Source: an uncultured Porphyromonadaceae bacterium (GTDB lineage Bacteria > Bacteroidota > Bacteroidia > Bacteroidales > Muribaculaceae). From it: DNA of 64,000 nt. Of the stretch, positions 1 to 64,000 are shown in pieces. Every line of letters starts with the position of its first letter. Position 1 is the first letter of the stretch. The translations under genes and the position numbers were made by a program. The notes under the pieces are model-generated. The model did no database searches and was not told where the DNA came from. It saw only the letters and a list, made by a program, of their open reading frames with translations. The DNA is taken from contig CAMWMR010000010.1 of the NCBI GenBank assembly GCA_947175425.1, forward strand, positions 1 through 64,000. Direction: 5' to 3'.

Positions 1-6
1 CACGAA

Positions 7-48
7 AGTAGGAGATAAACACCCTATGATTAGTGTTTACCTCCTACT
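7..48 (-). terminator. Hairpin terminator after the 478-aa secreted gene
   Basis: A 16-bp inverted repeat (7-22 with 33-48) encloses a 10-nt loop. Read on the minus strand every position pairs, one as G-U; read on the plus strand that pair is an A-C mismatch. This favours a minus-strand RNA hairpin just after the stop of the 478-aa gene. There is no clear U-run after the stem, so it may work as an RNA 3'-end stabiliser rather than a classic intrinsic terminator. Confidence 0.6.
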
Positions 49-69
49 CGATTATGAATCGAAGTTCAA

Positions 70-1506
70 TTAGAGAACAACTTTGCTTACGTTGGCACCC
101 TGACGACGGATGAATACACCGTTTTCGGGGTTAGCTACGCGGATACCCTGGAGGTTGAAGAATTCAACGGGGGCGTTGGAGTCGGCTACTTCAACAGCGT
201 TAACAGCTGCATCGGTGTAACCTTCTTCTGCGAAGAGGTTGTAGGTAAAGCCCTGGCCGCTCTTGAAGTGCATGAGGTAAGCACCGTGTTTGCCGTTGGC
301 GTCGGTTTTAACTTCTACGCTGAAAGTAGAGATACGACGGCCACCGTCGGATACGTTGCCAAGACCGCTTGCGGGGTAGGTGTAGAGACGTTTCATTGTG
401 GAGAAATCACCGCCTTCGCCAAGTTTAACGAGGTTGGCGCGGCAAGTTGCACCACTGCCGTATTCTTCGATGGGGTAGGTGAGGAACAGGTCATCGCCGA
501 ATGCAAATTCGCATACACCGTTGGGGTTGGTTGCGGGAACGGTGGGGATGTAACCTTCGTCTTCCTTGTCACCTTCGTTGGTAACGCCGGCAAAGCTGTC
601 AACCATAGCGCCTTCGGTGTTGTAGAGGGCGGGGCAGCTGTTCATGTCGTCGATGTAGAATGTAAGGGCGTTGAATTCTTCGTCACGAACAATGGTAAGG
701 GTTGTACCACCGTGGAAAGAACCGTCACCTTCGGGATATACTTCGGTTGCGGGGAGTGTGCAGTAGCCGTCGAATTTACCGGTAAATTCCGATGCGCCTG
801 CGCCCTGTTCCCATTCCCATCCGTAGATGGTAGCTGTGAAGTTTTCCGACTGGGGAGCTGCCATAAGTACGCAACGAGCCTGTTCGCGGGTGATGTCACC
901 TACAAGGTCAAAGTAGTTGGTACGGTCGCAGTATGCTTCGTCGTCATCGGGAAGCCAGAAAGTAAGCGCGGGAGTAAGTGCGCCGGTTTCGAGGTTTACA
1001 GTGTAAACGGTTGCGGGGCTGCTTGCAAGAAGACCGCCGGCAAAAATAGTGTTTACTACATAGAGGTGACCGAAATCGTCAACGCCTACTACGTGGGGAG
1101 CAAGTGTGCCGCCGTAGGGCTGGCCGTCGAGGGTAAGCTGAATGCTCTTTTCAAGTTCGCCTGTCTGAAGGTCGAATACAATCAGAGAACCGAGAAGGGC
1201 GGAACCTTCGGCTGTCCAGCGGCTGGAGCTTACTGCATAGATTTTGCCGTTGAATACGCGGGCGGTGGGGAAGTAACCAAGTGCGTTTACATCGCTCCAT
1301 TCTTTGTGGGCGGGAGTGCCGTCATCGTTCAGCTTGAGTGCAGCGCCTGCGAATGCTTCGCTCATCGAGCCGTACATGTTGGAGTTGATGCAGATGTTCT
1401 TGAAGGTGTAGCCGTCTACGTTGGCATAGGTGCCTTCGGGTTCCTGATAGGCGTAAGCGTTAGCGCCCATAAGTGCCATGCAGGCAAGGAGTAAAGATTT
1501 CTTCAT
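70..1506 (-). CDS. Secreted beta-rich protein with T9SS-like C-terminal tail
   Basis: This 478-aa protein has an N-terminal signal peptide (MKKSLLLACMALMGANAYA, cleavage likely near residue 20). The body is rich in short beta-strand and turn stretches, reads like a propeller or other repeat surface protein, and matches no enzyme I recognise. The last ~35 residues (FFNLQGIRVANPENGVFIRR followed by a basic/hydrophobic end, SKVVL) match the pattern of the Bacteroidetes type IX secretion tail, NLxGxxV...GxYIxR...KxVxL. Export to the cell surface is inferred from that. The tail is nearly identical in protein and DNA to that of the 457-aa gene at 40783-42156. The gene is monocistronic, facing away from nothing upstream but der's terminator region. 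Confidence 0.75.
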   Translation of the reverse strand: MKKSLLLACMALMGANAYAYQEPEGTYANVDGYTFKNICINSNMYGSMSEAFAGAALKLNDDGTPAHKEWSDVNALGYFPTARVFNGKIYAVSSSRWTAEGSALLGSLIVFDLQTGELEKSIQLTLDGQPYGGTLAPHVVGVDDFGHLYVVNTIFAGGLLASSPATVYTVNLETGALTPALTFWLPDDDEAYCDRTNYFDLVGDITREQARCVLMAAPQSENFTATIYGWEWEQGAGASEFTGKFDGYCTLPATEVYPEGDGSFHGGTTLTIVRDEEFNALTFYIDDMNSCPALYNTEGAMVDSFAGVTNEGDKEDEGYIPTVPATNPNGVCEFAFGDDLFLTYPIEEYGSGATCRANLVKLGEGGDFSTMKRLYTYPASGLGNVSDGGRRISTFSVEVKTDANGKHGAYLMHFKSGQGFTYNLFAEEGYTDAAVNAVEVADSNAPVEFFNLQGIRVANPENGVFIRRQGANVSKVVL

Positions 1507-1689
1507 AAAAATTGGTTTAAACTGTTTTTTTTAATGGAAGATAGTTCAAGGATAAAGATAAGTGTGTCGAGAATCGGGGGTTAGTTTTTTTCTCGCTGTA
1601 AAGTTAAGTATAATTTTACCGTGCCCGCCATTTTTTTACTTAAAAAACGTGTAATCTAATGTTAAAAAAGATTTATCACGGGCGGGCGT

Positions 1690-1722
1690 AAAAAAATAGC
1701 CCGCCGAAGTTCTCCGGCAGGC
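1690..1722 (-). terminator. Intrinsic terminator of der
   Basis: The stem 1699-1706 / 1715-1722 pairs fully on the minus strand (one G-U) and is followed there by a U-rich run (TATTTTTTTA). It lies about 25 bp past the der stop. A second, overlapping pairing of GCGGGC with GCCCGC is possible. The rest of 1507-1745 holds no convincing gene. Confidence 0.75.
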
Positions 1723-1745
1723 GATTCTTTTTATGGTTCTTATGC

Positions 1746-3062
1746 TTATTTCTCGCGCATGAAAACATTTATAGGAGTTCCGGTAAAATCCCAGTGCTCG
1801 CGAATTTTGTTCTCCAGATAGCGGCGATAGGGTTCCTTTACCCACTGCGGAAGATTGCAGAAGAATATAAAAGTAGGAACCTGCGCGCCTTTGAGCATGG
1901 TAATGTACTTTATCTTTACAAACTTGCCCTTGTTGCTTGGCGGCGGGTAGGCGGCAATGTCCTCGCCGAGCACTGTGTTAAGCTGTGAGGTGGGAACGGT
2001 GCGCTTGCGGTTTTCATAAACCTGAACGGCTTCCTCCAACACCTTATATATACGCTGCTTGGTAAGAGCCGAAGTAAATATTATGGGGAAGTCGGTAAAA
2101 GGCGCGAAACGTTCGCGTATTGCGGCCTCGTAGTGCTTGATAGCCGTAATGGATTTGTCCTCCACAAGGTCCCATTTGTTAACCACAACCACAATGCCCT
2201 TTTTGTTGCGCTGGATAAGCGAGAATATGTTCACATCCTGAGTCTCGATGCCGCGTGTGGCGTCAATCATGAGTATACACACGTCCGATGCCTCGATAGC
2301 GCGGATAGAGCGGATAACCGAGTAGTACTCTATATCCTCGTTCACCTTGTTCTTTTTGCGGATACCCGCGGTGTCAACAAGGTAGAAATCGAACCCGAAC
2401 TTGTTGTAGCGGGTATATATGGAATCGCGCGTAGTACCGGCAATGTCGGTGACTATATGGCGTTCGGCGCCGATAAAGGCATTGATAATCGACGATTTTC
2501 CCGCATTGGGGCGTCCCACAATGGCAAACTTGGGAATGTCCTCCAGCTGAGCGGCCTCATCGTCCTTTTCGGGAAGTTCTTTCACAACCTCGTCAAGAAG
2601 GTCGCCCGTGCCATAGCCGTTTACTGCCGATACGGGATAAGGATCGCCAAGTCCCAGAGAGTAAAATTCGGGCACATTGTAAACCCACTCGTTGGAGTCT
2701 ACTTTGTTGGCCACAAGAATAACCGGCTTTTTCGAACGGCGGAGTATCTGGGCCACATGGTCGTCAAGGTCGGTGACGCCGTTCATGGCATCGACAACAA
2801 AAAGAATTTCATCGGCCTGCTCAATGGCAAGTTCTACCTGTTTGTTTATTTCCGATTCGAATACATCCTCCGAGTTCACAACCCAGCCGCCTGTATCCAC
2901 AATGGAAAATTCCTTGCCGTTCCAGTCCACTTTGCCGTACTGACGGTCGCGGGTTGTGCCCGCGGTGGGGTCGGTTATGGCCGTGCGTGTCTGCGTTAGC
3001 CTGTTGAAAAGTGTGGATTTGCCAACGTTGGGGCGTCCCACTATTGCTACAAGTTGTCCCAT
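1746..3062 (-). CDS. der: Ribosome biogenesis GTPase Der (EngA)
   Basis: This is a 438-aa double GTPase required for 50S subunit maturation. The first G domain has its P-loop GRPNVGKS at residues 9-16, DTGG near 57 and NKVD at 119-122. The second has GRPNAGKS at 183-190 with its own NKWD motif. A C-terminal KH-like domain follows, and the length matches the family. The ORF track starts six codons upstream; I chose the ATG at 3062 because [12 protein letters not shown] is the usual Der N-terminus and the upstream codons overlap the promoter -7 box. It follows era with a 52-bp gap holding its own promoter, so it can be expressed separately. Confidence 0.95.
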
Positions 3063-3077
3063 ATTATGTGTTTTGTG

Positions 3078-3109
3078 CAAAGTTAATTAAAAATGCCCGC
3101 AAGGGCAAA
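3078..3109 (-). promoter_or_regulatory. Bacteroidetes-type promoter for der
   Basis: On the minus strand TTTG (3106-3109) is followed after exactly 20 bp by TAACTTTG (3078-3085). This is the canonical -33/-7 pair of the Bacteroidetes primary sigma factor. It lies in the era-der gap, 16 nt from the der ATG. Confidence 0.75.
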
Positions 3110-3114
3110 CCGGG

Positions 3115-4059
3115 CTACTCAAGGTAGCCGAACTGGCGAAGCTTGTTCTCGCGGTTGCGCCAGTTGGGCTCAACTTTGACAAACATTTCCAGATAAACGC
3201 TCTTGCCGAAGAATTTCTCTATGTCGGTGCGTGCCTGCATGCCGACTTTCTTGAGCATCGAGCCGCCCCGGCCTATGAGAATACCTTTCTGGCTGTCGCG
3301 TTCAACGTAAATCACAGCCATTATGTGAATGGAGTTTTCCTTTTCCTCGAATTTCTCCACAATAACCTCGGCGGAGTAGGGGACTTCCTTGTCGTAGTTG
3401 AGCAGTATTTTCTCGCGTATTATTTCGGTAACAAAAAAGCGTGCAGGTTTGTCTGTAAGCGCGTCTTTGCCGAAATAAGGTTCGCCGGCGGGCAGCAGCT
3501 CTACAATGCGTTTCATAAGCGAGTCGACATTGAAATGCTCCTTGGCCGAGGTGGGGAAAATCTCGGCATTGGGAAGCAGCTCGCGCCAGCGGTTCACAAT
3601 TTCTTCAAGCTCCTGCTGGCTCTTGAGCAGGTCTATCTTGTTTATTACCAGCAGAACCGGAACCTTTTCTTTGGCTACTTTCGCCAAAAAATCGGCATTT
3701 TTGGTAGGGTCTTCAACAACATCGGTAACATATAGAAGCACATCCGCATCGGTAAGCGCGCCTTCGCTGAAAGCGAGCATGCCTTCCTGCATCTTGTACT
3801 TGGGCTTGAGAACGCCCGGAGTGTCGCTGAAAACTATCTGATACTCGGGTGTGTTCACAATTCCCATAATGCGGTGGCGCGTGGTCTGAGCCTTGGAAGT
3901 GATTATGCTCACGCGTTCGCCCACAAGGTCGTTCATTAGCGTCGACTTGCCGACATTGGGATTGCCTACAATGTTTACGAAGCCTGATTTGTGTTCGGGA
4001 GACGATGTATTTTCTTTATTGTCGGCTCCGGCAGAGCCGTTTGTGATGTTTTCGTTCAT
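3115..4059 (-). CDS. era: GTPase Era
   Basis: This 314-aa GTPase binds the 3' end of 16S rRNA during 30S assembly. It has the P-loop GNPNVGKS at residues 32-39, a DTPG motif, NKID, and a C-terminal KH domain with the GxxG loop in GRGGSMLKKVG. About 25 hydrophilic residues precede the G domain, a modest N-terminal extension compared with enterobacterial Era (~301 aa). The gene lies between fabH and der, the usual Bacteroidales order. A small hairpin (TGCCC/GGGCA at ~3094-3107) sits just after its stop. Confidence 0.95.
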   Translation of the reverse strand: MNENITNGSAGADNKENTSSPEHKSGFVNIVGNPNVGKSTLMNDLVGERVSIITSKAQTTRHRIMGIVNTPEYQIVFSDTPGVLKPKYKMQEGMLAFSEGALTDADVLLYVTDVVEDPTKNADFLAKVAKEKVPVLLVINKIDLLKSQQELEEIVNRWRELLPNAEIFPTSAKEHFNVDSLMKRIVELLPAGEPYFGKDALTDKPARFFVTEIIREKILLNYDKEVPYSAEVIVEKFEEKENSIHIMAVIYVERDSQKGILIGRGGSMLKKVGMQARTDIEKFFGKSVYLEMFVKVEPNWRNRENKLRQFGYLE

Positions 4060-4122
4060 ATTATCGTGTTTTATGTCTATAACAACTCCCGGAGGTGTTT
4101 GGTTGCTGCCGGCAGGTTTTGC

Positions 4123-4162
4123 CGAAAACGCGGAGTTGGCCCGCAGGCGCTCCGCGTTTTCG
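4123..4162. repeat. 13-bp perfect inverted repeat between fabH and era
   Basis: CGAAAACGCGGAG (4123-4135) pairs perfectly with 4150-4162 across a 14-nt loop. It would form a stable GC-rich hairpin in the fabH-era transcript. No U-run follows on the minus strand, so an attenuator, processing site or RNA stabiliser is as likely as a terminator. Confidence 0.6.
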
Positions 4163-4182
4163 TGTATGGTGCAGGGAAAATA

Positions 4183-5169
4183 TTAAAGATCCCAGATAAG
4201 GTACATGGCACCCCAGGTGAAACCGGCGCCGAAAGCGGTAAGAATTATCTTGTCGCCTTTCTTGAGTTTGCCCTTGAATTCGTCAAGACACAAAGGTATC
4301 GACGCTGCCGAAGTATTGCCGGTGTGCTCAATGTTCACAAGCACCTTTTCCATGGGGAATTTGGCCCGGTCGGCAACTGCTTCTATAATGCGCATGTTGG
4401 CCTGGTGGGGTACAAGATAATCCACGGTGTCAACACTCAGTCCGTTGCGCTGCATAACGTCCATGCTCGAGGTAAGCATGTTGGTAACAGCGTGCTTGTA
4501 AACGGCACGGCCTTCCTGGAAAAGGAAGTTCTCGCCGGCGTCTACAGTGGCGTGGGTGGTGGGTTTGGCCGAGCCGCCCGCTACCATAAGCAGGTGATCC
4601 TTGCCAACGCCGTCAACATGGAAAACGGCATCCATTATACCGGTATTTTCGTCTTCGGTAGGCTCTACGAGAACCGCAGCTGCACCGTCGCCGAAAAGAG
4701 GACAGGTGGAACGATCCTGATAGTTGACCATCGACGACATTTTTTCTGCAGCTACAACAACTACCTTTTTGTAAATGCCCGAGCATACATAAGCACGGGC
4801 TTCCTGAAGGGCTACAAGGAAGCCGGCGCACGCCGCTTCCATGTCGTAGGAGTAAGCGTTGGGGAGCTTGCAGCCGTCAACGATAATGGAGCCGGTCGAC
4901 GGAAAACGATAGTCGGGATTGGAAGTCGCGCAGATTACTACTTCTACTTCTTCGGGTTTGGTGCCGGTTTCGGCAAGCAGTTTGTTAACTGCCTGAATGC
5001 CCATATACGATGAGCCTTTGTCCGGATCGCGGAGAATGTGACGCTGTTTGATTCCTACGCGGGTGGTGATCCACTCGTCGTTGGTATCAACCATCTGCGA
5101 CAGCATTTCGTTGTCCAGTATGTCCTCGGGAACGTACGATGCGATACCTGATATGCGGGCGTGTAGCAT
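4183..5169 (-). CDS. fabH: Beta-ketoacyl-ACP synthase III
   Basis: FabH condenses acetyl-CoA (or branched acyl-CoA) with malonyl-ACP to start fatty-acid synthesis. The 328-aa protein has the full catalytic triad: C114 in AACAGFL, H255 in VPHQANMR and N285 in GNTSAAS. Length matches the family. It sits downstream of yceD and rpmF, the normal linkage between lipid synthesis and L32. I see no plsX in the 153-bp gap before it, and no clear promoter there, so readthrough from rpmF is likely. Confidence 0.95.
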   Translation of the reverse strand: MLHARISGIASYVPEDILDNEMLSQMVDTNDEWITTRVGIKQRHILRDPDKGSSYMGIQAVNKLLAETGTKPEEVEVVICATSNPDYRFPSTGSIIVDGCKLPNAYSYDMEAACAGFLVALQEARAYVCSGIYKKVVVVAAEKMSSMVNYQDRSTCPLFGDGAAAVLVEPTEDENTGIMDAVFHVDGVGKDHLLMVAGGSAKPTTHATVDAGENFLFQEGRAVYKHAVTNMLTSSMDVMQRNGLSVDTVDYLVPHQANMRIIEAVADRAKFPMEKVLVNIEHTGNTSAASIPLCLDEFKGKLKKGDKIILTAFGAGFTWGAMYLIWDL

Positions 5170-5322
5170 AAAAATATGGTGGTTTTGTGTGTTCGAATTT
5201 TGGGAGAGGCGAGCAACATTTGCTCTATTTATGTAAAAGGCGTCCTCAAGCCGGGCTTTGCCTGGGGTACAGGCCGAAGCGCGGCGAAAGGACGTAGGCT
5301 TTTAAGGTACCGGGTCGACGGT

Positions 5323-5508
5323 TTAGCGGGCTTCGTCTTTTACGATTGCCTGCTTGCCACGGTAGTAACCGCATTCACCGCATACGGTGTGGTAGATGTG
5401 CCATGCACCGCAGTTGGGGCAAAGTGCAAGGGTGGGGGCTACAGCCTTGTCGTGTGTACGACGCTTGGCGGTGCGGGTCTTGGATTGCTTGCGTTTAGGA
5501 TGTGCCAT
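5323..5508 (-). CDS. rpmF: 50S ribosomal protein L32
   Basis: This small basic protein (61 aa) begins MAHPKRKQSKTRTAKRR and carries the four-cysteine zinc ribbon CPNC...CGEC typical of zinc-type L32. It follows yceD by 22 bp and is presumably co-transcribed with it from the promoter at 6156-6187. Confidence 0.96.
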   Translation of the reverse strand: MAHPKRKQSKTRTAKRRTHDKAVAPTLALCPNCGAWHIYHTVCGECGYYRGKQAIVKDEAR

Positions 5509-5531
5509 TGTTCTTTATAATCTATTGTTTT

Positions 5532-6131
5532 TCAATCGTTATTGTTAGGCTCGTCCGATGTCAGCTTTTTAAGCGCGTTCCACCTGGGGTCGGGATTGGC
5601 GCTGTCGCAGCCATCGGCGTCCATATTGTCTATTTCGTCTATAAGTTGGTTTTCAAGTTCGGAGTCCTCTTCGTTGTCCCGGGCGCGGTGTTTCTTGAGC
5701 AACGCGCTCATCTGGCGGTTGCATTTGCCTAACGGATGCACATGCTTTATCGGTATGGCAAGTATCACCGTGTCGTAAATCATGTACGCTACATTAAGGA
5801 ACGCGTCGCTCTCGGGTATTTCAAGAACTTCGTCGCTGTCGTCGTTGTAGTCCTCGCCGTATTTTACAACTATGTGGTACTCCGTATCTATGGGGAAGTG
5901 GAGGTCATCGAGGCAGCGGTCGCATATAAGCACAACCTCGCCCGATATGGCAAAATCAAGTGTGTAGAAATCGCCGTTGTAGTTCACGTGCAGATTGACA
6001 GTAAGGTCGGCGTCGTGAACATCCTCGCTCTCCATATTCACAAAAAAAGCCTTGTCGAGCTTGAACGTGAATTCATGCTCGCCTGTACCGAGGCTCTTGA
6101 GTGGCAATTTGAAGGCTGAAAACTTTCCCAT
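5532..6131 (-). CDS. yceD: YceD/DUF177 family protein
   Basis: This 199-aa protein belongs to the DUF177 (YceD) family, linked to 23S rRNA/50S assembly and nearly always encoded before rpmF. It carries the family's paired cysteine feature (LICDRCL in mid-protein) and an acidic C-terminal half. The track ORF begins nine codons earlier; I prefer the ATG at 6131 (MGKFSAFKLPL) because the upstream codons lie very close to the -7 box. First gene of the yceD-rpmF-fabH-era run. Confidence 0.85.
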   Translation of the reverse strand: MGKFSAFKLPLKSLGTGEHEFTFKLDKAFFVNMESEDVHDADLTVNLHVNYNGDFYTLDFAISGEVVLICDRCLDDLHFPIDTEYHIVVKYGEDYNDDSDEVLEIPESDAFLNVAYMIYDTVILAIPIKHVHPLGKCNRQMSALLKKHRARDNEEDSELENQLIDEIDNMDADGCDSANPDPRWNALKKLTSDEPNNND

Positions 6132-6155
6132 GAGATATGGTCTGAAAAAACTTTG

Positions 6156-6187
6156 CAAAGGTATTGTTTTTTTGCCAATTCTCCAAA
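6156..6187 (-). promoter_or_regulatory. Promoter for the yceD-rpmF-fabH run
   Basis: On the minus strand TTTG (6184-6187) is followed after 20 bp by TACCTTTG (6156-6163). The -7 box ends 25 nt before the yceD ATG. Confidence 0.75.
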
Positions 6188-6269
6188 TATTTTTTGTTTA
6201 TCTGCTGTTTATCCTCTTTTTTAGCCCCCGAACGCCGCTAAATCAGCGCTCTTTTTGACGAAAAAGCGT

Positions 6270-6277
6270 TATATTTG
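6270..6277 (+). promoter_or_regulatory. -7 element of polA
   Basis: TATATTTG ends only four bases before the polA ATG (6282). No TTTG sits at the usual 19-21 bp. If used, the transcript would be almost leaderless. Confidence 0.45.
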
Positions 6278-6281
6278 TGCC

Positions 6282-9008
6282 ATGGATGACAAGAAACTTT
6301 TTTTACTCGATGCATACGCGCTCATATATCGCGCCTATTACGCCCTGTTACGCTCGCCCCGCGTAACTGCCGACGGTTTTAACACCTCCGCCGTTTTCGG
6401 TTTCTGCAACACTCTCGAGGATTTGCTCCGTAAAGAGAACCCCGGATATATTGCCGTTTGTTTCGACCCGCCTCACGGTGTCACTTTCCGCCACGACGAG
6501 TATCCCGAATACAAAGCCGGACGCGACAAACAGCCCGAGGATATTACACGCGCAATACCTTATATTAAGCGAATACTCCGCGCAATGCGAATCCCGGTGG
6601 TGGAAGTACCCGGATATGAAGCCGACGATGTTATAGGAACTCTCTCCCGCATGGCAGCCGACGAGGGTTTCACCACATATATGATGACCCTCGACAAGGA
6701 CTACGGACAGCTCGTGAACGAACACGTGTTCATGTACCGCCCCGCAATTAAAGGACAGGGTTTCGAGGTGCGCGGCCCGCAGCAGGTGTGCGAGCGATAC
6801 GGAATTTCTTCTCCCGCGCAGGTTATCGACCTCCTCGCTCTCGAAGGCGATGCAAGCGATAACGTTCCCGGATGTCCCGGCGTCGGCGAAAAAACCGCAG
6901 CCAAGCTGATAGCCGAATTCGGAAGCGTGGAAAACCTTCTCGCAAACACCGATAAGCTAAAAGGTGCCGTCAAAACCAAAATAGAAGCGAATATCGACCA
7001 AATACGCATGTCGCGCCGCCTCGTTACAATCGTTACCGATGTGCCGCTCGACTGCAAGCCCGCCGACCTGCGGCGTGTCGAGCCGGATGTTAACGAACTT
7101 GTCGCCATATTCAAGGAACTCGAATTCAAGTCATTCATCGAAAAATACTCGGCAAAACCCGCTCCTGCCGAAGCTCCCGCCGAAGCCCCCGATGTTCTGG
7201 GCGGACTCTTCGATTTCGCCGAGGAAGCGCCCCAAGTGGAAGTGGCCGCGACACATCTCTCCGCCCCCGCCGATATTGCCGCATTCATCAATAACGCACT
7301 CGCCGCCGCAACAGTGGGAATGTGCCTGCATGCCACAGGACAGGAGGCTATGACGGCCAAACCTCATGGCATTGCCCTTGCCTATGCCGCCGGCGACGAC
7401 GTCAAAACGGCATACATTCCTTTCGGCGACACAAAAACGCAGGCCGCCGACACCGCCGTGCTTCTCCAGCCTCTCTTCGCAGCTACCGGCGTGACGCTCG
7501 TCAGCGCCGATGTAAAACGCGCCATGCTCGTCCTCGCGCGTCTTGGTGTGGAATTCCAGGGGGCGGCATATTTCGATACCGCCGTCGCACACTACCTGTG
7601 CCAGCCCGAGCAGAAGCACGACCTCCCCACGCTGGCAATGAACTACCTCTCCCTCAAAACTCACGATTACGACTCCCGGCCCGCCGACCGCGCAAACATC
7701 ACTCCCGACAACGCCTGCGCCGAAGCCATGATTGCACTCCGCCTCAAACCTCTCCTCGAAAAGAACGTCGACGAATGCGGGCAGACGGCTCTGCTGAACG
7801 ACGTCGAACTCCCACTCCTTGCCGTACTCGCCGATATGGAACGAAACGGTGCCCGTGTCGACAGCGCCGAACTCCACCGCCTTGCCGCACAGCTCTCGGC
7901 TCGTGTGGCTGCACTCGAGGAACAGGCTTTCGAAATAGCAGGCCGCAAGTTCAACCCCGCATCGCCCGCACAGGTGGGAACAATACTGTTCGACGAGCTT
8001 AAAATCGACCCCAAGGCACGCAAGACAAAAGGCGGCTCCTGGTCTACAGCCGAGGACGTCCTCGAAAAATACGCCGCCGAAGTACCCCTCGTACGACTTA
8101 TCCTCGATATCCGCGGACTGCGCAAGCTCCTTGCAACCTACGTGGAAGCCCTCCCAAGGCTCATAAACCCCGAAACCGGCAAAATCCACACCACCTATAA
8201 CCAGACAGTAACGGCTACAGGACGTATTTCAAGCACAAATCCGAATCTGCAGAACATTCCAATCCGTTCGGCCGACGGACGCGACATTCGCCGCGCTTTC
8301 ATCGCCGACCCCGGATGCATACTCCTCTCGGCCGACTACTCGCAGATTGAACTGCGCCTCATGGCCGACCTGAGCGGCGACAAGGACATGATAGACGCAT
8401 TCCTCTCCGGCGAGGACATTCACCGTGCCACCGCTGCAAAAATTTACCACGTCGAACCCGCCGACGTTACCGACAATCAGCGCCGAAACGCTAAAACAGC
8501 CAATTTCGGAATTATCTACGGCATTTCGGCTTTCGGCCTCTCCGAACGACTCGGCATTCCTCGCGCCGAGGCCAAAGAACTCATCGATGGCTACCTCGCA
8601 ACATATCCCGGAGTGGCGGCATATATGCAATCGAGCATAGAACGGGCGCGCGAAAACGGATATGTAAGCACAATAATGGGACGCAAACGCTATCTGCCCG
8701 ACATCACCTCCCGCAGCAACACCGTCCGCAGCTATGCCGAGCGAAACGCAATTAACGCCCCCCTCCAAGGCTCGGCAGCCGACATTATTAAAGTAGCCAT
8801 GGTAAGCATTTTCCGCGAAATGAAGCAACGCGCCCTCCGCTCGCAAATGATTCTTCAGGTGCACGACGAACTTGTGTTCAACGTCGTCCCCGACGAACTC
8901 GACACCCTCCGCGAACTCGTTGTGCGAAACATGGAAAACGCCTACCACGGAAAAGTGCCCATGGAAGTCGCCGCCGGCGTTGGCAACAACTGGCTCGACG
9001 CTCATTAA
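6282..9008 (+). CDS. polA: DNA polymerase I with degenerate proofreading domain
   Basis: A 908-aa family A polymerase for Okazaki fragment processing and repair. The N-terminal 5'-nuclease domain is intact (DAYALIYRAYYAL, EADDVIGTL, LDKDYGQLV; residues ~1-290). The middle 3'-5' exonuclease domain (~330-510) has lost its metal ligands: the DxE of motif ExoI reads C348-L-H350, and the ExoII and ExoIII aspartates also appear replaced. The polymerase domain keeps motif A (DYSQIELRLMA), motif B (RRNAKTANFGIIYG) and motif C (VHDELVF). I start at the ATG at 6282 (MDDKKLFLLDAYALIYR) rather than the track's upstream start. Conclusion: active polymerase and 5' nuclease, probably no proofreading. Confidence 0.95.
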   Translation: MDDKKLFLLDAYALIYRAYYALLRSPRVTADGFNTSAVFGFCNTLEDLLRKENPGYIAVCFDPPHGVTFRHDEYPEYKAGRDKQPEDITRAIPYIKRILRAMRIPVVEVPGYEADDVIGTLSRMAADEGFTTYMMTLDKDYGQLVNEHVFMYRPAIKGQGFEVRGPQQVCERYGISSPAQVIDLLALEGDASDNVPGCPGVGEKTAAKLIAEFGSVENLLANTDKLKGAVKTKIEANIDQIRMSRRLVTIVTDVPLDCKPADLRRVEPDVNELVAIFKELEFKSFIEKYSAKPAPAEAPAEAPDVLGGLFDFAEEAPQVEVAATHLSAPADIAAFINNALAAATVGMCLHATGQEAMTAKPHGIALAYAAGDDVKTAYIPFGDTKTQAADTAVLLQPLFAATGVTLVSADVKRAMLVLARLGVEFQGAAYFDTAVAHYLCQPEQKHDLPTLAMNYLSLKTHDYDSRPADRANITPDNACAEAMIALRLKPLLEKNVDECGQTALLNDVELPLLAVLADMERNGARVDSAELHRLAAQLSARVAALEEQAFEIAGRKFNPASPAQVGTILFDELKIDPKARKTKGGSWSTAEDVLEKYAAEVPLVRLILDIRGLRKLLATYVEALPRLINPETGKIHTTYNQTVTATGRISSTNPNLQNIPIRSADGRDIRRAFIADPGCILLSADYSQIELRLMADLSGDKDMIDAFLSGEDIHRATAAKIYHVEPADVTDNQRRNAKTANFGIIYGISAFGLSERLGIPRAEAKELIDGYLATYPGVAAYMQSSIERARENGYVSTIMGRKRYLPDITSRSNTVRSYAERNAINAPLQGSAADIIKVAMVSIFREMKQRALRSQMILQVHDELVFNVVPDELDTLRELVVRNMENAYHGKVPMEVAAGVGNNWLDAH

Positions 9009-9028
9009 CATCTAAAACAATAAACTCT

Positions 9029-9733
9029 ATGAAAAATTCTCTCGTTATTTCTTTTGCACTGCTTGCCGTAGCGGTGGTGGTGCTCGGTTTCGCCCTCAAG
9101 GCCGGTATCGACCGTTTCTCCGACCGCGACCGCGTGGTTACCGTGCGCGGACTGTGCGAAAAAGAAGTTAGCGCTAACAAAGTGACATGGCCAATCGTGA
9201 CCAAAGAAATGGGAAACGACCTCGGCGCAATTTACACCCGCATTGAAAACACTAACAAAATAATTGCCGACTTCCTCCGGAACGGAGGCATCGACCAAAG
9301 CGAAATAGCTGTTAATCCCCCGCAGGTATACGACCAGGCCGCCGACCGCTATAACTCCAACGCACCGGCCTATCGCTATCAGGTAACAAACGTAATTGTC
9401 GTAACAAGCTCCAAAATCGACAAAGTACGCGAGCTCATGAAGCAGCAGACAAGCCTCATGCGCTCGGGCGTGGCCGTGGTGGCCGGCGATTACAACTACT
9501 CCACAAGCTACGAGTACACCGAACTGAACTCTATTAAACCCGAAATGATTGCCGAGGCAACCGCCAACGCCCGCGAGGCCGCCGACAAATTCGCCGCCGA
9601 CTCTCACAGCAAGCTCGGTAAAATAAAAACCGCCTCACAGGGACAATTCTCTATCAACGACCGCGACCAGTACACCCCCGACATCAAAACAGTCCGCGTG
9701 GTAACCTACATAACCTACTACCTCGAGGACTAA
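9029..9733 (+). CDS. SIMPL domain (DUF541) protein
   Basis: This 234-aa protein has one N-terminal membrane anchor (residues ~4-26) and then a SIMPL/DUF541 domain, seen from the opening VVTVRGLCEKEVSANKVTWP and the conserved INPPQVYD-like and YRVTN-like segments. The family is periplasmic or membrane-tethered; members are linked to oxidative-stress tolerance and signalling, but the biochemical role is not known. It follows polA by 20 bp and could share its transcript; a strong hairpin terminator follows. Confidence 0.85.
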   Translation: MKNSLVISFALLAVAVVVLGFALKAGIDRFSDRDRVVTVRGLCEKEVSANKVTWPIVTKEMGNDLGAIYTRIENTNKIIADFLRNGGIDQSEIAVNPPQVYDQAADRYNSNAPAYRYQVTNVIVVTSSKIDKVRELMKQQTSLMRSGVAVVAGDYNYSTSYEYTELNSIKPEMIAEATANAREAADKFAADSHSKLGKIKTASQGQFSINDRDQYTPDIKTVRVVTYITYYLED

Positions 9734-9810
9734 GAATTCATGCCGATAAAATCATCCTGAATTTTTATAGGCTATGTGGTAAAACACAATAGCGGAGAAC
9801 AAATAACAAC

Positions 9811-9844
9811 ACGGGATAAACAAATTCTAATTTGTTTATCCCGT
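9811..9844 (+). terminator. Hairpin terminator after the SIMPL gene
   Basis: A 16-bp perfect inverted repeat (ACGGGATAAACAAATT, 9811-9826 with 9829-9844) has a 2-nt spacer. It lies in the 267-bp gap before the AlbA_2 gene. The rest of that gap is AT-rich and shows no gene. Confidence 0.65.
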
Positions 9845-9984
9845 AATTATTAGAGGGTATAAAATTTATTGTTCAGTATTCATCAATAGGTTTGCTTTAT
9901 CGGGCATATTCGACCCTATAAACTAATTTGGATTTTTTATTAAGGTAATGCGGCTAAACATCTGAAAAACCCAATTATAATAAT

Positions 9985-9992
9985 TAACTTTG
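9985..9992 (+). promoter_or_regulatory. -7 element of the AlbA_2 gene
   Basis: TAACTTTG lies eight bases before the ATG at 10001. No good -33 TTTG is present. Confidence 0.45.
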
Positions 9993-10000
9993 CAATTGAA

Positions 10001-11443
10001 ATGACAAAGGAAGAACTTGTAGCACGACTACGCAACATAGAGTGGGACGATTTTGAGGTCAAGGCCGCGAAGTCGGATTTGCCAAAGAATATTTGGGAGA
10101 CTGTCAGTGCTTTCTCAAATTGCTCCGGCGGTTGGGTTGTATTAGGAGTAAAACAGTCCGGACGCCTGTTTGAGATTGTCGGCGTTGATAATATCGAGAA
10201 ACTGGAACAGGACTTTTTTGGTACTCTGCGCTCCAAAAAGTTCAATGTACCGCTCTTTGCCACACTTCATCGCTACGAAATTGATGACAAAAATGTAATT
10301 GCTTTCTATATTCCGTCATCGGAGTTCAAGCCTGTTTATTTCGGATCTCTCGAAAATACCTTTATTCGCATGGGTAGTGGCGATCAACGTGCCACTCAGC
10401 AGGAAATAATGTCAATGATTCGCGATCAATCATTTGGCATTCAGTCGCAGAAATCTATTCCTGATACCAACATTGATATGCTCAATCGTGATGCCCTGAC
10501 CGATTTCCGAGGCGAAGTGAGTCGTTGTGGTTTGGTTTCACATCTTGACAGTGTGAGTGATGAGGAGTTTTGTAAAGGAGTGGGAATCACCGACTATTCC
10601 GGCCAACTGACGTACGGCGGATTGATAATGCTTGGCAAAAGTCCTTACATTTTCAATTTTGTACCTACATTCTGTGCCGATTATGTCGAAATTTCAGGCA
10701 CTGGAATTGAGGCAATGACGAACAATTATAACTATCGCATCCCTGAACAGCAGAATCTTTGGGAAGCCAGCCGTGTTATACTACGCCGCCTACGCAATCT
10801 CGTCAATACTCCTATGGTTGGTATCAATGAACGAGGTCAGTCAGTTGAAGATTTCTCCGAGTACGACATACTACGTGAGGCAATGGCGAATCAGATGGCG
10901 CACGCCGACCATTTTAGCCCTCTACGCAGTTGCATCCATGTATTTGACGATCGCATCGAGTTTCTTAACCCCGGTGGTATGCCAATGCCATTGGATGTAA
11001 TGGAAAGCTCGTTTGAATCCCAACCGCGCAATCCCTTAATCGCAAAACTGTTCCGTCTTGCACGCCTGTCGGAGAATCTCGGTTATGGACTTCGTAAAAT
11101 CAGACGTTGGCAAGAAATAACAGGGCGTCCTATGCACATTGAGACAACAATTGCTTCCGTAAAAGTAAGCTTTGACCTATCGAACCGCCAAATGGGAGAG
11201 TCAGGTGTCGCTAAAAATGTCGCTAAAAATGTCGCTAAAAATGTCGCTAAAAACTTAACTGAACGACAACAACTAATCATAGCCCTTATAAGTGAGAACC
11301 CGCAAACCACAAGAGCAGAGATAGCAACCGCAATCGGTGTCGCTACTAAAACAGTTGAGCGCGAACTCGCCGCTCTATCCAATATAGTCCGGTATGTCGG
11401 TGCAAAAAAAGGAGGGCACTGGGAAATATTAACTGAAAATTAA
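10001..11443 (+). CDS. AlbA_2/Schlafen-like ATP-binding transcriptional regulator (RecG-like, COG2865)
   Basis: A 480-aa protein. The N-terminal ~120 residues form an AlbA_2 (Schlafen-type) nucleic-acid-binding domain (DDFEVKAAKSDLPKNIWETV, SNCSGGWVVLGV). The middle is a degenerate GHKL-like ATPase fold (LREAMANQMAHADH, NPGGMP). The C-terminus is a winged helix (LTERQQLIIALI ... TRAEIATAIGV). Between them the linker is four tandem copies of VAKN encoded by a 12-bp DNA repeat. These proteins are accessory regulators with unclear ligands, common in mobile regions. Codon use is more AT-rich than polA and the oxidoreductase genes on either side, suggesting transfer. The stop codon overlaps a sequence matching a MITE end (see findings). 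Confidence 0.85.
   Translation: MTKEELVARLRNIEWDDFEVKAAKSDLPKNIWETVSAFSNCSGGWVVLGVKQSGRLFEIVGVDNIEKLEQDFFGTLRSKKFNVPLFATLHRYEIDDKNVIAFYIPSSEFKPVYFGSLENTFIRMGSGDQRATQQEIMSMIRDQSFGIQSQKSIPDTNIDMLNRDALTDFRGEVSRCGLVSHLDSVSDEEFCKGVGITDYSGQLTYGGLIMLGKSPYIFNFVPTFCADYVEISGTGIEAMTNNYNYRIPEQQNLWEASRVILRRLRNLVNTPMVGINERGQSVEDFSEYDILREAMANQMAHADHFSPLRSCIHVFDDRIEFLNPGGMPMPLDVMESSFESQPRNPLIAKLFRLARLSENLGYGLRKIRRWQEITGRPMHIETTIASVKVSFDLSNRQMGESGVAKNVAKNVAKNVAKNLTERQQLIIALISENPQTTRAEIATAIGVATKTVERELAALSNIVRYVGAKKGGHWEILTEN
11207..11254 (+). repeat. Four tandem copies of a 12-bp repeat
   Basis: GTCGCTAAAAAT is repeated four times without interruption (the last copy ends C instead of T). It encodes VAKN x4 in frame within the AlbA_2 gene linker. 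Copy-number change would lengthen or shorten the linker by four residues without a frameshift. Confidence 0.95.
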
Positions 11444-11460
11444 AAGTAAACATACTTTAA
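11442..11460. repeat. Solitary copy of a MITE-like terminal repeat
   Basis: AAAAGTAAACATACTTTAA matches the right end of the MITE-like element at 58748-58766 in 18 of 19 positions, including the flanking TAA. It overlaps the stop codon of the AlbA_2 gene. No matching left end is recognisable upstream. Confidence 0.6.
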
Positions 11461-11626
11461 AATTTGATTTGTCCGGGGACGAAACATCGTCTCATTGTTC
11501 CAAAATGGAACGTACTCACTGAATGACCCCAAAAACCTCGGAAGCTACATTTCGGATTGCAAGCATATGCAAAATCCACACCGATTGCGATTCCGTGGTG
11601 GACATTTGGCAATTTTTTGCGGGGCT

Positions 11627-11659
11627 TTTGCGCGTTTTCGGTTTTTTTGTGTACTTTTG
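11627..11659 (+). promoter_or_regulatory. Promoter of the oxidoreductase operon
   Basis: TTTG (11627-11630) is followed after 21 bp by TACTTTTG (11652-11659). The -7 box ends about 60 nt before the ferredoxin-subunit ATG. Confidence 0.6.
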
Positions 11660-11661
11660 CA

Positions 11662-11686
11662 AGTAGGGAGCTTACTCGCTCCTACT
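11662..11686 (+). promoter_or_regulatory. Hairpin at the start of the oxidoreductase leader
   Basis: AGTAGGGAGC pairs with GCTCCTACT with one bulged G and a 6-nt loop, immediately after the predicted -7 box. A structure at the very 5' end of the mRNA could affect stability or translation. Two further small hairpins (11478-11491 and 11497-11511) lie upstream of the promoter. Confidence 0.4.
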
Positions 11687-11719
11687 ATTCGACATTCATT
11701 CCCTAAATTACTGAATTGT

Positions 11720-11956
11720 ATGGCAAAAGTTTTTGGAGCGGTGACAATCGACGCCGACATGTGCAAAGGTTGCAATCTTTGCGTTGTTGCCTGTCCCACC
11801 GATGTGCTGGCGCTTCAGCCACAAGAGGTTAACGACAGAGGTTACCATTATGCTTTCCCCGAAAAACCCGATGCCTGCATTGGTTGCGCGGCTTGCGCTA
11901 CCGTATGCCCCGACGCCTGCATCGAAGTTTACCGCGTGGTTGATAAAAACATTTAA
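11720..11956 (+). CDS. korD: 2-oxoacid:ferredoxin oxidoreductase, ferredoxin (delta) subunit
   Basis: This 78-aa ferredoxin has two 4Fe-4S motifs, CKGCNLCVVACP and CIGCAACATVCP. It carries electrons for the 2-oxoacid oxidoreductase encoded by the next three genes. The track ORF begins far upstream; I take the ATG at 11720 (MAKVFGAVTIDADMCKGC) because homologues start there and the upstream translation crosses the promoter and leader hairpin. First gene of a four-gene operon. Confidence 0.92.
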   Translation: MAKVFGAVTIDADMCKGCNLCVVACPTDVLALQPQEVNDRGYHYAFPEKPDACIGCAACATVCPDACIEVYRVVDKNI

Positions 11957-11968
11957 CAAGCTTTTATT

Positions 11969-13057
11969 ATGGAAGAAGAAATAAGACTCATGAAAGGCAA
12001 TGAAGCCATTGCCCATGCAGCCATCCGATACGGTGCCGACGGTTACTTCGGATACCCCATAACACCACAGAGCGAAGTCCTCGAAACCCTCGCCGAACTA
12101 CGCCCCTGGGAAACAACAGGCATGACGGTGCTGCAGGCCGAGAGCGAAGTCGCAGCAATCAACATGGTTTACGGCGGCGCGGCAACCGGCAAAGCCGTAA
12201 TGACATCTTCATCATCGCCCGGCGTGAGCCTCAAGCAGGAAGGCATCAGCTACCTCGCCGCTTCCGAGCTGCCCGCTCTCATCCTCAACGTTATGCGCGG
12301 AGGCCCCGGCCTCGGAACAATACAGCCCTCGCAGGCCGACTATTTTCAGGCCGTTAAAGGCGGCGGACACGGCGACTACCACCTCATTGTCCTCGCACCG
12401 GCCACTGTGCAGGAAATGACCGATTTCGTTGCACTCGGCTTCGACCTCGCATTCAAATACCGCACTCCCGCCATGATTCTTGCCGACGGTATAGTGGGAC
12501 AGATGATGGAAAAAGTTGTCCTCCCCCCGCAGCGTCCCCGCCGAACCGACGAAGAAATCCGCCAACAGTGCCCCTGGGCCACCACAGGCAAAGGCACCCG
12601 CAAGCACCGCAACGTAGTTACATCGCTCGAACTGGACTCCGCCCTCATGGAAAAGAACAACGAGCGCTTCCAGGAAACATATAAACGCATCGCCGAAAAC
12701 GAAGTACGCTATCAGGAATACTTCACCGACGATGCCGAGTACCTCATCGTGGCATTCGGCTCGGTGGCACGCATATGCCTCAAAGCCATTGAGGACGCCC
12801 GCGCCGCAGGTCTCAAAATCGGCATGATACGCCCCATAACCCTCTGGCCCTTCCCGACGGCACGAATCGCCGAGTTGGGCAAGCAGGTTAAAGGCATTCT
12901 CACAGTCGAACTCAACGCCGGCCAAATGATTGAGGACGTGCGCCTTGCTGTGGCAGGAAGCACCCCCGTGGAGCACTTCGGACGAATGGGCGGAATTGTT
13001 CCCAACCCCAACGAGGTTATCGACGCTCTCAAAAACAAACTTTCCGTAAACCTTTAA
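11969..13057 (+). CDS. korA: 2-oxoacid:ferredoxin oxidoreductase alpha subunit (KorA/VorB type)
   Basis: A 362-aa subunit with the pyruvate:ferredoxin oxidoreductase domain I signature near the N-terminus (MKGNEAIAHAAIRYGADGYFGYPITPQSE) and domain II toward the C-terminus (VAFGSVARI, IRPITLWPFP). It binds the 2-oxoacid substrate side of the complex. Substrate could be 2-oxoglutarate or branched-chain 2-oxoacids; Bacteroidales orthologues carry both names and sequence alone does not settle it. It follows the ferredoxin subunit by 12 bp. Confidence 0.92.
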   Translation: MEEEIRLMKGNEAIAHAAIRYGADGYFGYPITPQSEVLETLAELRPWETTGMTVLQAESEVAAINMVYGGAATGKAVMTSSSSPGVSLKQEGISYLAASELPALILNVMRGGPGLGTIQPSQADYFQAVKGGGHGDYHLIVLAPATVQEMTDFVALGFDLAFKYRTPAMILADGIVGQMMEKVVLPPQRPRRTDEEIRQQCPWATTGKGTRKHRNVVTSLELDSALMEKNNERFQETYKRIAENEVRYQEYFTDDAEYLIVAFGSVARICLKAIEDARAAGLKIGMIRPITLWPFPTARIAELGKQVKGILTVELNAGQMIEDVRLAVAGSTPVEHFGRMGGIVPNPNEVIDALKNKLSVNL

Positions 13058-13067
13058 ATTACGCTCT

Positions 13068-13841
13068 ATGACACGCGAAGAAATTATCCGTCCGGAGAAC
13101 AAGGTGTACGGACGCCCCGAACTCCTCATGCCCGTGCACACCCACTATTGCCCCGGCTGCTCGCACGGCGTGGTGCACAAAATAATTGCCGAGCTGCTGC
13201 AGGAAATGAACGTGGCCGACAAAGCCGTAGGAGTTGCCCCCGTAGGCTGCGCCGTGTTCGCCTACAACTACATAGACATCGACTGGATTGAAGCCGCACA
13301 CGGACGCGCGCCCGCGGTAGCAACAGCCGCAAGCCGCCTCAACCCCGACGCCCTCGTGTTCACCTATCAGGGCGACGGTGACCTCTCCGCAATCGGCACC
13401 GCCGAAACAATTCACGCCGCAAACCGTGGCGAAAACATCGTCATTATATTCATTAACAACGCAATATACGGCATGACAGGCGGACAGATGGCCCCCACGA
13501 CTCTCCTGGGAATGAAAACCGCCACAACGCCTTACGGACGACGCGCCGACCTCAACGGATACCCCCTGGCAATTTCCCCAATCCTCGCCTCGCTCGACGG
13601 AACATGCTACGTAACCCGACAGGCCGTGCACACTCCCGCCGCAGTCCGCAAAGCAAAGGCTGCAATTAAAAAAGCATTCCAAAACGCTATGGCAAAGCGC
13701 GGTACAAGCGTTGTGGAAATAGTGGCAACCTGCAACTCGGGCTGGAAACTCACTCCCGCGCAAAGCAACGACTGGATGGTGGAAAACATGTTCCCCAAAT
13801 ATCCCCTCGGCGACCTCAAAAACGTTGAACCTCAACAATAA
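13068..13841 (+). CDS. korB: 2-oxoacid:ferredoxin oxidoreductase beta subunit (TPP-binding)
   Basis: A 257-aa thiamine-pyrophosphate subunit with the CPGCSHG motif near residue 25 and the TPP/Mg2+ motif GDGDLSAIG...NNAIYGMTGGQM. It performs the oxidative decarboxylation and transfers electrons to the iron-sulfur subunit. It starts 10 bp after korA, in the standard operon order. Confidence 0.93.
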   Translation: MTREEIIRPENKVYGRPELLMPVHTHYCPGCSHGVVHKIIAELLQEMNVADKAVGVAPVGCAVFAYNYIDIDWIEAAHGRAPAVATAASRLNPDALVFTYQGDGDLSAIGTAETIHAANRGENIVIIFINNAIYGMTGGQMAPTTLLGMKTATTPYGRRADLNGYPLAISPILASLDGTCYVTRQAVHTPAAVRKAKAAIKKAFQNAMAKRGTSVVEIVATCNSGWKLTPAQSNDWMVENMFPKYPLGDLKNVEPQQ

Positions 13842-13847
13842 AGCACC

Positions 13848-14384
13848 ATGAAGGAAGAAATAATAATTGCCGGTTTCGGCGGTCAGGGCGTACTCTCCAT
13901 GGGTAAGATTCTCGCCTACGCAGGCCTTATGGACAATCTCGAAGTTACATGGATGCCCAGCTACGGCCCCGAGCAGCGCGGAGGCACGGCAAACGTAACC
14001 GTAATCCTCTCCGACGCACCCATCAGCTCCCCCGTCCTCGATACCTACGACACAGCCGTGGTGCTCAACCAGCAGAGCCTCGACAAATTCGAAAGCAAGG
14101 TTAAACCCGGAGGAACCCTCATATACGACCCCTCCGGAATCCACCACCTCCCCTCGCGCACCGACATCACCGTTATTCCCGTCGACGCAATGGGAGCCTC
14201 TATCGAGCTTAAAAACTCCAAAACGTACAACATGATACTCCTCGGCGCACTCCTTGCCGCACGCAACATTGTGCCCGTCGACGCCGTTCTCCGAGGCCTC
14301 AAAAAAACACTCCCCGAGCGTCATCATCACCTCCTCCCGCTCAACGAGCAGGCTCTCCACAAAGGCATGTCACTCGTCAAATAA
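13848..14384 (+). CDS. korC: 2-oxoacid:ferredoxin oxidoreductase gamma subunit
   Basis: A 178-aa catalytic gamma domain (EIIIAGFGGQGVLSMGKILAYA; WMPSYGPEQRGGTANV) completing the four-subunit enzyme. It lies six bases after korB and ends the operon before a cluster of hairpin terminators. Confidence 0.93.
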   Translation: MKEEIIIAGFGGQGVLSMGKILAYAGLMDNLEVTWMPSYGPEQRGGTANVTVILSDAPISSPVLDTYDTAVVLNQQSLDKFESKVKPGGTLIYDPSGIHHLPSRTDITVIPVDAMGASIELKNSKTYNMILLGALLAARNIVPVDAVLRGLKKTLPERHHHLLPLNEQALHKGMSLVK

Positions 14385-14403
14385 ACCAAGCCCCCTCATA
14401 AAC

Positions 14404-14432
14404 AAAAACCGCGCCACAAGCGCGGTTTTTTA
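14404..14432 (+). terminator. Intrinsic terminator of the oxidoreductase operon
   Basis: An 11-bp stem (14404-14414 / 14420-14430) with a 5-nt loop ends in a T-run. It is 20 bp past the korC stop. Confidence 0.85.
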
Positions 14433-14464
14433 TTGCCCCTATTCCTGTATCAGCCAAAAAAGTT

Positions 14465-14506
14465 GCTAAAAAGGTTGTATATGTACAACCTTTTTAGCGG
14501 TTTTTT
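14465..14506 (+). terminator. Second, stronger terminator hairpin
   Basis: A 15-bp perfect stem (14465-14479 / 14484-14498) has a 4-nt loop and is followed by GG and six T. It backs up the terminator just upstream. Confidence 0.85.
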
Positions 14507-14553
14507 ATTGACTGAAGTTTGGTTCTTGCAATGCTAACCTTACGGAAATGCGT

Positions 14554-14580
14554 AAAAAAGCCGCTCATCGAGCGGCTTTT
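14554..14580 (-). terminator. Terminator of the 960-aa secreted gene
   Basis: An 11-bp stem (14556-14566 / 14570-14580) has a 3-nt loop. On the minus strand it is followed by a T-run; it is A/T-flanked on both sides and so could act in both directions. Confidence 0.8.
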
Positions 14581-14599
14581 CTATTGAAAGGGGAGGGGA

Positions 14600-17482
14600 T
14601 TAGCGGATGTAAACCTTGGCGGTGGTGTTGCCCTGACGGCGGATGTAGAGGCCGGCGGCGGGGTTTTCAACGCGAATGCCCTGCAGGTTGTAGAATTCTA
14701 CTTCGCCGTTTGCTTCATCGGCTTCAATGCCGTCGATGCCTGTCTGGTCGGTATCGGCAAGAGTAACAACGGGAACACCGGTGCTGAAGTCCACTTCCAT
14801 TGCAAGAGGCTTGTAGGCCTGAGCAACAAAGCTGTGGGGCTGAGTGTTGCCAAATGTGCCGGCAGCGTGAGCGGTCATGGTGTGGAGGTCGCCGCCCTGA
14901 ACTGCGGTGTGTTCGCCTGCCGAGGGAGCGTAGATAACGGCATTGTCGGTAAGTTCGGCCCAGTTGATGCTGCTTTCGGCGGCAAGGGTAGCGGCATGCG
15001 CTTCGGTCTTGCTGTCCGAGAAGAAGAAGTGAGCCTCGCCGTTGAGTTCGCCAAGCATTACAGGATTAAACGAGAACTTATCGCCGTTTTTCTCGAATTC
15101 GATAGGCTCGCTGAGAATCCAGTTACCGCGGGTGAAAGTACCGTGGCAGTACAGATGTTCGGGAGCTTCAACAGCCTCGGTTGCTGCATAAAGGGCAATA
15201 GGATATTGAGATCCGGTAGCGTAGAAGCGGAAGATGTTGTTTGTTTTAGTATTGTTGCGCATCAGCGAGCGGGTTCCGTTTGTAATAACAACATTGCCGT
15301 TGTCGAAGCTTACGGTGAATTCGGTAGCGCCGCTCTTTTCAACGAAGTTGGGACGGTCGTTCGCGGCTTGCAGGTAAAGGCCGTTGTCAAGAGCAATATA
15401 GTAGCCGTTTTCGCCCTTCTCGAACGAGAATACAAGCACGTCCTCGGTCTGGTAGTATGTACCCGAGTTAAGTGTCACATCGGTGCCGGTAATGCGGTCG
15501 CCCTGTAAGTATGCGCTTGCAACGCTGTTAAAGTCTTCGCTTACAAGCACATATTTGCCTTCGGCGGTAATTGCGGCGGTAGATGTCACCTTGCTGTAGA
15601 GAACGGATTCTTTTACGCTTACGGTGAAAGTGGTGCTTATGCCTTTAACGTCTTCGGTGTTGTTAAGAGCGTAAACAGTGTATTCGCCGGCTGCGGGAGC
15701 AAAGGTATAGGGGTTGGCAACCTTTTCGTCGTTAACAAGAATATAGTCGCCATAGTCGGCTGCTACGGTTACGGTTTCACCGGCCCACAGAGCAATATTG
15801 TTTTCGGCATCGGGAGCGGGTGTAACAGCTATTGTTGTAGCTTCAGTAGCACTGTCGTCAACAATTCCGTAAAGAACTGCTGTGCCGTAACTTGTATTGC
15901 CAATATTGCTTCCTGCATAGAATTTGAAGCGAGGAGAGCTAACGTTATAGAGTACGGGATATGTTCCTGAATATACAATAAAACCGTAAGAGGAATTTTC
16001 TGTAATGGTAAGTGCGGTCGCATCTGTAGATAAGGCGAAGTTGGGAGTTCCCGTACCGGTGGCTCCAAGATACTTCTCGCCGAGATTGAGAGCCCAGCCT
16101 TTGTCAACTTTTTCAAGAGTAATCACCTGCATGTTGTTGGCTTCGTCAAAAGCATATTTGTCAGCGCTTACGCTTACTTCGGTAGAGTTTGCATAGGTAC
16201 CGGTGGTGTAAGTCTGCATGCCATAGAACTTGTTGTTCTTTTCGGCAATAAGAACATACTTAACGCCTTCTTTAAGCTGAGCGGCCGAGGTGATGCGGGT
16301 GTAAATTTCGGCTTCGCGAATGGTATATTCGCGGATGTCTTCGTTTTCTACTCCGTCAACGTTTGCAGCTTTAACGAACACTGTGCAAGCCTCGTTAACG
16401 GTGAACTCGTTGCCTTCAATCCAGTTATCACCGTCGAAGCTGTAGGCATAAGTATCTTCAACAGCGTTGGGAGCTGTAAAGCTGATTTTTGTGCCGGGAA
16501 GAACCGCAACTACGCCACCTTCTTCGTCAACCGAGAACACGAAATCGCCAACCAGGGGAGCGGCTGCAATGGTGTACATGCGCAGGTCGGTTTTTTCTTC
16601 ACCGTCAACGTTTGCGGCCTTAACCTCAACCATGCATTCTTCGGTAACAGTGAATTTGTTGCCGGCAATCCATTCGCCTTCGTCAAAGCGGTAAGCGTAG
16701 CTGCTTTCAACAGCGTTGGGAGCTGTAAAGCTGATTTCGGTACCTTTTATAACTTCAATTTCGCCGTTTTCAGCGTCAACCGAGAATACGAACTCACCAA
16801 CAAGAGCGGCGGCTTTGAAAGTCCATGCAACGGTAGCCGATACGTTTTCAAGAACAGCGTCTTCATAAACGGCATAAGCAGTCAGCTCGCCTTCTTCGGT
16901 GGGAGTGATGGTGTAGGGATTCTCAACCATTTCGCCGCCTACGCTGAGGTAGTCACCCTGGTCGGCGGTAAAGGTAATGCTCTGTCCCTTTTCAATTTCG
17001 AGCTTGCCTTCGACAGGGGCAGGACTTACATCAATCTTTGTTGCTTCAAAAGATGGTTCCGAGTAAGTAACTACTATCTTGGAAATTCGCACTTGCGCAC
17101 CTTCAAGGTTCTTTACTGTAAAGGATGTGACATCTTCTCCGTTTGCAGTCCAAGTAGGTTCGGTATAAGCTCCTACTATGCTGGATGTGAATGATTTAGC
17201 TGTGTACCCCCCCTGGCTGTAAGTGAAGGTGATTTTCTCGAGTTTTGCATCGTTTAGAGCTTTGAAAGTCACCTCGTTGTTTGCATAAACACGAGCTGAT
17301 TTTCCGCTGTCGTAATATAATACTCCGCTGCCGAAAACTATTTGAATGTTTCCTTGCGTCTGAGTACCTACGGCTTTTGCGTTAGCCACTCCGAAATCTG
17401 CCGGAGTGAAAGTAACTTCTTTTGCCAATGCCGGGGCAATGGAAGCTACAAGAATGAGTAATGTAAGTAATAATTTTTTCAT
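14600..17482 (-). CDS. Large secreted modular protein with T9SS-like tail
   Basis: A 960-aa protein with a signal peptide (residues 1-20, ending APALA). Two adjacent ~82-residue repeats (about 227-308 and 310-391; each begins LVG(E/D)FVFSVD and contains SFTAPNAVE) look like chitobiase/Ig-like beta-sandwich units. Two later stretches resembling each other (from ~392 and mid-protein; Y(T/S)(R/K)(I/V)TS, KYVL) are probably carbohydrate-binding or beta-trefoil-like. The C-terminus (FYNLQGIRVENPAAGLYIRR) is the T9SS-like tail shared with neighbours. No catalytic motif is recognised; surface adhesion or glycan binding is only an inference. Acidic and threonine-rich, as usual for secreted Bacteroidales proteins. 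Confidence 0.75.
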   Translation of the reverse strand: MKKLLLTLLILVASIAPALAKEVTFTPADFGVANAKAVGTQTQGNIQIVFGSGVLYYDSGKSARVYANNEVTFKALNDAKLEKITFTYSQGGYTAKSFTSSIVGAYTEPTWTANGEDVTSFTVKNLEGAQVRISKIVVTYSEPSFEATKIDVSPAPVEGKLEIEKGQSITFTADQGDYLSVGGEMVENPYTITPTEEGELTAYAVYEDAVLENVSATVAWTFKAAALVGEFVFSVDAENGEIEVIKGTEISFTAPNAVESSYAYRFDEGEWIAGNKFTVTEECMVEVKAANVDGEEKTDLRMYTIAAAPLVGDFVFSVDEEGGVVAVLPGTKISFTAPNAVEDTYAYSFDGDNWIEGNEFTVNEACTVFVKAANVDGVENEDIREYTIREAEIYTRITSAAQLKEGVKYVLIAEKNNKFYGMQTYTTGTYANSTEVSVSADKYAFDEANNMQVITLEKVDKGWALNLGEKYLGATGTGTPNFALSTDATALTITENSSYGFIVYSGTYPVLYNVSSPRFKFYAGSNIGNTSYGTAVLYGIVDDSATEATTIAVTPAPDAENNIALWAGETVTVAADYGDYILVNDEKVANPYTFAPAAGEYTVYALNNTEDVKGISTTFTVSVKESVLYSKVTSTAAITAEGKYVLVSEDFNSVASAYLQGDRITGTDVTLNSGTYYQTEDVLVFSFEKGENGYYIALDNGLYLQAANDRPNFVEKSGATEFTVSFDNGNVVITNGTRSLMRNNTKTNNIFRFYATGSQYPIALYAATEAVEAPEHLYCHGTFTRGNWILSEPIEFEKNGDKFSFNPVMLGELNGEAHFFFSDSKTEAHAATLAAESSINWAELTDNAVIYAPSAGEHTAVQGGDLHTMTAHAAGTFGNTQPHSFVAQAYKPLAMEVDFSTGVPVVTLADTDQTGIDGIEADEANGEVEFYNLQGIRVENPAAGLYIRRQGNTTAKVYIR

Positions 17483-17542
17483 ATGAGAACTAATTGAAAA
17501 TGTTTGTCTGTTTCAAGAAATTGTTCCGATGGTATTGGCCTG

Positions 17543-17574
17543 CAAATTTACTACATTTTTTAGCTTTTGTCAAT
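17543..17574 (-). promoter_or_regulatory. Promoter of the 960-aa gene
   Basis: On the minus strand TTG (in 17571-17574) is followed after 20 bp by TAAATTTG (17543-17550), about 60 nt before the ATG. Confidence 0.6.
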
Positions 17575-17646
17575 ACTTTTAACAATCTTTTATCTATGCT
17601 AAGGCTTTGAGGGCATTGTTAAATTAACACACGGCAGGAGAAAAAT

Positions 17647-17684
17647 GAGAGGGGCGCCTCGCGGCGTCCCTCTCGCGGGAGATT
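17647..17684 (-). terminator. Hairpin terminator of the 888-aa gene
   Basis: A 12-bp GC-rich inverted repeat (17647-17658 / 17663-17674) has one non-Watson-Crick pair and a 4-nt loop. On the minus strand ATTTTTC follows. It is 20 bp past the stop of the 888-aa gene. Confidence 0.6.
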
Positions 17685-17694
17685 TATAAGGAGA

Positions 17695-20361
17695 TTATTT
17701 AGAGAGACGTACTGTGGTGGCGGTGTTGCCCTGGCGGCGGATGTAGATTCCGGTGCCGGGATTTTCAACACGCATGCCCTGGAGGTTGAAGTACATTACC
17801 TCGGCTTCGTTGCCGGCTACAATGCTTTCAACGCCTGTCTGTACCAGAGTAACTTCAAGTTTGGGAGCCGATGCATCGGCAAAGTTCACTGCTACATCGT
17901 AGCTACCCGGAACGGCTTTGAACATGTTGGCTGTTTCGGCAAGAGCGTGCTCGCTTGCTGCGGTTTCACGGGCAAGGGAGTTTTCGGTCTTGGGTTCTAC
18001 AAGCCATGTGTGGTGTTCGGCGGGACCGAAAGTGCGGGCTTCTTCAAGAGTCGCGCCGTCGGCAAGCAGGAATTCACCGTATTCGCCGTTTTCTTCAACG
18101 GGATGTATGTCGATTCTGCCGGTGTGGAGGCCGTCGGCGGCAGTGAGCATCTGAGAATTCATGCCGGTTGCGTGAATATACAGGCTTGCGGGAGCTGCAG
18201 CGGCTGCTTCGCTTATTGTAAAGCTCATGGTGTTGAGGTCCAGGACAATGTCGTAGCGGCCGGGAGCTACTTCGTAGGAGTACTGTACGCCCTCCTGCAA
18301 AGAGTTGGCTTCGGTGAGCGATGCAACAGCGCCGAATTCTACGGGAGCGCCGCAGTTAATGCTGCCGCCGCCGTTTTCGTCATCGGCAAAGAAGAATGTC
18401 GCATATCCGGGTTCCATAGCCATCATGCCGGGGAAGAGCTGCTGAGCTTCGAGGCTGTAAACGCCGTCGGCGGTGCGGGTCATTGCCACGCCGGGTTCAA
18501 GGAATGCGTTTTCAACAACGTCGCCTATAAGGTACATTGTTTCGGGGTAGCTTGTGGCTACCATGAGGGTAACATGTATTTTGGCAAGTTTGAGAGATGT
18601 CGAGCTTGTTCCTCCGCCCTTAATCTGCAGAGTTGCCGCAGGCTTGGAAGCGGTGAACACGTATTTGCCGTCGGTTACTTCCCATGTTCCTTCGGGGTCG
18701 GAGGGGGTGGTGGGTTTGTAGTTGGCGTTGAGGGCGTCGGTGCCTTCCATTGTAATGCCGGCAATCACATAGCCTTCGGGAGCGGTGAAGTCGCAGAAGT
18801 TACCCTGGCGGTACTGTATATAATAACCTGCGGAGTAGTTGTAGTAGAATTTGGGCTTGTTGGAGCTTGCATTGATGTTCACGCTTACCTGAGGAGTGGC
18901 GGTTGTGGTGAAAGTTGCGGCTGCAAATTCAACATAACCGTTTGAGGAAGTGGGAATGTTTACACCGGAAATATTCATTGTGGCAAGATTTGTCCAGTCG
19001 AAAGTAACGGTGTAGGTTTGGTCAATAACGGGTTCTTCAATCTTTTCGATAGTGAAGGTAAGCTCGTTCATGTCCACGGCAATGTTGTACTTGCCTTTTT
19101 CGAGGAGGTATCCGGCTTCGGCGCCTTCAACAAGAACGTTTGCTTCTTCAAATGAGGGAGCTGCCGCAGCTGCTGCACCCCACTTGCGGAGAGCGCCTTC
19201 GGCGTCTTCGAAGAAGAAGAGTTCGGTGTCGGCTTCGAGTTCAAGGCCTTCGATAGCGAAAGTTCCTTCGGCTTCACCTGCGGTGAGTTGCTTGCCTGCC
19301 GCCCAAAGTGTTTCGGGGAGTTTTACTTCTTCGGGAAGTTTGGCAAGGGTTACAACCATTTTGTTGAATTTGTCGTTGGTGGGGCCGCTGTAGCTGCTGC
19401 TGCCGCCCTGTACCATGGAAATGCTTGTCTGAGGTTCGGCTGCGGTATATACCCACATTCCGTCGGTGGCTGCCCATGTGCCGTCGGGGTCTTCTTCGGG
19501 AGCCTTGGGCAGACGCGAAGCTGTAGTGTTCATCGAACCGGAGCTGTAGGATATTGCAATACCTGTAATTACATATCCTTCGGGAGCGGTTACGGTGTAT
19601 TTGTTATTGTAGTAAATGGTGATATAGTACACCGAGCTGTAGTTGTACCATGTAGGCTGTTTGCTGCTGCTGTTCTTGGTTAACTGCAGGTTTACAACGG
19701 GTTCGTTGCGGCTGCTGAACACTGCTGCGTCGGGAATGTTTGCGGTGGTGTTTGTGGGAGCGCTTATGCCTGTGAGGTTCAGTGTGCCGGGCTGGGTGAA
19801 GTCCAGAGTTACATCTACGGTTTCTTCTTCGTCGTCATCGTCGTCGCCGGGGCCTGCAACTTCGTCGGTGTAAGTCACTACAAAGCTTTGGTATGCTATG
19901 GGCATGGAGCCGGCTAAGCCTGCAATCAGAGTTACCGAGCCCGCTCCGTTACCGTCGGCGGTGAACACGTGGGTGGAACCTGAAGTGGTTACAACGCCTT
20001 CACCCACACTTACTGTGGGCTGGTTGGTGCTTTTGGGATTGTAGGAGGGGTTTACGCCGGTAGATCCGACAAGTTCTATTTTTGTAATGTTCAGTCCGTT
20101 GCCGGCAATGAACTGCAATGTGTTGGACTGGTAGATGTATAAGTGTTTGCCGTTGTAAATTTCGGGGTTTGTTCCGTTTGAGCGGTTTACATTCAGCTCT
20201 ATATTGTCCTGCAGAGCGGAGAGTGTCGTGTATTTTACGCTGCCGATTGTTTCCGTTGTCGATGTTACGTTGCTTGCATCGAAAGTTACGGTGTACTCGG
20301 CCGCAAAGGCTGCGACGGCTCCAACCATCATAGCCAAAAGGAAAAAGTACAGTTTTTTCAT
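17695..20361 (-). CDS. Large secreted protein with duplicated beta-domain and T9SS-like tail
   Basis: An 888-aa protein with a signal peptide (MKKLYFFLLAMMVGAVAAFA). After an N-terminal beta-domain and a short acidic linker (GPGDDDDDEEE near residue 170) come two copies of a ~150-residue domain. The copies share VTxDxTxxxTxNxxGxxxPT, YNYS, TAPEGYVI(T/A)GI and a run ending KxxVTL. More beta modules follow, with paired LFFFEDAEG/TFFFADDENG segments. The tail YFNLQGMRVENPGTGIYIRR is the shared T9SS-like end. No enzyme motif is seen. It lies in the same orientation as the 960-aa gene and is similar in style but has its own promoter and terminator. Confidence 0.75.
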   Translation of the reverse strand: MKKLYFFLLAMMVGAVAAFAAEYTVTFDASNVTSTTETIGSVKYTTLSALQDNIELNVNRSNGTNPEIYNGKHLYIYQSNTLQFIAGNGLNITKIELVGSTGVNPSYNPKSTNQPTVSVGEGVVTTSGSTHVFTADGNGAGSVTLIAGLAGSMPIAYQSFVVTYTDEVAGPGDDDDDEEETVDVTLDFTQPGTLNLTGISAPTNTTANIPDAAVFSSRNEPVVNLQLTKNSSSKQPTWYNYSSVYYITIYYNNKYTVTAPEGYVITGIAISYSSGSMNTTASRLPKAPEEDPDGTWAATDGMWVYTAAEPQTSISMVQGGSSSYSGPTNDKFNKMVVTLAKLPEEVKLPETLWAAGKQLTAGEAEGTFAIEGLELEADTELFFFEDAEGALRKWGAAAAAAPSFEEANVLVEGAEAGYLLEKGKYNIAVDMNELTFTIEKIEEPVIDQTYTVTFDWTNLATMNISGVNIPTSSNGYVEFAAATFTTTATPQVSVNINASSNKPKFYYNYSAGYYIQYRQGNFCDFTAPEGYVIAGITMEGTDALNANYKPTTPSDPEGTWEVTDGKYVFTASKPAATLQIKGGGTSSTSLKLAKIHVTLMVATSYPETMYLIGDVVENAFLEPGVAMTRTADGVYSLEAQQLFPGMMAMEPGYATFFFADDENGGGSINCGAPVEFGAVASLTEANSLQEGVQYSYEVAPGRYDIVLDLNTMSFTISEAAAAAPASLYIHATGMNSQMLTAADGLHTGRIDIHPVEENGEYGEFLLADGATLEEARTFGPAEHHTWLVEPKTENSLARETAASEHALAETANMFKAVPGSYDVAVNFADASAPKLEVTLVQTGVESIVAGNEAEVMYFNLQGMRVENPGTGIYIRRQGNTATTVRLSK

Positions 20362-20447
20362 ATTAAAATTGATTGGTTAATAAATTTCAAAATTTTGGAT
20401 TTGTTTTGTCAGCTTAGAAAGACTCTTTGGAAATGACTTAACAGGCG

Positions 20448-20455
20448 CAAAAGTA
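20448..20455 (-). promoter_or_regulatory. -7 element of the 888-aa gene
   Basis: TACTTTTG on the minus strand, ~87 nt before the ATG; no good -33 TTTG is seen at the normal distance. The surrounding 20362-20591 gap is very AT-rich and otherwise empty. Confidence 0.4.
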
Positions 20456-20536
20456 ACAATAAAAATTTAAAAAGCGATAAAAAGAGACAAAAAATTAATA
20501 GCAAAAGGACATTTTTTTTGCGGATGTGGCAAAATG

Positions 20537-20557
20537 GCGGCAAAATGCCGCTTTTTT
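20537..20557. terminator. Short hairpin terminator past the terminase gene
   Basis: GCGGCA / TGCCGC with an AAA loop and a T-run on the plus side. It lies 35 bp beyond the terminase stop. The T-run suits plus-strand transcription better, so its use by the minus-strand operon is uncertain. Confidence 0.45.
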
Positions 20558-20591
20558 AACCAAAAATCTGCGTAAAAAATCTAATGCCCGT

Positions 20592-22433
20592 TTACCACGA
20601 TGGCAGCTGCGAGTAGGAGTCGGGTGCCATGGCCGGAAGCGAGTCCATTACGTGCAGGGCAAGGGCGCGGGTCATGAGTATGTCGTCGTGATGTCCGTCT
20701 TTGGCGCCGTAGCTGCCGTTGCCGCGCTGCTCGTAGGTGTCCATTTCGTCGCAGGCGGCGGCGCTGCGTTCGGTGTACAGACCGTCGCGCACGGCTTCCA
20801 CAAGCGTGTCGACAAGAATTGCCTTGGTGGCGCGGTTGGTGTGGAATCCCACGCGTTGGTGCCATGTCTGAGTGGCGGCGTCGTAGTGGCGTCGGCGGTA
20901 GAGATTGGGATATACCTCGGCTATGCGCGAGAGAATGAACAGGTTGGAATCGGCGTCGCCCCCGTAGTTGGCGGTCTCGAAAGTGTTGCTTTCAATGGCC
21001 AGCAGGGCGTTGGAGTAGTAGCGCGCTATGTTCACGGCGTTGGTTGCCACGCGGTCGTGGTCGGCGTGTCCGCGCCATTGCGCCACAACTTCGGGAATGC
21101 CTCCGCGCACACGTTTCATAACGGCTATTACCGAGTAGTCGGCATCCTGCGAGCGTCCGCCAACATCCACTGCGGCCACATACTGCGCTCCGGGCTGCGG
21201 CGCTTCCCACATTTCGAGCTTGCCCTTGGGGTCGTCGGCAAAGGCGGGGCTTGCGTCCACTTCGCCCTTGTGTGCGGGAGCGGTGCACTCGGCGCGCATG
21301 TTCTCCACATGCTGCTGCGCAAAAACGTTGCGGCCGGTGTCGGTAAAGGCCTCGGTGTCGGTTGTGGGGAACTCGGCGTGCACGGCTTTGTCGTTGCCGT
21401 AGGCGCGGGTTTTGCAGCGGTACCAGTAAATCTGATCCAGGCACAGTCCCTGCTCCCACAAATTGCGCTCGTACTCGTCGAGCGAGGCGAGCAAAGCCCT
21501 GTCGTCTGGCGCTTTAAGTCGGTTAAGCTCAATTTCGTACCAGGGCACGAAAACAGCGTGCTTGTCGCCCTCGCCGCTCTTGCATCGCAGCCATTCCTGA
21601 TGAAAAAAGTTGCCCACGCCGTTGGCTGTCGATTCCATAACCACCAGCGAGCCGGGCATAATTGCCACCGAGCCCAGAATGGCACGGAGGAAATCGATTG
21701 GCGAGCGTTTGCGTGTGCGGGGCCAGAAAGCCACTTCGCTCAGGTGCGCCATGGCATAGTCGGCGCCGCGTATCGAATCCTGGTTGTGGCACGAGGCCAC
21801 GCTTACGCAGCACTCGCGGGTGTTTATCATTCGCACGTCGTCGGAACTTTGGAAAGGCTTGAGGGCGGGTTTCTTGTCCTCGGGCCAATATTCCTGCGGA
21901 TAGTTGTCGAGCACGGTGGCGAGCATGCCTCGCAGGGTGAGCGATGTCTGTTTCACCTGCGAGCATATGAGCGAGTTCCAGTGTGTGCGCAGGCAGCACT
22001 GTATCCATGCCATGTACATCTGCACAAGGGTAGATGCGCCCCACTGGCGAGCCTTGAGTATAATCATTCGCATGGGGCGTCCGGCAAGACGGTCGGCCTC
22101 GAGTGCCGCCACAACGCGCCGCTGGGGGCCGTTGAGCACAAAAGGCTGATATTGCCACCCTGTTTTGGGCTTTATTGTGGCGCAGCACACGCTCCAGTAC
22201 TCGAAGTCGTGGCGGAAACGCAGCTTTTTCCATTCTGTAGGGTTGTTGCGCACAAGCTCGAGCTGAGGGTCTTCGGCCATTGAAACGGGCACGTAGGCAT
22301 AGGGAAGCTCGGGCACGGGAGTGGCAATGCGGCAGCGACGGCCAATGCCGCCGAAGCCTGTCACGGGGTTGTATTCCGCCTCGGCGGCATTGCGCAGGTA
22401 AGTGCGGAAGCGGTTTATGAGTATGTCTTTCAT
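20592..22433 (-). CDS. Orphan phage-type terminase large subunit (TerL)
   Basis: A 613-aa protein with both TerL domains. The ATPase has a deviant Walker A LKARQWGAST (residues 126-135), Walker B AMAHLSEVAFW with E233, and a coupling-motif region near VVMESTANGVGNFF (~265-277). The C-terminal RNase H-like nuclease keeps its acidic residues: D423 in AVDVGG, E481 in AIESNTF and D583/D584 in GHHDDILMTRA. The FHTNRATKAILVDTL segment is also typical. In phages TerL cuts and pumps DNA into proheads. Here there is no portal, capsid, integrase or lysis gene nearby; the only partner is the 769-aa gene whose stop overlaps this ATG (ATGA). GC-rich codon use resembles the host, suggesting long residence or domestication. 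Confidence 0.85.
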   Translation of the reverse strand: MKDILINRFRTYLRNAAEAEYNPVTGFGGIGRRCRIATPVPELPYAYVPVSMAEDPQLELVRNNPTEWKKLRFRHDFEYWSVCCATIKPKTGWQYQPFVLNGPQRRVVAALEADRLAGRPMRMIILKARQWGASTLVQMYMAWIQCCLRTHWNSLICSQVKQTSLTLRGMLATVLDNYPQEYWPEDKKPALKPFQSSDDVRMINTRECCVSVASCHNQDSIRGADYAMAHLSEVAFWPRTRKRSPIDFLRAILGSVAIMPGSLVVMESTANGVGNFFHQEWLRCKSGEGDKHAVFVPWYEIELNRLKAPDDRALLASLDEYERNLWEQGLCLDQIYWYRCKTRAYGNDKAVHAEFPTTDTEAFTDTGRNVFAQQHVENMRAECTAPAHKGEVDASPAFADDPKGKLEMWEAPQPGAQYVAAVDVGGRSQDADYSVIAVMKRVRGGIPEVVAQWRGHADHDRVATNAVNIARYYSNALLAIESNTFETANYGGDADSNLFILSRIAEVYPNLYRRRHYDAATQTWHQRVGFHTNRATKAILVDTLVEAVRDGLYTERSAAACDEMDTYEQRGNGSYGAKDGHHDDILMTRALALHVMDSLPAMAPDSYSQLPSW

Positions 22434-24739
22434 AGATATATGCGGAATGCTTTTACAGTGCCCTTTATATTAATGTGTAGGGCGCGGAAGTGTCGTGTAA
22501 CAAAAGGAATGAACAAAGAACCGCGCAGAGCGCCCTTTATGCGGGCTTCGCGGATGAGTCGCAGAGGGGCTCCTCCCTGATGTGCGGCGGTGATGCGCAC
22601 CGTGCCGTCGAAGCTCGCCGCCTGCATGGCAAGATGCGCGCCCGGGGCGTTGGCAAGGCTGTAGCCCTTGTTGGGACGGGTAAAGCCCAATTCGGTTTCC
22701 ACGGCAATGCCGGGCAGTTCTTCGCCTGTTATGAGCAGGCGGTCGGGATTGGCGTCGGTGGCGAAGAGCTCGCCGCCGAGGGTGTGGAATTCCTTGGGCG
22801 AGCAGTCGGTGCGGAGGGTGAAACAGCCGTCATAAGCGATATAGTACACCACGGCGCCGTTGCCGTTGCGGGGTATTGCCCACAGCTCGCCGGCGGCGCT
22901 GTTGTAGCCTGTGGCGGCAAGGGGCACTGAGGCGTCGTAGAGCTGAGCCGTGCCCGTGCGGCCTATATGCCACAGGCAGCTGTCGGCGACAAAGAATATT
23001 TCGCCGCCGGGGGCGGTGCATATTGCGTCGCGGCGTTCTATGCCCTTGGAGGAGAGATTGCGGAAAGTGGCGCGGCAGGTGGAGGCGTTATAGGCCAGCG
23101 AGTATATGCCCGAGGCCGAGGCGGCCACAAAACGGCTGCGGCCCATGTCCCACGATTGCTCGGAAATATCGCGTGCCGCAAGGGCGAGCAGGGGAGTGTT
23201 GCCCAATCGCTCGGTGCGACAAATGTCCAGCGGAGCGTCCACGTGTGCGAAAGCCACGGTTTCGGGGAATTCGTCGGCGGGCTCGGGCATGTCTATAATC
23301 TGCGCCACACCCGTCAGGGCGGGTGTATAGGCTTTGAGCGAGGGATGCACGGCAATGGCAAAACGCCCCGAGGCATCGGGAGCGAGTGCGAATGTCTCCT
23401 TGTAGTTGCGCCCTTCCGAGTATAGAAGCACGGTCATTTCCACGGCGTCGGGCGCGGGATAGGCCGTTATGGGGGCAAGCATGGAGGGAAAACCACTGTC
23501 GTGTTCCTCGGTGCGCACCGTGCCGCTGCCGTCGGCAAACCGAATGGCCGTAACGGCGCGCCACGGCTTGTTCTCGGTGGCGGCGGCGAAGTTTGCGGCG
23601 GAATATCCGCGGTATCGTATAACGCTTATATTTCCCCACGCCACAGCCGGGCCGGCAGATGCAACTGCCTGAGCCGTAAAGCTGTGCGGGGCTCTCAGCA
23701 ATGCTTCTTTGCGCGTTGCTGGTGTGAGCGCCGCGGCGAGCGCTTTGTGCAGACTGCGCGTGCTTTGAACGGGGTCGGCGTCGAAAGTAAGGGCAAAAAC
23801 GCTTGTGGAAGGCCTTGAAAACGGCATGTTTATGCTTGCCACGCGTTTTTCTATGGCGTCCATTCGGCTGAATGCCGCTGCAAGTGTGGCGCAGGCCGCC
23901 GTGCCTGCCGTGCTGTCCATGGCAAGCTCGGCGCCGGGCAGTGTTATACGGGCAAAAGGCTCGTCGGCGCTGCTCATTCGTCCGGGCGTGACGCGTGCCG
24001 TCATGCTCGGGTCGTAGGGGTGGAACATGGGCGATATAAATATGTCGGCGCGGGCTATATCGCTGTCGCTCAGTGCTTCGGGAATGTCGGCCTGCAGCTG
24101 CCACGCCTGCGCGGCGGGGTTGTGGGAGTGCACTGTTATGCGGTCGGAGGAGTATACTTCGCTTGCTCCGGCAAAGTTGGCCGTTCCTAACAGCACGGGC
24201 GGGGAGGCGAAACGCATGCGCCCGGAGGCGTCGTAGAGGCGGTAGCGCACAAGGCAGGGCTGTATTGCCGCCGACATCTGCCGCGCTTTGCTGCACAGCT
24301 CGGTATAAGCTTTTTGCAGGTCGGCGGCGAGGGTGCGGGCGTCGGCGTCGTCGATAATGCCGTTCACCGCTCCTTTGGCGAGCTTGCGCTCGGGAACGGT
24401 AACGCTTATAATGCCGGCGCTGCGGGCGCTGAAAGCTATTGGAGGATAGTCGTTTACAAGCTTTTGAGGCCCGCCGTCGCTCTGTATTTTCACAGGGCCT
24501 TCGGCGCTCATTGCCAGGGCGCTGAGTGGTGTGAGCGGAAGGGCGCAGAGGTAGCCCTCGGCACTCCCGGCGAAAACGCGTCCGCTTGCCTTGCGGAAGC
24601 AGGCTACGGGGCGGTTTCCGGCTGTCTGTGGGAGGCTCGAGAGGGATTGGATGTTGATTATGGCGCCGTCGGTGCAGGGGCGCAGATTTACTGATGTTGT
24701 GGTGTTGCCCGCAGGGCGGACGCTTCGGTGGATTAACAT
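22430..24739 (-). CDS. 769-aa protein of unknown function, coupled to the terminase
   Basis: I do not recognise this family. There is no signal peptide. The N-terminus (TTTSVNLRPCTDGAIINI) is followed by a long beta-rich, alanine-rich region. The C-terminal third looks like beta-propeller blades (short repeats such as SGIYSLAYN, GEIFFVADSCLWHI, GELWAIPRNG, GELFATDANP), ending in a compact beta/basic stretch (RHFRALHINIKGTVKAFRIYL-like). It starts upstream of the terminase and overlaps it by 4 bp, so the two are almost certainly made together. By analogy with Bacteroidales phage modules it could be a virion, tail or receptor-binding component, but that is inference. Confidence 0.6.
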   Translation of the reverse strand: MLIHRSVRPAGNTTTSVNLRPCTDGAIINIQSLSSLPQTAGNRPVACFRKASGRVFAGSAEGYLCALPLTPLSALAMSAEGPVKIQSDGGPQKLVNDYPPIAFSARSAGIISVTVPERKLAKGAVNGIIDDADARTLAADLQKAYTELCSKARQMSAAIQPCLVRYRLYDASGRMRFASPPVLLGTANFAGASEVYSSDRITVHSHNPAAQAWQLQADIPEALSDSDIARADIFISPMFHPYDPSMTARVTPGRMSSADEPFARITLPGAELAMDSTAGTAACATLAAAFSRMDAIEKRVASINMPFSRPSTSVFALTFDADPVQSTRSLHKALAAALTPATRKEALLRAPHSFTAQAVASAGPAVAWGNISVIRYRGYSAANFAAATENKPWRAVTAIRFADGSGTVRTEEHDSGFPSMLAPITAYPAPDAVEMTVLLYSEGRNYKETFALAPDASGRFAIAVHPSLKAYTPALTGVAQIIDMPEPADEFPETVAFAHVDAPLDICRTERLGNTPLLALAARDISEQSWDMGRSRFVAASASGIYSLAYNASTCRATFRNLSSKGIERRDAICTAPGGEIFFVADSCLWHIGRTGTAQLYDASVPLAATGYNSAAGELWAIPRNGNGAVVYYIAYDGCFTLRTDCSPKEFHTLGGELFATDANPDRLLITGEELPGIAVETELGFTRPNKGYSLANAPGAHLAMQAASFDGTVRITAAHQGGAPLRLIREARIKGALRGSLFIPFVTRHFRALHINIKGTVKAFRIYL

Positions 24740-24771
24740 GGAATTTGAAATTTTTTTTGTGATTTTTGCTG

Positions 24772-24779
24772 CAAAGATA
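24772..24779 (-). promoter_or_regulatory. -7 element of the 769-aa/terminase operon
   Basis: TATCTTTG on the minus strand, ~33 nt before the ATG at 24739. No TTTG is found at the usual -33 distance. The 24740-24954 gap is divergent and otherwise empty. Confidence 0.5.
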
Positions 24780-24905
24780 ATACGCGGCGAGGCCGGTTTT
24801 TTTACGATTTTTCCGTTTACGTAAATCCGTAAAACGCGAATTGCCGTTTTTGAAAATTGTAAATGGTTATAAATTAATATAATAGCTCGCGAATTGCGTA
24901 TTGTT

Positions 24906-24935
24906 TTTGTAAAAAGGAAAAATCACTTATCTTTG
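24906..24935 (+). promoter_or_regulatory. Promoter of tcdA
   Basis: TTTG (24906-24909) is followed after 18 bp by TATCTTTG (24928-24935), about 20 nt before the ATG at 24955. Confidence 0.65.
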
Positions 24936-24954
24936 CAAAAAAATTTTGCAATAT

Positions 24955-25671
24955 ATGAGAGAATCACTCGGCAGAACCCGACTTCTGGCCGGCGACGACA
25001 TGCTCGCCCGAATGGCCGAAACACGTGTAATTGTCTTCGGAACCGGCGGCGTCGGCTCGTGGTGCGTGGAAGCACTCGCTCGCACCGGAATCGGCCATAT
25101 CACCATTGTCGACAGCGACACCGTGGCCGAAAGCAACATCAACCGCCAGCTCCCCGCCCTGTTCACAACCATAGGCCGCCCCAAAGTGGAAGTCCTCGCC
25201 GAACGTATCCGAGCAATAAATCCCGATGCGGATGTAACGGCTCTCGAAGCACGATACACGCCCGAAAACGCCGAGTCGTTCGCCCTCGAAAGCTACGATT
25301 ACGTCATCGACGCCATAGACTCCTTGCCCGACAAGGCCGACCTTATTCTGCGCTGCACAAATCCCGCCACGGCACCCCTCAAAGCCTTCTTTTCCAGCAT
25401 GGGAGCCGCCCGAAAAATGGATATCGGCAAGGTGCAGACCGCCGAGTTCCGCAAGGTGGAGGGTTGCGCCCTGGCTCGCTCTCTCCGTAACCGTTTCCGC
25501 AAAACCGGCGTGTATCCCCGCCGTAAATTCCGTTGCGTATACAGCCCCGAACGCCTCGAGCACCGGTACTCCGATGACAGCGGCGCAAACGGCACTTTCG
25601 TTCATGCAACGGCGGTGTTCGGCCTCCGTCTCGCCGAATTGGTAATAAAAGATATTTATTTGCAGGGCTGA
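24955..25671 (+). CDS. tcdA: tRNA threonylcarbamoyladenosine dehydratase
   Basis: A 238-aa E1-like (ThiF/MoeB fold) enzyme that cyclises t6A37 to ct6A in ANN-decoding tRNAs, using ATP. The nucleotide-binding signature is clear: GTGGVGSWCVEALARTGIGH at about residues 31-50, then IVDSDTVAESNINRQLPA. The TcdA-specific N-terminus (GRTRLLAGDDMLARM) is present. The track starts three codons upstream at a TTG; I use the ATG at 24955. TcdA lacks the rhodanese or ubiquitin-like partners of ThiF, and none is encoded here. Confidence 0.9.
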   Translation: MRESLGRTRLLAGDDMLARMAETRVIVFGTGGVGSWCVEALARTGIGHITIVDSDTVAESNINRQLPALFTTIGRPKVEVLAERIRAINPDADVTALEARYTPENAESFALESYDYVIDAIDSLPDKADLILRCTNPATAPLKAFFSSMGAARKMDIGKVQTAEFRKVEGCALARSLRNRFRKTGVYPRRKFRCVYSPERLEHRYSDDSGANGTFVHATAVFGLRLAELVIKDIYLQG

Positions 25672-25690
25672 CGGATATTATTTAATTTTG
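25659..25690 (+). promoter_or_regulatory. Promoter of the phosphodiester glycosidase gene
   Basis: TTTG (25659-25662) lies inside the end of tcdA and is followed after 20 bp by TAATTTTG (25683-25690). Confidence 0.7.
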
Positions 25691-25724
25691 CACTAAACGA
25701 AACAACTATACTCTATCCGCATCC

Positions 25725-28190
25725 ATGAAAAAACTCAATTTACTTGCCATGCTGTTGTGTGCCGCTCCCGCCGGCATTGCACAGTCTACAATCGACGTCT
25801 GCGATTTCAAGTACAATGTCGATACGGTTTTCCATGCCGTTGTAGGCCCCGGAACAACACAAACATCCCTGCGCCTGCGTGGCGAAACAGCTCCCCTGAA
25901 CGTACATTATCTCAAAATCGACCAAAGCAACCCCCTTGTGACTATCCGCGCTGTCTGTGCCACCGATAAGGTTGCAGGCACTGCCCGCACTTCGACAATG
26001 GCTCAGTCGAACAGCAAGGAAGGAGTGTGCTATTTTGCCGGATGTAACGGCGATTTCTATTCCACAGGAGGTTACTCATCGAACGGCCTGTCGGTTGTTG
26101 GTACTCCCACAACTTCCACTACCGTGGAACGTGAAATTTATAAAACGTCCAATTCCAACTACCAGTTCTCGGTGGACGTGGACGGTGTTGCCCGCGTGAG
26201 CCGCCTGAACTACTATACAGGCACGGCCACAATAGGCGAGAAAGTGACTCTGCTCAAGGGAGTTAATGTAATGTCGCCCTCGAACGGCATAACAATATAC
26301 ACTCCCCGCTACTGGGGCTCGGCAAACCAAATGGACTACGCCGGAAACTGCTGGCAGGTATCGGCCCGCCTTGTGGAGGGCGACAAGTTCTATGCCGGCG
26401 GAAAATTCCGTCTTGAAGTGACCTCCGAACCTGCCGACGACGGCGATATGAAAGTGCCCGACGACGGTTTCGTTATCCATGGCCGCGGCACTTCCAAAAC
26501 CGGCTGCAACACCGGCGCAAAGGACTTTGTCGGCGCTCTCAAGCCCGGCGATATCGTTGAATTTGAAAATATTATCCTCACTGCCGAAGGCGAACGCATC
26601 TATCCCCGCACAATCGTTTCGGGCAACCCCAAAACCGTGGGATTCGGCGAAACCCTTGCCACTGCCGGCGAACGAGGCGATGCTTCCGACCGTCATCCCC
26701 GAACAGGTATCGGCGTGAGTGAAAACGGCGATACTATTATCATGATGGTTGTGGAAGGACGTGGCGAATCGGTGGGCGTGACTACTCCAATGCTCGGCGA
26801 CCTTATGCGCTATGCCGGTGCTTACGAGGCCGTTAACCTCGATGGCGGAGGCTCCTCAACCCTATATACCGAAGCGCTTGGCGTCCGAAACCGATGCTCC
26901 GACGGTACTGAACGAGCCGTAGGCAATGCTGTTTTTGCCGTTATGGAAGCTCCCGAGGACAACGAAGTTGCCGAAATCCGATTTGCCGACCATGCAAAAC
27001 GTGTGCCCGGACTGGGTGAGTACACTCCTGTGGTGTTCGCATATAACAAATACGGCAAACTCATTGATACCGACTATAATGACTTCACCCTCGAAGCTCC
27101 CGAAGGCCTCGGGACAGTGGTTTCCGGCGGACGTGTGCTGCTTGCTTCCGGACAAGGAACTCATGCTCTCAAGGCTGTGACATCCAATGGTTTGTCTGCA
27201 ACCATGCCTGTAACCGTGGGTGAACTCGGCGATGTAAAACTTGTACTGTCGCAGGTCCTTCTCAATCGCACCCGTCAGTTCCGCGTGCTGCTCAGCTCGG
27301 ATGTCAACGGAGCCTCTATGCCCGTGTCTCCCGCAGCCTTCCAATGGACAAGTTCTAATCCCGCCGTGGCCGAAGTAGACGTTGAAGGCGTTGTGAAAGG
27401 TATTGCCGACGGCAGTGCCGTCATAACAGGTGTTTACGGTGATATGGAACTCTCTCTGGACGTCACCGTTGAAATTGCCAAAGGCGAATATGTTCCTCTG
27501 GATCCGAGTGCATCGGCCGAAGGATGGAAGCTGAAAACCACTGCCTGCAAGAGCGAAGGACTGTACATTGCCGATGACGGTGCGTACACTGTAGATTACA
27601 CAATCTCGTCGACCCGCGGCCCGATGATTACTCTAAGCAATACAATAGTTCTCTGGAGCCATCCCGAAGCAATGCGTATAAGCCTGGACAACAGCGAGGC
27701 TGCAATTTCGAGCGCAACTGTTTCCCTGCGTCCGGCCAATGTATCCCGCGCCGTTGTTACAAGTATCAAAGAAATTGGCGAAGGTGTTGTCGAACTCGAT
27801 ATCCCCATGTCGGGAATATGCGATACCGAGGACTTCTCTTCCTGGCCTATTGAGTTTTCGTCCATGTCCTTCTCCCTCAAGGGCAGTACTTCCACTCCCG
27901 GTCGCCTGCGTCTTCCTGCCATAGAGGTCAAGTACGATGAGGCAAGCGTGGGAGGCGTTGAAAGCATTGCCGGCGGTCTTCCTTCCGATTGCCCTGTAAG
28001 CGTTGAGGATCGCACCGTTACAATTGCTTCTCAAGCAAGCCTGATAGAGGTTTACGGAATTGGCGGCGAGCTTGTTGCCCGTGCTGCAGACTGCCGCTCG
28101 GTTACTCTGCCCGACAATGCGCCTGCCGTGTGCATCGTTTCTGCCACTGTCGACGGGCGTACTCATGTGGCCAAAGTGGCTCTGCGATAA
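25725..28190 (+). CDS. Secreted phosphodiester glycosidase (NAGPA domain) with Ig-like module
   Basis: An 821-aa protein with a signal peptide (MKKLNLLAMLLCAAPAGIAQ). The N-terminal half is a NAGPA/phosphodiester-glycosidase domain: HPRTGIGVSENGDTIIMMVV, then the hallmark AVNLDGGGSSTLY near residue 380. Characterised relatives hydrolyse sugar-1-phosphodiester linkages (for example in the mannose-6-phosphate uncovering enzyme); the bacterial substrate here is unknown. A Big_2-like Ig domain follows (FQWTSSNPAVAEVDVEGVVKG, ~residues 500-590), then a beta-rich region. The end (GIGGELVARAADC...HVAKVAL) resembles a short T9SS-type tail, different from the RRQG tail of the neighbours. It has its own promoter. 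Confidence 0.85.
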   Translation: MKKLNLLAMLLCAAPAGIAQSTIDVCDFKYNVDTVFHAVVGPGTTQTSLRLRGETAPLNVHYLKIDQSNPLVTIRAVCATDKVAGTARTSTMAQSNSKEGVCYFAGCNGDFYSTGGYSSNGLSVVGTPTTSTTVEREIYKTSNSNYQFSVDVDGVARVSRLNYYTGTATIGEKVTLLKGVNVMSPSNGITIYTPRYWGSANQMDYAGNCWQVSARLVEGDKFYAGGKFRLEVTSEPADDGDMKVPDDGFVIHGRGTSKTGCNTGAKDFVGALKPGDIVEFENIILTAEGERIYPRTIVSGNPKTVGFGETLATAGERGDASDRHPRTGIGVSENGDTIIMMVVEGRGESVGVTTPMLGDLMRYAGAYEAVNLDGGGSSTLYTEALGVRNRCSDGTERAVGNAVFAVMEAPEDNEVAEIRFADHAKRVPGLGEYTPVVFAYNKYGKLIDTDYNDFTLEAPEGLGTVVSGGRVLLASGQGTHALKAVTSNGLSATMPVTVGELGDVKLVLSQVLLNRTRQFRVLLSSDVNGASMPVSPAAFQWTSSNPAVAEVDVEGVVKGIADGSAVITGVYGDMELSLDVTVEIAKGEYVPLDPSASAEGWKLKTTACKSEGLYIADDGAYTVDYTISSTRGPMITLSNTIVLWSHPEAMRISLDNSEAAISSATVSLRPANVSRAVVTSIKEIGEGVVELDIPMSGICDTEDFSSWPIEFSSMSFSLKGSTSTPGRLRLPAIEVKYDEASVGGVESIAGGLPSDCPVSVEDRTVTIASQASLIEVYGIGGELVARAADCRSVTLPDNAPAVCIVSATVDGRTHVAKVALR

Positions 28191-28212
28191 CTCATATTTG
28201 GCAAAAAATTGC

Positions 28213-28220
28213 TATCTTTG
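28213..28220 (+). promoter_or_regulatory. -7 element of pheS
   Basis: TATCTTTG, 26 nt before the pheS ATG. The nearest TTTG is only 12 bp upstream, so the -33 is not canonical. Confidence 0.5.
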
Positions 28221-28246
28221 CCGCGTTATAGCAAAACGAAACAGCG

Positions 28247-29266
28247 ATGATAGAAAAAATACAAGCACTGCGCGCTGAAATTGAGGCTCTTACGGCTGCA
28301 AATGCCGAAGAACTCGAGGCACTGCGTATAAAATACCTGAGCAAGAAAGGCGAGATAAGCTCGCTGATGAACGACTTCCGCAGCGTTCCCGCCGAGCAGA
28401 AACGCGAACTCGGTCAGGCGCTAAACGAGTTGAAAAACTTTGCAACCGAGCGCATTAACACCCTCCGCGAGGAAATCGAAGCGGGTAAGGACGCCGCCGG
28501 TATGCTCGACCTCACCCGCGACGCTTCGCCCGTTAAACTGGGTACACGTCACCCGCTTTCGCTTGTCCGCGAGCAGATTATCGACATTTTCCGCCGTCTC
28601 GGCTTCACCATTGCCGAAGGCCCGGAAATTGAAGACGACTGGCATGTGTTCGAGGCGCTCAACTTCGCCGCCGACCACCCCGCCCGCGACATGCAGGACA
28701 CTTTCTTCATCGGCCGCAATCCCGATGTGCTTCTGCGCACCCACACCTCCAGCGTGCAAACCCGCGTGATGACCAAGCAGGAACCCCCTATCCGTATCAT
28801 CTGCCCCGGTCGTGTGTACCGCAACGAGGCTATCAGTGCCCGCGCTCACTGCTTCTTCCACCAGCTTGAGGCTCTCTACATCGACCGCGATGTCACTTTC
28901 GCCGACCTGCGTCAGACTTTGCTCTACTTCGCCCGCGAAATGTTTGGTCCCGACACCGACATTCGTCTACGTCCCAGCTACTTCCCCTTCACCGAACCCT
29001 CGGCCGAAATGGACATCAGCTGCGACCTCTGCGGCGGCAAGGGCTGCTCCTTCTGCAAGGGTACCGGCTGGGTGGAAATCCTCGGCTGCGGCATGGTGGA
29101 TCCCAACGTGCTCGAGGCCTGCGGTATCGATTCCAAAAAGTACAGCGGTTTCGCCCTCGGCATGGGTATCGAGCGCATTACCAACCTCAAGTACCGCGTG
29201 AAGGACCTGCGCCTGTTCTCGGAGAACGATGTCCGCTTCCTGGACGAGTTCACCGCCGCCCACTGA
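28247..29266 (+). CDS. pheS: Phenylalanine-tRNA ligase alpha subunit
   Basis: A 339-aa class II aminoacyl-tRNA synthetase subunit. It has an N-terminal coiled coil (residues ~1-85), motif 2 around CPGRVYRNEAISARAHCFFHQ, and motif 3 FALGMGIERI near the C-terminus. A four-cysteine cluster (CDLCGGKGCSFCKG) is present, as in many PheS proteins. pheT is not adjacent in this window, so the subunits are probably unlinked. It begins the pheS-nth-TRIC-gtrA run. Confidence 0.95.
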   Translation: MIEKIQALRAEIEALTAANAEELEALRIKYLSKKGEISSLMNDFRSVPAEQKRELGQALNELKNFATERINTLREEIEAGKDAAGMLDLTRDASPVKLGTRHPLSLVREQIIDIFRRLGFTIAEGPEIEDDWHVFEALNFAADHPARDMQDTFFIGRNPDVLLRTHTSSVQTRVMTKQEPPIRIICPGRVYRNEAISARAHCFFHQLEALYIDRDVTFADLRQTLLYFAREMFGPDTDIRLRPSYFPFTEPSAEMDISCDLCGGKGCSFCKGTGWVEILGCGMVDPNVLEACGIDSKKYSGFALGMGIERITNLKYRVKDLRLFSENDVRFLDEFTAAH

Positions 29267-29276
29267 TACACCGCCG

Positions 29277-29954
29277 ATGACACGAAAGGCTCTTTACGAG
29301 GAGACGCTCAGGCGTTTCGGCGAGAATATGCCCTCGCCGCAAACCGAGCTTGTGTACAGTAATCCGTACCAGCTCCTTGTGGCCGTCATCCTCTCGGCCC
29401 AGTGTACCGACAAGCGCGTAAACACAATTACTCCCGCGCTGTTCAGCGCTTTTCCAACGCCCTCGGATTTGGCCGCTGCCACCGAAGAACGCGTGTTCGA
29501 ACTTATTCGCTCCTGCTCATACCCCAACAACAAGACTCGCTCGTTGTTGGGGATGGCAAGGAAGCTGTGCGAGGAGTTCGACGGCAATGTACCCGACAAT
29601 ATGGACGAGCTGCTAAGCCTCCCCGGCGTAGGCCGCAAGACGGCCAACGTTATACTTTCGGTGATTTTCGGGCAGGCGGCAATGGCTGTGGATACGCACG
29701 TTTTCCGTGTGGCCGAGCGCATAGGCCTTACCCGTGCAAGCCGCACGCCGGCTGCTACCGAAAAAACTCTTGTGGCAAATATTCCCGAGGAACTGCTCGG
29801 CAAAGCCCACCACTGGCTTATTCTGCACGGACGCTATGTGTGCAAGGCGCGCAAACCGGGCTGCGGCGAGTGCTTCCTTGCCGATATTTGCCGTTATAAT
29901 GGCCGCCTTAAAGCCCGCGAGGCGCGTGCAGCGGAGAAAGGAGATAAACAATGA
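29277..29954 (+). CDS. nth: Endonuclease III
   Basis: A 225-aa base-excision DNA glycosylase/AP lyase for oxidised pyrimidines. It has the helix-hairpin-helix LPGVGRKTA with catalytic lysine, catalytic aspartate in VDTHVFRVAERIGL, and the 4Fe-4S pattern C-x6-C-x2-C-x5-C (CKARKPGCGECFLADIC). I choose the ATG at 29277 (MTRKALYEETL), 10 bp after pheS; the track start lies inside pheS. Confidence 0.95.
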   Translation: MTRKALYEETLRRFGENMPSPQTELVYSNPYQLLVAVILSAQCTDKRVNTITPALFSAFPTPSDLAAATEERVFELIRSCSYPNNKTRSLLGMARKLCEEFDGNVPDNMDELLSLPGVGRKTANVILSVIFGQAAMAVDTHVFRVAERIGLTRASRTPAATEKTLVANIPEELLGKAHHWLILHGRYVCKARKPGCGECFLADICRYNGRLKAREARAAEKGDKQ

Positions 29955-30598
29955 ACGAGGATTTGCTTTTTATTCTCATTATAGAAATGCTTGGTACTGT
30001 GGCCTTTGCCATTAGCGGCATACGATTGGCCGCCGCCAAGAATTTCGACTGGTTCGGCGCCTACGTCGTTGGCCTCGTAACTGCCATTGGAGGCGGTACC
30101 GTCCGCGACTTGCTGTTAGGAATACCCGTGTTCTGGATGCAGACGTGGATGTATCTGGGTGTCACTTTCGTATCCCTTGTAACGGTAATTATTTTCCGCC
30201 GTGCCCTTGTGGGCGGCATGCGCACACTGTTTATTTTCGATGCCATAGGCCTGGCGCTCTTCGTTGTGGTGGGCATTGAAAAGAGTCTTGTGGCCGGCTA
30301 TCCCATGTGGGTTGCCATTGCCATGGGTATTATAACAGGCTCGTTCGGCGGTATTACGCGTGATATTCTGCTCAACGAGGAGCCTCTTTTCTTCCGCAAG
30401 GACATCTATGCCACGGCCTGCCTTGCCGGCGGCCTGGTGTACTGGCTGGTATCGCTGCTGAGCTTTACAACGCCCATTGCGGCGCAAATAAGCTGCGGCC
30501 TTACCGTGATTGGCCTGCGAATTGCCGCGGTGCACTACAACTGGTCGCTGCCAATTCTGCAGATTTCTCCCGAAGATTTACCTCACGATGACAAATAA
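29951..30598 (+). CDS. TRIC-type cation channel family protein (UPF0126)
   Basis: A 215-aa integral membrane protein with about seven transmembrane helices built as two UPF0126 repeats (FAISGIRLAAAKNFDWFGAY and later GSFGGITRDILL; GGGTVRDLLLG in the first). Bacterial members are homologues of TRIC potassium channels. Its ATG overlaps the nth stop (ATGA), implying translational coupling. Confidence 0.88.
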   Translation: MNEDLLFILIIEMLGTVAFAISGIRLAAAKNFDWFGAYVVGLVTAIGGGTVRDLLLGIPVFWMQTWMYLGVTFVSLVTVIIFRRALVGGMRTLFIFDAIGLALFVVVGIEKSLVAGYPMWVAIAMGIITGSFGGITRDILLNEEPLFFRKDIYATACLAGGLVYWLVSLLSFTTPIAAQISCGLTVIGLRIAAVHYNWSLPILQISPEDLPHDDK

Positions 30599-31058
30599 GA
30601 AACTTCAAAGCCTGCACGAGCGTCGTCGTCACCTGCACCCCGACAAGGTGCAAAAGCTTGTGCAATTCATAAAATACTGCCTTGTGGGCGTGCTCAACAC
30701 CCTCATTACTTTCGGGGTGATTTATCTTTGTAAATCGCTGCTGGAAATGAATTTGTATGTTAGCAATGCCCTGGGCTACATTTGCGGCGTGATAAACTCC
30801 TTTTTGTGCAACAAACAGTGGGTTTTCCACTCCAAAGGCAGCTACAGGCGCGAGGCCGTGAAGTTCCTCGTCGGCTTCGGCGTTTGCTATGCGCTGCAGT
30901 TCGCTGTTGTGTGGATGCTCACGCAGTCGCAGTTCGGAAGTCTGGAATTTTTGATTTTCGGAATAGTGCTGTCGGGCTACGGCATAGCCACGGTGCTTGG
31001 AAATGTGGTTTATACGCTTGCTAACTTTGTGTATAACCGCACGATAGCTTTTAAATAG
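30588..31058 (+). CDS. GtrA family membrane protein
   Basis: A 156-aa protein with four transmembrane helices and the GtrA pattern FIKYCLVGVLNTLITFGVIYL near residue 25. GtrA-type proteins are thought to move lipid-linked sugars or act in cell-surface polysaccharide synthesis. The ORF in the track runs upstream into the TRIC gene; I take the ATG at 30588, overlapping that gene by 11 bp. It ends at a strong bidirectional terminator. Confidence 0.85.
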   Translation: MTNKKLQSLHERRRHLHPDKVQKLVQFIKYCLVGVLNTLITFGVIYLCKSLLEMNLYVSNALGYICGVINSFLCNKQWVFHSKGSYRREAVKFLVGFGVCYALQFAVVWMLTQSQFGSLEFLIFGIVLSGYGIATVLGNVVYTLANFVYNRTIAFK

Positions 31059-31074
31059 ACAATTGCAAAAAAAT

Positions 31075-31112
31075 AAAGGGACCGGCGCATGTGAATTTGC
31101 GCCGGTCCCTTT
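31075..31112. terminator. Bidirectional terminator between gtrA and the YbjN-like genes
   Basis: A 15-bp perfect stem (31075-31089 / 31098-31112) with an 8-nt loop, flanked by A-rich and T-rich ends, sits between convergent genes. Confidence 0.85.
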
Positions 31113-31121
31113 GTTATTGAA

Positions 31122-31517
31122 TTATTCTTCGTCTTTTTCGAGGTCTACGAAAGCACGCCATGTGGTGCCGAGCACCATTTTGATGCAGTTTTCCACAATG
31201 TACTCCTTGGAAACTTCTTCATCGAGGAGGAAGGAGCATTCCATGCGTACGTTACCGTCGCGTACCACAGCTGTGGGCAGGTTGCGGCGGCAGTTGTGGC
31301 GGTTGGCAAGGAAATAGGGGTCGGTTTTGGGTTCGTATCCGGGAGCGCCGGCGGCATAGCTGAGGCGGTTGTTCTTGACAATTACAAAGATAACGACGTC
31401 GTGGCCGAAATCTTCGTCGGCAGTCTGCACAATCACCATGTCGCCGTCTTCGTCGATACGGGTGGAGATGTGGAGTTCGTCAAGATATTCGCGGATAAGG
31501 TTTTTGTCTACTGTCAT
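31122..31517 (-). CDS. YbjN-like small protein, paralogue 1
   Basis: A 131-aa cytosolic acidic protein resembling the YbjN/type III chaperone-like fold: an N-terminal helix (NLIREYLDELHI), a beta-hairpin (STRIDEDGDMVIV), and the conserved LANRHNCRRNLPTAVVRDG segment. It shares that layout with the next two minus-strand genes, so the three are tandem paralogues. YbjN proteins are tied to stress and motility regulation in enterobacteria; the role here is unknown. Last gene of the run. Confidence 0.6.
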   Translation of the reverse strand: MTVDKNLIREYLDELHISTRIDEDGDMVIVQTADEDFGHDVVIFVIVKNNRLSYAAGAPGYEPKTDPYFLANRHNCRRNLPTAVVRDGNVRMECSFLLDEEVSKEYIVENCIKMVLGTTWRAFVDLEKDEE

Positions 31518-31548
31518 AATAATGAGAGTTTAATAGGTTGATAAAAAT

Positions 31549-31932
31549 TCAGTTAAAAAATTTTACGGCGCAATTCCAAATACTCGAGATTATGGGGCGC
31601 AGGCAATCGTCGCTCAGATAATCGTCGCTCACATCCTCGGTAATGGTGAAAGCGTAGGTAAGAAAGAGTTCGCCGTCGCGGACAATGGCGGTAGGGTAGT
31701 TGCAATTGCCGTTTATATGGTTGGCAAAGCGGTAGATGTCCTCCTTGGGAGTGTAGTCCACGGGCTTGGCCAAAATCATAAGTTGCGGATCCTTGGTAAC
31801 GATGAATACGTTTATGTCGTGCCCGAAATTATCATCGGCTCGCAACACAAAACACAGGTCTCCCTCGGCGTCGAGGCGGGTAGCTATGCCGAGGCGGTCG
31901 AGACAATCACGAGTTCGTTGTTTGGACAGCAT
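31549..31932 (-). CDS. YbjN-like small protein, paralogue 2
   Basis: A 127-aa paralogue with the same layout (RLDAEGDLCFVL, FGHDINVFIV, FANHINGNCNYPTAIVRDG). The track ORF starts at 31974 inside paralogue 3; the ATG at 31932 (MLSKQRTRDCLD) comes one base after that gene's stop and gives an N-terminal helix matching the others, so I prefer it. The three reading frames are tightly packed. Confidence 0.6.
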   Translation of the reverse strand: MLSKQRTRDCLDRLGIATRLDAEGDLCFVLRADDNFGHDINVFIVTKDPQLMILAKPVDYTPKEDIYRFANHINGNCNYPTAIVRDGELFLTYAFTITEDVSDDYLSDDCLRPIISSIWNCAVKFFN

Positions 31933-31933
31933 T

Positions 31934-32353
31934 TCAGTTGTTTTGTTTGAAATATTCTTCGTCGGAACGTTCAAAATTCATAAAAGCTTCAAAAGTCAGG
32001 AAAATGCCCGGAGCAAACACATTTTCAAGCATGAAAATGGGCGACACCTCCTGTGTGAACAGCAATGCGCGGGTAAACACCACTTTGCCATCATCGGTAA
32101 TGTGGCACGAGGGTGATACCGAACGGCAATTATGCCTGTTTGCCATTTCAATCAGATTGCCTGACGGATTGTAACCCAAGGCTTCCGAGTGAAATACCAG
32201 CAGGGCGTCGTCAATAATGCTTATGAAAACGGCAACGCGATAGGGAAAGTACTTTTCGTCGAAGATAGCCACACACAACGTGCCGTCCTCCTCTTGCGAG
32301 TAATTCAACCCTTGTATTTCAAGCATTTCCTTGGCGATATCGTAGTTTATCAT
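31934..32353 (-). CDS. YbjN-like small protein, paralogue 3
   Basis: A 139-aa paralogue and the first gene of the run, with YSQEEDGTLCVAIF and MANRHNCRSVSPSCHITDDG aligning with the other two. I use the ATG at 32353 (MINYDIAKEMLEIQG); the upstream part of the track ORF lacks family resemblance. It is the most divergent copy. No canonical promoter pair is obvious upstream. Confidence 0.6.
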   Translation of the reverse strand: MINYDIAKEMLEIQGLNYSQEEDGTLCVAIFDEKYFPYRVAVFISIIDDALLVFHSEALGYNPSGNLIEMANRHNCRSVSPSCHITDDGKVVFTRALLFTQEVSPIFMLENVFAPGIFLTFEAFMNFERSDEEYFKQNN

Positions 32354-32560
32354 CTTGTTGCTGTTTAGTGTATAAAGGCATTTTGCAGTGCCCCTGCATG
32401 GTATATACGGCAAAAAACATATTTTTCCCCACAAATATACGAATAAGTTACCCGCCCCACCAAATTTATTTCCCCACCTCTACGAACTCTTTCAACCCTG
32501 AAAGCAATTCCGCCTTGTCGCGATTCCAGCTCAAATGCCTGTCATTTGAAAATTTATTTG

Positions 32561-32568
32561 TAACTTTG
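32561..32568 (+). promoter_or_regulatory. -7 element of the DpnII-like operon
   Basis: TAACTTTG, 33 nt before the methylase ATG. TTTG copies nearby are at the wrong distance. Confidence 0.45.
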
Positions 32569-32601
32569 TCTCATAAGTAATGTATATTGGCTTGTGACTG
32601 A

Positions 32602-33549
32602 ATGATGATTCAAATTACGACTAAAACTAAGGCAAAGCCTTTTTTGAAGTGGGCAGGAGGCAAAACCCAGTTGCTCCCTGTCATTGATTCGTTCTTGCCG
32701 GATACATTCAGGGCGCAGCAGGACGTGACCTATATAGAGCCTTTTGCCGGAGGCGGCGCAATGCTGTTTTATATGCTGCAAAAGTATCCCAATATACAAC
32801 GAGCTGTAATTAACGACATTAACCCGCATCTTATAAACTCATATCGCGTAATACGTAATGAACCGCATTTACTGATAAAAGCGTTGAAGGAATTGCAAAC
32901 ATCTTTCAAGGCCTTGGGTGACTATGATTTGCAAAAAGAACTATACCTCGATATAAGAAACCGCTTTAACGGGCAACAGGTAAACGATGTAGAGGAGGCG
33001 GCTTATATGATTTTCCTAAACCGCACATGTTTCAACGGCCTTTATAGAGAAAATTCCAAAGGAGGATTCAATGTGCCTTTCGGACGTTACTCCAATCCTA
33101 CCATTTGCGATGAGGAACTTATTCTTGCCGATAGTGAGCTGTTGCAGAAGGTGGATATATTGAACGGCGATTTTTCACAGACATCCGCTCATATCCGGGG
33201 ATATACCTTTTTTTACTTCGATCCTCCATACAGGCCTTTGGATGCAACATCAAGTTTCAATTCCTATGTAAAGGAATCGTTTGACGATAACGAGCAGATA
33301 AGACTAAAAGATTTTTTTGCGGAAATTACAGCAGCCGGCTGTCATGCCATGCTCAGCAATTCCGATTGCAAGGGACGCAATGCCGACGATGATTTTCTGG
33401 ACAACCTATACCGGGATTTTTTCATAGAAAGAGTGTATGCTAAACGTTGCATCAATGCAAATGCATCCAAACGAGGTTCTCTCACCGAGCTGTTGATCCG
33501 AAACTACGAAAATTATCAGGCGTATTCTGCAAATCTTTTTAATATTTGA
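32602..33549 (+). CDS. Dam-type adenine-N6 DNA methyltransferase (DpnM-like)
   Basis: A 315-aa D12-class (alpha group) adenine methylase. The SAM-binding motif is FLKWAGGKTQLL near residue 14, followed by YIEPFAGGGAMLF, and the catalytic motif is DPPY in YFDPPYRPLD. Dam and DpnM, its close relatives, methylate the adenine of GATC. Position directly before a DpnII-family nuclease makes it the protective methylase of that system. Codon use is AT-richer than nearby core genes. A second ATG lies one codon downstream. Confidence 0.92.
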   Translation: MMIQITTKTKAKPFLKWAGGKTQLLPVIDSFLPDTFRAQQDVTYIEPFAGGGAMLFYMLQKYPNIQRAVINDINPHLINSYRVIRNEPHLLIKALKELQTSFKALGDYDLQKELYLDIRNRFNGQQVNDVEEAAYMIFLNRTCFNGLYRENSKGGFNVPFGRYSNPTICDEELILADSELLQKVDILNGDFSQTSAHIRGYTFFYFDPPYRPLDATSSFNSYVKESFDDNEQIRLKDFFAEITAAGCHAMLSNSDCKGRNADDDFLDNLYRDFFIERVYAKRCINANASKRGSLTELLIRNYENYQAYSANLFNI

Positions 33550-33551
33550 CT

Positions 33552-34388
33552 ATGGCCTGCCGTTTTACCGATTTTATGAAACAACTCAAGGAAACTCACT
33601 TTTCTCTCAAGGACTATGTGGATTTTCCCAAGGTTGCAGCCAATGTAGAGGCTATATCCATAAAGCTCAATCAACTCAACTATTTGATTGGACAAGAAGA
33701 TATGGCTGCGGCTGTAAAGCGTTTGTGGGACGAAAATCCCAAGGTATTTTCGGTTTTGGATGTGCTTATAGCTGTACGGCCAAAGGACAGGAAGAAAGCC
33801 ATAGATATACACGGCAATATTCATTTGCTTAGCGACTACTTCGATTCTCCCGATCATGTAACAGAGTTTATAGAAGAAACAGGACTTGGTAATGTGTTTA
33901 GAAATAAGCAAATAAAGAATCTTGTAGATTATGTTTTCGGTGTTGAGGTCGGCCTTGATTCCAATGCTCGAAAGAACAGGGGTGGACACATTATGGAAGA
34001 CCTTGTGGCAAAAATATTTACACTAAACGGTATTCCGTTCCGACGAGAGGTGTATTATACCGAGTTTCCCGATATTGTGAAAGCTTTGGGTGCTGATAAC
34101 AAACGCTTTGATTTCGTTATCCGTACAAAAGAGACGATTTTCCTTATAGAAGCCAATTTCTATAGCAGTGGCGGCTCCAAGCTAAACGAAGTAGCCCGTT
34201 CATATTCGGAGCTTGCGCCAAAAATAAATGCGGTCCCCGGTTTTGAGTTTGTGTGGATAACCGACGGAATAGGTTGGGAGTCGGCCCGCAATAAACTTGA
34301 AGAAGCATTTGTACATATTCCCAAAGTGTATAATCTTACGAATATCACGGAATTTATCGATTTGCTAAAACACTTGTCGGTTCAATGA
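33552..34388 (+). CDS. DpnII-family type II restriction endonuclease
   Basis: A 278-aa nuclease of the DpnII family, expected to cut unmethylated GATC. The C-terminal half carries the PD-(D/E)xK-like core KRFDFVI...FLIEANFY followed by GGSKLNEVARSY, which is strongly conserved in DpnII relatives. The start is two bases after the methylase stop; I use the ATG at 33552 rather than the TTG at 33546. Its stop overlaps the next methylase ATG (ATGA). Confidence 0.92.
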   Translation: MACRFTDFMKQLKETHFSLKDYVDFPKVAANVEAISIKLNQLNYLIGQEDMAAAVKRLWDENPKVFSVLDVLIAVRPKDRKKAIDIHGNIHLLSDYFDSPDHVTEFIEETGLGNVFRNKQIKNLVDYVFGVEVGLDSNARKNRGGHIMEDLVAKIFTLNGIPFRREVYYTEFPDIVKALGADNKRFDFVIRTKETIFLIEANFYSSGGSKLNEVARSYSELAPKINAVPGFEFVWITDGIGWESARNKLEEAFVHIPKVYNLTNITEFIDLLKHLSVQ

Positions 34389-35269
34389 TAATACCATACT
34401 TTAAATCGAACAGCAGGGATTTTGCCATTGTCAACGGTGATTGCTTTGACGTGTTGCCGCAGTTCGATTTTAAGTTTGATATGATTTTTGCCGATCCTCC
34501 GTATTTTCTGTCTAACGGAGGTATCAGTTGTCATTCCGGGCAAGTAGTGTGCGTGGATAAAGGCGATTGGGACAAAGGCGGCTCTCCGGAGTTTATAGAA
34601 GAGTTTAACCGCAAATGGCTGCGGCTGTGCCGGGATAAACTTAAGGATAACGGAACTATCTGGATTTCAGGGACTCATCATAATATTTTTTCAATAGCGA
34701 ATGTCCTTACGGAACTCGGATATAAGATTCTTAATGTAATTACTTGGGCAAAAACAAATCCGCCGCCAAATATTTCTTGTCGTTTTTTCACCCACTCGAC
34801 CGAGTTCATTATTTGGGCGCGTAAATATGCGAAAGTGCCTCACAAGTATAATTACGAGCTGATGAAGGCTATTAACGACGGCAAGCAGATGACCGATGTT
34901 TGGCGACTGCCCGCAATTGGCCGTTGGGAGAAATCGTGTGGCAAACACCCGACGCAGAAGCCCTTAGCCTTGCTTACCCGCATTATTCTTGCGAGTACCG
35001 ATGCGCATGACTGGATTCTTGATCCTTTTGCGGGATCTTCAACTACCGGAATTGCCGCAAATTTATGTGGCAGGCGTTTTATAGGAATCGAAAAGGAAGA
35101 AGAATTTTCGTTGCTTGGCCGACTGCGCAGGGAAGAAATTGACTGTCCTGATGTGAGGCATGGTTACATTAACAGACTAAGCGACTTGAAATATGTATCG
35201 TTCATGTCCGGCATTACAGAGCCGGAGGTGGTTTACGGTAATGATTTGGAAAATATTTTCGGAGAGTGA
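34385..35269 (+). CDS. Second adenine methyltransferase (DpnA-like)
   Basis: A 294-aa beta-class methyltransferase: the catalytic DPPY (IFADPPYFLSNGG) is near the N-terminus and the SAM motif DPFAGSSTTGIAA near the C-terminus. DPPYFLSNGGIS, VDKGDWDKGG and CRFFTHSTE are hallmark stretches of DpnA, which in Streptococcus methylates GATC in single-stranded DNA and protects incoming plasmids during transformation. Together with the two upstream genes it gives a complete DpnII-type set, in the order M-R-DpnA rather than the streptococcal dpnM-dpnA-dpnB. Confidence 0.92.
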   Translation: MIIPYFKSNSRDFAIVNGDCFDVLPQFDFKFDMIFADPPYFLSNGGISCHSGQVVCVDKGDWDKGGSPEFIEEFNRKWLRLCRDKLKDNGTIWISGTHHNIFSIANVLTELGYKILNVITWAKTNPPPNISCRFFTHSTEFIIWARKYAKVPHKYNYELMKAINDGKQMTDVWRLPAIGRWEKSCGKHPTQKPLALLTRIILASTDAHDWILDPFAGSSTTGIAANLCGRRFIGIEKEEEFSLLGRLRREEIDCPDVRHGYINRLSDLKYVSFMSGITEPEVVYGNDLENIFGE

Positions 35270-35317
35270 ATTTGGGAGTGCTCCCGATGAAAGTTCTAAC
35301 GCACTAAGTGTTAAAGA

Positions 35318-35349
35318 TTTGGTGGGGTTGTGACTTTTTTGTAACTTTG
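35318..35349 (+). promoter_or_regulatory. Promoter of the M28 lipoprotein gene
   Basis: TTTG (35318-35321) is followed after 20 bp by TAACTTTG (35342-35349), 24 nt before the ATG. Confidence 0.75.
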
Positions 35350-35373
35350 CGCGGTTTTTTACAGGAACAAGTT

Positions 35374-36375
35374 ATGTTAAAAAAAATAGCTCCTATTGCC
35401 ATTGCCGTTTTTATGTGTGCGGGCGCTGCTGCCTGCGCATCTTCGTCTTCAAAGGGTAATTCCGGCGGAGACAGTGCGGCCGAGGTTGTTGTTAAGGGCG
35501 AGTTCAGCGCCGACAGCGCCTACGAGTTTATTGCCCGTCAGGTGGAGTTCGGCCCCCGCGTGCCCGGTACGGCTGCTCACGATTCGTGTGCCGAATTTCT
35601 TATAAGTGAAATGGAACGCATTGGCGTTGATTCTATTATTGTGCAGCGCGGCGAGGTTACGGCTTTCGACGGCACTGTGCTGCCGATATGCAATATAATT
35701 TCGGGAATAAATGTTGACAAGGCTCGCCGTGTGCTGCTGGCGGCTCATTGGGACACGCGTCCGTGGTGCGACCGCGACCATAATCCCGAGAAGCGCAAAC
35801 ATGCCGTTCTCGGCGCCAACGACGGCGGCAGCGGTGTGGGCGTGATAATGGAGATAGCCCGCAATCTTGTGCAGAACCGTCCCGACATAGGAGTGGATTT
35901 TATATTTTTTGATGCCGAGGACTATGGCGATGCGAGCGGTTTCAGCGATGTTCCCGAGAGCTGGTGTCTGGGTTCGCAGTACTGGGCAGAACATCTGATA
36001 CCTTACACTGTGAACAATATGCCCGTGTACGGTATTCTGCTTGATATGGTTGGCGGTCAAAACGCGCGTTTTCACTACGAGATGTTCAGCCGCGAAATGG
36101 CTCCGACTCCCACTATGAAAGTGTGGAGTACAGCTGCGCGTATAGGCCACGGCGACAGGTTTATACAGTCGCTTGGCGGAGCTGTAACCGACGACCATGT
36201 TTTCCTTTGCCGCGCCGGAATTCCGACGACCGACATAATTGAGATGATTAACGAGGAAACGGCTTCGTTTCCGCCTACATGGCACACCGACCACGACAAC
36301 ATGGAGCATATTGACAAGGCTTCGCTCCGGGCTGTGGGCGAGACTGTGCTGAATGTGCTTTATAATGAAAAATAA
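35374..36375 (+). CDS. M28-family lipoprotein, likely type II glutaminyl-peptide cyclotransferase
   Basis: A 333-aa lipoprotein with signal peptide and lipobox (CAGAAAC, Cys near residue 21), so membrane-anchored. The M28 zinc-hydrolase fold is seen in AAHWDTRPWCDRD, GANDGGSGVGV, FFDAEDYG and WHTDHDNMEHI. These motifs match the single-zinc glutaminyl cyclases of Bacteroidetes better than aminopeptidases; such enzymes form N-terminal pyroglutamate on exported proteins. I choose the ATG at 35374 (MLKKIAPIAIAVF). sufE follows. Confidence 0.82.
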   Translation: MLKKIAPIAIAVFMCAGAAACASSSSKGNSGGDSAAEVVVKGEFSADSAYEFIARQVEFGPRVPGTAAHDSCAEFLISEMERIGVDSIIVQRGEVTAFDGTVLPICNIISGINVDKARRVLLAAHWDTRPWCDRDHNPEKRKHAVLGANDGGSGVGVIMEIARNLVQNRPDIGVDFIFFDAEDYGDASGFSDVPESWCLGSQYWAEHLIPYTVNNMPVYGILLDMVGGQNARFHYEMFSREMAPTPTMKVWSTAARIGHGDRFIQSLGGAVTDDHVFLCRAGIPTTDIIEMINEETASFPPTWHTDHDNMEHIDKASLRAVGETVLNVLYNEK

Positions 36376-36379
36376 CACG

Positions 36380-36805
36380 ATGACAATACAGGAAAAAGAA
36401 CAGGAAGTAATTGAGCGTTACGCCGATATCGACGACTGGATGGACCGCTATGCCTGCATTATCGACGCGGGCAACGAGCTGCCGGAACTGCCCGAGTCGC
36501 TGCGTACACCCGACCGCCTTATTGAAGGTTGCCAAAGCCGTGTGTGGCTTGACGCCGAGCAGGATGCCGACGGCAATGTGATTTACCGTGCCGACAGCGA
36601 TGCCATAATCGTGAAGGGCATAATATCCATGCTTGTAGAGGTTTTGAGCGGTCATACACCCGATGAAATTCTTGATGCGAAGCTGGATTTTATCCATGCA
36701 ATCGGTCTTGACGAGCACCTGTCGCCCACGCGCAGCAACGGTCTTGTGGCCATGGTCAAGCAGATGCGTGCCTATGCCGCCGCATTCAAGGCCAAGGGTA
36801 ATTAA
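36380..36805 (+). CDS. sufE: SufE family sulfur acceptor
   Basis: A 141-aa SufE that takes persulfide sulfur from SufS for Fe-S cluster assembly. The acceptor cysteine is in LIEGCQSRVWL near residue 50. The length matches E. coli SufE from the ATG at 36380 (MTIQEKEQEV); an alternative ATG at 36365 overlaps the upstream gene. sufS/sufBCD are not in this window. Confidence 0.9.
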   Translation: MTIQEKEQEVIERYADIDDWMDRYACIIDAGNELPELPESLRTPDRLIEGCQSRVWLDAEQDADGNVIYRADSDAIIVKGIISMLVEVLSGHTPDEILDAKLDFIHAIGLDEHLSPTRSNGLVAMVKQMRAYAAAFKAKGN

Positions 36806-36872
36806 CCATCCTTTTCAAAGCAATTATCAATAACAACGCAAGGGTTTGATACCTTGCATAATAAGTTTTTTT

Positions 36873-36921
36873 ACGGCACCATGATAACCAAATTATTCAT
36901 GCTGCCGTATTATTTTTTTGT
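36873..36921 (+). terminator. Probable terminator after sufE
   Basis: ACGGCA (36873-36878) pairs with TGCCGT (36903-36908), with an inner ATGA/TCAT pairing, and is followed by TATTATTTTTTT. It overlaps the approach to the lrgA start. Confidence 0.5.
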
Positions 36922-36924
36922 GGT

Positions 36925-37302
36925 ATGATAGCACAATTTGGAATTTTACTCTCATTTTTAGCCGCAGGAGAGTTTATTGTGTGGCTTACGGGGATTAATA
37001 TCCCGTCGAGCATAATAGGCATGCTTCTGCTCACGGCATCGCTCAAGGCGGGTATCGTAAAGCCTTCGTATGTAGAGCGCTTGTCGAATTTTCTTGTCCA
37101 TAATCTGGGCTTTTTCTTTGTTCCGGCGGGTGTCGGGGTGATGAACTGTTTCGGGCTTATTTCGGAGCAGTGGCTTCCCATAGTTGCGGCATCGGTTGGC
37201 AGTACGGTTATAATTATAGCCGTAAGCGGTCAGGTTCACGGATTTGTACGGCGCGCGCTTGCGCGTAAGCCGCAGATAATTAAGAGCGAGGCGGAGGCAT
37301 AG
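36925..37302 (+). CDS. CidA/LrgA family membrane protein
   Basis: A 125-aa protein with four transmembrane helices and the LrgA pattern IPSSIIGMLLL at about residues 26-36. CidA/LrgA proteins are holin-like or metabolite-export membrane proteins, working with an LrgB-type partner. The partner gene begins four bases downstream. Confidence 0.88.
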   Translation: MIAQFGILLSFLAAGEFIVWLTGINIPSSIIGMLLLTASLKAGIVKPSYVERLSNFLVHNLGFFFVPAGVGVMNCFGLISEQWLPIVAASVGSTVIIIAVSGQVHGFVRRALARKPQIIKSEAEA

Positions 37303-37306
37303 GACT

Positions 37307-38002
37307 ATGGAATTCATGACCGACAAATTTTTTCTGCTTGCCGTTACCTTTGTTTTCTACATAGGTGCTCGCAAGCTGCAACGTGCTACGGGATTGGTAC
37401 TTATAAATCCGATATTGGTGTCGATTGCGGCTATAATATGCTTTTTGCTGTTGTTCGATATCGATTATTCCACTTACCACAAAGGAGGCGAGTATATTGA
37501 TTTTTGGCTCAAACCGGCAGTAGTGGCGCTCGGGTTGCCGCTTTACAAGCAGCTTCCGACTATAAAGAAGCAGATTCTACCCTTGCTTATATCGGAACTT
37601 TGCGGCTGTGTAGCCGGCATAGTTTCGGTGGTTGCAATCGCCAAGCTGTTGGGAGCGTCGCATGAGGTTATTATGTCGCTGGCACCCAAGGCTGTAACCA
37701 CCCCTATTGCCATGGAGGTGTCGGGGGCAGTGGGCGGCATTCCCGCGCTTACAGCGGCAGTGGTTGTGTGTACGGGTATTTTCGGCGGTATGGCCGGATT
37801 TAAGATAATGCGTATGAGCCGAATAAAGAGTCCTATAGCCCAGGGGTTGTCGATAGGTACTGCGGCGCATGCCGTTGGAACATCGGCAGCCATGGAGCGA
37901 AGCGAGCGCTACGGAGCTTTTTCATCGTTGGGCCTGACGCTCAACGGCTTGCTTACAGCCATGCTTGCACCCTTTGTCCTTCACCTCATCGGCGCAATTT
38001 AA
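37307..38002 (+). CDS. LrgB/CidB family membrane protein
   Basis: A 231-aa protein with six to seven membrane helices and the LrgB signature (SLAPKAVTTPIAMEVS, then GTAAHAVGTSAAME). LrgA-LrgB pairs have been linked to murein hydrolase control and to pyruvate or glycolate transport. It directly follows the LrgA-like gene and has the usual length. Confidence 0.92.
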   Translation: MEFMTDKFFLLAVTFVFYIGARKLQRATGLVLINPILVSIAAIICFLLLFDIDYSTYHKGGEYIDFWLKPAVVALGLPLYKQLPTIKKQILPLLISELCGCVAGIVSVVAIAKLLGASHEVIMSLAPKAVTTPIAMEVSGAVGGIPALTAAVVVCTGIFGGMAGFKIMRMSRIKSPIAQGLSIGTAAHAVGTSAAMERSERYGAFSSLGLTLNGLLTAMLAPFVLHLIGAI

Positions 38003-38040
38003 GAGTATATGCGTGGTTTGGGAAGAAATTGAGTGGCGGG

Positions 38041-38071
38041 TTGACAATTAATTAAAATTTTATTATCTTTG
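38041..38071 (+). promoter_or_regulatory. Promoter of asnS
   Basis: TTG (38041-38043) is followed after 20 bp by TATCTTTG (38064-38071), 33 nt before the ATG. Confidence 0.65.
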
Positions 38072-38104
38072 CGGGACGATAATCCAATCGACATTCCAGT
38101 AGAA

Positions 38105-39493
38105 ATGAAACGTACCAAAATAAGCGAAATATTTGAACCGTCGCTCATAGGGAGCGAGGTAAGCGTTAAAGGCTGGGTACGCACCCGTCGCGGCAACAAG
38201 AACGTACAGTTCGTAGCGCTCAACGACGGTTCCACCGTGCGTAACCTGCAGATAGTATTCGACCTGAGCAAATTCAGCGAGGATTCGCTGCGTGCGGTCA
38301 CCACCGGCTCGTCCATTCATGTTACAGGCCGTCTTGTAGAATCGATGGGCAAGGGTCAGAGCTGCGAAGTACAGGCCGAGACACTTGAGCTGTACGGCAC
38401 CGCCGACCCCGAAAGCTATCCTCTGCAGAAGAAAGGCCATACCCTTGAGTTCCTTCGCGAAAAAGCGCACCTGCGTCCCCGCACGGCGACATTCGGTTCC
38501 ATACTGCGCATACGCAGCGCGCTTGCTTTTGCCATTCACAAGTTTTTCCAGGAAAAAGGCTTCTTTTACCTTAACACTCCGCTGATTACAGCGAGCGACT
38601 GCGAGGGTGCCGGAGCGATGTTCCAGGTTACAACCCTGCCGCTGAACAATCTTCCCAAAACCGAAGACGGCGCAGTTGACTACAGCAAGGACTTTTTCGG
38701 CAAACCTACGGCGCTAACCGTGAGCGGTCAGCTTGAAGGCGAGTTAGGAGCAACCGCGCTTGGCGAAATTTATACTTTCGGCCCGACTTTCCGTGCCGAA
38801 AACTCCAACACCCCTCGTCACCTTTCGGAGTTTTGGATGATTGAGCCTGAAATGGCTTTCTACGATATTACCGACAACATGGACCTTGCCGAGGAATTTG
38901 TTAAGTATTGCATTTCCTACGCGCTTGAGAACTGTCGTCACGATATAGAATTCCTTGCCGAGCACTTTGACAAAGAGCTTGTTGAGCGTCTTGAGTTTGT
39001 GCTTCACAACGATTTTGTACGCCTCACTTATACCGAGGGTGTTGAAATTTTGAAGGCATCGGGCAAGAAATTCGAGTTCCCCGTTGACTGGGGTACCGAC
39101 CTGCAGAGCGAACACGAACGCTATCTTGTTGAGGAACACTTTAAAAAGCCGGTAATTCTAACCGATTATCCTCGCGAGATAAAGGCATTCTATATGAAGC
39201 AGAACGAGGATGGCCGCACCGTACGCGCCATGGACGTTCTTTTCCCGAAAATCGGCGAAATCATAGGCGGCTCGGAACGTGAGGCCGACTACGACAAGCT
39301 ACTTGCCCGCATTGAGGAACTTGGCATTCCGATGAAGGATATGTGGTGGTATCTCGATACACGCCGCTTCGGTACAGTACCTCACAGCGGTTTCGGACTT
39401 GGTTTTGAACGCCTTGTGCTGTTCGTAACCGGCATGACGAATATACGCGACGTTATACCGTTCCCGCGTACACCTAACAATGCCGAATTCTAA
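38105..39493 (+). CDS. asnS: Asparagine-tRNA ligase
   Basis: A 462-aa class IIb synthetase: an N-terminal OB-fold anticodon-binding domain ([22 protein letters not shown]), then the catalytic domain with [28 protein letters not shown], and motif 3 [13 protein letters not shown]. The RAENSNTxRHL pattern separates AsnS from AspS. The track begins upstream at a TTG within the -7 box; I use the ATG at 38105. Confidence 0.96.
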
Positions 39494-39630
39494 TTGAAAA
39501 GGAAAAAAATAAATAGTGAAAGACATTTACGTTCAATTAAAGCAAGATGTGAATCGATGTAGAGCGTAAAAAATTATTATATGATTAGATTTTAAAATAC
39601 TCTGATTTATTAAATGAATCATAGGTTAGG

Positions 39631-39663
39631 ATGCAACCGCTCGCGAGAGTGGTTGCATTTTTT
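39631..39663 (+). terminator. Intrinsic terminator downstream of asnS
   Basis: A 12-bp stem (39631-39642 / 39647-39658) with one G-U pair and a GCGA loop is followed by TTTTTT. It is ~140 bp past the asnS stop. Confidence 0.8.
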
Positions 39664-39771
39664 AAGTAAGTGTTGTAAATATTGATTATTGAAATTGACT
39701 AAACAGCAAGTGTTTAGATTGTACGAATTTGCATAGATGCAATTTTATTGAAAAATAATTGGCAAAAACTA

Positions 39772-39802
39772 TTGACAAACGCAATTTTATGTTGTATCTT
39801 TG
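39772..39802 (+). promoter_or_regulatory. Promoter of the two small unknown genes
   Basis: TTG (39772-39774) is followed after 20 bp by TATCTTTG (39795-39802). The leader to the ATG at 39892 is unusually long (~85 nt). Confidence 0.7.
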
Positions 39803-39891
39803 CATTGTGAAATTCAAATACACGCTCATTATTCACGAAACGAGATTTCAAATTTTATTGCAACTTTACTACTTTAAACCAACTACTATTT

Positions 39892-40305
39892 ATGAAACCA
39901 CAATCTATTCCCGGAGCACGCCAGCGCGATTTAATAATGGCCGCGCTCGATGTACTTTCCAAAGCTCGAGCCGAGGGTGAAATACTGACATTTCGCGAGC
40001 TGACGCGTCGAGCGTTACTTCGTCAGCCGTCAATGTACTATATTTCGGTAAGTACGGCAGTTAACCGTTTGAGCCGCATGCGTCGCGGACATCATGTATT
40101 CGAGAGCGAGCTTACGGCGCGACAGTACGAAGAAATCAACGAGCAGGTGAACAGTGTTCTTGCCAAGCGACCGACCTTGAATTTCTCGGGCGCAGTAAAC
40201 TTTGTGCTCAGCTATATGCGTCCGTCTCGTTTTTATATAAGTGAGGATACGGCAAGCCGTATAATCCGTCCGTACACAATGTTTCACGGTTTTGCAGGAG
40301 CTTGA
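39892..40305 (+). CDS. Small unknown protein with an internal repeat motif
   Basis: A 137-aa soluble basic protein I cannot name. It contains two copies of a motif: PSMYYISVSTAVNRL (residues 46-60) and PSRFYISEDTASRII (111-125), separated by a helix (TARQYEEINEQVNSVLAKRP). The pattern P-S-x-[FY]-Y-I-S-x-x-T-A is helical-capping and could be nucleic-acid or protein binding. It is followed after 3 bp by the 141-aa gene, so they form a two-gene operon with a dedicated promoter and terminator. Small Bacteroidales phage-type genes have a similar style, which is only a suggestion. Confidence 0.55.
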   Translation: MKPQSIPGARQRDLIMAALDVLSKARAEGEILTFRELTRRALLRQPSMYYISVSTAVNRLSRMRRGHHVFESELTARQYEEINEQVNSVLAKRPTLNFSGAVNFVLSYMRPSRFYISEDTASRIIRPYTMFHGFAGA

Positions 40306-40308
40306 ATT

Positions 40309-40734
40309 ATGGTTACCACACTTGCAATTTCGATTCCGAGTATACTGCAGAGTATTTATGCGTATGCAGCGGCCGATTGTCTCGACCATGAGACCGAAGC
40401 TGTACTGAGCCGCGATAACGAGGCATTGCTGAAGCGTATTGCGCGCGATATTGTTGCCGGCACAATTTTTCAGTTTATCCCCTCGGTAACGGGTACGAAC
40501 CTTACGGATTCGTCGCAGCCCGATGTAATTACCATTGACGTTGATTTGCCGGGCAATGTTCCTCCCGTGCCTTTGCGTGTGAATCTTGAGGTTGCCGTTG
40601 CCACGGGCGTTCTTGCGGCGCTTCAGCTGCCGTCGTCGGAGCTGTACCACGAAATGTACAAGGATTCAATGAAGAGTCTGCGCCGCAATCTGCTTTTCGG
40701 CAGCCGTCCCGGCTATATAAAGCAGCACGGATAA
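40309..40734 (+). CDS. Small unknown protein, possibly phage head-tail connector-like
   Basis: A 141-aa protein with an N-terminal region (ISIPSILQSIYAYAAADCLD), a helical middle (EALLKRIARDIVAGTIFQFI), a strand pair (VITIDVDLPGN...PLRVNLEVAVATGVL) and a C-terminal helix (LYHEMYKDSMKSLRRNLLFG). This layout recalls small virion connector or completion proteins in Bacteroidales phages, but I have no firm family match. No signal peptide. It ends 3 bp before a hairpin terminator. Confidence 0.5.
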   Translation: MVTTLAISIPSILQSIYAYAAADCLDHETEAVLSRDNEALLKRIARDIVAGTIFQFIPSVTGTNLTDSSQPDVITIDVDLPGNVPPVPLRVNLEVAVATGVLAALQLPSSELYHEMYKDSMKSLRRNLLFGSRPGYIKQHG

Positions 40735-40737
40735 AAA

Positions 40738-40762
40738 AAGAGACCGCCTTAAGCGGTCTCTT
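40738..40762. terminator. Bidirectional terminator between convergent genes
   Basis: A 10-bp stem (40738-40747 / 40753-40762) with a CTTAA loop is flanked by an A-run on the left. It serves the two small genes and the 457-aa gene on the other strand. Confidence 0.8.
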
Positions 40763-40782
40763 CTATAAGTATACTAAGTTTA

Positions 40783-42156
40783 TCAGAGGATAACTTTGCT
40801 TACTTTGTTGCCCTGGCGACGGATGAAGATACCGTTTTCGGGGTTGGCAACGCGGATACCCTGGAGGTTGAAGAATTCAACGGGAGCGTTTTCGTCGACT
40901 ACGATGTTTTCAACGGCATTGTTGTCGAGGCCGGTGATGTAGATGTGCTGAACTTCCCAAGTTCCTGCAACAGCTTCGGTAGAAGTGTAGCGGAAAGCAA
41001 TCTGAATGTTTCTTGCGTTGAAAGCAGAGAGGTCGATGGGAGTGTTTTCGTAGAAGTTCCAGCTGAAAGCTTCGGGGAGGTCGAGACCATTGAGAACAGT
41101 CCATTCGGTGTCGCCTTCAACACGAGCGAGAACCTGAGCCCAAGCGGGATCGAAGTTGTCGGGATCGATCATTACGTTGTCTTCCTTGTACTGGTTGAAA
41201 GCGTTGGAGAAGTGGAGTTGAAGGTCTTTGTAGGTTGTGAGGTCGATAACGGGAGAAACTGCAATAGCAGTGGCAGCATTGGGAACGCTGTTGTAGAAAC
41301 CGGAACCTACGAGACCGTAGTTGTTCTGTTTCCAGATAGCATATTCTTCGGGATTTTCGAGTGTGAATTCAGCACCGAGTTCGCTCTGCCAAGCAGCTTT
41401 AACGGGAGCAGCCCAGTTAACAGTGAGGAGGTAGGAAGCTGAACCGGCTTTGAATTCGTCGTTAGCGGCAGCAGCAGCTGTGATGCGGGCAGTACCAACA
41501 CCTACAACGGTAACGGCACCTGTAGCAGCGTCAACAGTAGCGACAGAAGTTTTGTCGGAAGAGTAAGTAACTTCGGCGTTGGTAGCTTTAGAAAGCACGG
41601 GAGCAGTGAATTCTTCGCCTAATGTTACGGTGTAGCTTTCTTCGGGGAAAGAGAGTTCGGCGTCCTTGCGGTTGTCGGCGGTGTTGGAGTAGGTAACAAC
41701 AAGAGTTTTAATCTGAATTGTACCGGTAGTAACTTTTCCGGTGGATGCGTTTGTTGTACCAACGTTTGTAAGTTCAATGCTTTCGGCATTGCCTGTCCAT
41801 GTTCCGGAAGTGTATTCACCTTCGGAGGCAGAGAAATAGCCGGTGTTAGTACCGGTAAGTTTCATTTCGGTAATTGTACAGCCTTCAACGCTAACGGTGA
41901 TACCGCTTTTGTTCATTACGCGGAAAGTCTGATTTGTACCGGAGAGCCAAAAACGTAAGCCGGAACCGGTGTTTTTGTTTAAGGTAACAGTAACAACGCC
42001 TTCGGTCATGCTTCCTGATTCGATATATGGACCTGAAGTGTCTGATTCTACGGGGAAACCGTATGAATTGGTAGTGAAGTCGAAAGTTACTTCATCGGCA
42101 TTGGCAACGGAGAAACCTGCCAAAGCAACTACAGCAGAGAGTAGAAGTTTTTTCAT
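40783..42156 (-). CDS. Secreted Ig-like protein with T9SS-like tail
   Basis: A 457-aa protein with a signal peptide (MKKLLLSAVVALAGFSVANA). The first ~150 residues are a beta-sandwich domain seen also in the 888-aa protein's style. A Big_2-like Ig domain follows (~165-250; TYSSDKTSVATVDAATGAVTVVG). Then a choice-of-anchor-like beta domain (AVSPVIDLTTYKDLQLHFSN) precedes the tail FFNLQGIRVANPENGIFIRR. The tail DNA is nearly identical to that of the gene at 70-1506. It follows the endonuclease/phosphatase gene by 39 bp and may share its transcript. Confidence 0.75.
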   Translation of the reverse strand: MKKLLLSAVVALAGFSVANADEVTFDFTTNSYGFPVESDTSGPYIESGSMTEGVVTVTLNKNTGSGLRFWLSGTNQTFRVMNKSGITVSVEGCTITEMKLTGTNTGYFSASEGEYTSGTWTGNAESIELTNVGTTNASTGKVTTGTIQIKTLVVTYSNTADNRKDAELSFPEESYTVTLGEEFTAPVLSKATNAEVTYSSDKTSVATVDAATGAVTVVGVGTARITAAAAANDEFKAGSASYLLTVNWAAPVKAAWQSELGAEFTLENPEEYAIWKQNNYGLVGSGFYNSVPNAATAIAVSPVIDLTTYKDLQLHFSNAFNQYKEDNVMIDPDNFDPAWAQVLARVEGDTEWTVLNGLDLPEAFSWNFYENTPIDLSAFNARNIQIAFRYTSTEAVAGTWEVQHIYITGLDNNAVENIVVDENAPVEFFNLQGIRVANPENGIFIRRQGNKVSKVIL

Positions 42157-42195
42157 TTCTGTTGGTTTAAATGGTTATGTTATTAATGGAGGAGA

Positions 42196-43251
42196 TTATT
42201 TTTCGGGAACTGAGCGGCGGAGGAAAATTTCGGTGGGGTAGTGGTCGGAATAACCGCCGAGGTAAGCACCTCCGGAGAAGGAACGGAGCGGTCCGCCCTG
42301 CAGATTTCCTTCGGTAGCAGTAAGGAAGGGGAAGTTTAGGACTTTAGCCTGGAAGAATGTCCATTTTTCGGGATTCTTTGTGTTTACGAGGTTTCCCGAG
42401 AGCATAATCTGGTCGAAGAGGTTCCAGGAGCCTTGGTATTTGAGGGTACCTACGCCCTGGTCCTCGAGAATGCTCCACATTGGGTTGAAGAATCCGTGGG
42501 GTTTTGCGTCGGCGGCTTTTTTCTTTGCACCGATAATTTTTGCGCAAGATTTGTTGCTCGGGTCGTCGTTGAGGTCACCCATTATAATTACGCCTATTTC
42601 GGGGTCGATATTCCACAGCGAGTCGGCAATGAATTTGCACATTTCGGCAGCGGCAATACGGTTGGGTTCGGATTTTTCCTGACCGCCGAGGCGCGAGGGC
42701 CAGTGGTTAACGATAACGGCAATACGTTGTCCGAGGAGGCTTCCTACGACGCACATCTGGTCGCGTGTGCGGAAAGGTACGGCGGTAAGGCGGTGGTTTG
42801 TAACGTTTTCGGGTTTGAAGTAACGGGGGTTATACAGCATGCCTACGTCGACACCGCGAGCGTCGGGAGAATCGTGGTGGATAACCTGCAGGTTCCATTT
42901 AGCGAGTTCGGGCTGACGGGCTACGTCCTCCATAACAGTTTTGTTCTCCACTTCGGCGACCCCGATAATAGCGGGACCGATGGGAGTTGTTTTAGTTGCG
43001 AAGTTTGAAATAGCATAAGCGATGTTATGCAGTTTCTGGCGATATTTTCGGCCGTCCCATTGGCGGGGGCCGTCGGGAGTGAATTCGATGTCTCTTCCTT
43101 CGGGGTTATTTGGAATTGTATCGAACAGGTTTTCCCAGTTGTAGAAAGCAATACCGGCAACCTGCACTTTGGCATTTTGAGCCTGCACGGCATCGAAGCC
43201 GAAAAGAGCGAGCATACAAGCCAGCGCCGCTACGAGAAAATGACGTTTCAT
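42196..43251 (-). CDS. Secreted endonuclease/exonuclease/phosphatase family protein
   Basis: A 351-aa protein with a signal peptide (MKRHFLVAALACMLALFGFDAVQA). The EEP fold is clear: FYNWENLFDT, IGVAEVENKTV with the catalytic glutamate, VNHWPSRLGG, GDLNDDPSN and the C-terminal YLGGYSDHYP histidine. EEP enzymes are metal-dependent phosphodiesterases acting on DNA, RNA, phosphoinositides or sphingomyelin; the substrate of this exported one is not predictable. A canonical promoter sits upstream. Confidence 0.88.
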   Translation of the reverse strand: MKRHFLVAALACMLALFGFDAVQAQNAKVQVAGIAFYNWENLFDTIPNNPEGRDIEFTPDGPRQWDGRKYRQKLHNIAYAISNFATKTTPIGPAIIGVAEVENKTVMEDVARQPELAKWNLQVIHHDSPDARGVDVGMLYNPRYFKPENVTNHRLTAVPFRTRDQMCVVGSLLGQRIAVIVNHWPSRLGGQEKSEPNRIAAAEMCKFIADSLWNIDPEIGVIIMGDLNDDPSNKSCAKIIGAKKKAADAKPHGFFNPMWSILEDQGVGTLKYQGSWNLFDQIMLSGNLVNTKNPEKWTFFQAKVLNFPFLTATEGNLQGGPLRSFSGGAYLGGYSDHYPTEIFLRRSVPEK

Positions 43252-43286
43252 ACGGGTGTGTTAAAGGTGGTTAAGGTTATACCGTG

Positions 43287-43317
43287 CAAAGATAATTAAA
43301 ATTTGACATCCGACAAA
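43287..43317 (-). promoter_or_regulatory. Promoter of the endonuclease/phosphatase gene
   Basis: On the minus strand TTTG (43314-43317) is followed after 19 bp by TATCTTTG (43287-43294), ~36 nt before the ATG. Confidence 0.75.
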
Positions 43318-43382
43318 GTTTTTTGCCGCAAGCTTACGATATTAGGCGGTAAAATGAGTAAATAAAGCGGTGGAAAAAGAAA

Positions 43383-44309
43383 TTAAATATGCGGTCCAAT
43401 TGATCCTACATAAATTTTATTGTCTTGAATTTTGAAATATATGCGAGCATGGAATTTTTCGGACTTTTGTACAGTTGACTCCCGGCAGTTATTGTCGATG
43501 TGAGTTATCTTAAAATGCGGTCCGCAACATATGTGTACTGTATCTGTACCCTTGGAGAATTCAAAAGTATACAGTTCTTTTTTTGAAGGAGTTCCTTGTG
43601 GAGAGCCGGCTCGATCCATTCCGAATTGTCCTGCAAAGTCTTCGCAAACACAGTCGACAGAATTCTTATTGGGGTGGCTGTTCCAGAATCCGATTAAACG
43701 GTCGTTCATACACGACAGGTAATAAACAATTTTTCGAGGAACTACAGATAAGTAAAACTCAATAACATCTTCACAATGAGGACTGAAAACGATATTTGGG
43801 AAATATCTGTTGGCTTTTTTCATAAAATCGGCCGGAGAGCCGGGATGATTCCCCAAAATCTGACGTCTGAGCGTTAACCAAGAATGCTTGTTATATATAA
43901 GCTCGTATTTCTCGAACTGAATATATTCAACATTAGAATTGTTGTTATCGGGTTTGTTGAGAACTATCAGCGCATGACAAGAATCCTCATCTCTTGTAAA
44001 TACTGATTTAAGCTCTATATCTTTCGGAGAAAAGGATAAAGATTGTCCCTGTTGCGAGAGAACGAGAAAAAGAAAAGCTCTGCTATCCGGATCAAGATGT
44101 TCAAATGCGAAAGTGTAAATATCTTGATTCTCAAAAATATAAGTATTGTATAAATTCTCGGAGTATACAAAAACCATATCGCCGTAATCATCGTTTATAA
44201 GTTCGGCAATATCTTTAATAAGGTTTGAGAATTTATTGACAAATACTGCTGCCGATTCTATCGAATCATACCTTATACAATCGGGATGTAAGTATAGGGA
44301 GGCCTTCAT
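43383..44309 (-). CDS. Unrecognised 308-aa protein of the ATPase operon
   Basis: No family recognised. The protein is soluble, AT-rich coded, and begins MKASLYLHPDCIRYDS with a helical segment (SAAVFVNKFSNLIKDIAELI). The middle holds a WLTLRRQILGNHPGSPADFMKKA stretch, followed by a CxxDRLIGFWNSHP region. The C-terminal ~70 residues are beta-rich and carry FHARIYFKIQDNKIYVGSIGPHI. Many short beta/helix alternations and several cysteines and histidines are seen but no classic nuclease triad. Its ATG overlaps the ATPase stop by 4 bp, so it is very likely the effector or partner of that ATPase. Confidence 0.6.
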   Translation of the reverse strand: MKASLYLHPDCIRYDSIESAAVFVNKFSNLIKDIAELINDDYGDMVFVYSENLYNTYIFENQDIYTFAFEHLDPDSRAFLFLVLSQQGQSLSFSPKDIELKSVFTRDEDSCHALIVLNKPDNNNSNVEYIQFEKYELIYNKHSWLTLRRQILGNHPGSPADFMKKANRYFPNIVFSPHCEDVIEFYLSVVPRKIVYYLSCMNDRLIGFWNSHPNKNSVDCVCEDFAGQFGMDRAGSPQGTPSKKELYTFEFSKGTDTVHICCGPHFKITHIDNNCRESTVQKSEKFHARIYFKIQDNKIYVGSIGPHI

Positions 44310-45493
44310 CTGACTTTAGCGCCAAGTCTCAAAATTTCAGCTAAATCAAAAGTCTCCTGATCAAAGAACCCTTTTGGCCAATTCGGGATTTTACCATTTG
44401 GTTCGATTTTTAACTGTTTAATGGAAAAATCATGGTCAAAGAAGTAAATTGAGGTATGCTCGTTTGTTAAATCGCAATTGTTTTTTAGCATTTCCTTTCT
44501 GAAGCCATTGATTATGTGCTCGCTGTGAGTTTCAACGAATAACTGAACGCCTCGTGCGGCTAACTTTGCCAATAATTCAGTTAAACGCGATTGAGCTTGT
44601 CCATGTAAATGCGCTTCGGGATTTTCAATAATCACTATTGAGTCCTTTTTTGCAATCAAAGCAGTAATAACAATAGCGAGTATATAACTATAACCAAAGC
44701 CGACATTATAAGCTGAGAAAGTGCGAGCGCCATTTGAATTTGCAATGTCGAACTCAATTGATAAAACCGGGCTTTTTTTATTATCGGGCAGATTAATAGC
44801 TCCGCCGTTCATAATATAATTCATCCATATAGAGAGAGCTTCCTTTAATTTTAGTTCAGCGTGTGAATTATCCAAATTCATTGAACACGGGATTGTCTCA
44901 CCATATGAAGCTATAGTGTTGATAGCATTTAATCCTTGAGGGTCGATTCTATGTATGTCGGGGACTTCCTTTTTTTCTACATACTTAACGGGGCCAACTC
45001 TATTGGCCGAGATGTAGTGAATGTTTTTAAGAAGTTTAATGAGACCTTCGGGAATGGATTTGCTGAATTGTTTGTTGCTGTTATGCTCGGATTCCGGAGT
45101 AATGTCTATAGACCCGATTGTGTCAAAATAATCAACATCATTAATAACACATGTTTCAATAGTTCCAATTTTAATGTCTTCTTCGGATAAAGTATATCCA
45201 AGTTTAATTGTATTGAATTGAGAATCATCGGTTTCTATGTCGAATCCGACATTGGCGGCGGAATCGTCTGTCAGAATTTCGTCAAAATCGCCGAGGCTTA
45301 CCAGTTCTCCGTTCAAATGTAATTTAATTAAACTTCCGGCACCAAATCCGGTTGATTGAGATAACATTAGCAAACTTTGGAGAACGCTGGATTTTCCTCG
45401 CCCGTTATATCCGGAAAATACGTTCAATTTATTAAGATTGAAGGATTTACCGTTAAGACATTTAAAGTTCGAAAATGTAATTTTTTTAATCAT
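44306..45493 (-). CDS. DUF3696-type AAA/ABC-like ATPase
   Basis: A 395-aa ABC/SMC-like ATPase of the OLD-related AAA group. Walker A GYNGRGKS is at residues 28-35; the ABC-signature region is YNVGFGYSYILAIVI; Walker B/D-loop is SIVIIENPEAHLH; the switch histidine is in ETHSEHIINGFR. The C-terminus (IPNWPKGFFDQETFDLAEIL) is the DUF3696 signature. There is no TOPRIM nuclease domain, unlike OLD proteins, so catalysis of damage would need a partner. It lies five bases after the 92-aa gene and overlaps the 308-aa gene. AT-rich composition suggests horizontal gain. Confidence 0.85.
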   Translation of the reverse strand: MIKKITFSNFKCLNGKSFNLNKLNVFSGYNGRGKSSVLQSLLMLSQSTGFGAGSLIKLHLNGELVSLGDFDEILTDDSAANVGFDIETDDSQFNTIKLGYTLSEEDIKIGTIETCVINDVDYFDTIGSIDITPESEHNSNKQFSKSIPEGLIKLLKNIHYISANRVGPVKYVEKKEVPDIHRIDPQGLNAINTIASYGETIPCSMNLDNSHAELKLKEALSIWMNYIMNGGAINLPDNKKSPVLSIEFDIANSNGARTFSAYNVGFGYSYILAIVITALIAKKDSIVIIENPEAHLHGQAQSRLTELLAKLAARGVQLFVETHSEHIINGFRKEMLKNNCDLTNEHTSIYFFDHDFSIKQLKIEPNGKIPNWPKGFFDQETFDLAEILRLGAKVR

Positions 45494-45498
45494 GCGTT

Positions 45499-45777
45499 TC
45501 AGACATTATGCTCTTGATACCATTTCCAAGAGGACTGAGGCATCCAACCGTTTATCCGACCCGGGGAGACCTGGGCAATAAAAAACACGTCATTTTCTCC
45601 CAGATGTGTTCTAATGTCATTACAAAGTGTATTGATATCGTCCGAGTCCAAGGCGATCCACCAGGCATCTCTAAGAACATGTAGCGCTGTTCCTCCTAAT
45701 TCCTGTTCTAAATAAGAAAAAAAATCGGAGTAGTCTTTGTCGGCGGTTCTCAGTTCATATGTGAGTTGGTAAATCAT
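45499..45777 (-). CDS. Cas2/SinR-like small ferredoxin-fold protein
   Basis: A 92-aa protein beginning MIYQLTYELRTADKDYSDFFSYLE with later DAWWIALDSDDINTLCNDI and DVFFIAQVSPGRINGWMP. That pattern (strand, helix after a YxxF, W-W-I strand, helix, strand with V) matches the SinR/VapD/Cas2-like ferredoxin fold, whose standalone members occur near phage-defence ATPases. There is no CRISPR array or cas1 in the window, so it is not an adaptation gene. First gene of the three-gene operon, with a canonical promoter upstream. Confidence 0.6.
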   Translation of the reverse strand: MIYQLTYELRTADKDYSDFFSYLEQELGGTALHVLRDAWWIALDSDDINTLCNDIRTHLGENDVFFIAQVSPGRINGWMPQSSWKWYQEHNV

Positions 45778-45802
45778 CTTATGTATTTGCTTTCGAGGTT
45801 CG

Positions 45803-45834
45803 CAAAGGTAGCTTTTTTTTTTAGAAAAAACAAA
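45803..45834 (-). promoter_or_regulatory. Promoter of the three-gene ATPase operon
   Basis: On the minus strand TTTG (45831-45834) is followed after 20 bp by TACCTTTG (45803-45810), 26 nt before the 92-aa ATG. It shows the operon is expressed from its own canonical promoter. Confidence 0.75.
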
Positions 45835-45928
45835 TGCTAATGAGAAGGTTCGTTACTAATGCGTTAAAAAGATTTGTAGAGTTGCTTTGAGAGTAAAAAT
45901 TATAGTTTTGACAGGAATGTCTATGTTT

Positions 45929-47002
45929 TTAGAGTGATAACTGGCGGCGGACGGATTCCTCGTGGATAAGAGCGAGGATTTTTTGGATGAAATGCTCGTC
46001 GAGTCCGAGTGTCCGGGCGTCGGCCACGCGTTTTGTGAGGAGGCGGGTGTAGCGGTCGGGCTGTACCACGGGAATGTCGTGCTGCTTTTTGAGGCGTCCT
46101 ATTTCCTCGGCCACTTCCATGCGTCGTGCAAGGAGTTCGAGGATGCGGGTATCGATGTTGTCGATGCTTTCGCGGAGAGTGTCGAGTCCGGCGTCGACGA
46201 CATTGCCTCCGGGTTTGCGCAGACGGCTAAGAATTTCGGCGAAAGTTTGGGGTGTAATCTGCTGAGCGGCGTCGCTCAGGGCTTCGTCGGGACGGCAGTG
46301 GCATTCCACAATAAGTCCGTCCATGTTCATTTCAAGGGCCTGGCGGGCAAGCGGTTCGATGAGGTCGCGCCGTCCCCCGATGTGGCTCGGGTCGCAGATG
46401 AGAGGCAGCTCGGGGCAACGGCGTTTCAGTTCGAAGGGAATGCGCCATTCGGGCGGGTTGCGGTATATGTGGGGCCCGTAGGCGCTGAAGCCGCGATGCA
46501 CTGCTCCGAGGCGGCGTATTCCCGCGCCGTAGATTCGTTGGAGGGCGCCCGTCCACAGCTCAAGGTCCGGGTTTACGGGATTTTTAACTATTACGGCGAG
46601 GGCGTCGAGTTTTTCGGCGGGCAGTGTTGCCAGATAGTCGGCAATTTCCTGTACAGCAAAAGGGTTTGCCGTAGTGCGAGCTCCAATCCAAAGCAGGTCT
46701 ATACCCGCTTCCACAGCCAGGGCTGCGTGTCGGGCATTGGCCACTTCGGTTGCAACGGGCATGTCGAGGCTTTGTTTCACCTCGGCGAGCCATGCCAGGG
46801 CCGGGTCGCCTATACCCTCGAAACCGCCCGGTTTTGTGCGGGGTTTCCATACGCCGGCACGGAAGCAGTGTATACCTGTTTCTTTGAGGCGTCGTGCGGC
46901 GTCTATTGTGAGTTCGCGGCTCTCGGCACTGCAGGGGCCTGCGATGATTATAGGAGTGCCGGCGGGCACGTTGTGGAAAAGAGGCTTCAGATTGCTGAAC
47001 AT
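45929..47002 (-). CDS. Bifunctional DAHP synthase / chorismate mutase
   Basis: A 357-aa fusion. Residues ~1-260 form a DAHP synthase of the I-beta/KDO8PS-like type (IIIAGPCSAESRE, VWKPRTKPGGFEGIG, LWIGARTTANPFAVQE, CDPSHIGGRRDLI), condensing phosphoenolpyruvate with erythrose-4-phosphate. Residues ~265-357 are a type II (AroQ) chorismate mutase helix bundle (DNIDTRILELLARRMEVAEEIGRLKK). The fusion is common in Bacteroidales. Feedback control by aromatic products is likely through the mutase domain, as in relatives. Confidence 0.93.
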   Translation of the reverse strand: MFSNLKPLFHNVPAGTPIIIAGPCSAESRELTIDAARRLKETGIHCFRAGVWKPRTKPGGFEGIGDPALAWLAEVKQSLDMPVATEVANARHAALAVEAGIDLLWIGARTTANPFAVQEIADYLATLPAEKLDALAVIVKNPVNPDLELWTGALQRIYGAGIRRLGAVHRGFSAYGPHIYRNPPEWRIPFELKRRCPELPLICDPSHIGGRRDLIEPLARQALEMNMDGLIVECHCRPDEALSDAAQQITPQTFAEILSRLRKPGGNVVDAGLDTLRESIDNIDTRILELLARRMEVAEEIGRLKKQHDIPVVQPDRYTRLLTKRVADARTLGLDEHFIQKILALIHEESVRRQLSL

Positions 47003-47006
47003 GGTG

Positions 47007-47014
47007 CAAAGTTA
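47007..47014 (-). promoter_or_regulatory. -7 element of the DAHP synthase gene
   Basis: TAACTTTG on the minus strand lies only four bases before the ATG at 47002, giving a near-leaderless transcript if used; no good -33 is seen. Confidence 0.4.
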
Positions 47015-47161
47015 AGCAAAAAAAATGTATCGTAAACCTGCGCGAGAGCATTGTGAGAGGCGGTTTGAAAACTTTTTTGAAAAAATTTGAGGCGAGCTGT
47101 AATTTTTCACGGGCGAACGGCGTCATATATGTCAGAATCTACAATCGAAAAAAATTTCCTT

Positions 47162-47830
47162 ATGATTAAACTTCAAGCATTGAACAAGACGTATCCGGGA
47201 GTCGTGCCCCTGCATGTGCTCAAGGATATAAATCTTGAAATCCGCAAGGGCGAGCTTGTCTCCATAATGGGGGCTTCGGGCTCGGGCAAATCCACCCTGC
47301 TCAATATTCTCGGCATACTCGACAATTACGACAGCGGCGAATATTGGCTTGACGGTGTACTTATTAAAGACCTTGGCGAAAACCGCAGCGCCGACCTGCG
47401 GAACCGCATGATAGGCTTCGTGTTCCAGTCGTTCAACCTCATAAGTTATAAAAACGCGCTGGAGAATGTTGCGTTGCCGCTGTTCTACCAGGGTGTGAGC
47501 CGCCGCAAACGCAATGCGCTTGCCATGGAACAGCTTGAACGAATGGGGCTTGCCGACCGCGCGCATCATTTGCCGGGCGAGCTGAGCGGCGGACAGAAGC
47601 AGCGTGTGGCCATAGCGCGTGCGCTTGTCACAAATCCGTCGATAATCCTTGCCGACGAGCCAACGGGCGCTCTTGACTCGCATACCTCCAAGGAGGTTAC
47701 CGAGGTTTTTCGTCGGCTCAACGACGACGGCATGACAATTGTGATAGTTACTCACGACCCCGGCGTAGGGGCCGCGACAAACCGTATAATTCGGATTGTC
47801 GACGGAGAGATAGCCAACGGCAATGCTTGA
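47162..47830 (+). CDS. ABC transporter ATP-binding protein (MacB/LolD type)
   Basis: A 222-aa ATPase of the MacB/LolD group: Walker A GASGSGKST, signature LSGGQKQRVAIARAL, Walker B IILADEPTGALD. It powers the two permeases that follow. An upstream ATG (47129) is possible, but MIKLQALNKTYPG at 47162 is the normal beginning. First gene of the efflux operon; its 3' end overlaps the next gene by 8 bp. Confidence 0.92.
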   Translation: MIKLQALNKTYPGVVPLHVLKDINLEIRKGELVSIMGASGSGKSTLLNILGILDNYDSGEYWLDGVLIKDLGENRSADLRNRMIGFVFQSFNLISYKNALENVALPLFYQGVSRRKRNALAMEQLERMGLADRAHHLPGELSGGQKQRVAIARALVTNPSIILADEPTGALDSHTSKEVTEVFRRLNDDGMTIVIVTHDPGVGAATNRIIRIVDGEIANGNA

Positions 47831-49040
47831 CCTTTTTCGCGAAATAGGGCAGACGCTGCGCAACAACCGCCTGCGTACGGCGCTGACGGGTTTTTCGGTG
47901 GCATGGGGCATTTTTATGCTTATAGTGCTTCTTGGTGCGGCCCGCGGCGTGCGCAATGCCTTTGAAGAACGTTCGTCGGCCGAAACGACCAATCTTATAA
48001 GCTTTTGGGGCGGCCGTACCACTATCCCTTACAAGGGCTATAAGGACGGGCGTTTCATATCGCTCAAGAACGGTGATATGGAAGGGCTGAAGCACGACAA
48101 TCCCGGGATTGTGGCTGACGCAGGCGCCGAAGTGAATATGAATCATGTAATATCGAGCAACCGCGAGAGTGTGAACACGGGCTTTACGGCAGTTTTTCCC
48201 CGAGCGGCAGCTCTGGACCGTGTGGAGATGCTTTACGGGCGCTTTGTCAACAGCCGCGACATTGACAATAATCGCCGTGTGATGGTTCTTCACGAGAACA
48301 ATGCGAAGCAGCTTTTCGGCAATGCCGAAGACGCTCTTGGAAAAACCGTGCGCTGCATGGGCCTGGGGTGGACTGTAGTGGGCGTATACGGCGGCCAGCG
48401 CGGTCGTACCAATTATATGCCCTATACCACCTATAAAGTGCTGAGCGGCAACGATGACGAAGTGAGCGAGCTGCAGGTGCATCTTGAGGGCTTGCGTACC
48501 GAAGCCGACGGCGAGGCCGCCGAGGAAGCGCTGCGGGCCACTCTTGCTCGCAGGCATGAGTTCTCGCCCGAGGACAAAAGCGCCTTGTGGACGTGGAACC
48601 GTTTTACATCGTCGATACGCGTGGGCAAGTCGCAGAATTATCTCACTATCGCCGTTTGGGTTATTGGCATACTGACGCTGCTGAGCGGTATTGTTGGTGT
48701 GAGCAACATAATGTTTGTATCGGTACGCGAGCGCACACACGAAATAGGTATCCGCCGAGCCATAGGCGCCCGTCCGCGTTCAATCCTCACGCAGGTTATA
48801 GCCGAGAGTATTGCCGTTACGTCGCTTTTCGGGTATGCGGGCATAGTTGCCGGCATGGCGCTTCTGCAGCTTCTCGACATGGCCATAGGCAACAGCGATG
48901 ACTTCCGTCATCCGACAGTTGATATTTCCATAGCCTTGCAGGTGATGATTGCGCTTGTAATAGCGGGCACGCTTGCCGGACTGTTTCCGGCGCTCAAGGC
49001 GATAAAAGTAAAACCTGTGGAGGCGTTGCGAGACGAATAG
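47823..49040 (+). CDS. MacB-like ABC transporter permease 1
   Basis: A 405-aa FtsX/MacB-type permease: an N-terminal transmembrane helix (TALTGFSVAWGIFMLIVLLG), a large periplasmic domain (~residues 45-280), and three C-terminal helices after FVSVRERTHEIGIRRAIGARP, the usual coupling-helix signature. Mechanotransmission pumps of this kind push lipoproteins, peptides or drugs through TolC. Paired with the similar permease downstream it probably forms a heterodimer. Confidence 0.9.
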   Translation: MLDLFREIGQTLRNNRLRTALTGFSVAWGIFMLIVLLGAARGVRNAFEERSSAETTNLISFWGGRTTIPYKGYKDGRFISLKNGDMEGLKHDNPGIVADAGAEVNMNHVISSNRESVNTGFTAVFPRAAALDRVEMLYGRFVNSRDIDNNRRVMVLHENNAKQLFGNAEDALGKTVRCMGLGWTVVGVYGGQRGRTNYMPYTTYKVLSGNDDEVSELQVHLEGLRTEADGEAAEEALRATLARRHEFSPEDKSALWTWNRFTSSIRVGKSQNYLTIAVWVIGILTLLSGIVGVSNIMFVSVRERTHEIGIRRAIGARPRSILTQVIAESIAVTSLFGYAGIVAGMALLQLLDMAIGNSDDFRHPTVDISIALQVMIALVIAGTLAGLFPALKAIKVKPVEALRDE

Positions 49041-49042
49041 TT

Positions 49043-50290
49043 ATGAGAACAGGATTTTTTGACATAGAAAACTGGCGTGAGATAGGCACCACGCTTGCAC
49101 GCAACAAAACGCGTACATTCCTCACGGCCTTCGGAATATTCTGGGGTACGGCCATTCTGGCTATCATGCTTGGAGGCGCCGACGGCTTTCGTGGTATAAT
49201 GAACCGTAATTTTGCCGGCCTGGCCACGAATTTAGGTGTTATGTACAGTTCGAACCGAACGATGTCGTACATGGGTTTCAACAAGGGCAGCGGCTGGGAT
49301 ATTACCATTGATGATGTTGAAGGCATTCGTCGTGTTGCACCTGCAATAGAGTCGATTTCGCCCGTAACATCGCGTCAGGTGACTGCCGCCGTTGGCATGC
49401 GTTCCAAAAGCATTACGGCTACCGGGGCGGGCAGCGAGTACGCCGCTATGGTCTCGCCCGTGGTTTATGACGGACGAATGCTTAACGAGAACGATGTGCA
49501 GAACACCCGCAAGGTTGCCGTTATGGGGCGCAACGTTGCCAACGAGCTTTTTCCCGAGGGTGATGCCGTTGGCAAATACGTGTCGTTCAACGGAGTGTAT
49601 TTTCAGATAGCGGGCATTGTCGGTCAGCTTTCCGAAGCGAGCATTTCGTCCACTCTTGACGATTCCGTGCTTATCCCCATAACAGCCATGCGACAGGTAT
49701 TCAACGTTGGCAATAAGGTCGATTTTGTGGTGTACACCGCACCTGCGGGGCACTCGCCCAAGGAGAACGAGGCGTCGATACGGCGTTATATGAGCGTTCG
49801 CCATTCCATACATCCCGATGACGACGGGGCAGTGGGCTTCCAGAATATCGCCGAGCTTTTCGATATGATAGAGAAGCTTTTTATGGGACTTACGCTGCTT
49901 GCCGGCTTTGTGGGCGCGGGGTCGCTTATGGCCGGAATAATAGGCGTCGGCAATATAATGTGGATAGTTGTGAAAGAGCGCACGCACGAGTTCGGTATCC
50001 GCCGGGCCATAGGCGCCCGCGCATCGGATATAACACGTCAGGTGCTGTCGGAGAGTGTGCTGCTCACGCTTGTATCGGGCACTTGCGGAGTTTGTTTTGC
50101 CGCCCTTGTGCTTGCCGGCCTGGATTACGGCACCGCCGACCCAAATTTGGGCATGGCCGGCTTTGAAATGGGCTTCGGCACTGCCGTTGGCATTGTGCTT
50201 GTGTTTTTTGTTCTTGGCAGCCTTGCCGGAACCTTGCCTGCGCTTCGTGCCATGCGCATAAAACCTATTGAAGCAATTCGTGAAAAGTAA
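49043..50290 (+). CDS. MacB-like ABC transporter permease 2
   Basis: A 415-aa paralogue of the preceding permease with the same layout (TFLTAFGIFWGTAILAIMLGG, periplasmic domain, WIVVKERTHEFGIRRAIGARA and three C-terminal helices). It starts two bases after it. The substrate is not evident from sequence. Confidence 0.9.
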   Translation: MRTGFFDIENWREIGTTLARNKTRTFLTAFGIFWGTAILAIMLGGADGFRGIMNRNFAGLATNLGVMYSSNRTMSYMGFNKGSGWDITIDDVEGIRRVAPAIESISPVTSRQVTAAVGMRSKSITATGAGSEYAAMVSPVVYDGRMLNENDVQNTRKVAVMGRNVANELFPEGDAVGKYVSFNGVYFQIAGIVGQLSEASISSTLDDSVLIPITAMRQVFNVGNKVDFVVYTAPAGHSPKENEASIRRYMSVRHSIHPDDDGAVGFQNIAELFDMIEKLFMGLTLLAGFVGAGSLMAGIIGVGNIMWIVVKERTHEFGIRRAIGARASDITRQVLSESVLLTLVSGTCGVCFAALVLAGLDYGTADPNLGMAGFEMGFGTAVGIVLVFFVLGSLAGTLPALRAMRIKPIEAIREK

Positions 50291-50311
50291 ATCAAAAATC
50301 TATAATCTATT

Positions 50312-51406
50312 ATGAAAAAGTTCTTTAAAATTTTTCTTTGGGTGCTTGTGGCTGCTGTTGTGCTGGGCACTTTTGTATTCCTTTACCGCAACAGCATGGG
50401 CGAGAAGACCGTATATTCCACCCTGCGGCCCGAAACGGGGACAGTGGAGCGCACTACCGTGCTGACGGGCAAAATAGAGCCGCGCGATGAAATAGAAATA
50501 AAGCCGCAGATTTCCGGCATTATCAGCGAGATAATGGTTGAGGCCGGCGACCGCGTGAACGAGGGCGATGTTATTGCCCGTATCAAGGTAATCCCGGAGG
50601 CTTCGCAGCTTAGCTCGGCACAGAGTCGCGTTACGCTTGCCGAGCTGGAAGTGAAGGATGCCGAGACCAAATTCGGCCGTGACAGCGAGCTGTATTCCAA
50701 GAAGGTTATTTCGCGCGAGGAATACGAGAACAGCGAGAAAACGCTGCACAAGGCGCAGGAGGAACTTGCCGCCGCACAGGATGCCTATAAGATTGTGCGC
50801 GAGGGTGTTTCGAGCCTCAATGCAAAGGAAAGCAACACGCTTGTGCGTGCAACAATAACGGGGCTTGTGCTGGATGTTCCCGTAAAAGTGGGCAGCTCGG
50901 TTATTCAGGCCAACACCATGAACGACGGCACTACCGTTGCCACCGTTGCCGATATGAGCAAGCTTATTTTCAAGGGCAAAGTGGACGAGACCGAAGTTGG
51001 ATTGCTGCGCACGGGCATGCCTATGGAAATTGTTGTGGGCGCCATGCCCGACCTCAGTCCCATGGCTACCATAGAATATATATCGCCCAAGGGCGACGAC
51101 AGCTCGGGCGCCAATACGTTCGAGATAAAGGCGGCGCTTGTTCTGGACAGCACCGATGGGCTCCGCTCTGGCTACAGCGCCAATGCCACCGTGAGCCTGG
51201 CGCAGGTGAACAATGTTCTCACCGTTCCCGAATCGGCCGTGACTTTCCGTGGCGACAGCACATTTGTGTTTGTGCGCACCGACAGTGTTCCCGAGCCGGT
51301 GTTCGTGGAGCGTGCCGTGGAAACCGGGCTGAGCGACGGTATAAAAATTGAAATAAAATCGGGAATCGACAGCACAGCCGTTCTTCGCGGTGCGATAGTA
51401 AAATAA
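50312..51406 (+). CDS. Periplasmic adaptor (MacA/HlyD-type membrane fusion protein)
   Basis: A 364-aa membrane-fusion protein: one N-terminal helix (FKIFLWVLVAAVVLGTFVFL), then a lipoyl domain (GKIEPRDEIEIKPQISGIIS), a coiled-coil hairpin (~residues 90-165) and a beta-barrel domain (VADMSKLIFKGKVDETEVG). It bridges the permeases to the TolC-like channel encoded next. Confidence 0.92.
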   Translation: MKKFFKIFLWVLVAAVVLGTFVFLYRNSMGEKTVYSTLRPETGTVERTTVLTGKIEPRDEIEIKPQISGIISEIMVEAGDRVNEGDVIARIKVIPEASQLSSAQSRVTLAELEVKDAETKFGRDSELYSKKVISREEYENSEKTLHKAQEELAAAQDAYKIVREGVSSLNAKESNTLVRATITGLVLDVPVKVGSSVIQANTMNDGTTVATVADMSKLIFKGKVDETEVGLLRTGMPMEIVVGAMPDLSPMATIEYISPKGDDSSGANTFEIKAALVLDSTDGLRSGYSANATVSLAQVNNVLTVPESAVTFRGDSTFVFVRTDSVPEPVFVERAVETGLSDGIKIEIKSGIDSTAVLRGAIVK

Positions 51407-51412
51407 ATGCTT

Positions 51413-52708
51413 ATGAAAAAGACAGTTGCAAGCATATTTTGCGCCCTCGCCGTTTACGGTGCTTCGGCGCAGCAGCCGTGGACGCTGGAACGCTGCATCG
51501 ATTATGCGATAGAAAATAATATAGACGTCCGCTCAAGCCGGCTGGAGCAGTATCAGGGCGAACTTGCCGTTACCGAGGCCAAGGACCGTTTTCTGCCCAC
51601 GGCAAGCGCCTTTGCGCAGCAGAGTTTCAGCTTCGGGCGCGGTTTGACGAGCGATAATACCTATGCCGACCGCAATACCTCGGGCTTCGGGGTTGGAGCG
51701 CAACTTAATCTGCCTGTTTTCCAGGGGCTTTCGGCGATACGTCAGCTTGAGTACTCGCGCAGCTCCTTGCGTGCGCTCGTCGAGCAGACCGAGGCTGCCA
51801 AGGATGATGTGACACTCAATGTAATAGGCCAATATTTGCAGGCGCTCTATGCCGGCGAGCTGTTGCAGGTTGCCCGCGAACGCGAGGGAATATCAGCTCG
51901 CGAACTTGAACGGCGCCGCACTCTATTTGAGGCCGGACGCATTGCTGAGCTTGAGATTTACGAGGCCGAGGCGCAGCTCGCTTCCGACCGTCTTGCCGTT
52001 GTGCAGGCGCAGAACGATTCGACTGTCGCCGTGCTCGACCTCGCCCAGCTTCTCAATCTTCCTCACACCGAGGCCTTTGCCATTGAGCCTCTTGCCGACG
52101 AAATGATGCCTCTTGTAAGCCCCGAAACCGTGTTTGCAAATGCTTTGCGCACCAACCACTCGGTGCTTGCGGGCGAGTTGCAGCAGGAGGCCGCTCAGCG
52201 CAATGTTTCGCTGGCTCAGACGGGTTATATACCCACGCTGTCGCTCAGTGCGGGCTTGTCGACAAATTATTATAAGACATCGGGTTTTACTAACGAGAGT
52301 TTCGGCAGCCAGATGCGCCATAACTTTGCGCAAAGTATCGGTATTTCGTTGAATGTGCCTATTTTCGATGCTTTTTCAACTCGCAACAACGTGCGCCGCG
52401 CCCGCGTGAATCTGGAGAGTGCCCGTTTGCGCAGCGAGGACACCCGCAACAGGCTTTACAAGGCTATTGTGCAGGCCTATACGCAGGCTTTGGGCGCGGA
52501 GAAAAAGCTTGAATCGGCCCGCACGGCTGCCGAAAGCTCGAAAGCGGCTTTCGAGGCAATGCAGATAAAATACGATAACGGTCGTGCCAATGCCACCGAA
52601 TTCGAGCAGTCGAAATCCAATTATACCAACGCCCTCGCCGAGGCCGTACAGGCAAAATACGAGCGAATTTTGCGTGCCCGAATTTTAGCATTCTATAACA
52701 AAGATTAA
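51413..52708 (+). CDS. TolC family outer-membrane efflux protein
   Basis: A 431-aa outer-membrane channel subunit with a signal peptide (MKKTVASIFCALAVYGASA). Two OEP repeats are seen (WTLERCIDYAIENNIDVRSS near the start; SLAQTGYIPTLSLSAGL in mid-protein), with long helices rich in A/E/R. I start at the ATG at 51413; another lies two codons upstream. It closes the five-gene efflux operon. Confidence 0.92.
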   Translation: MKKTVASIFCALAVYGASAQQPWTLERCIDYAIENNIDVRSSRLEQYQGELAVTEAKDRFLPTASAFAQQSFSFGRGLTSDNTYADRNTSGFGVGAQLNLPVFQGLSAIRQLEYSRSSLRALVEQTEAAKDDVTLNVIGQYLQALYAGELLQVAREREGISARELERRRTLFEAGRIAELEIYEAEAQLASDRLAVVQAQNDSTVAVLDLAQLLNLPHTEAFAIEPLADEMMPLVSPETVFANALRTNHSVLAGELQQEAAQRNVSLAQTGYIPTLSLSAGLSTNYYKTSGFTNESFGSQMRHNFAQSIGISLNVPIFDAFSTRNNVRRARVNLESARLRSEDTRNRLYKAIVQAYTQALGAEKKLESARTAAESSKAAFEAMQIKYDNGRANATEFEQSKSNYTNALAEAVQAKYERILRARILAFYNKD

Positions 52709-52737
52709 AAAGTATAGTTTCGGATTTTTTTGAGGTT

Positions 52738-52775
52738 CTGCCGCAGCAGGCTATTCGCAAGCCGAGCTGCGGCAG
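52738..52775 (+). terminator. Hairpin past the efflux operon
   Basis: A 10-bp GC-rich stem (52738-52747 / 52766-52775) with an 18-nt loop lies 30 bp after the TolC stop. It lacks a following T-run, so it could also be a 3'-end stabiliser. Confidence 0.5.
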
Positions 52776-52841
52776 TTGTATGTTGCTGAGGAGCAGTGGG
52801 AAAGTGCTAGTGTTAAAAAAACAAAAAAATAGAGAGGTGGA

Positions 52842-52874
52842 ATTGTATCGGCCTGTACTTTTGTATTATATTTG
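52842..52874 (+). promoter_or_regulatory. Promoter of the 895-aa gene
   Basis: TTG (within 52842-52845) is followed after 21 bp by TATATTTG (52867-52874), ~66 nt before the ATG. Confidence 0.6.
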
Positions 52875-52940
52875 CAGAATAAAACACAATAATTAACCAT
52901 TGCTAACTTGCAGATGTGTAAAACCTTATAAAATCGTACT

Positions 52941-55628
52941 ATGAAAAGAATTTTACTTTTTTTAATAGCGGCACTCGGTGTGCTGAGTAGTGCCGTTGCG
53001 GCGGATTACCGTCCTTTTGTGGAGGAGGGGAAGACGTGGTGGCATGAGACTGTGCATAATGGGATAGCATTGTCGCCTGCATTCAGAAGCTACGAGGGTA
53101 TTACCATGCGAGGAGATACGGTTATAGACGATGTTGTGTGGAAAAAGTGCTATACAATAGACCTTCATAAAAAGCTTGGCGCCGAGCCTTTGGTTCTGAT
53201 GAGGGAGGCGGATAAAAAAGTTTATTCCATGGCTCTTGATCGTTCTGCGAATAATATGAGGGAACTGAATACTGAATATCTTGTTTATGATTTTTCATTA
53301 GAAGCAGATGATACTTATTATATTCTTGAGAAATATGTAGATAATCCGTATGATGAAGGTCTTGTCAGAGTTTCCGAAACCGGCGTAGAGGTTCAAAACG
53401 GTAATGAATTTCGTTATCAGATGGCGGGATTAGCATATTTAAACCCTACGAAATGTATAGAAGGTATAGGTAGTGTAAATATGACATATTTCTATATGCC
53501 TTTCTATCCGGAACGTACAGGAACGTTTAGTGGGGGGGCTGTGCTCAGTTATGTTACCGACAAGGACAACAATATAATTTATGAGGTTTTTGAAGGGCGT
53601 AAATCGTGGGAGTTCGCACCACCGGTAGCGCCTAAAGGATATGCCTACAGGCCTATGGGCGAAGAGGGTAAGACATGGTGGTACACCTCGAAAAAATCTG
53701 ACGGCGATGCGGAATTTGGCATTACCGTTTGCGGCGATACTATTGTTGACGGCATGACGTGGAAAAAACTCTACTTTGTCAACGAAAAGCTTGAGCGCGA
53801 ACAGCAACCCGTAGCCATAATCCGTGATGAAGACAGTCGTGTTTATGCCACATGTCTTGCGCAGAGCAGGGACGAATTGCCCGACTATGCTCCCGATTAT
53901 GTGGAACTTGGTAAAATATCGAATACCTGTATATACGATTTCAACCTTGTTGAGGATGAGACGTTTACAACCGTAGTCGGCACAGGCGATGCATTTGTTT
54001 TCAGATGCCGGAATGCTGCCTATGTAGAAAACACGTACAAGTGGTTCCGCCGCAATTATTTGAGCTACCCGGGTTATGCCTCGGCCTTTGTTTACGACGG
54101 CGTGGGCAACACAGTCGGAAGCTGTTTCTTTGCCCCGTTAATAGAAAACAAGTTCGAATATGAGGATAACGCCACATTGCGTTGGGTAACCGATGCCGAG
54201 AACGAAATAGTGTTTACCGGCGTCGGCGGTCGCAAGCTGTGGGAAGGTGATTACCGTTCCTTTGTAGAGGAGGGGAAGACTTGGTGGCATGAGACTGTTT
54301 ATTACGGAAGCGGATTGTCGCCTGCGTTTAGAACCTACGAGGGCATAACTATGCGAGGAGATACAGTGATAGACGATGTTGTGTGGAAAAAATGCTATAC
54401 AATAGACCTTCATAAGAAACTTAGCGCCGAGCCATTTCTTTTGATGCGTGAATCGAAAAAGAAAGTTTACTCCATGGCTCTTGATAATTCTGCGGAATGG
54501 CTGCATGCGCTGAATGCCGAATATCTTGTTTATGATTTCTCATTAGAAGCCGGTGATAGTTACGAACTTACTGATAATCCTTACTATAATGGATTGGTTA
54601 TTGTTTCCGAAACCGGAGAAGAGGTGCGGGACGGTGATAAATTTCGTTATCAGCTGGCGGGATTATCAGATCAATACCCTCAAAAATGTGTTGAGGGAAT
54701 AGGCTGTGTGGAAAATACATATTTCTATATGCCATTTTACCCTGCCTGTGCATGTATACCCACATCGGGGACAGTGCTCAGCTATGTTACCGACAAGGAC
54801 AACAATATAATTTATAAAGTTTTTGACGGACGTAAAACCTGGGAGTATGCACCACCGGTTGCTCCTAAAGAATATGCCTACAGGCCTATGGGCGAAGAGG
54901 GTAAGACATGGTGGTACACCTCGCGGAAATTTGACGGCGATACGGAATATGGCATTACCGTTTGTGGCGATACTATTGTTGACGGCATGACGTGGAAAAA
55001 GATCTACTTTGTCAACGAAAAACTTGAGCGCGAGGCGCAGCCTGTAGCCATAATCCGAGATGAAGACAGGCGTGTTTATGCCACATGTCTTGCGCAGAGC
55101 GTGGACGAGTTGCCCGACTATGCCCCCGATTATATGGAGCTCGGCGTAATATCGAACACCTGTATATACGACTTCAACCTTATTGAGGATGAGACGTTTA
55201 CAACCGTAGTCGGCTCCGGCAATGCATTTGTATTCAAATGCCGTAATGCTGCTTATGTAGAGAACTCGGACGCATGGTTCCGCCGCAATTATCTGAGCTA
55301 CCCGGGTTATGCCTCTTTCCTTGTTTACGACGGCGTAGGCAACACAATGGCGAGCTGCTTCTTTGCTCCCTTAATCGATAACAATTACGCATATAACAAA
55401 AACGCCACCTTGCGTTGGGTAACCGATGCCGAAAACGAAATAGTGTTTACCGGCGCCGGCGGTACCAAGCTGTGGGAACAGTCGGGAGTCGACGCAGTAG
55501 TTGCCGAATCAGGCGATGAAGCCGTTTACTATAACCTGCAAGGCATGCCTGTGGCCGATGACCGGCTTGTACCGGGAGTATATGTAAAAGTGCTCGGCGG
55601 GAAAGTGACCAAAGTCATGATTCGCTGA
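52941..55628 (+). CDS. Secreted protein built from a tandem 1.2-kb duplication
   Basis: An 895-aa protein with a signal peptide (MKRILLFLIAALGVLSSAVA). It has four related units in the order A-B-A'-B': A begins YRPFVEEGKTWWHETV, B begins YRPMGEEGKTWWYTS, and both repeat. Each unit contains CGDTIVDGMTWKK or RGDTVIDDVVWKKCYTID, IRDEDxRVYA or MREA, and an EC-free beta layout. The end (YNLQGMPVADDRLVPGVYVK) is a variant of the T9SS-like tail without RRQG. The family is common as surface or lipoprotein-like proteins in Bacteroidales; function unknown. Confidence 0.75.
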   Translation: MKRILLFLIAALGVLSSAVAADYRPFVEEGKTWWHETVHNGIALSPAFRSYEGITMRGDTVIDDVVWKKCYTIDLHKKLGAEPLVLMREADKKVYSMALDRSANNMRELNTEYLVYDFSLEADDTYYILEKYVDNPYDEGLVRVSETGVEVQNGNEFRYQMAGLAYLNPTKCIEGIGSVNMTYFYMPFYPERTGTFSGGAVLSYVTDKDNNIIYEVFEGRKSWEFAPPVAPKGYAYRPMGEEGKTWWYTSKKSDGDAEFGITVCGDTIVDGMTWKKLYFVNEKLEREQQPVAIIRDEDSRVYATCLAQSRDELPDYAPDYVELGKISNTCIYDFNLVEDETFTTVVGTGDAFVFRCRNAAYVENTYKWFRRNYLSYPGYASAFVYDGVGNTVGSCFFAPLIENKFEYEDNATLRWVTDAENEIVFTGVGGRKLWEGDYRSFVEEGKTWWHETVYYGSGLSPAFRTYEGITMRGDTVIDDVVWKKCYTIDLHKKLSAEPFLLMRESKKKVYSMALDNSAEWLHALNAEYLVYDFSLEAGDSYELTDNPYYNGLVIVSETGEEVRDGDKFRYQLAGLSDQYPQKCVEGIGCVENTYFYMPFYPACACIPTSGTVLSYVTDKDNNIIYKVFDGRKTWEYAPPVAPKEYAYRPMGEEGKTWWYTSRKFDGDTEYGITVCGDTIVDGMTWKKIYFVNEKLEREAQPVAIIRDEDRRVYATCLAQSVDELPDYAPDYMELGVISNTCIYDFNLIEDETFTTVVGSGNAFVFKCRNAAYVENSDAWFRRNYLSYPGYASFLVYDGVGNTMASCFFAPLIDNNYAYNKNATLRWVTDAENEIVFTGAGGTKLWEQSGVDAVVAESGDEAVYYNLQGMPVADDRLVPGVYVKVLGGKVTKVMIR
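53004..54246 (+). repeat. First copy of internal duplication
   Basis: Starts at GATTACCGTCC; nearly the same ~1.24-kb DNA recurs from 54249, offset by 1245 bp early on and 1233 bp later because of small indels. Confidence 0.8.
54249..55478 (+). repeat. Second copy of internal duplication
   Basis: Second copy of the same DNA, with long identical runs (for example AGGCCTATGGGCGAAGAGGG) and scattered substitutions. Confidence 0.8.
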
Positions 55629-55657
55629 CAAGTCCTCGATAAAATAACATGAAAATA

Positions 55658-55700
55658 ACATGCGCGTTCCTGCCGAGGGAATGCGCATGTTTTGTTTTTG
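55658..55700 (+). terminator. Intrinsic terminator of the 895-aa gene
   Basis: A 13-bp stem (55658-55670 / 55678-55690, one G-U) with a 7-nt loop is followed by TTTTGTTTTT. The TTTG of the next promoter lies inside that T-rich run. Confidence 0.85.
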
Positions 55701-55721
55701 TGCGGATTTTGAGTAATTTTG
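55691..55721 (+). promoter_or_regulatory. Promoter of the methyltransferase-purD pair
   Basis: TTTG (55691-55694) is followed after 19 bp by TAATTTTG (55714-55721), 22 nt before the ATG. Confidence 0.7.
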
Positions 55722-55743
55722 CAGCGAATAAACATTGACACTT

Positions 55744-57303
55744 ATGAATTCCACATTCGAAATGGTGGCCAAGACTTTCCAAGGTCTTGAAAACGTGCTT
55801 GCCGGGGAGCTTGAAAGCCTCGGAGCGAGCGACGTTGTGCCCGGCAAACGAATGGTTGCCTTCCGCGGCGACCTTGCCATGCTCTATAAAGCCAACATGT
55901 GCTGCCGCACAGCACTGCGTATTCTTAAACCGTTCTATACTTTCGAGGCCTCGGATGCCGACGAGCTTTACTCCAAGGTAAAAGAGTACGACTGGGAAAC
56001 CCTGTTGAGCGCCGAGCGCACCTTTTCCATCGATACCGTGGCTTTCAGCGATGAGTTCAAGCATTCGCAATTTGTAACCTACCGTGTAAAAGACGCCATA
56101 GTCGATTGGTTCCGCGACCGTATGGGCGGCGACAAGCGTCCCGGCGTGCGTCTTGACGGTGCGGATATAATGATAAACGTACACATTAACGGCCGTAATG
56201 TGACACTGTCGCTCGATTCGAGCGGCGAGTCGCTCCACAAACGCGGCTGGCGTGTGGCATCTACCGAAGCTCCCATAAACGAAGTACTTGCCGCCGGTAT
56301 TATACTGATGAGCGGCTGGGACGGCAGCACACCTTTTGTGGACCCCATGTGCGGTTCGGGCACCTTTGCCATTGAAGCCGCCATGATTGCCGCCGGCATT
56401 CAGCCGGGAGTTTACCGCCGCCGCTTCGCATTCGAGGGCTGGCCCGATTTCAACGCCGAGCTGCTCGACGAGATTTATAACGACGACAGCCGCGAGCGCA
56501 CCCCCGAGTTCCCCATTCTTGCCTGCGACATATCGCCCAAGGCCATAGCCATAGCGCGCGAAAATGCCAAGAATGCCGGAGTGGAGCGATATATCACTTT
56601 TGAACAGAAGTCGATAAGCAAGTGGGAGGAAGCACCCCTGCCTGCCGGTACGCTTGTAACCAATCCTCCTTACGGCAAGCGCATAGGCGCCGACGACATG
56701 AACGCCCTCTACAGCAGCATAGGTACTGTGCTCAAGCATGTTTTCAAGGGCTGGCATGCGTGGATAATAGGTTATAACGATGAATATTTCCACGAAATAG
56801 GTCTTGCGCCCTCGCAGAAAGTGGCCGTAAACAACGGCGGACTGGAATGCGAGCTTCGCGAGTATGTTATTTTTGAGGGCAGCAAGCGCGATTTCCGCGC
56901 AGCCGGCGGTCGCATAAAGGAAGAAAAAGAGCCGGAACGTCGCAAAGAACGTCCTGCCCGCAACCGCGACGAGCGTGGCGGCCGAGGCGAACGCGCACCA
57001 TTCAAAGGCAAGCGTGACGAGCGCGGCGGCAAACGCGGAGAGCGTCCCGAACGAGGAGGACGTCCCGAGCGCGGTGAGCGTGCACCATTCAAAGGCAAGC
57101 GCGGCGAACGCCCCGAACGCCGTGGCGAAGAAGGCCGCCGTCATCGCGACGAGATAGAGGAACTGGGAGGCCGTCTGCGTCTTCGTCCCGCCTATCCCGA
57201 ACGCAAGCCCAGCCTCGGCGCCGACAAGGAAATTGTAATAAACCGTCCGGCGTGGCGCAAACGCAAAAAAGACATCGATAACAACGAAAATACCAATCAA
57301 TGA
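55744..57303 (+). CDS. THUMP-domain class I RNA methyltransferase (RlmL-like) with charged tail
   Basis: A 519-aa enzyme. An N-terminal THUMP domain (residues ~1-160) is followed by an N2-guanine methyltransferase domain with FVDPMCGSGTFAIEAA (SAM motif) and the catalytic NPPYGKRIG, as in RlmL/YcbY N-terminal halves that methylate 23S rRNA. From about residue 390 the C-terminus is a ~110-residue low-complexity R/G/E-rich tail with repeats of ERGGR and APFKGKR, likely disordered and RNA-binding. The ATG at 55744 is preferred over one three codons upstream. Its stop overlaps the purD ATG. Confidence 0.88.
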   Translation: MNSTFEMVAKTFQGLENVLAGELESLGASDVVPGKRMVAFRGDLAMLYKANMCCRTALRILKPFYTFEASDADELYSKVKEYDWETLLSAERTFSIDTVAFSDEFKHSQFVTYRVKDAIVDWFRDRMGGDKRPGVRLDGADIMINVHINGRNVTLSLDSSGESLHKRGWRVASTEAPINEVLAAGIILMSGWDGSTPFVDPMCGSGTFAIEAAMIAAGIQPGVYRRRFAFEGWPDFNAELLDEIYNDDSRERTPEFPILACDISPKAIAIARENAKNAGVERYITFEQKSISKWEEAPLPAGTLVTNPPYGKRIGADDMNALYSSIGTVLKHVFKGWHAWIIGYNDEYFHEIGLAPSQKVAVNNGGLECELREYVIFEGSKRDFRAAGGRIKEEKEPERRKERPARNRDERGGRGERAPFKGKRDERGGKRGERPERGGRPERGERAPFKGKRGERPERRGEEGRRHRDEIEELGGRLRLRPAYPERKPSLGADKEIVINRPAWRKRKKDIDNNENTNQ

Positions 57304-58601
57304 CACCCACAGCCCAACTGAATGTGCTGCTACTCGGCAGCGGCGGCCGCGAATCCGCCATAGCACGGAAACTTAGTGAAAGCCCTTGCCTTAACAAGCT
57401 TTATATTGCCCCCGGCAACGGCGGCACCGGCGCAAGCGGCATAAACCTTGCTTTGAGCCCTACCGATTTCGATGCCGTTTATGAGGCAGTAAAAGAACAT
57501 GACATTCAGCTTGTGGTTGCCGGAAACGAAGACCCGCTTGTTGCCGGGCTCCGCAACGAGCTTGAGAAACGTGCCGCCGCCGAGGGGCGCGAGCTCCTGA
57601 TAGTTGGCCCCGGTGCCGACGGTGCCGCGCTTGAAGGCTCCAAGGACTTTGCCAAGCGTTTTATGGAGCGTCACGGCATTCCCACAGCCGGCTATTTCAC
57701 CGCCACGGCCGAAAATGTTGACGAGGCAACAGCCTATATGGCGACACTCGAAGCTCCTTATGTGCTTAAGGCCGACGGCCTTGCGGCGGGTAAGGGCGTG
57801 CTTATAATTCCCGACCTTGAGGAAGCCAAGGAAGCGCTGCGAACCATGCTTGCAGGACAATTCGGCGCCGCCTCGCGCAGTGTTGTCATAGAGCAGTTCC
57901 TGAGCGGTATAGAATGCTCGGTGTTCGCGCTCACCGACGGTGCGGGCGATTACCGACTGCTGCCTGTTGCAAAGGATTACAAGCGTGTAGGCGAGGGTGA
58001 TACCGGTTTGAACACCGGTGGAATGGGCTCGGTTTCGCCCGTGCCTTTCGCCGATGCGGAATTTATGGCTAAAGTGGAGGATCGCATTGTCCGTCCCACT
58101 GTTGCCGGCCTTGTTGAGGAAGGAATCGATTATCGCGGCTTTATATTCTTCGGCTTAATCAATTGCGGAGGCGAGCCTTATGTTATAGAGTACAATGTGC
58201 GCATGGGCGACCCCGAGACCGAGGTTGTGATGCCCCGTATTTCGTCGGACCTCGTTCCTGTTCTTCTTGCCGCCGCGAAAGGACATCTTGGCGATGCTGT
58301 CGTTGAGCAGGATCCGCGCACCGCAGTCGCCGTAATGGCAGTGTCGGGCGGTTATCCCGGCGATTATGCCAAGGGCAAAAAGATTGAGGGCATAGCCGAT
58401 GCCGAAGCCGACTGCATAGTTTTCCATGCCGGCACAACTCTTAAGGACGGAGAATTGTTTACATCGGGAGGCCGCGTGCTTGCCACCGTTGCCTTGGCCG
58501 AGGATATTCCCGCCGCACTGGAGAAATCGTTCAATGCCATGAAGAAGATTAACTTCGAAGGCATTTACTACCGCCGCGATATTGGCAAGGACTTGCTCTA
58601 A
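57300..58601 (+). CDS. purD: Phosphoribosylamine-glycine ligase
   Basis: A 433-aa ATP-grasp enzyme, the second step of purine synthesis. It begins LNVLLLGSGGRESAIARKL, has KADGLAAGKGVLI, GGMGSVSPVP and YNVRMGDPETEVVMP. It overlaps the upstream methyltransferase by 4 bp (ATGA). The TAA stop is also the left target-site duplication of the MITE-like element that begins at the next base. Confidence 0.96.
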   Translation: MTPTAQLNVLLLGSGGRESAIARKLSESPCLNKLYIAPGNGGTGASGINLALSPTDFDAVYEAVKEHDIQLVVAGNEDPLVAGLRNELEKRAAAEGRELLIVGPGADGAALEGSKDFAKRFMERHGIPTAGYFTATAENVDEATAYMATLEAPYVLKADGLAAGKGVLIIPDLEEAKEALRTMLAGQFGAASRSVVIEQFLSGIECSVFALTDGAGDYRLLPVAKDYKRVGEGDTGLNTGGMGSVSPVPFADAEFMAKVEDRIVRPTVAGLVEEGIDYRGFIFFGLINCGGEPYVIEYNVRMGDPETEVVMPRISSDLVPVLLAAAKGHLGDAVVEQDPRTAVAVMAVSGGYPGDYAKGKKIEGIADAEADCIVFHAGTTLKDGELFTSGGRVLATVALAEDIPAALEKSFNAMKKINFEGIYYRRDIGKDLL

Positions 58602-58763
58602 GAGTATGTTTACTTTTAACATTATGAAATCTTTAGAGTCCTTTCAGGCTTGTATGAATATTTCGTTCAGTTATTATGGAACCCCATAACTCCTTCACTC
58701 AATTTCCATACAATCTCTGAAAATCTCTCTAAATCTTAACATAAGTCAAAAGTAAACATACTC
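58602..58763. mobile_element. 162-bp MITE-like element at the purD stop
   Basis: The element begins GAGTATGTTTACTTTT and ends with the exact inverse. The perfect 16-bp inverted repeats continue imperfectly inward (AACATTATG against CATAAGTC). It is flanked by TAA on both sides (58599-58601 and 58764-58766), a 3-bp target-site duplication. It has no ORF. GAG ends and a TNA duplication are features of IS5-type elements (IS1031/IS427 groups), so a non-autonomous derivative of such an IS is the best guess. The insertion recreated the purD stop codon. Confidence 0.75.
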
Positions 58764-58781
58764 TAAGCCGTTTTTATAAAC

Positions 58782-59762
58782 ATGAAATCTGCCATAGCCA
58801 CACGAGCCGTTCACTCCCGCGTATTCGGAATAAGCGTAGGAGCGCTCACTCTTTTAGCCGTAAGCCTGTTCTTCCTGTCGGGAATGGTTAGTCCCGTAAC
58901 GGGCGACAAGGGGCTTGCCCTGAAGTCGGCCAACGAGTGGATTTCATCGCCGAGTCTCGATTTTATTGCAGGGCTTGCCGGGAGCGGCCTCACCTTGCTT
59001 GCAATGTGGCTGCTCAACAAGGTTCATAATGTTCTGCGCTCGGTAACGAGCCTTTATATAGCCTTTTTTACGGCCATGCAGGCCGCCACGCCGGATTTGG
59101 CGGGACAGTTCTACACAGGCACTGTTCTTGCCGTTCTTGTGCCGTTTTGCATGTTGCTGCTGTTCAGCGTCTACCGCAGCTCACATGCCTCGTACAGGGT
59201 GTTTCTAATATTCCTGCTGCTCTCGTTCTTTACGGCCACGCAATATGTTTTTGCCGTGTACGTGCCAGTGTTCCTGCTGGGTATAGCGCAAATGGGAGTG
59301 TTTAACCGGCGCACCATGGTTGCCGCTGTTCTGGGGCTTGTAACGCCGTGGTGGCTGATGTTCGGTTTCGGAGTAATAGACCTTGCCGACATCCACATGC
59401 CGCATATAGTGAATATTTTCACTCAGATAGATACCGATGAGTCGATAGTTCTGCTTGTAGCTGTAGGATTCACCTCGCTGTGCATGCTTGTTTGCTTTAT
59501 TCTCAACGTACTCAGGACTATAGCCTATAATGCACGTGCGCGAGCCGTTAACGGCGCTTTCACAGTGACGGGACTTGTGACGCTTATCGCCATGTGTGTT
59601 GACTACGCCAATATTCTTTCGTATATACCGCTGCTCAACTTTTGCGCGGCCATGGAGTGTACCCATTATTTTTCCACTCACCGAGCCGATAAATCGTATA
59701 TAGCCATAGCAGCCATAACAGTCGTTTACGCGGCTTTGTACTTATGCCAAACAGTAATATAA
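58782..59762 (+). CDS. Polytopic membrane protein of unknown function
   Basis: A 326-aa protein with about nine to ten transmembrane helices and short loops; no signature I can assign. It resembles the uncharacterised multi-spanning proteins often found before pdxB or cell-envelope genes in Bacteroidales. It starts 16 bp after the MITE duplication and overlaps pdxB by 19 bp, implying coupling to it. Confidence 0.7.
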   Translation: MKSAIATRAVHSRVFGISVGALTLLAVSLFFLSGMVSPVTGDKGLALKSANEWISSPSLDFIAGLAGSGLTLLAMWLLNKVHNVLRSVTSLYIAFFTAMQAATPDLAGQFYTGTVLAVLVPFCMLLLFSVYRSSHASYRVFLIFLLLSFFTATQYVFAVYVPVFLLGIAQMGVFNRRTMVAAVLGLVTPWWLMFGFGVIDLADIHMPHIVNIFTQIDTDESIVLLVAVGFTSLCMLVCFILNVLRTIAYNARARAVNGAFTVTGLVTLIAMCVDYANILSYIPLLNFCAAMECTHYFSTHRADKSYIAIAAITVVYAALYLCQTVI

Positions 59763-60775
59763 GACTAATAATAGAAAAGAACATTCCTTTTGTAAAAGGA
59801 TTGCTCGATGAGTATGCCACGGTTCGATATCTTGCTCCCGAGGAAATTACCGCCAAGGCAGTGCGAGATATCGACGGGCTTGTGATTCGTACCCGAACCA
59901 TATGCAACGAGGAGCTTCTCAAGCGCTCGGAGTGCAAGCTCATAGCAACCGCCACCATAGGAACCGACCATATTGACCTGCCTTATTGCGCGAGCCGCAG
60001 CATTACCGCCGTTAATGCTCCGGGCTGCAACGCTCCGGCAGTGGCCCAGTATGTGCTTGCCACGCTGCTGCAGGTTATAAACCGTCCGCTGAACAGCTAT
60101 ACGGTTGGAATTATAGGGCTTGGGCATGTTGGCAGCATTGTTGAACGCTGGCTTCGCGGCCTGGACGTGAAAGTGCTTCGCTGTGACCCGCCGCGCATGC
60201 GTGCCGAGGGAGGCGACGACTGGGTTGACATGGATACCATTGCCCGCGAGGCCGATATAATAAGCGTTCACACACCGTTGACAATGGAGGGCGAGGACAG
60301 TACTTTCCATATGCTCGGCGATGAATTTTTGGGCAAACTCAAGCGTATGCCCATAATAATCAACACCTCGCGCGGTGCCGTTGCCGATACTCGTGCGCTG
60401 ATAGAGGCTTCGGAATGCGGAAAAATAGGTCCCATGATTATAGACTGCTGGGAGAACGAGCCTGAAATCGACCCCGAGCTGTTGCGCCGTGCCGCCGTTG
60501 CCACACCGCACATAGCCGGCTATTCCATAGAGGGCAAAGTGCGTGCGTCGCAGGTGGTTATGGACGCCGTGAGCACATTCTTCATGCTCCCGCGCGTTAC
60601 TGTTGATGCCCCGCTGCCTCCCGCGCCTGCAACCGGTGTGAGCCTCAGCGGCGTGCTTGCGAGCTATAATCCCATGCCTGAGAGCGACGCGCTTAAAGCC
60701 GACCCCTCGCGATTTGAAGAATTGCGCAACAATTATGTACTGCGTCACGAGGCTCCCGAAGGGCGCGAGCATTGA
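59744..60775 (+). CDS. pdxB: 4-phosphoerythronate dehydrogenase
   Basis: A 343-aa D-2-hydroxyacid dehydrogenase of the PdxB type, for pyridoxal-phosphate synthesis. NAD-binding GIIGLGHVGSIVERWL (near residue 125), IGTDHIDL, VNAPGCNAPAVAQYVLATL and the catalytic histidine in TPHIAGYSIEGK are seen. C-terminal domain is shorter than in E. coli PdxB (378 aa). A generic 2-hydroxyacid dehydrogenase role cannot be excluded, but GCNAPAVA and SIEGK are PdxB-like. Confidence 0.88.
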   Translation: MPNSNIRLIIEKNIPFVKGLLDEYATVRYLAPEEITAKAVRDIDGLVIRTRTICNEELLKRSECKLIATATIGTDHIDLPYCASRSITAVNAPGCNAPAVAQYVLATLLQVINRPLNSYTVGIIGLGHVGSIVERWLRGLDVKVLRCDPPRMRAEGGDDWVDMDTIAREADIISVHTPLTMEGEDSTFHMLGDEFLGKLKRMPIIINTSRGAVADTRALIEASECGKIGPMIIDCWENEPEIDPELLRRAAVATPHIAGYSIEGKVRASQVVMDAVSTFFMLPRVTVDAPLPPAPATGVSLSGVLASYNPMPESDALKADPSRFEELRNNYVLRHEAPEGREH

Positions 60776-60838
60776 GCGTGTGCAGGTGTTTTAACATTTA
60801 ATAAATAGAATAATAGCCTCTTAAAGCGGAAGATTTAC

Positions 60839-60846
60839 TAATTTTG
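60839..60846 (+). promoter_or_regulatory. -7 element of coaX
   Basis: TAATTTTG lies seven bases before the coaX ATG; no -33 TTTG is seen at normal spacing. Confidence 0.4.
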
Positions 60847-60853
60847 CCCCGTT

Positions 60854-61615
60854 ATGCGTTTTAAGCTTACCATAGACCGCGGAAATACTGCCATCAAAGC
60901 TGCTTTGTGGAGCGAAAGCGGAGAGCTTGTCGCCGCCGAGACCGGTGACGAAAGTTTTCCCGCCGGCGACCTTGCAGTTAAGATGAGCGAGAAGTATCTG
61001 CCGGCGGGCATCATGCCCGAAGCCATTGCCTGGTGTACGGTAGTGGCGTCGGAACATGAGGAAGACAAGGCCTCGCTGGAATCGCTTCCTGTGGGCAGGG
61101 TAGTGGAGTTGAGCTCATCGACCCCCATGCGCCTCACCATAGGTTACCGCACTCCCGAGACCTTGGGCTCGGATCGTCTTGCCGCCGTACTGGGGGCCTT
61201 GTACGTAGCCGGCGACAGTCATCCGCTGCTTGTGAGCGACATAGGTACTGCCGTAACCTACGATTTTGTGGAGCGCGGCCGCCATTATGTGGGCGGTAAC
61301 ATAGCTCCGGGCATCGACCTCCGGTTGCGTGCGCTTGCCGCGTTCACCGACGCCCTCCCCGCCGTAAGCGTATCGGGCGGCGATATTCCCCTATGGGGGC
61401 AGACAACAGCCGAGGCCATGCGCAGCGGTGCAGTACGCGGCCTTGCCGCCGAGCTTGCCTACTATCATGCGGCAGCCGGCGAAGATACGCGAGTTGTACT
61501 GACGGGCGGTTCGGCAGCTTTGCTTGCGCATGAAAACATTCTCACATTCGACTTTATCCACGACCCCTATCTTGTACACAAGGGGCTATTCAGCATTATA
61601 AAAGATGAAAATTAA
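60854..61615 (+). CDS. coaX: Type III pantothenate kinase
   Basis: A 253-aa CoaX, the first step of CoA synthesis. It has the ASKHA-fold motifs LTIDRGNTAIKAALW at the N-terminus, GSDRLAAVLGA, SDIGTAVTYDFV and GGNIAPGIDLRLRAL. It begins the coaX-OMP-lptC-CNNM cluster typical of Bacteroidales. Its 3' end overlaps the next ORF by 11 bp. Confidence 0.94.
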   Translation: MRFKLTIDRGNTAIKAALWSESGELVAAETGDESFPAGDLAVKMSEKYLPAGIMPEAIAWCTVVASEHEEDKASLESLPVGRVVELSSSTPMRLTIGYRTPETLGSDRLAAVLGALYVAGDSHPLLVSDIGTAVTYDFVERGRHYVGGNIAPGIDLRLRALAAFTDALPAVSVSGGDIPLWGQTTAEAMRSGAVRGLAAELAYYHAAAGEDTRVVLTGGSAALLAHENILTFDFIHDPYLVHKGLFSIIKDEN

Positions 61616-62864
61616 GCGACTCTCCGCATTTCTTGCCTTTGCATTCGCCATACTGGGGGCCGTAGCCCAGAACGGCACAATGACTCCTTACTCGGCCTAC
61701 GGCTACGGTGTTCTCCGCGATAATGCCACTTCCATTCAGCGCGCAATGGGCGGTGTAGGCTACGCCATGAGTTCCGGCCGCCAGATAAACGCGATGAATC
61801 CGGCATCGTATGCCGCCATAGATACGCTTACTTTCCTGTTCGACATGGGCATAGACCTTACAGCCGTATGGCAGAGCGAACGCGATGACAAAGGCGTTGT
61901 TACACGTGACAAGAATCTTGGCGGAGGCCTCGATTACGCCACCATGCAGTTCCCGCTCGGGCGTTACATGGGCGGTTCGGTAGGTGTTGTTCCTTTCTCA
62001 TCGGTGGGTTACTCTTTCGGCAGCGAGATTGAAAACGGCTTCGATTCCCGTCAGGGCGGAGGAAGTATCAACGAGCTTTATGTAGGTGTTGCCGGGCGTC
62101 CTTTCAAGGGCTTTACCATAGGCGCCAACATTTCGTATCTGTTCGGTACTATTCTTAACGAGACATATGCCATGGTGACATCTTCGCAGAGCGCGTTGTT
62201 CCAGACACAGCTTATTGTGCGAGACTTCCGCCTGAATTTCGGTGCGCAGTACGGCGTGAATATCGGAGCCGACCGTCTTACCCTCGGTTTAACCTACAGT
62301 CCTTCCAAAACACTGCTCGGGCATGCGCGCCAGGTGTTCTACGATACATCGCTCGATACAGGTCCCCAGTTCACCGACGAGCATTCGCTCAAGAACAACT
62401 ACACCCTTCCCGAAACCTGGGGCGCGGGTATCAACTACCAGTGGGATCGCAAGCTGATGCTTGAGTTCGACTATACTTACCAGCCCTGGAGCAAAGCCAA
62501 GTACCGCGGATTTTCCGACGATCCCTCGAGTGATATACAGAGCTTTGCCAACCGCAACAAATTTGCCCTCGGCCTGCAGTGGGTTCCCAACTGGCGCGGC
62601 AGCTACGGCAAGCGCATCAACTATCGTTTGGGCGCGTTTTATTCGGACGACTATCTTGTTCTTCGCGGCAACCAGCTTAAGGAGCACGGCGTTACCTGCG
62701 GTGTGGGACTGCCTGTGCCGGCTTTCAAGTCGACAGTAAACATCGGTCTTGAATGGCGTGCCCGCAGCGGACATCCCAATTCGCTGATAAAAGAGAATTA
62801 TCTGAGCCTGACGCTTGGAATTAATTTCAACGAAATGTGGTTCCGTCAGAGCAAGATTTACTAA
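61605..62864 (+). CDS. Outer-membrane beta-barrel protein
   Basis: A 419-aa protein with a signal peptide (MKIKRLSAFLAFAFAILGAVAQ). The rest alternates aromatic/glycine-rich strands ending in a strand with terminal Y (FRQSKIY), as in outer-membrane beta-barrels; the opening TPYSAYGYGVLRDN and MNPASYAAIDTL recall FadL/OmpP1-like barrels. The position between coaX and lptC is conserved in Bacteroidales. Substrate unknown. Confidence 0.8.
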   Translation: MKIKRLSAFLAFAFAILGAVAQNGTMTPYSAYGYGVLRDNATSIQRAMGGVGYAMSSGRQINAMNPASYAAIDTLTFLFDMGIDLTAVWQSERDDKGVVTRDKNLGGGLDYATMQFPLGRYMGGSVGVVPFSSVGYSFGSEIENGFDSRQGGGSINELYVGVAGRPFKGFTIGANISYLFGTILNETYAMVTSSQSALFQTQLIVRDFRLNFGAQYGVNIGADRLTLGLTYSPSKTLLGHARQVFYDTSLDTGPQFTDEHSLKNNYTLPETWGAGINYQWDRKLMLEFDYTYQPWSKAKYRGFSDDPSSDIQSFANRNKFALGLQWVPNWRGSYGKRINYRLGAFYSDDYLVLRGNQLKEHGVTCGVGLPVPAFKSTVNIGLEWRARSGHPNSLIKENYLSLTLGINFNEMWFRQSKIY

Positions 62865-62870
62865 ACAGCC

Positions 62871-63626
62871 GTGTGGTTCAAGCGCGGACAGATTGATAAC
62901 GACAAGGGTTTACGCACCCTTCCTGCGGTCATTGCCATAGCAGTGGCCGCGTGCGTTGTGCAGGGCTGCGGCGACGAGCAAAAGCGCTATGTCCCCAATA
63001 CCGGGGAGGGCGGCAGCACGCCGACGATGAGCACTACCGACGTGAGCACTCTTATAAGCGATTCGGGATATACGCGTTATCACCTTGAAGCTCCGTTGTG
63101 GCATATATTCGACGATTGCGAAGAGCCGTACTGGAGTTTTCCGGAGGGGCTTCATGTTGAGCAGTACGACCTGCGGATGAATCCGACGGCAAATGTGACA
63201 GCCGACTCGGCGGTTTACTTTTCGCGAAAGCGCTTGTGGCGTCTTGACGGTCACGTGGTGATGGTGAATACCGAAGCCGACAGTTTCCTTACCCAGCAGG
63301 TTTTCTGGGACCAGCAGCGGAAGCAGCTTTATACCGATTCGTTTATACATATAGTGCGTGCCGAGCGTATACTCGAAGGTTACGGCTTTGTATCGAACGA
63401 GCAGATGACGGATTACACCGTTACGCGTCCGACGGCCATTCTACCTGCAGTACGTCCGGGCACGGCGCGCAAGTCGTCCACTCCCGACAGCACGTCACGC
63501 CCGGCAAAAACCGAAGCAGCGGCACCGGCCAAAAAAGACGTTGAAGATGCCGGCTCCGGCGTGCGTACCTCTTCCAATCCCCGCAAGCTGAGAGTAGACC
63601 CTCTCAAGCAAGTGGATGTAAAGTGA
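62871..63626 (+). CDS. lptC: LptC, LPS transport periplasmic protein
   Basis: A 251-aa lipoprotein with a GTG start (MWFKRGQIDND...), lipobox VVQGC, and the LptC pattern MSTTDVSTLISDSGYTRYHL, EPYWSFPEGLHVEQYD, RKRLWRLDGHV and VFWDQQRKQLYTDSFI. LptC joins the LptBFG exporter to LptA. The C-terminal ~60 residues are an A/P/T/S-rich disordered tail, longer than in typical LptC. The GTG is the only start giving the lipoprotein signal in frame. Confidence 0.9.
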   Translation: MWFKRGQIDNDKGLRTLPAVIAIAVAACVVQGCGDEQKRYVPNTGEGGSTPTMSTTDVSTLISDSGYTRYHLEAPLWHIFDDCEEPYWSFPEGLHVEQYDLRMNPTANVTADSAVYFSRKRLWRLDGHVVMVNTEADSFLTQQVFWDQQRKQLYTDSFIHIVRAERILEGYGFVSNEQMTDYTVTRPTAILPAVRPGTARKSSTPDSTSRPAKTEAAAPAKKDVEDAGSGVRTSSNPRKLRVDPLKQVDVK

Positions 63627-63659
63627 ATAAAAAAATAAAACAGGATATAGCAAAAATAG

Positions 63660-64000
63660 ATGACGGCCTCTGACCCACAAATCTGGAGCATAATAACTAT
63701 AGTATCGCTTGTTTTTTCGGCGCTTTTCTCGGGCGTTGAAATGGCTTTCGTTACGAGCGACCGCGTTCGCGTAGAGCTTGATGTGAACCGCGGAGGATTC
63801 ATATCGCGTATCATCAACCGTTTTTATTCCAACAGCGAGCTGTTTATATCCACCTTGCTTGTAGGCAACAACGTAATGCTTGTGATTTACGGTATGGGCG
63901 CTGCTGTTCTGATAGAGCCCTTGCTTGAGGCTGCGGGTCTGAATGAGTTCCTGGTTCTTGTGGGACAGACACTTATATCCACTCTTGTTATACTTTTGGC
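63660..64000 (+). CDS. CNNM-domain transporter (CorC/HlyC family), truncated by window end
   Basis: The first 113 residues of a larger protein: MTASDPQIWSIITIVSLVFSA, then the CNNM hallmark SALFSGVEMAFVTSDRVRVE and a second helix after NELFISTLLVGNNVML. CNNM proteins are Mg2+/Co2+ transporters or efflux factors with CBS and CorC domains downstream. It follows lptC by 33 bp and is absent from the supplied track because it runs off the end. Confidence 0.9.
   Translation, partial: MTASDPQIWSIITIVSLVFSALFSGVEMAFVTSDRVRVELDVNRGGFISRIINRFYSNSELFISTLLVGNNVMLVIYGMGAAVLIEPLLEAAGLNEFLVLVGQTLISTLVILL

Follow-up and report, generated by a model that had tools for sequence, protein, structure and literature searches.

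Why do two small phage-style genes stand by themselves between the housekeeping genes of a Bacteroidales genome? The pair, here named A and B, lies in the window, by which we mean the whole analysed stretch of 64,000 nucleotides of contig C10. A preliminary description had seen in it a two-gene unit of small open reading frames, and both frames are indeed present, on the plus strand and only 3 nt apart. Judged by a conservation that goes far beyond chance, A and B are real genes. The locus has the following features:

39892..40305, plus strand: gene A, 137 aa, candidate small terminase (TerS) with a three-helix unit that occurs twice
40309..40734, plus strand: gene B, 141 aa, late phage protein, possible tail-adaptor or ring component
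39772..39802, plus strand: A-B promoter of the Bacteroidota type, TTGACA-N17-TATCTTTG, about 90 nt 5' of the A start codon
40738..40762, no strand assigned: hairpin after B, -16.7 kcal/mol, z -4.9

The Bacteroidota-type promoter 5' of A agrees with the dedicated promoter that had been postulated, and a TTGAC...TTGTAnnTTTGC layout is also found 5' of the A-B pair in the relatives G032, G052 and G128. Of the postulated terminator, the hairpin after B is real. Its T-tract, however, is strong on the minus strand only, so that it probably serves mainly the convergent gene, and a consensus scan listed no terminator at A-B. The pair had been described as far from any prophage; no prophage is visible within the 64-kb window, and the neighbours of A-B are housekeeping genes, namely asnS, a SufE-family gene and an lrgAB-like pair. 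The latter pair (36925-38002, about 2 kb 5' of A-B) is holin-like, and nothing ties it to the A-B system. Elsewhere in the window we noticed a low-GC patch (37%) at 43383-45493 with an AAA ATPase carrying DUF3696 and a 308-aa partner, which looks like a candidate defence pair, a tandem of three similar small genes (127-139 aa) at 31122-32434, and restriction-modification-like genes with a DNA methylase-like C-terminal motif at 33546-35269.

What kind of proteins are A and B? Scans with each protein alone, and then with its alignment member by member, gave no Pfam, NCBIfam or PHROG family for either; a single weak match to Penicillinase_R (E 6e-4) in one A relative yielded nothing usable. Profile comparison, in turn, identified A as a protein of the phage gp9 type (E 1.4e-15) and B as a member of the gp24/25/34/35 group of late phage proteins (E 5e-10), so that both have homologues in real phages and the label "phage-style" was well chosen. 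In INPHARED, three phages only, the temperate Bacteroides phages BF1-TP2, BS-TP4 and BKO1-TP3 (64-68 kb), contain the capsid of the system described below (37-40% identity), and the same three hold the closest large terminase (TerL, 36-37%). They also possess counterparts of A, B, the portal, the adaptor, the nozzle-like protein and the spanin. By profile, the portal matches the phage portal (E 1e-93), the adaptor is of the phage gp13 type (E 1e-7) and the spanin-like protein corresponds to phage gp22 (E 9e-25), while scaffold profiles gave no match to phage scaffolds. BS-TP4 has integrase, repressor and replication genes, which were not seen beside the cellular loci; the phages moreover carry very large genes, whereas the cellular set is without these and scattered.

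For A, the gene order in phages points to a function. In all 13 phage-type loci with both A and TerL (IMG/VR contigs included), the A homologue is located 5' of TerL, on the same strand and within about 1.6 kb, and 5' of TerL is the usual place of a small terminase gene. This homology makes A a candidate small terminase; we keep to the word candidate because a fold search of the PDB gave no significant match and none to a small terminase. The A proteins are basic, with a net charge of +8 to +18. The AlphaFold model of A (pLDDT 93) is helical and has two successive three-helix units, and profiles of the N- and C-terminal halves align with each other (E 1.6e-9), just as expected from the duplicated motif that had been noted in the 137-aa protein. 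This duplicated-motif protein is best read as a small terminase and not as a connector.

For the 141-aa protein B, a virion connector or completion protein had been proposed. The late phage homology fits the virion part of this claim, and B is read here as a virion component; the connector part finds in structure little more than a hint. Among viral folds, the AlphaFold model of B (pLDDT 91.8) comes closest to a podovirus protein that is itself uncharacterised (E 1e-4, TM 0.76). The PDB gave nothing significant (best E 0.61), with many podovirus tail adaptors among the sub-threshold matches and no significant structural match to the T7 gp11 or P22 gp4-type tail adaptor. Altogether, the structure searches that the preliminary description suggested left both proteins without a significant PDB match and contributed, for B, the resemblance to the podovirus protein. 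Possibly, B is an adaptor or ring protein.

The preliminary description had also connected A-B with a terminase pair in the same window. The features of this second locus are:

20592..22433, minus strand: large terminase (TerL), 613 aa, phrog_2 2e-23, found in 181 of 198 family genomes
22430..24739, minus strand: 769-aa nozzle-like structural protein, first gene of the TerL operon, adjoining TerL in relatives
24772..24779, minus strand: -7 box TATCTTTG of the nozzle-TerL operon
24810..24831, minus strand: palindromic operator TACGGATTTACGTAAACGGAAA, common to the nozzle-TerL operon and the capsid operon (C10:69170-69192, outside the window)

The ATPase and nuclease motifs of TerL, namely KARQWGxST, HLSE, ESTAxG, VDVGG, ESN and HDD, are invariant in 17 sequences, phages included. 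The 769-aa protein is not a terminase subunit, as had been assumed, but a nozzle-like structural protein. Its family profile matches phage gp33/gp26 (E 2e-12 and 2e-8), and this partner of TerL may well be the "nozzle" protein.

In relatives, where neighbourhoods of 20 kb were compared, A and B form the end of a compact cluster that consists of an acidic scaffold-like protein, the capsid, an adaptor (about 180 aa), the portal, A and B. The capsid of this cluster is SU10_MCP (E 1e-52); PF17236 (SU10-type major capsid) gave 180 and 167 bits in relatives at a cut-off of 24.1, and the capsid copy of the window's genome matches the same alignment as those of the relatives. The portal is assigned to P22_portal, with 59 and 71 bits for PF16510 (P22-like portal, cut-off 26.1) and matches to phrog_156 down to 5e-40. 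In some genera (L086, L087), A-B, terminase, capsid and portal are joined in one cluster, and genome G097 (L086) contains, in a row on one strand, the nozzle-like protein, TerL, scaffold, capsid, adaptor, portal, A and B. This arrangement, together with co-occurrence across the family, supports the view that A-B belongs with the terminase gene at 20592-22433. Lysis genes adjoin A-B or B in some relatives: in G052, A-B lies 3' of an amidase endolysin and a DUF6808 spanin-like gene, and in G107, B lies 5' of a holin and an amidase. As a further observation, capsids of some genera and of one phage have an extra N-terminal hydrophobic extension (L086 11781-13337, L089 6246-7673, phage L249 6398-7807), which is possibly membrane-spanning.

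On contig C10 of the window's genome, the set is distributed over three places within 52 kb: the genes of the nozzle-like protein and of TerL occupy 20592-24739, those of A and B 39892-40734, and the capsid, adaptor and portal genes 69533-72810. The last group starts 5.5 kb past the window end, and its capsid gene is preceded by a short reading frame that is scaffold-like. The 6.9-kb contig C58 of the same genome (L085) repeats the C10 capsid region and is probably an assembly duplicate of it. Among the matches listed, B follows directly 3' of A in 126 of the 127 genomes with both (median gap 62 nt). For the other genes, and again among the matches listed, a distance of at most 10 kb was found between capsid and TerL in 8/105 genomes, between A and TerL in 7/113 and between A and capsid in 36/117, counts that are lowered by contig breaks; in most genomes the genes are far apart. 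The loci seen are flanked by housekeeping genes, and inspection of the 20-kb neighbourhoods of cellular loci revealed no replication or integration genes. A lysis gene, a tail tip, a receptor-binding protein and a regulator were not identified in the searched part of the window's genome. With the set split over three places, its phage homology and its co-occurrence, the earlier idea of a "scattered virion-gene system" proved largely right.

How widely the set is inherited was analysed in 198 Bacteroidales genomes of the same family, representing 30 genera. Single-sequence searches with A and B found single-copy, fast-diverging relatives, and profiles built from these raised the detection to 169 genomes and 28 genera for A and to 150 genomes and 29 genera for B. 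The capsid profile detected 182 genomes (29 genera, nearly always one copy) and the TerL profile 181 (29 genera); all four genes are mostly present once per genome, and a few complete genomes are without TerL or capsid. Joint absences exceed expectation for A and capsid (10 vs 2.3, p 4e-6) and for capsid and TerL (7 vs 1.4, p 7e-5), and more weakly for A and TerL (6 vs 2.5, p 0.02), so that the co-occurrence of A-B with the terminase, proposed earlier as a check, extends over the family. At the level of the order, at least 22 of 295 genomes from the own family and seven others have the capsid, among the matches listed.

The capsid tree places 97 cell-type sequences, of which four are IMG/VR contigs with the cluster only, in one clade that excludes the 14 phage capsids (support 0.978). 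These four belong to the IMG/VR contigs L246-L250 (capsid identity 50-54%) and look cellular; the fifth, L249, is phage-like. In the closest pairs, dN/dS is mostly 0.03-0.23 for the capsid and 0.10-0.21 for the portal; by this measure, both are under purifying selection. The distances of TerL, capsid and portal correlate in 12 genomes with r 0.82-0.88. Three same-genus genomes (G102, G168, G176; two of them larger than 4 Mb) gave a weak capsid match only and have a more distant TerL. They carry, perhaps, a real prophage of the related phage type that replaces the scattered set.

What could hold such dispersed operons together? If the capsid operon is compared with the nozzle-TerL operon of the same genome, a common motif emerges that is often palindromic and stands at about the same spacing from the -7 box. 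Matched operon pairs beat re-paired ones in 14 genomes (0/20000 permutations) and, by a stricter test, in 10 genomes (0/100000 permutations); two or three genomes showed no motif similarity between the two operons in this matched-pair comparison. The operator differs by species, being TACGGAwwTnCGTAA(n)ACGGAAA in the window's genome, TTAAATCGGACnnnCGTCCkATTTTGC in G003 and AAATTTGGTnGGGnGGACCAAATTT in G140. A genome-wide search of the window's genome found no copies other than those of the capsid operon, the TerL operon and contig C58, the probable duplicate (control 0). The A-B promoter of this genome (G000) does not have it. That A-B shares the operator was rejected for G000 as well as for G128 and G171; in G032, the comparison could draw on a single operon and gave the same outcome. 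The sequence of the window's genome consequently lends no support to a simple co-induction by one regulator. A genome-wide search of G003 gave six operator sites (control zero). Two belong to the virion operons and two to genes of RecA/KaiC-like ATPases; the others lie at a DUF6291 gene and at the gene of a small membrane protein. G003 has 14 such ATPase genes in scattered positions (e.g., L217 8159-8842 and L218 3145-3837), two of them with the virion-operon operator; as core components they were rejected, with matches in only 23/198 genomes and the window's genome not among them. The membrane protein, on C18 of G003, appears holin-like by eye and has no family match.

We consider it likely that A and B are parts of a domesticated podovirus-like particle, a gene transfer agent (GTA)-like system of almost the whole family. 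GTAs are phage-derived, are encoded in dispersed operons and do not replicate autonomously (PMC12946183). The present set has structural and packaging genes that derive from tailed phages, it is inherited like host genes, and it is organised in separate operons for the nozzle-like protein with TerL, for scaffold, capsid, adaptor and portal, and for A-B, joined in some relatives by endolysin, spanin and holin. We would go further, with a confidence only somewhat above even, and suggest that a functional GTA, the first in Bacteroidota, is ancestral to this dominant gut Bacteroidales family, with dispersed operons tied together by a dedicated operator that changes from species to species. Because nearly every member of the family has kept the genes of a DNA-packing particle, it is probable that these bacteria exchange their own DNA by means of a tamed virus.

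The system might work as follows. A dedicated regulator would act at the palindromic operator and switch on the capsid and TerL operons, with A-B expressed from its own promoter. Scaffold and capsid would assemble on the portal, and A, as the small terminase, would hand chromosomal DNA of the host over to TerL for the filling of the head. The neck would then be closed, and a short tail formed, by the adaptor together with the nozzle-like protein and, perhaps, B, and lysis genes would free the particles, which carry fragments of the producer genome to relatives. We infer from the gene content that such particles form, hold random host DNA and deliver it.

Four other explanations have to be weighed. 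The domesticated particle could have a different use, for example as a PBSX-like, DNA-filled killer of relatives that delivers no DNA, which we regard as rather improbable and yet as the best of the four. Conservation and selection would look the same for such a killer, no receptor-binding or delivery gene was identified, and PBSX itself packs random DNA without transferring it (PMC7667829). What speaks for a GTA-like system instead is that the intact TerL and the candidate TerS imply selection for DNA packaging and that the dispersed organisation is unlike PBSX. Much less probable is a satellite or packaging system that moves one particular mobile element. The fast-evolving TerS candidates could provide element specificity, and in G003 the operator also has RecA/KaiC-like ATPase and DUF6291 genes under its control; however, neither integrase nor replication genes were seen at the loci inspected, the set is dispersed and has been inherited together, and the window's genome gave no match to the ATPase family of G003. 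We give marginally less weight still to functionless prophage remnants that decay or are repeatedly acquired: phage descent and the more phage-like capsids (weak matches) of three same-genus genomes would fit, but near-universal single copies, low dN/dS, one clade, correlated distances, intact motifs and a shared operator do not. It is hardly credible that A and B are small genes of the host without any relation to the phage genes, next to which they would lie by chance in some relatives. A-B does stand alone under its own promoter in the window's genome, but both proteins have homologues in real phages, the pair is part of the cluster in many genera, and A tends to be absent together with the capsid.

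If the proposed GTA-like system exists, a machinery for DNA transfer is inherited in a large family of bacteria from the mammalian gut. It is easy to miss, its genes being scattered, and models of gene flow between gut bacteria would change. The system could also account, in a concrete and testable way, for a part of the host-DNA packaging that is so far unexplained in virus-like particles of the mouse gut. In these particles, 46 contigs with generalised-transduction or GTA patterns were reported, about one quarter of the patterns is unexplained, and most phylum-classified contigs belong to Bacteroidetes (PMC7667829). In the open literature that we searched, no GTA is described in Bacteroidota.

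Among the known systems, PBSX of Bacillus subtilis is similar in that a defective phage fills its particles with random DNA of the host (PMC7667829); PBSX is a single prophage-like killer locus, in contrast to the dispersed genes and the other virion type found here. Closer are RcGTA and FpGTA, which likewise combine phage-derived packaging and virion genes with family-wide retention (PMC12946183, PMC7947584); they lack autonomous replication genes, and none were seen at the loci inspected here. In RcGTA, the TerS gene adjoins terL (PMC7947584). FpGTA is, like the system proposed here, podovirus-like and from a gut bacterium. The present system, known from its genes alone, differs from both in its phylum and ancestor, with an SU10-type capsid and a P22-like portal. 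It differs further in that its core head and packaging genes lie, in most genomes, in separate operons, and in its species-specific palindromic operator.
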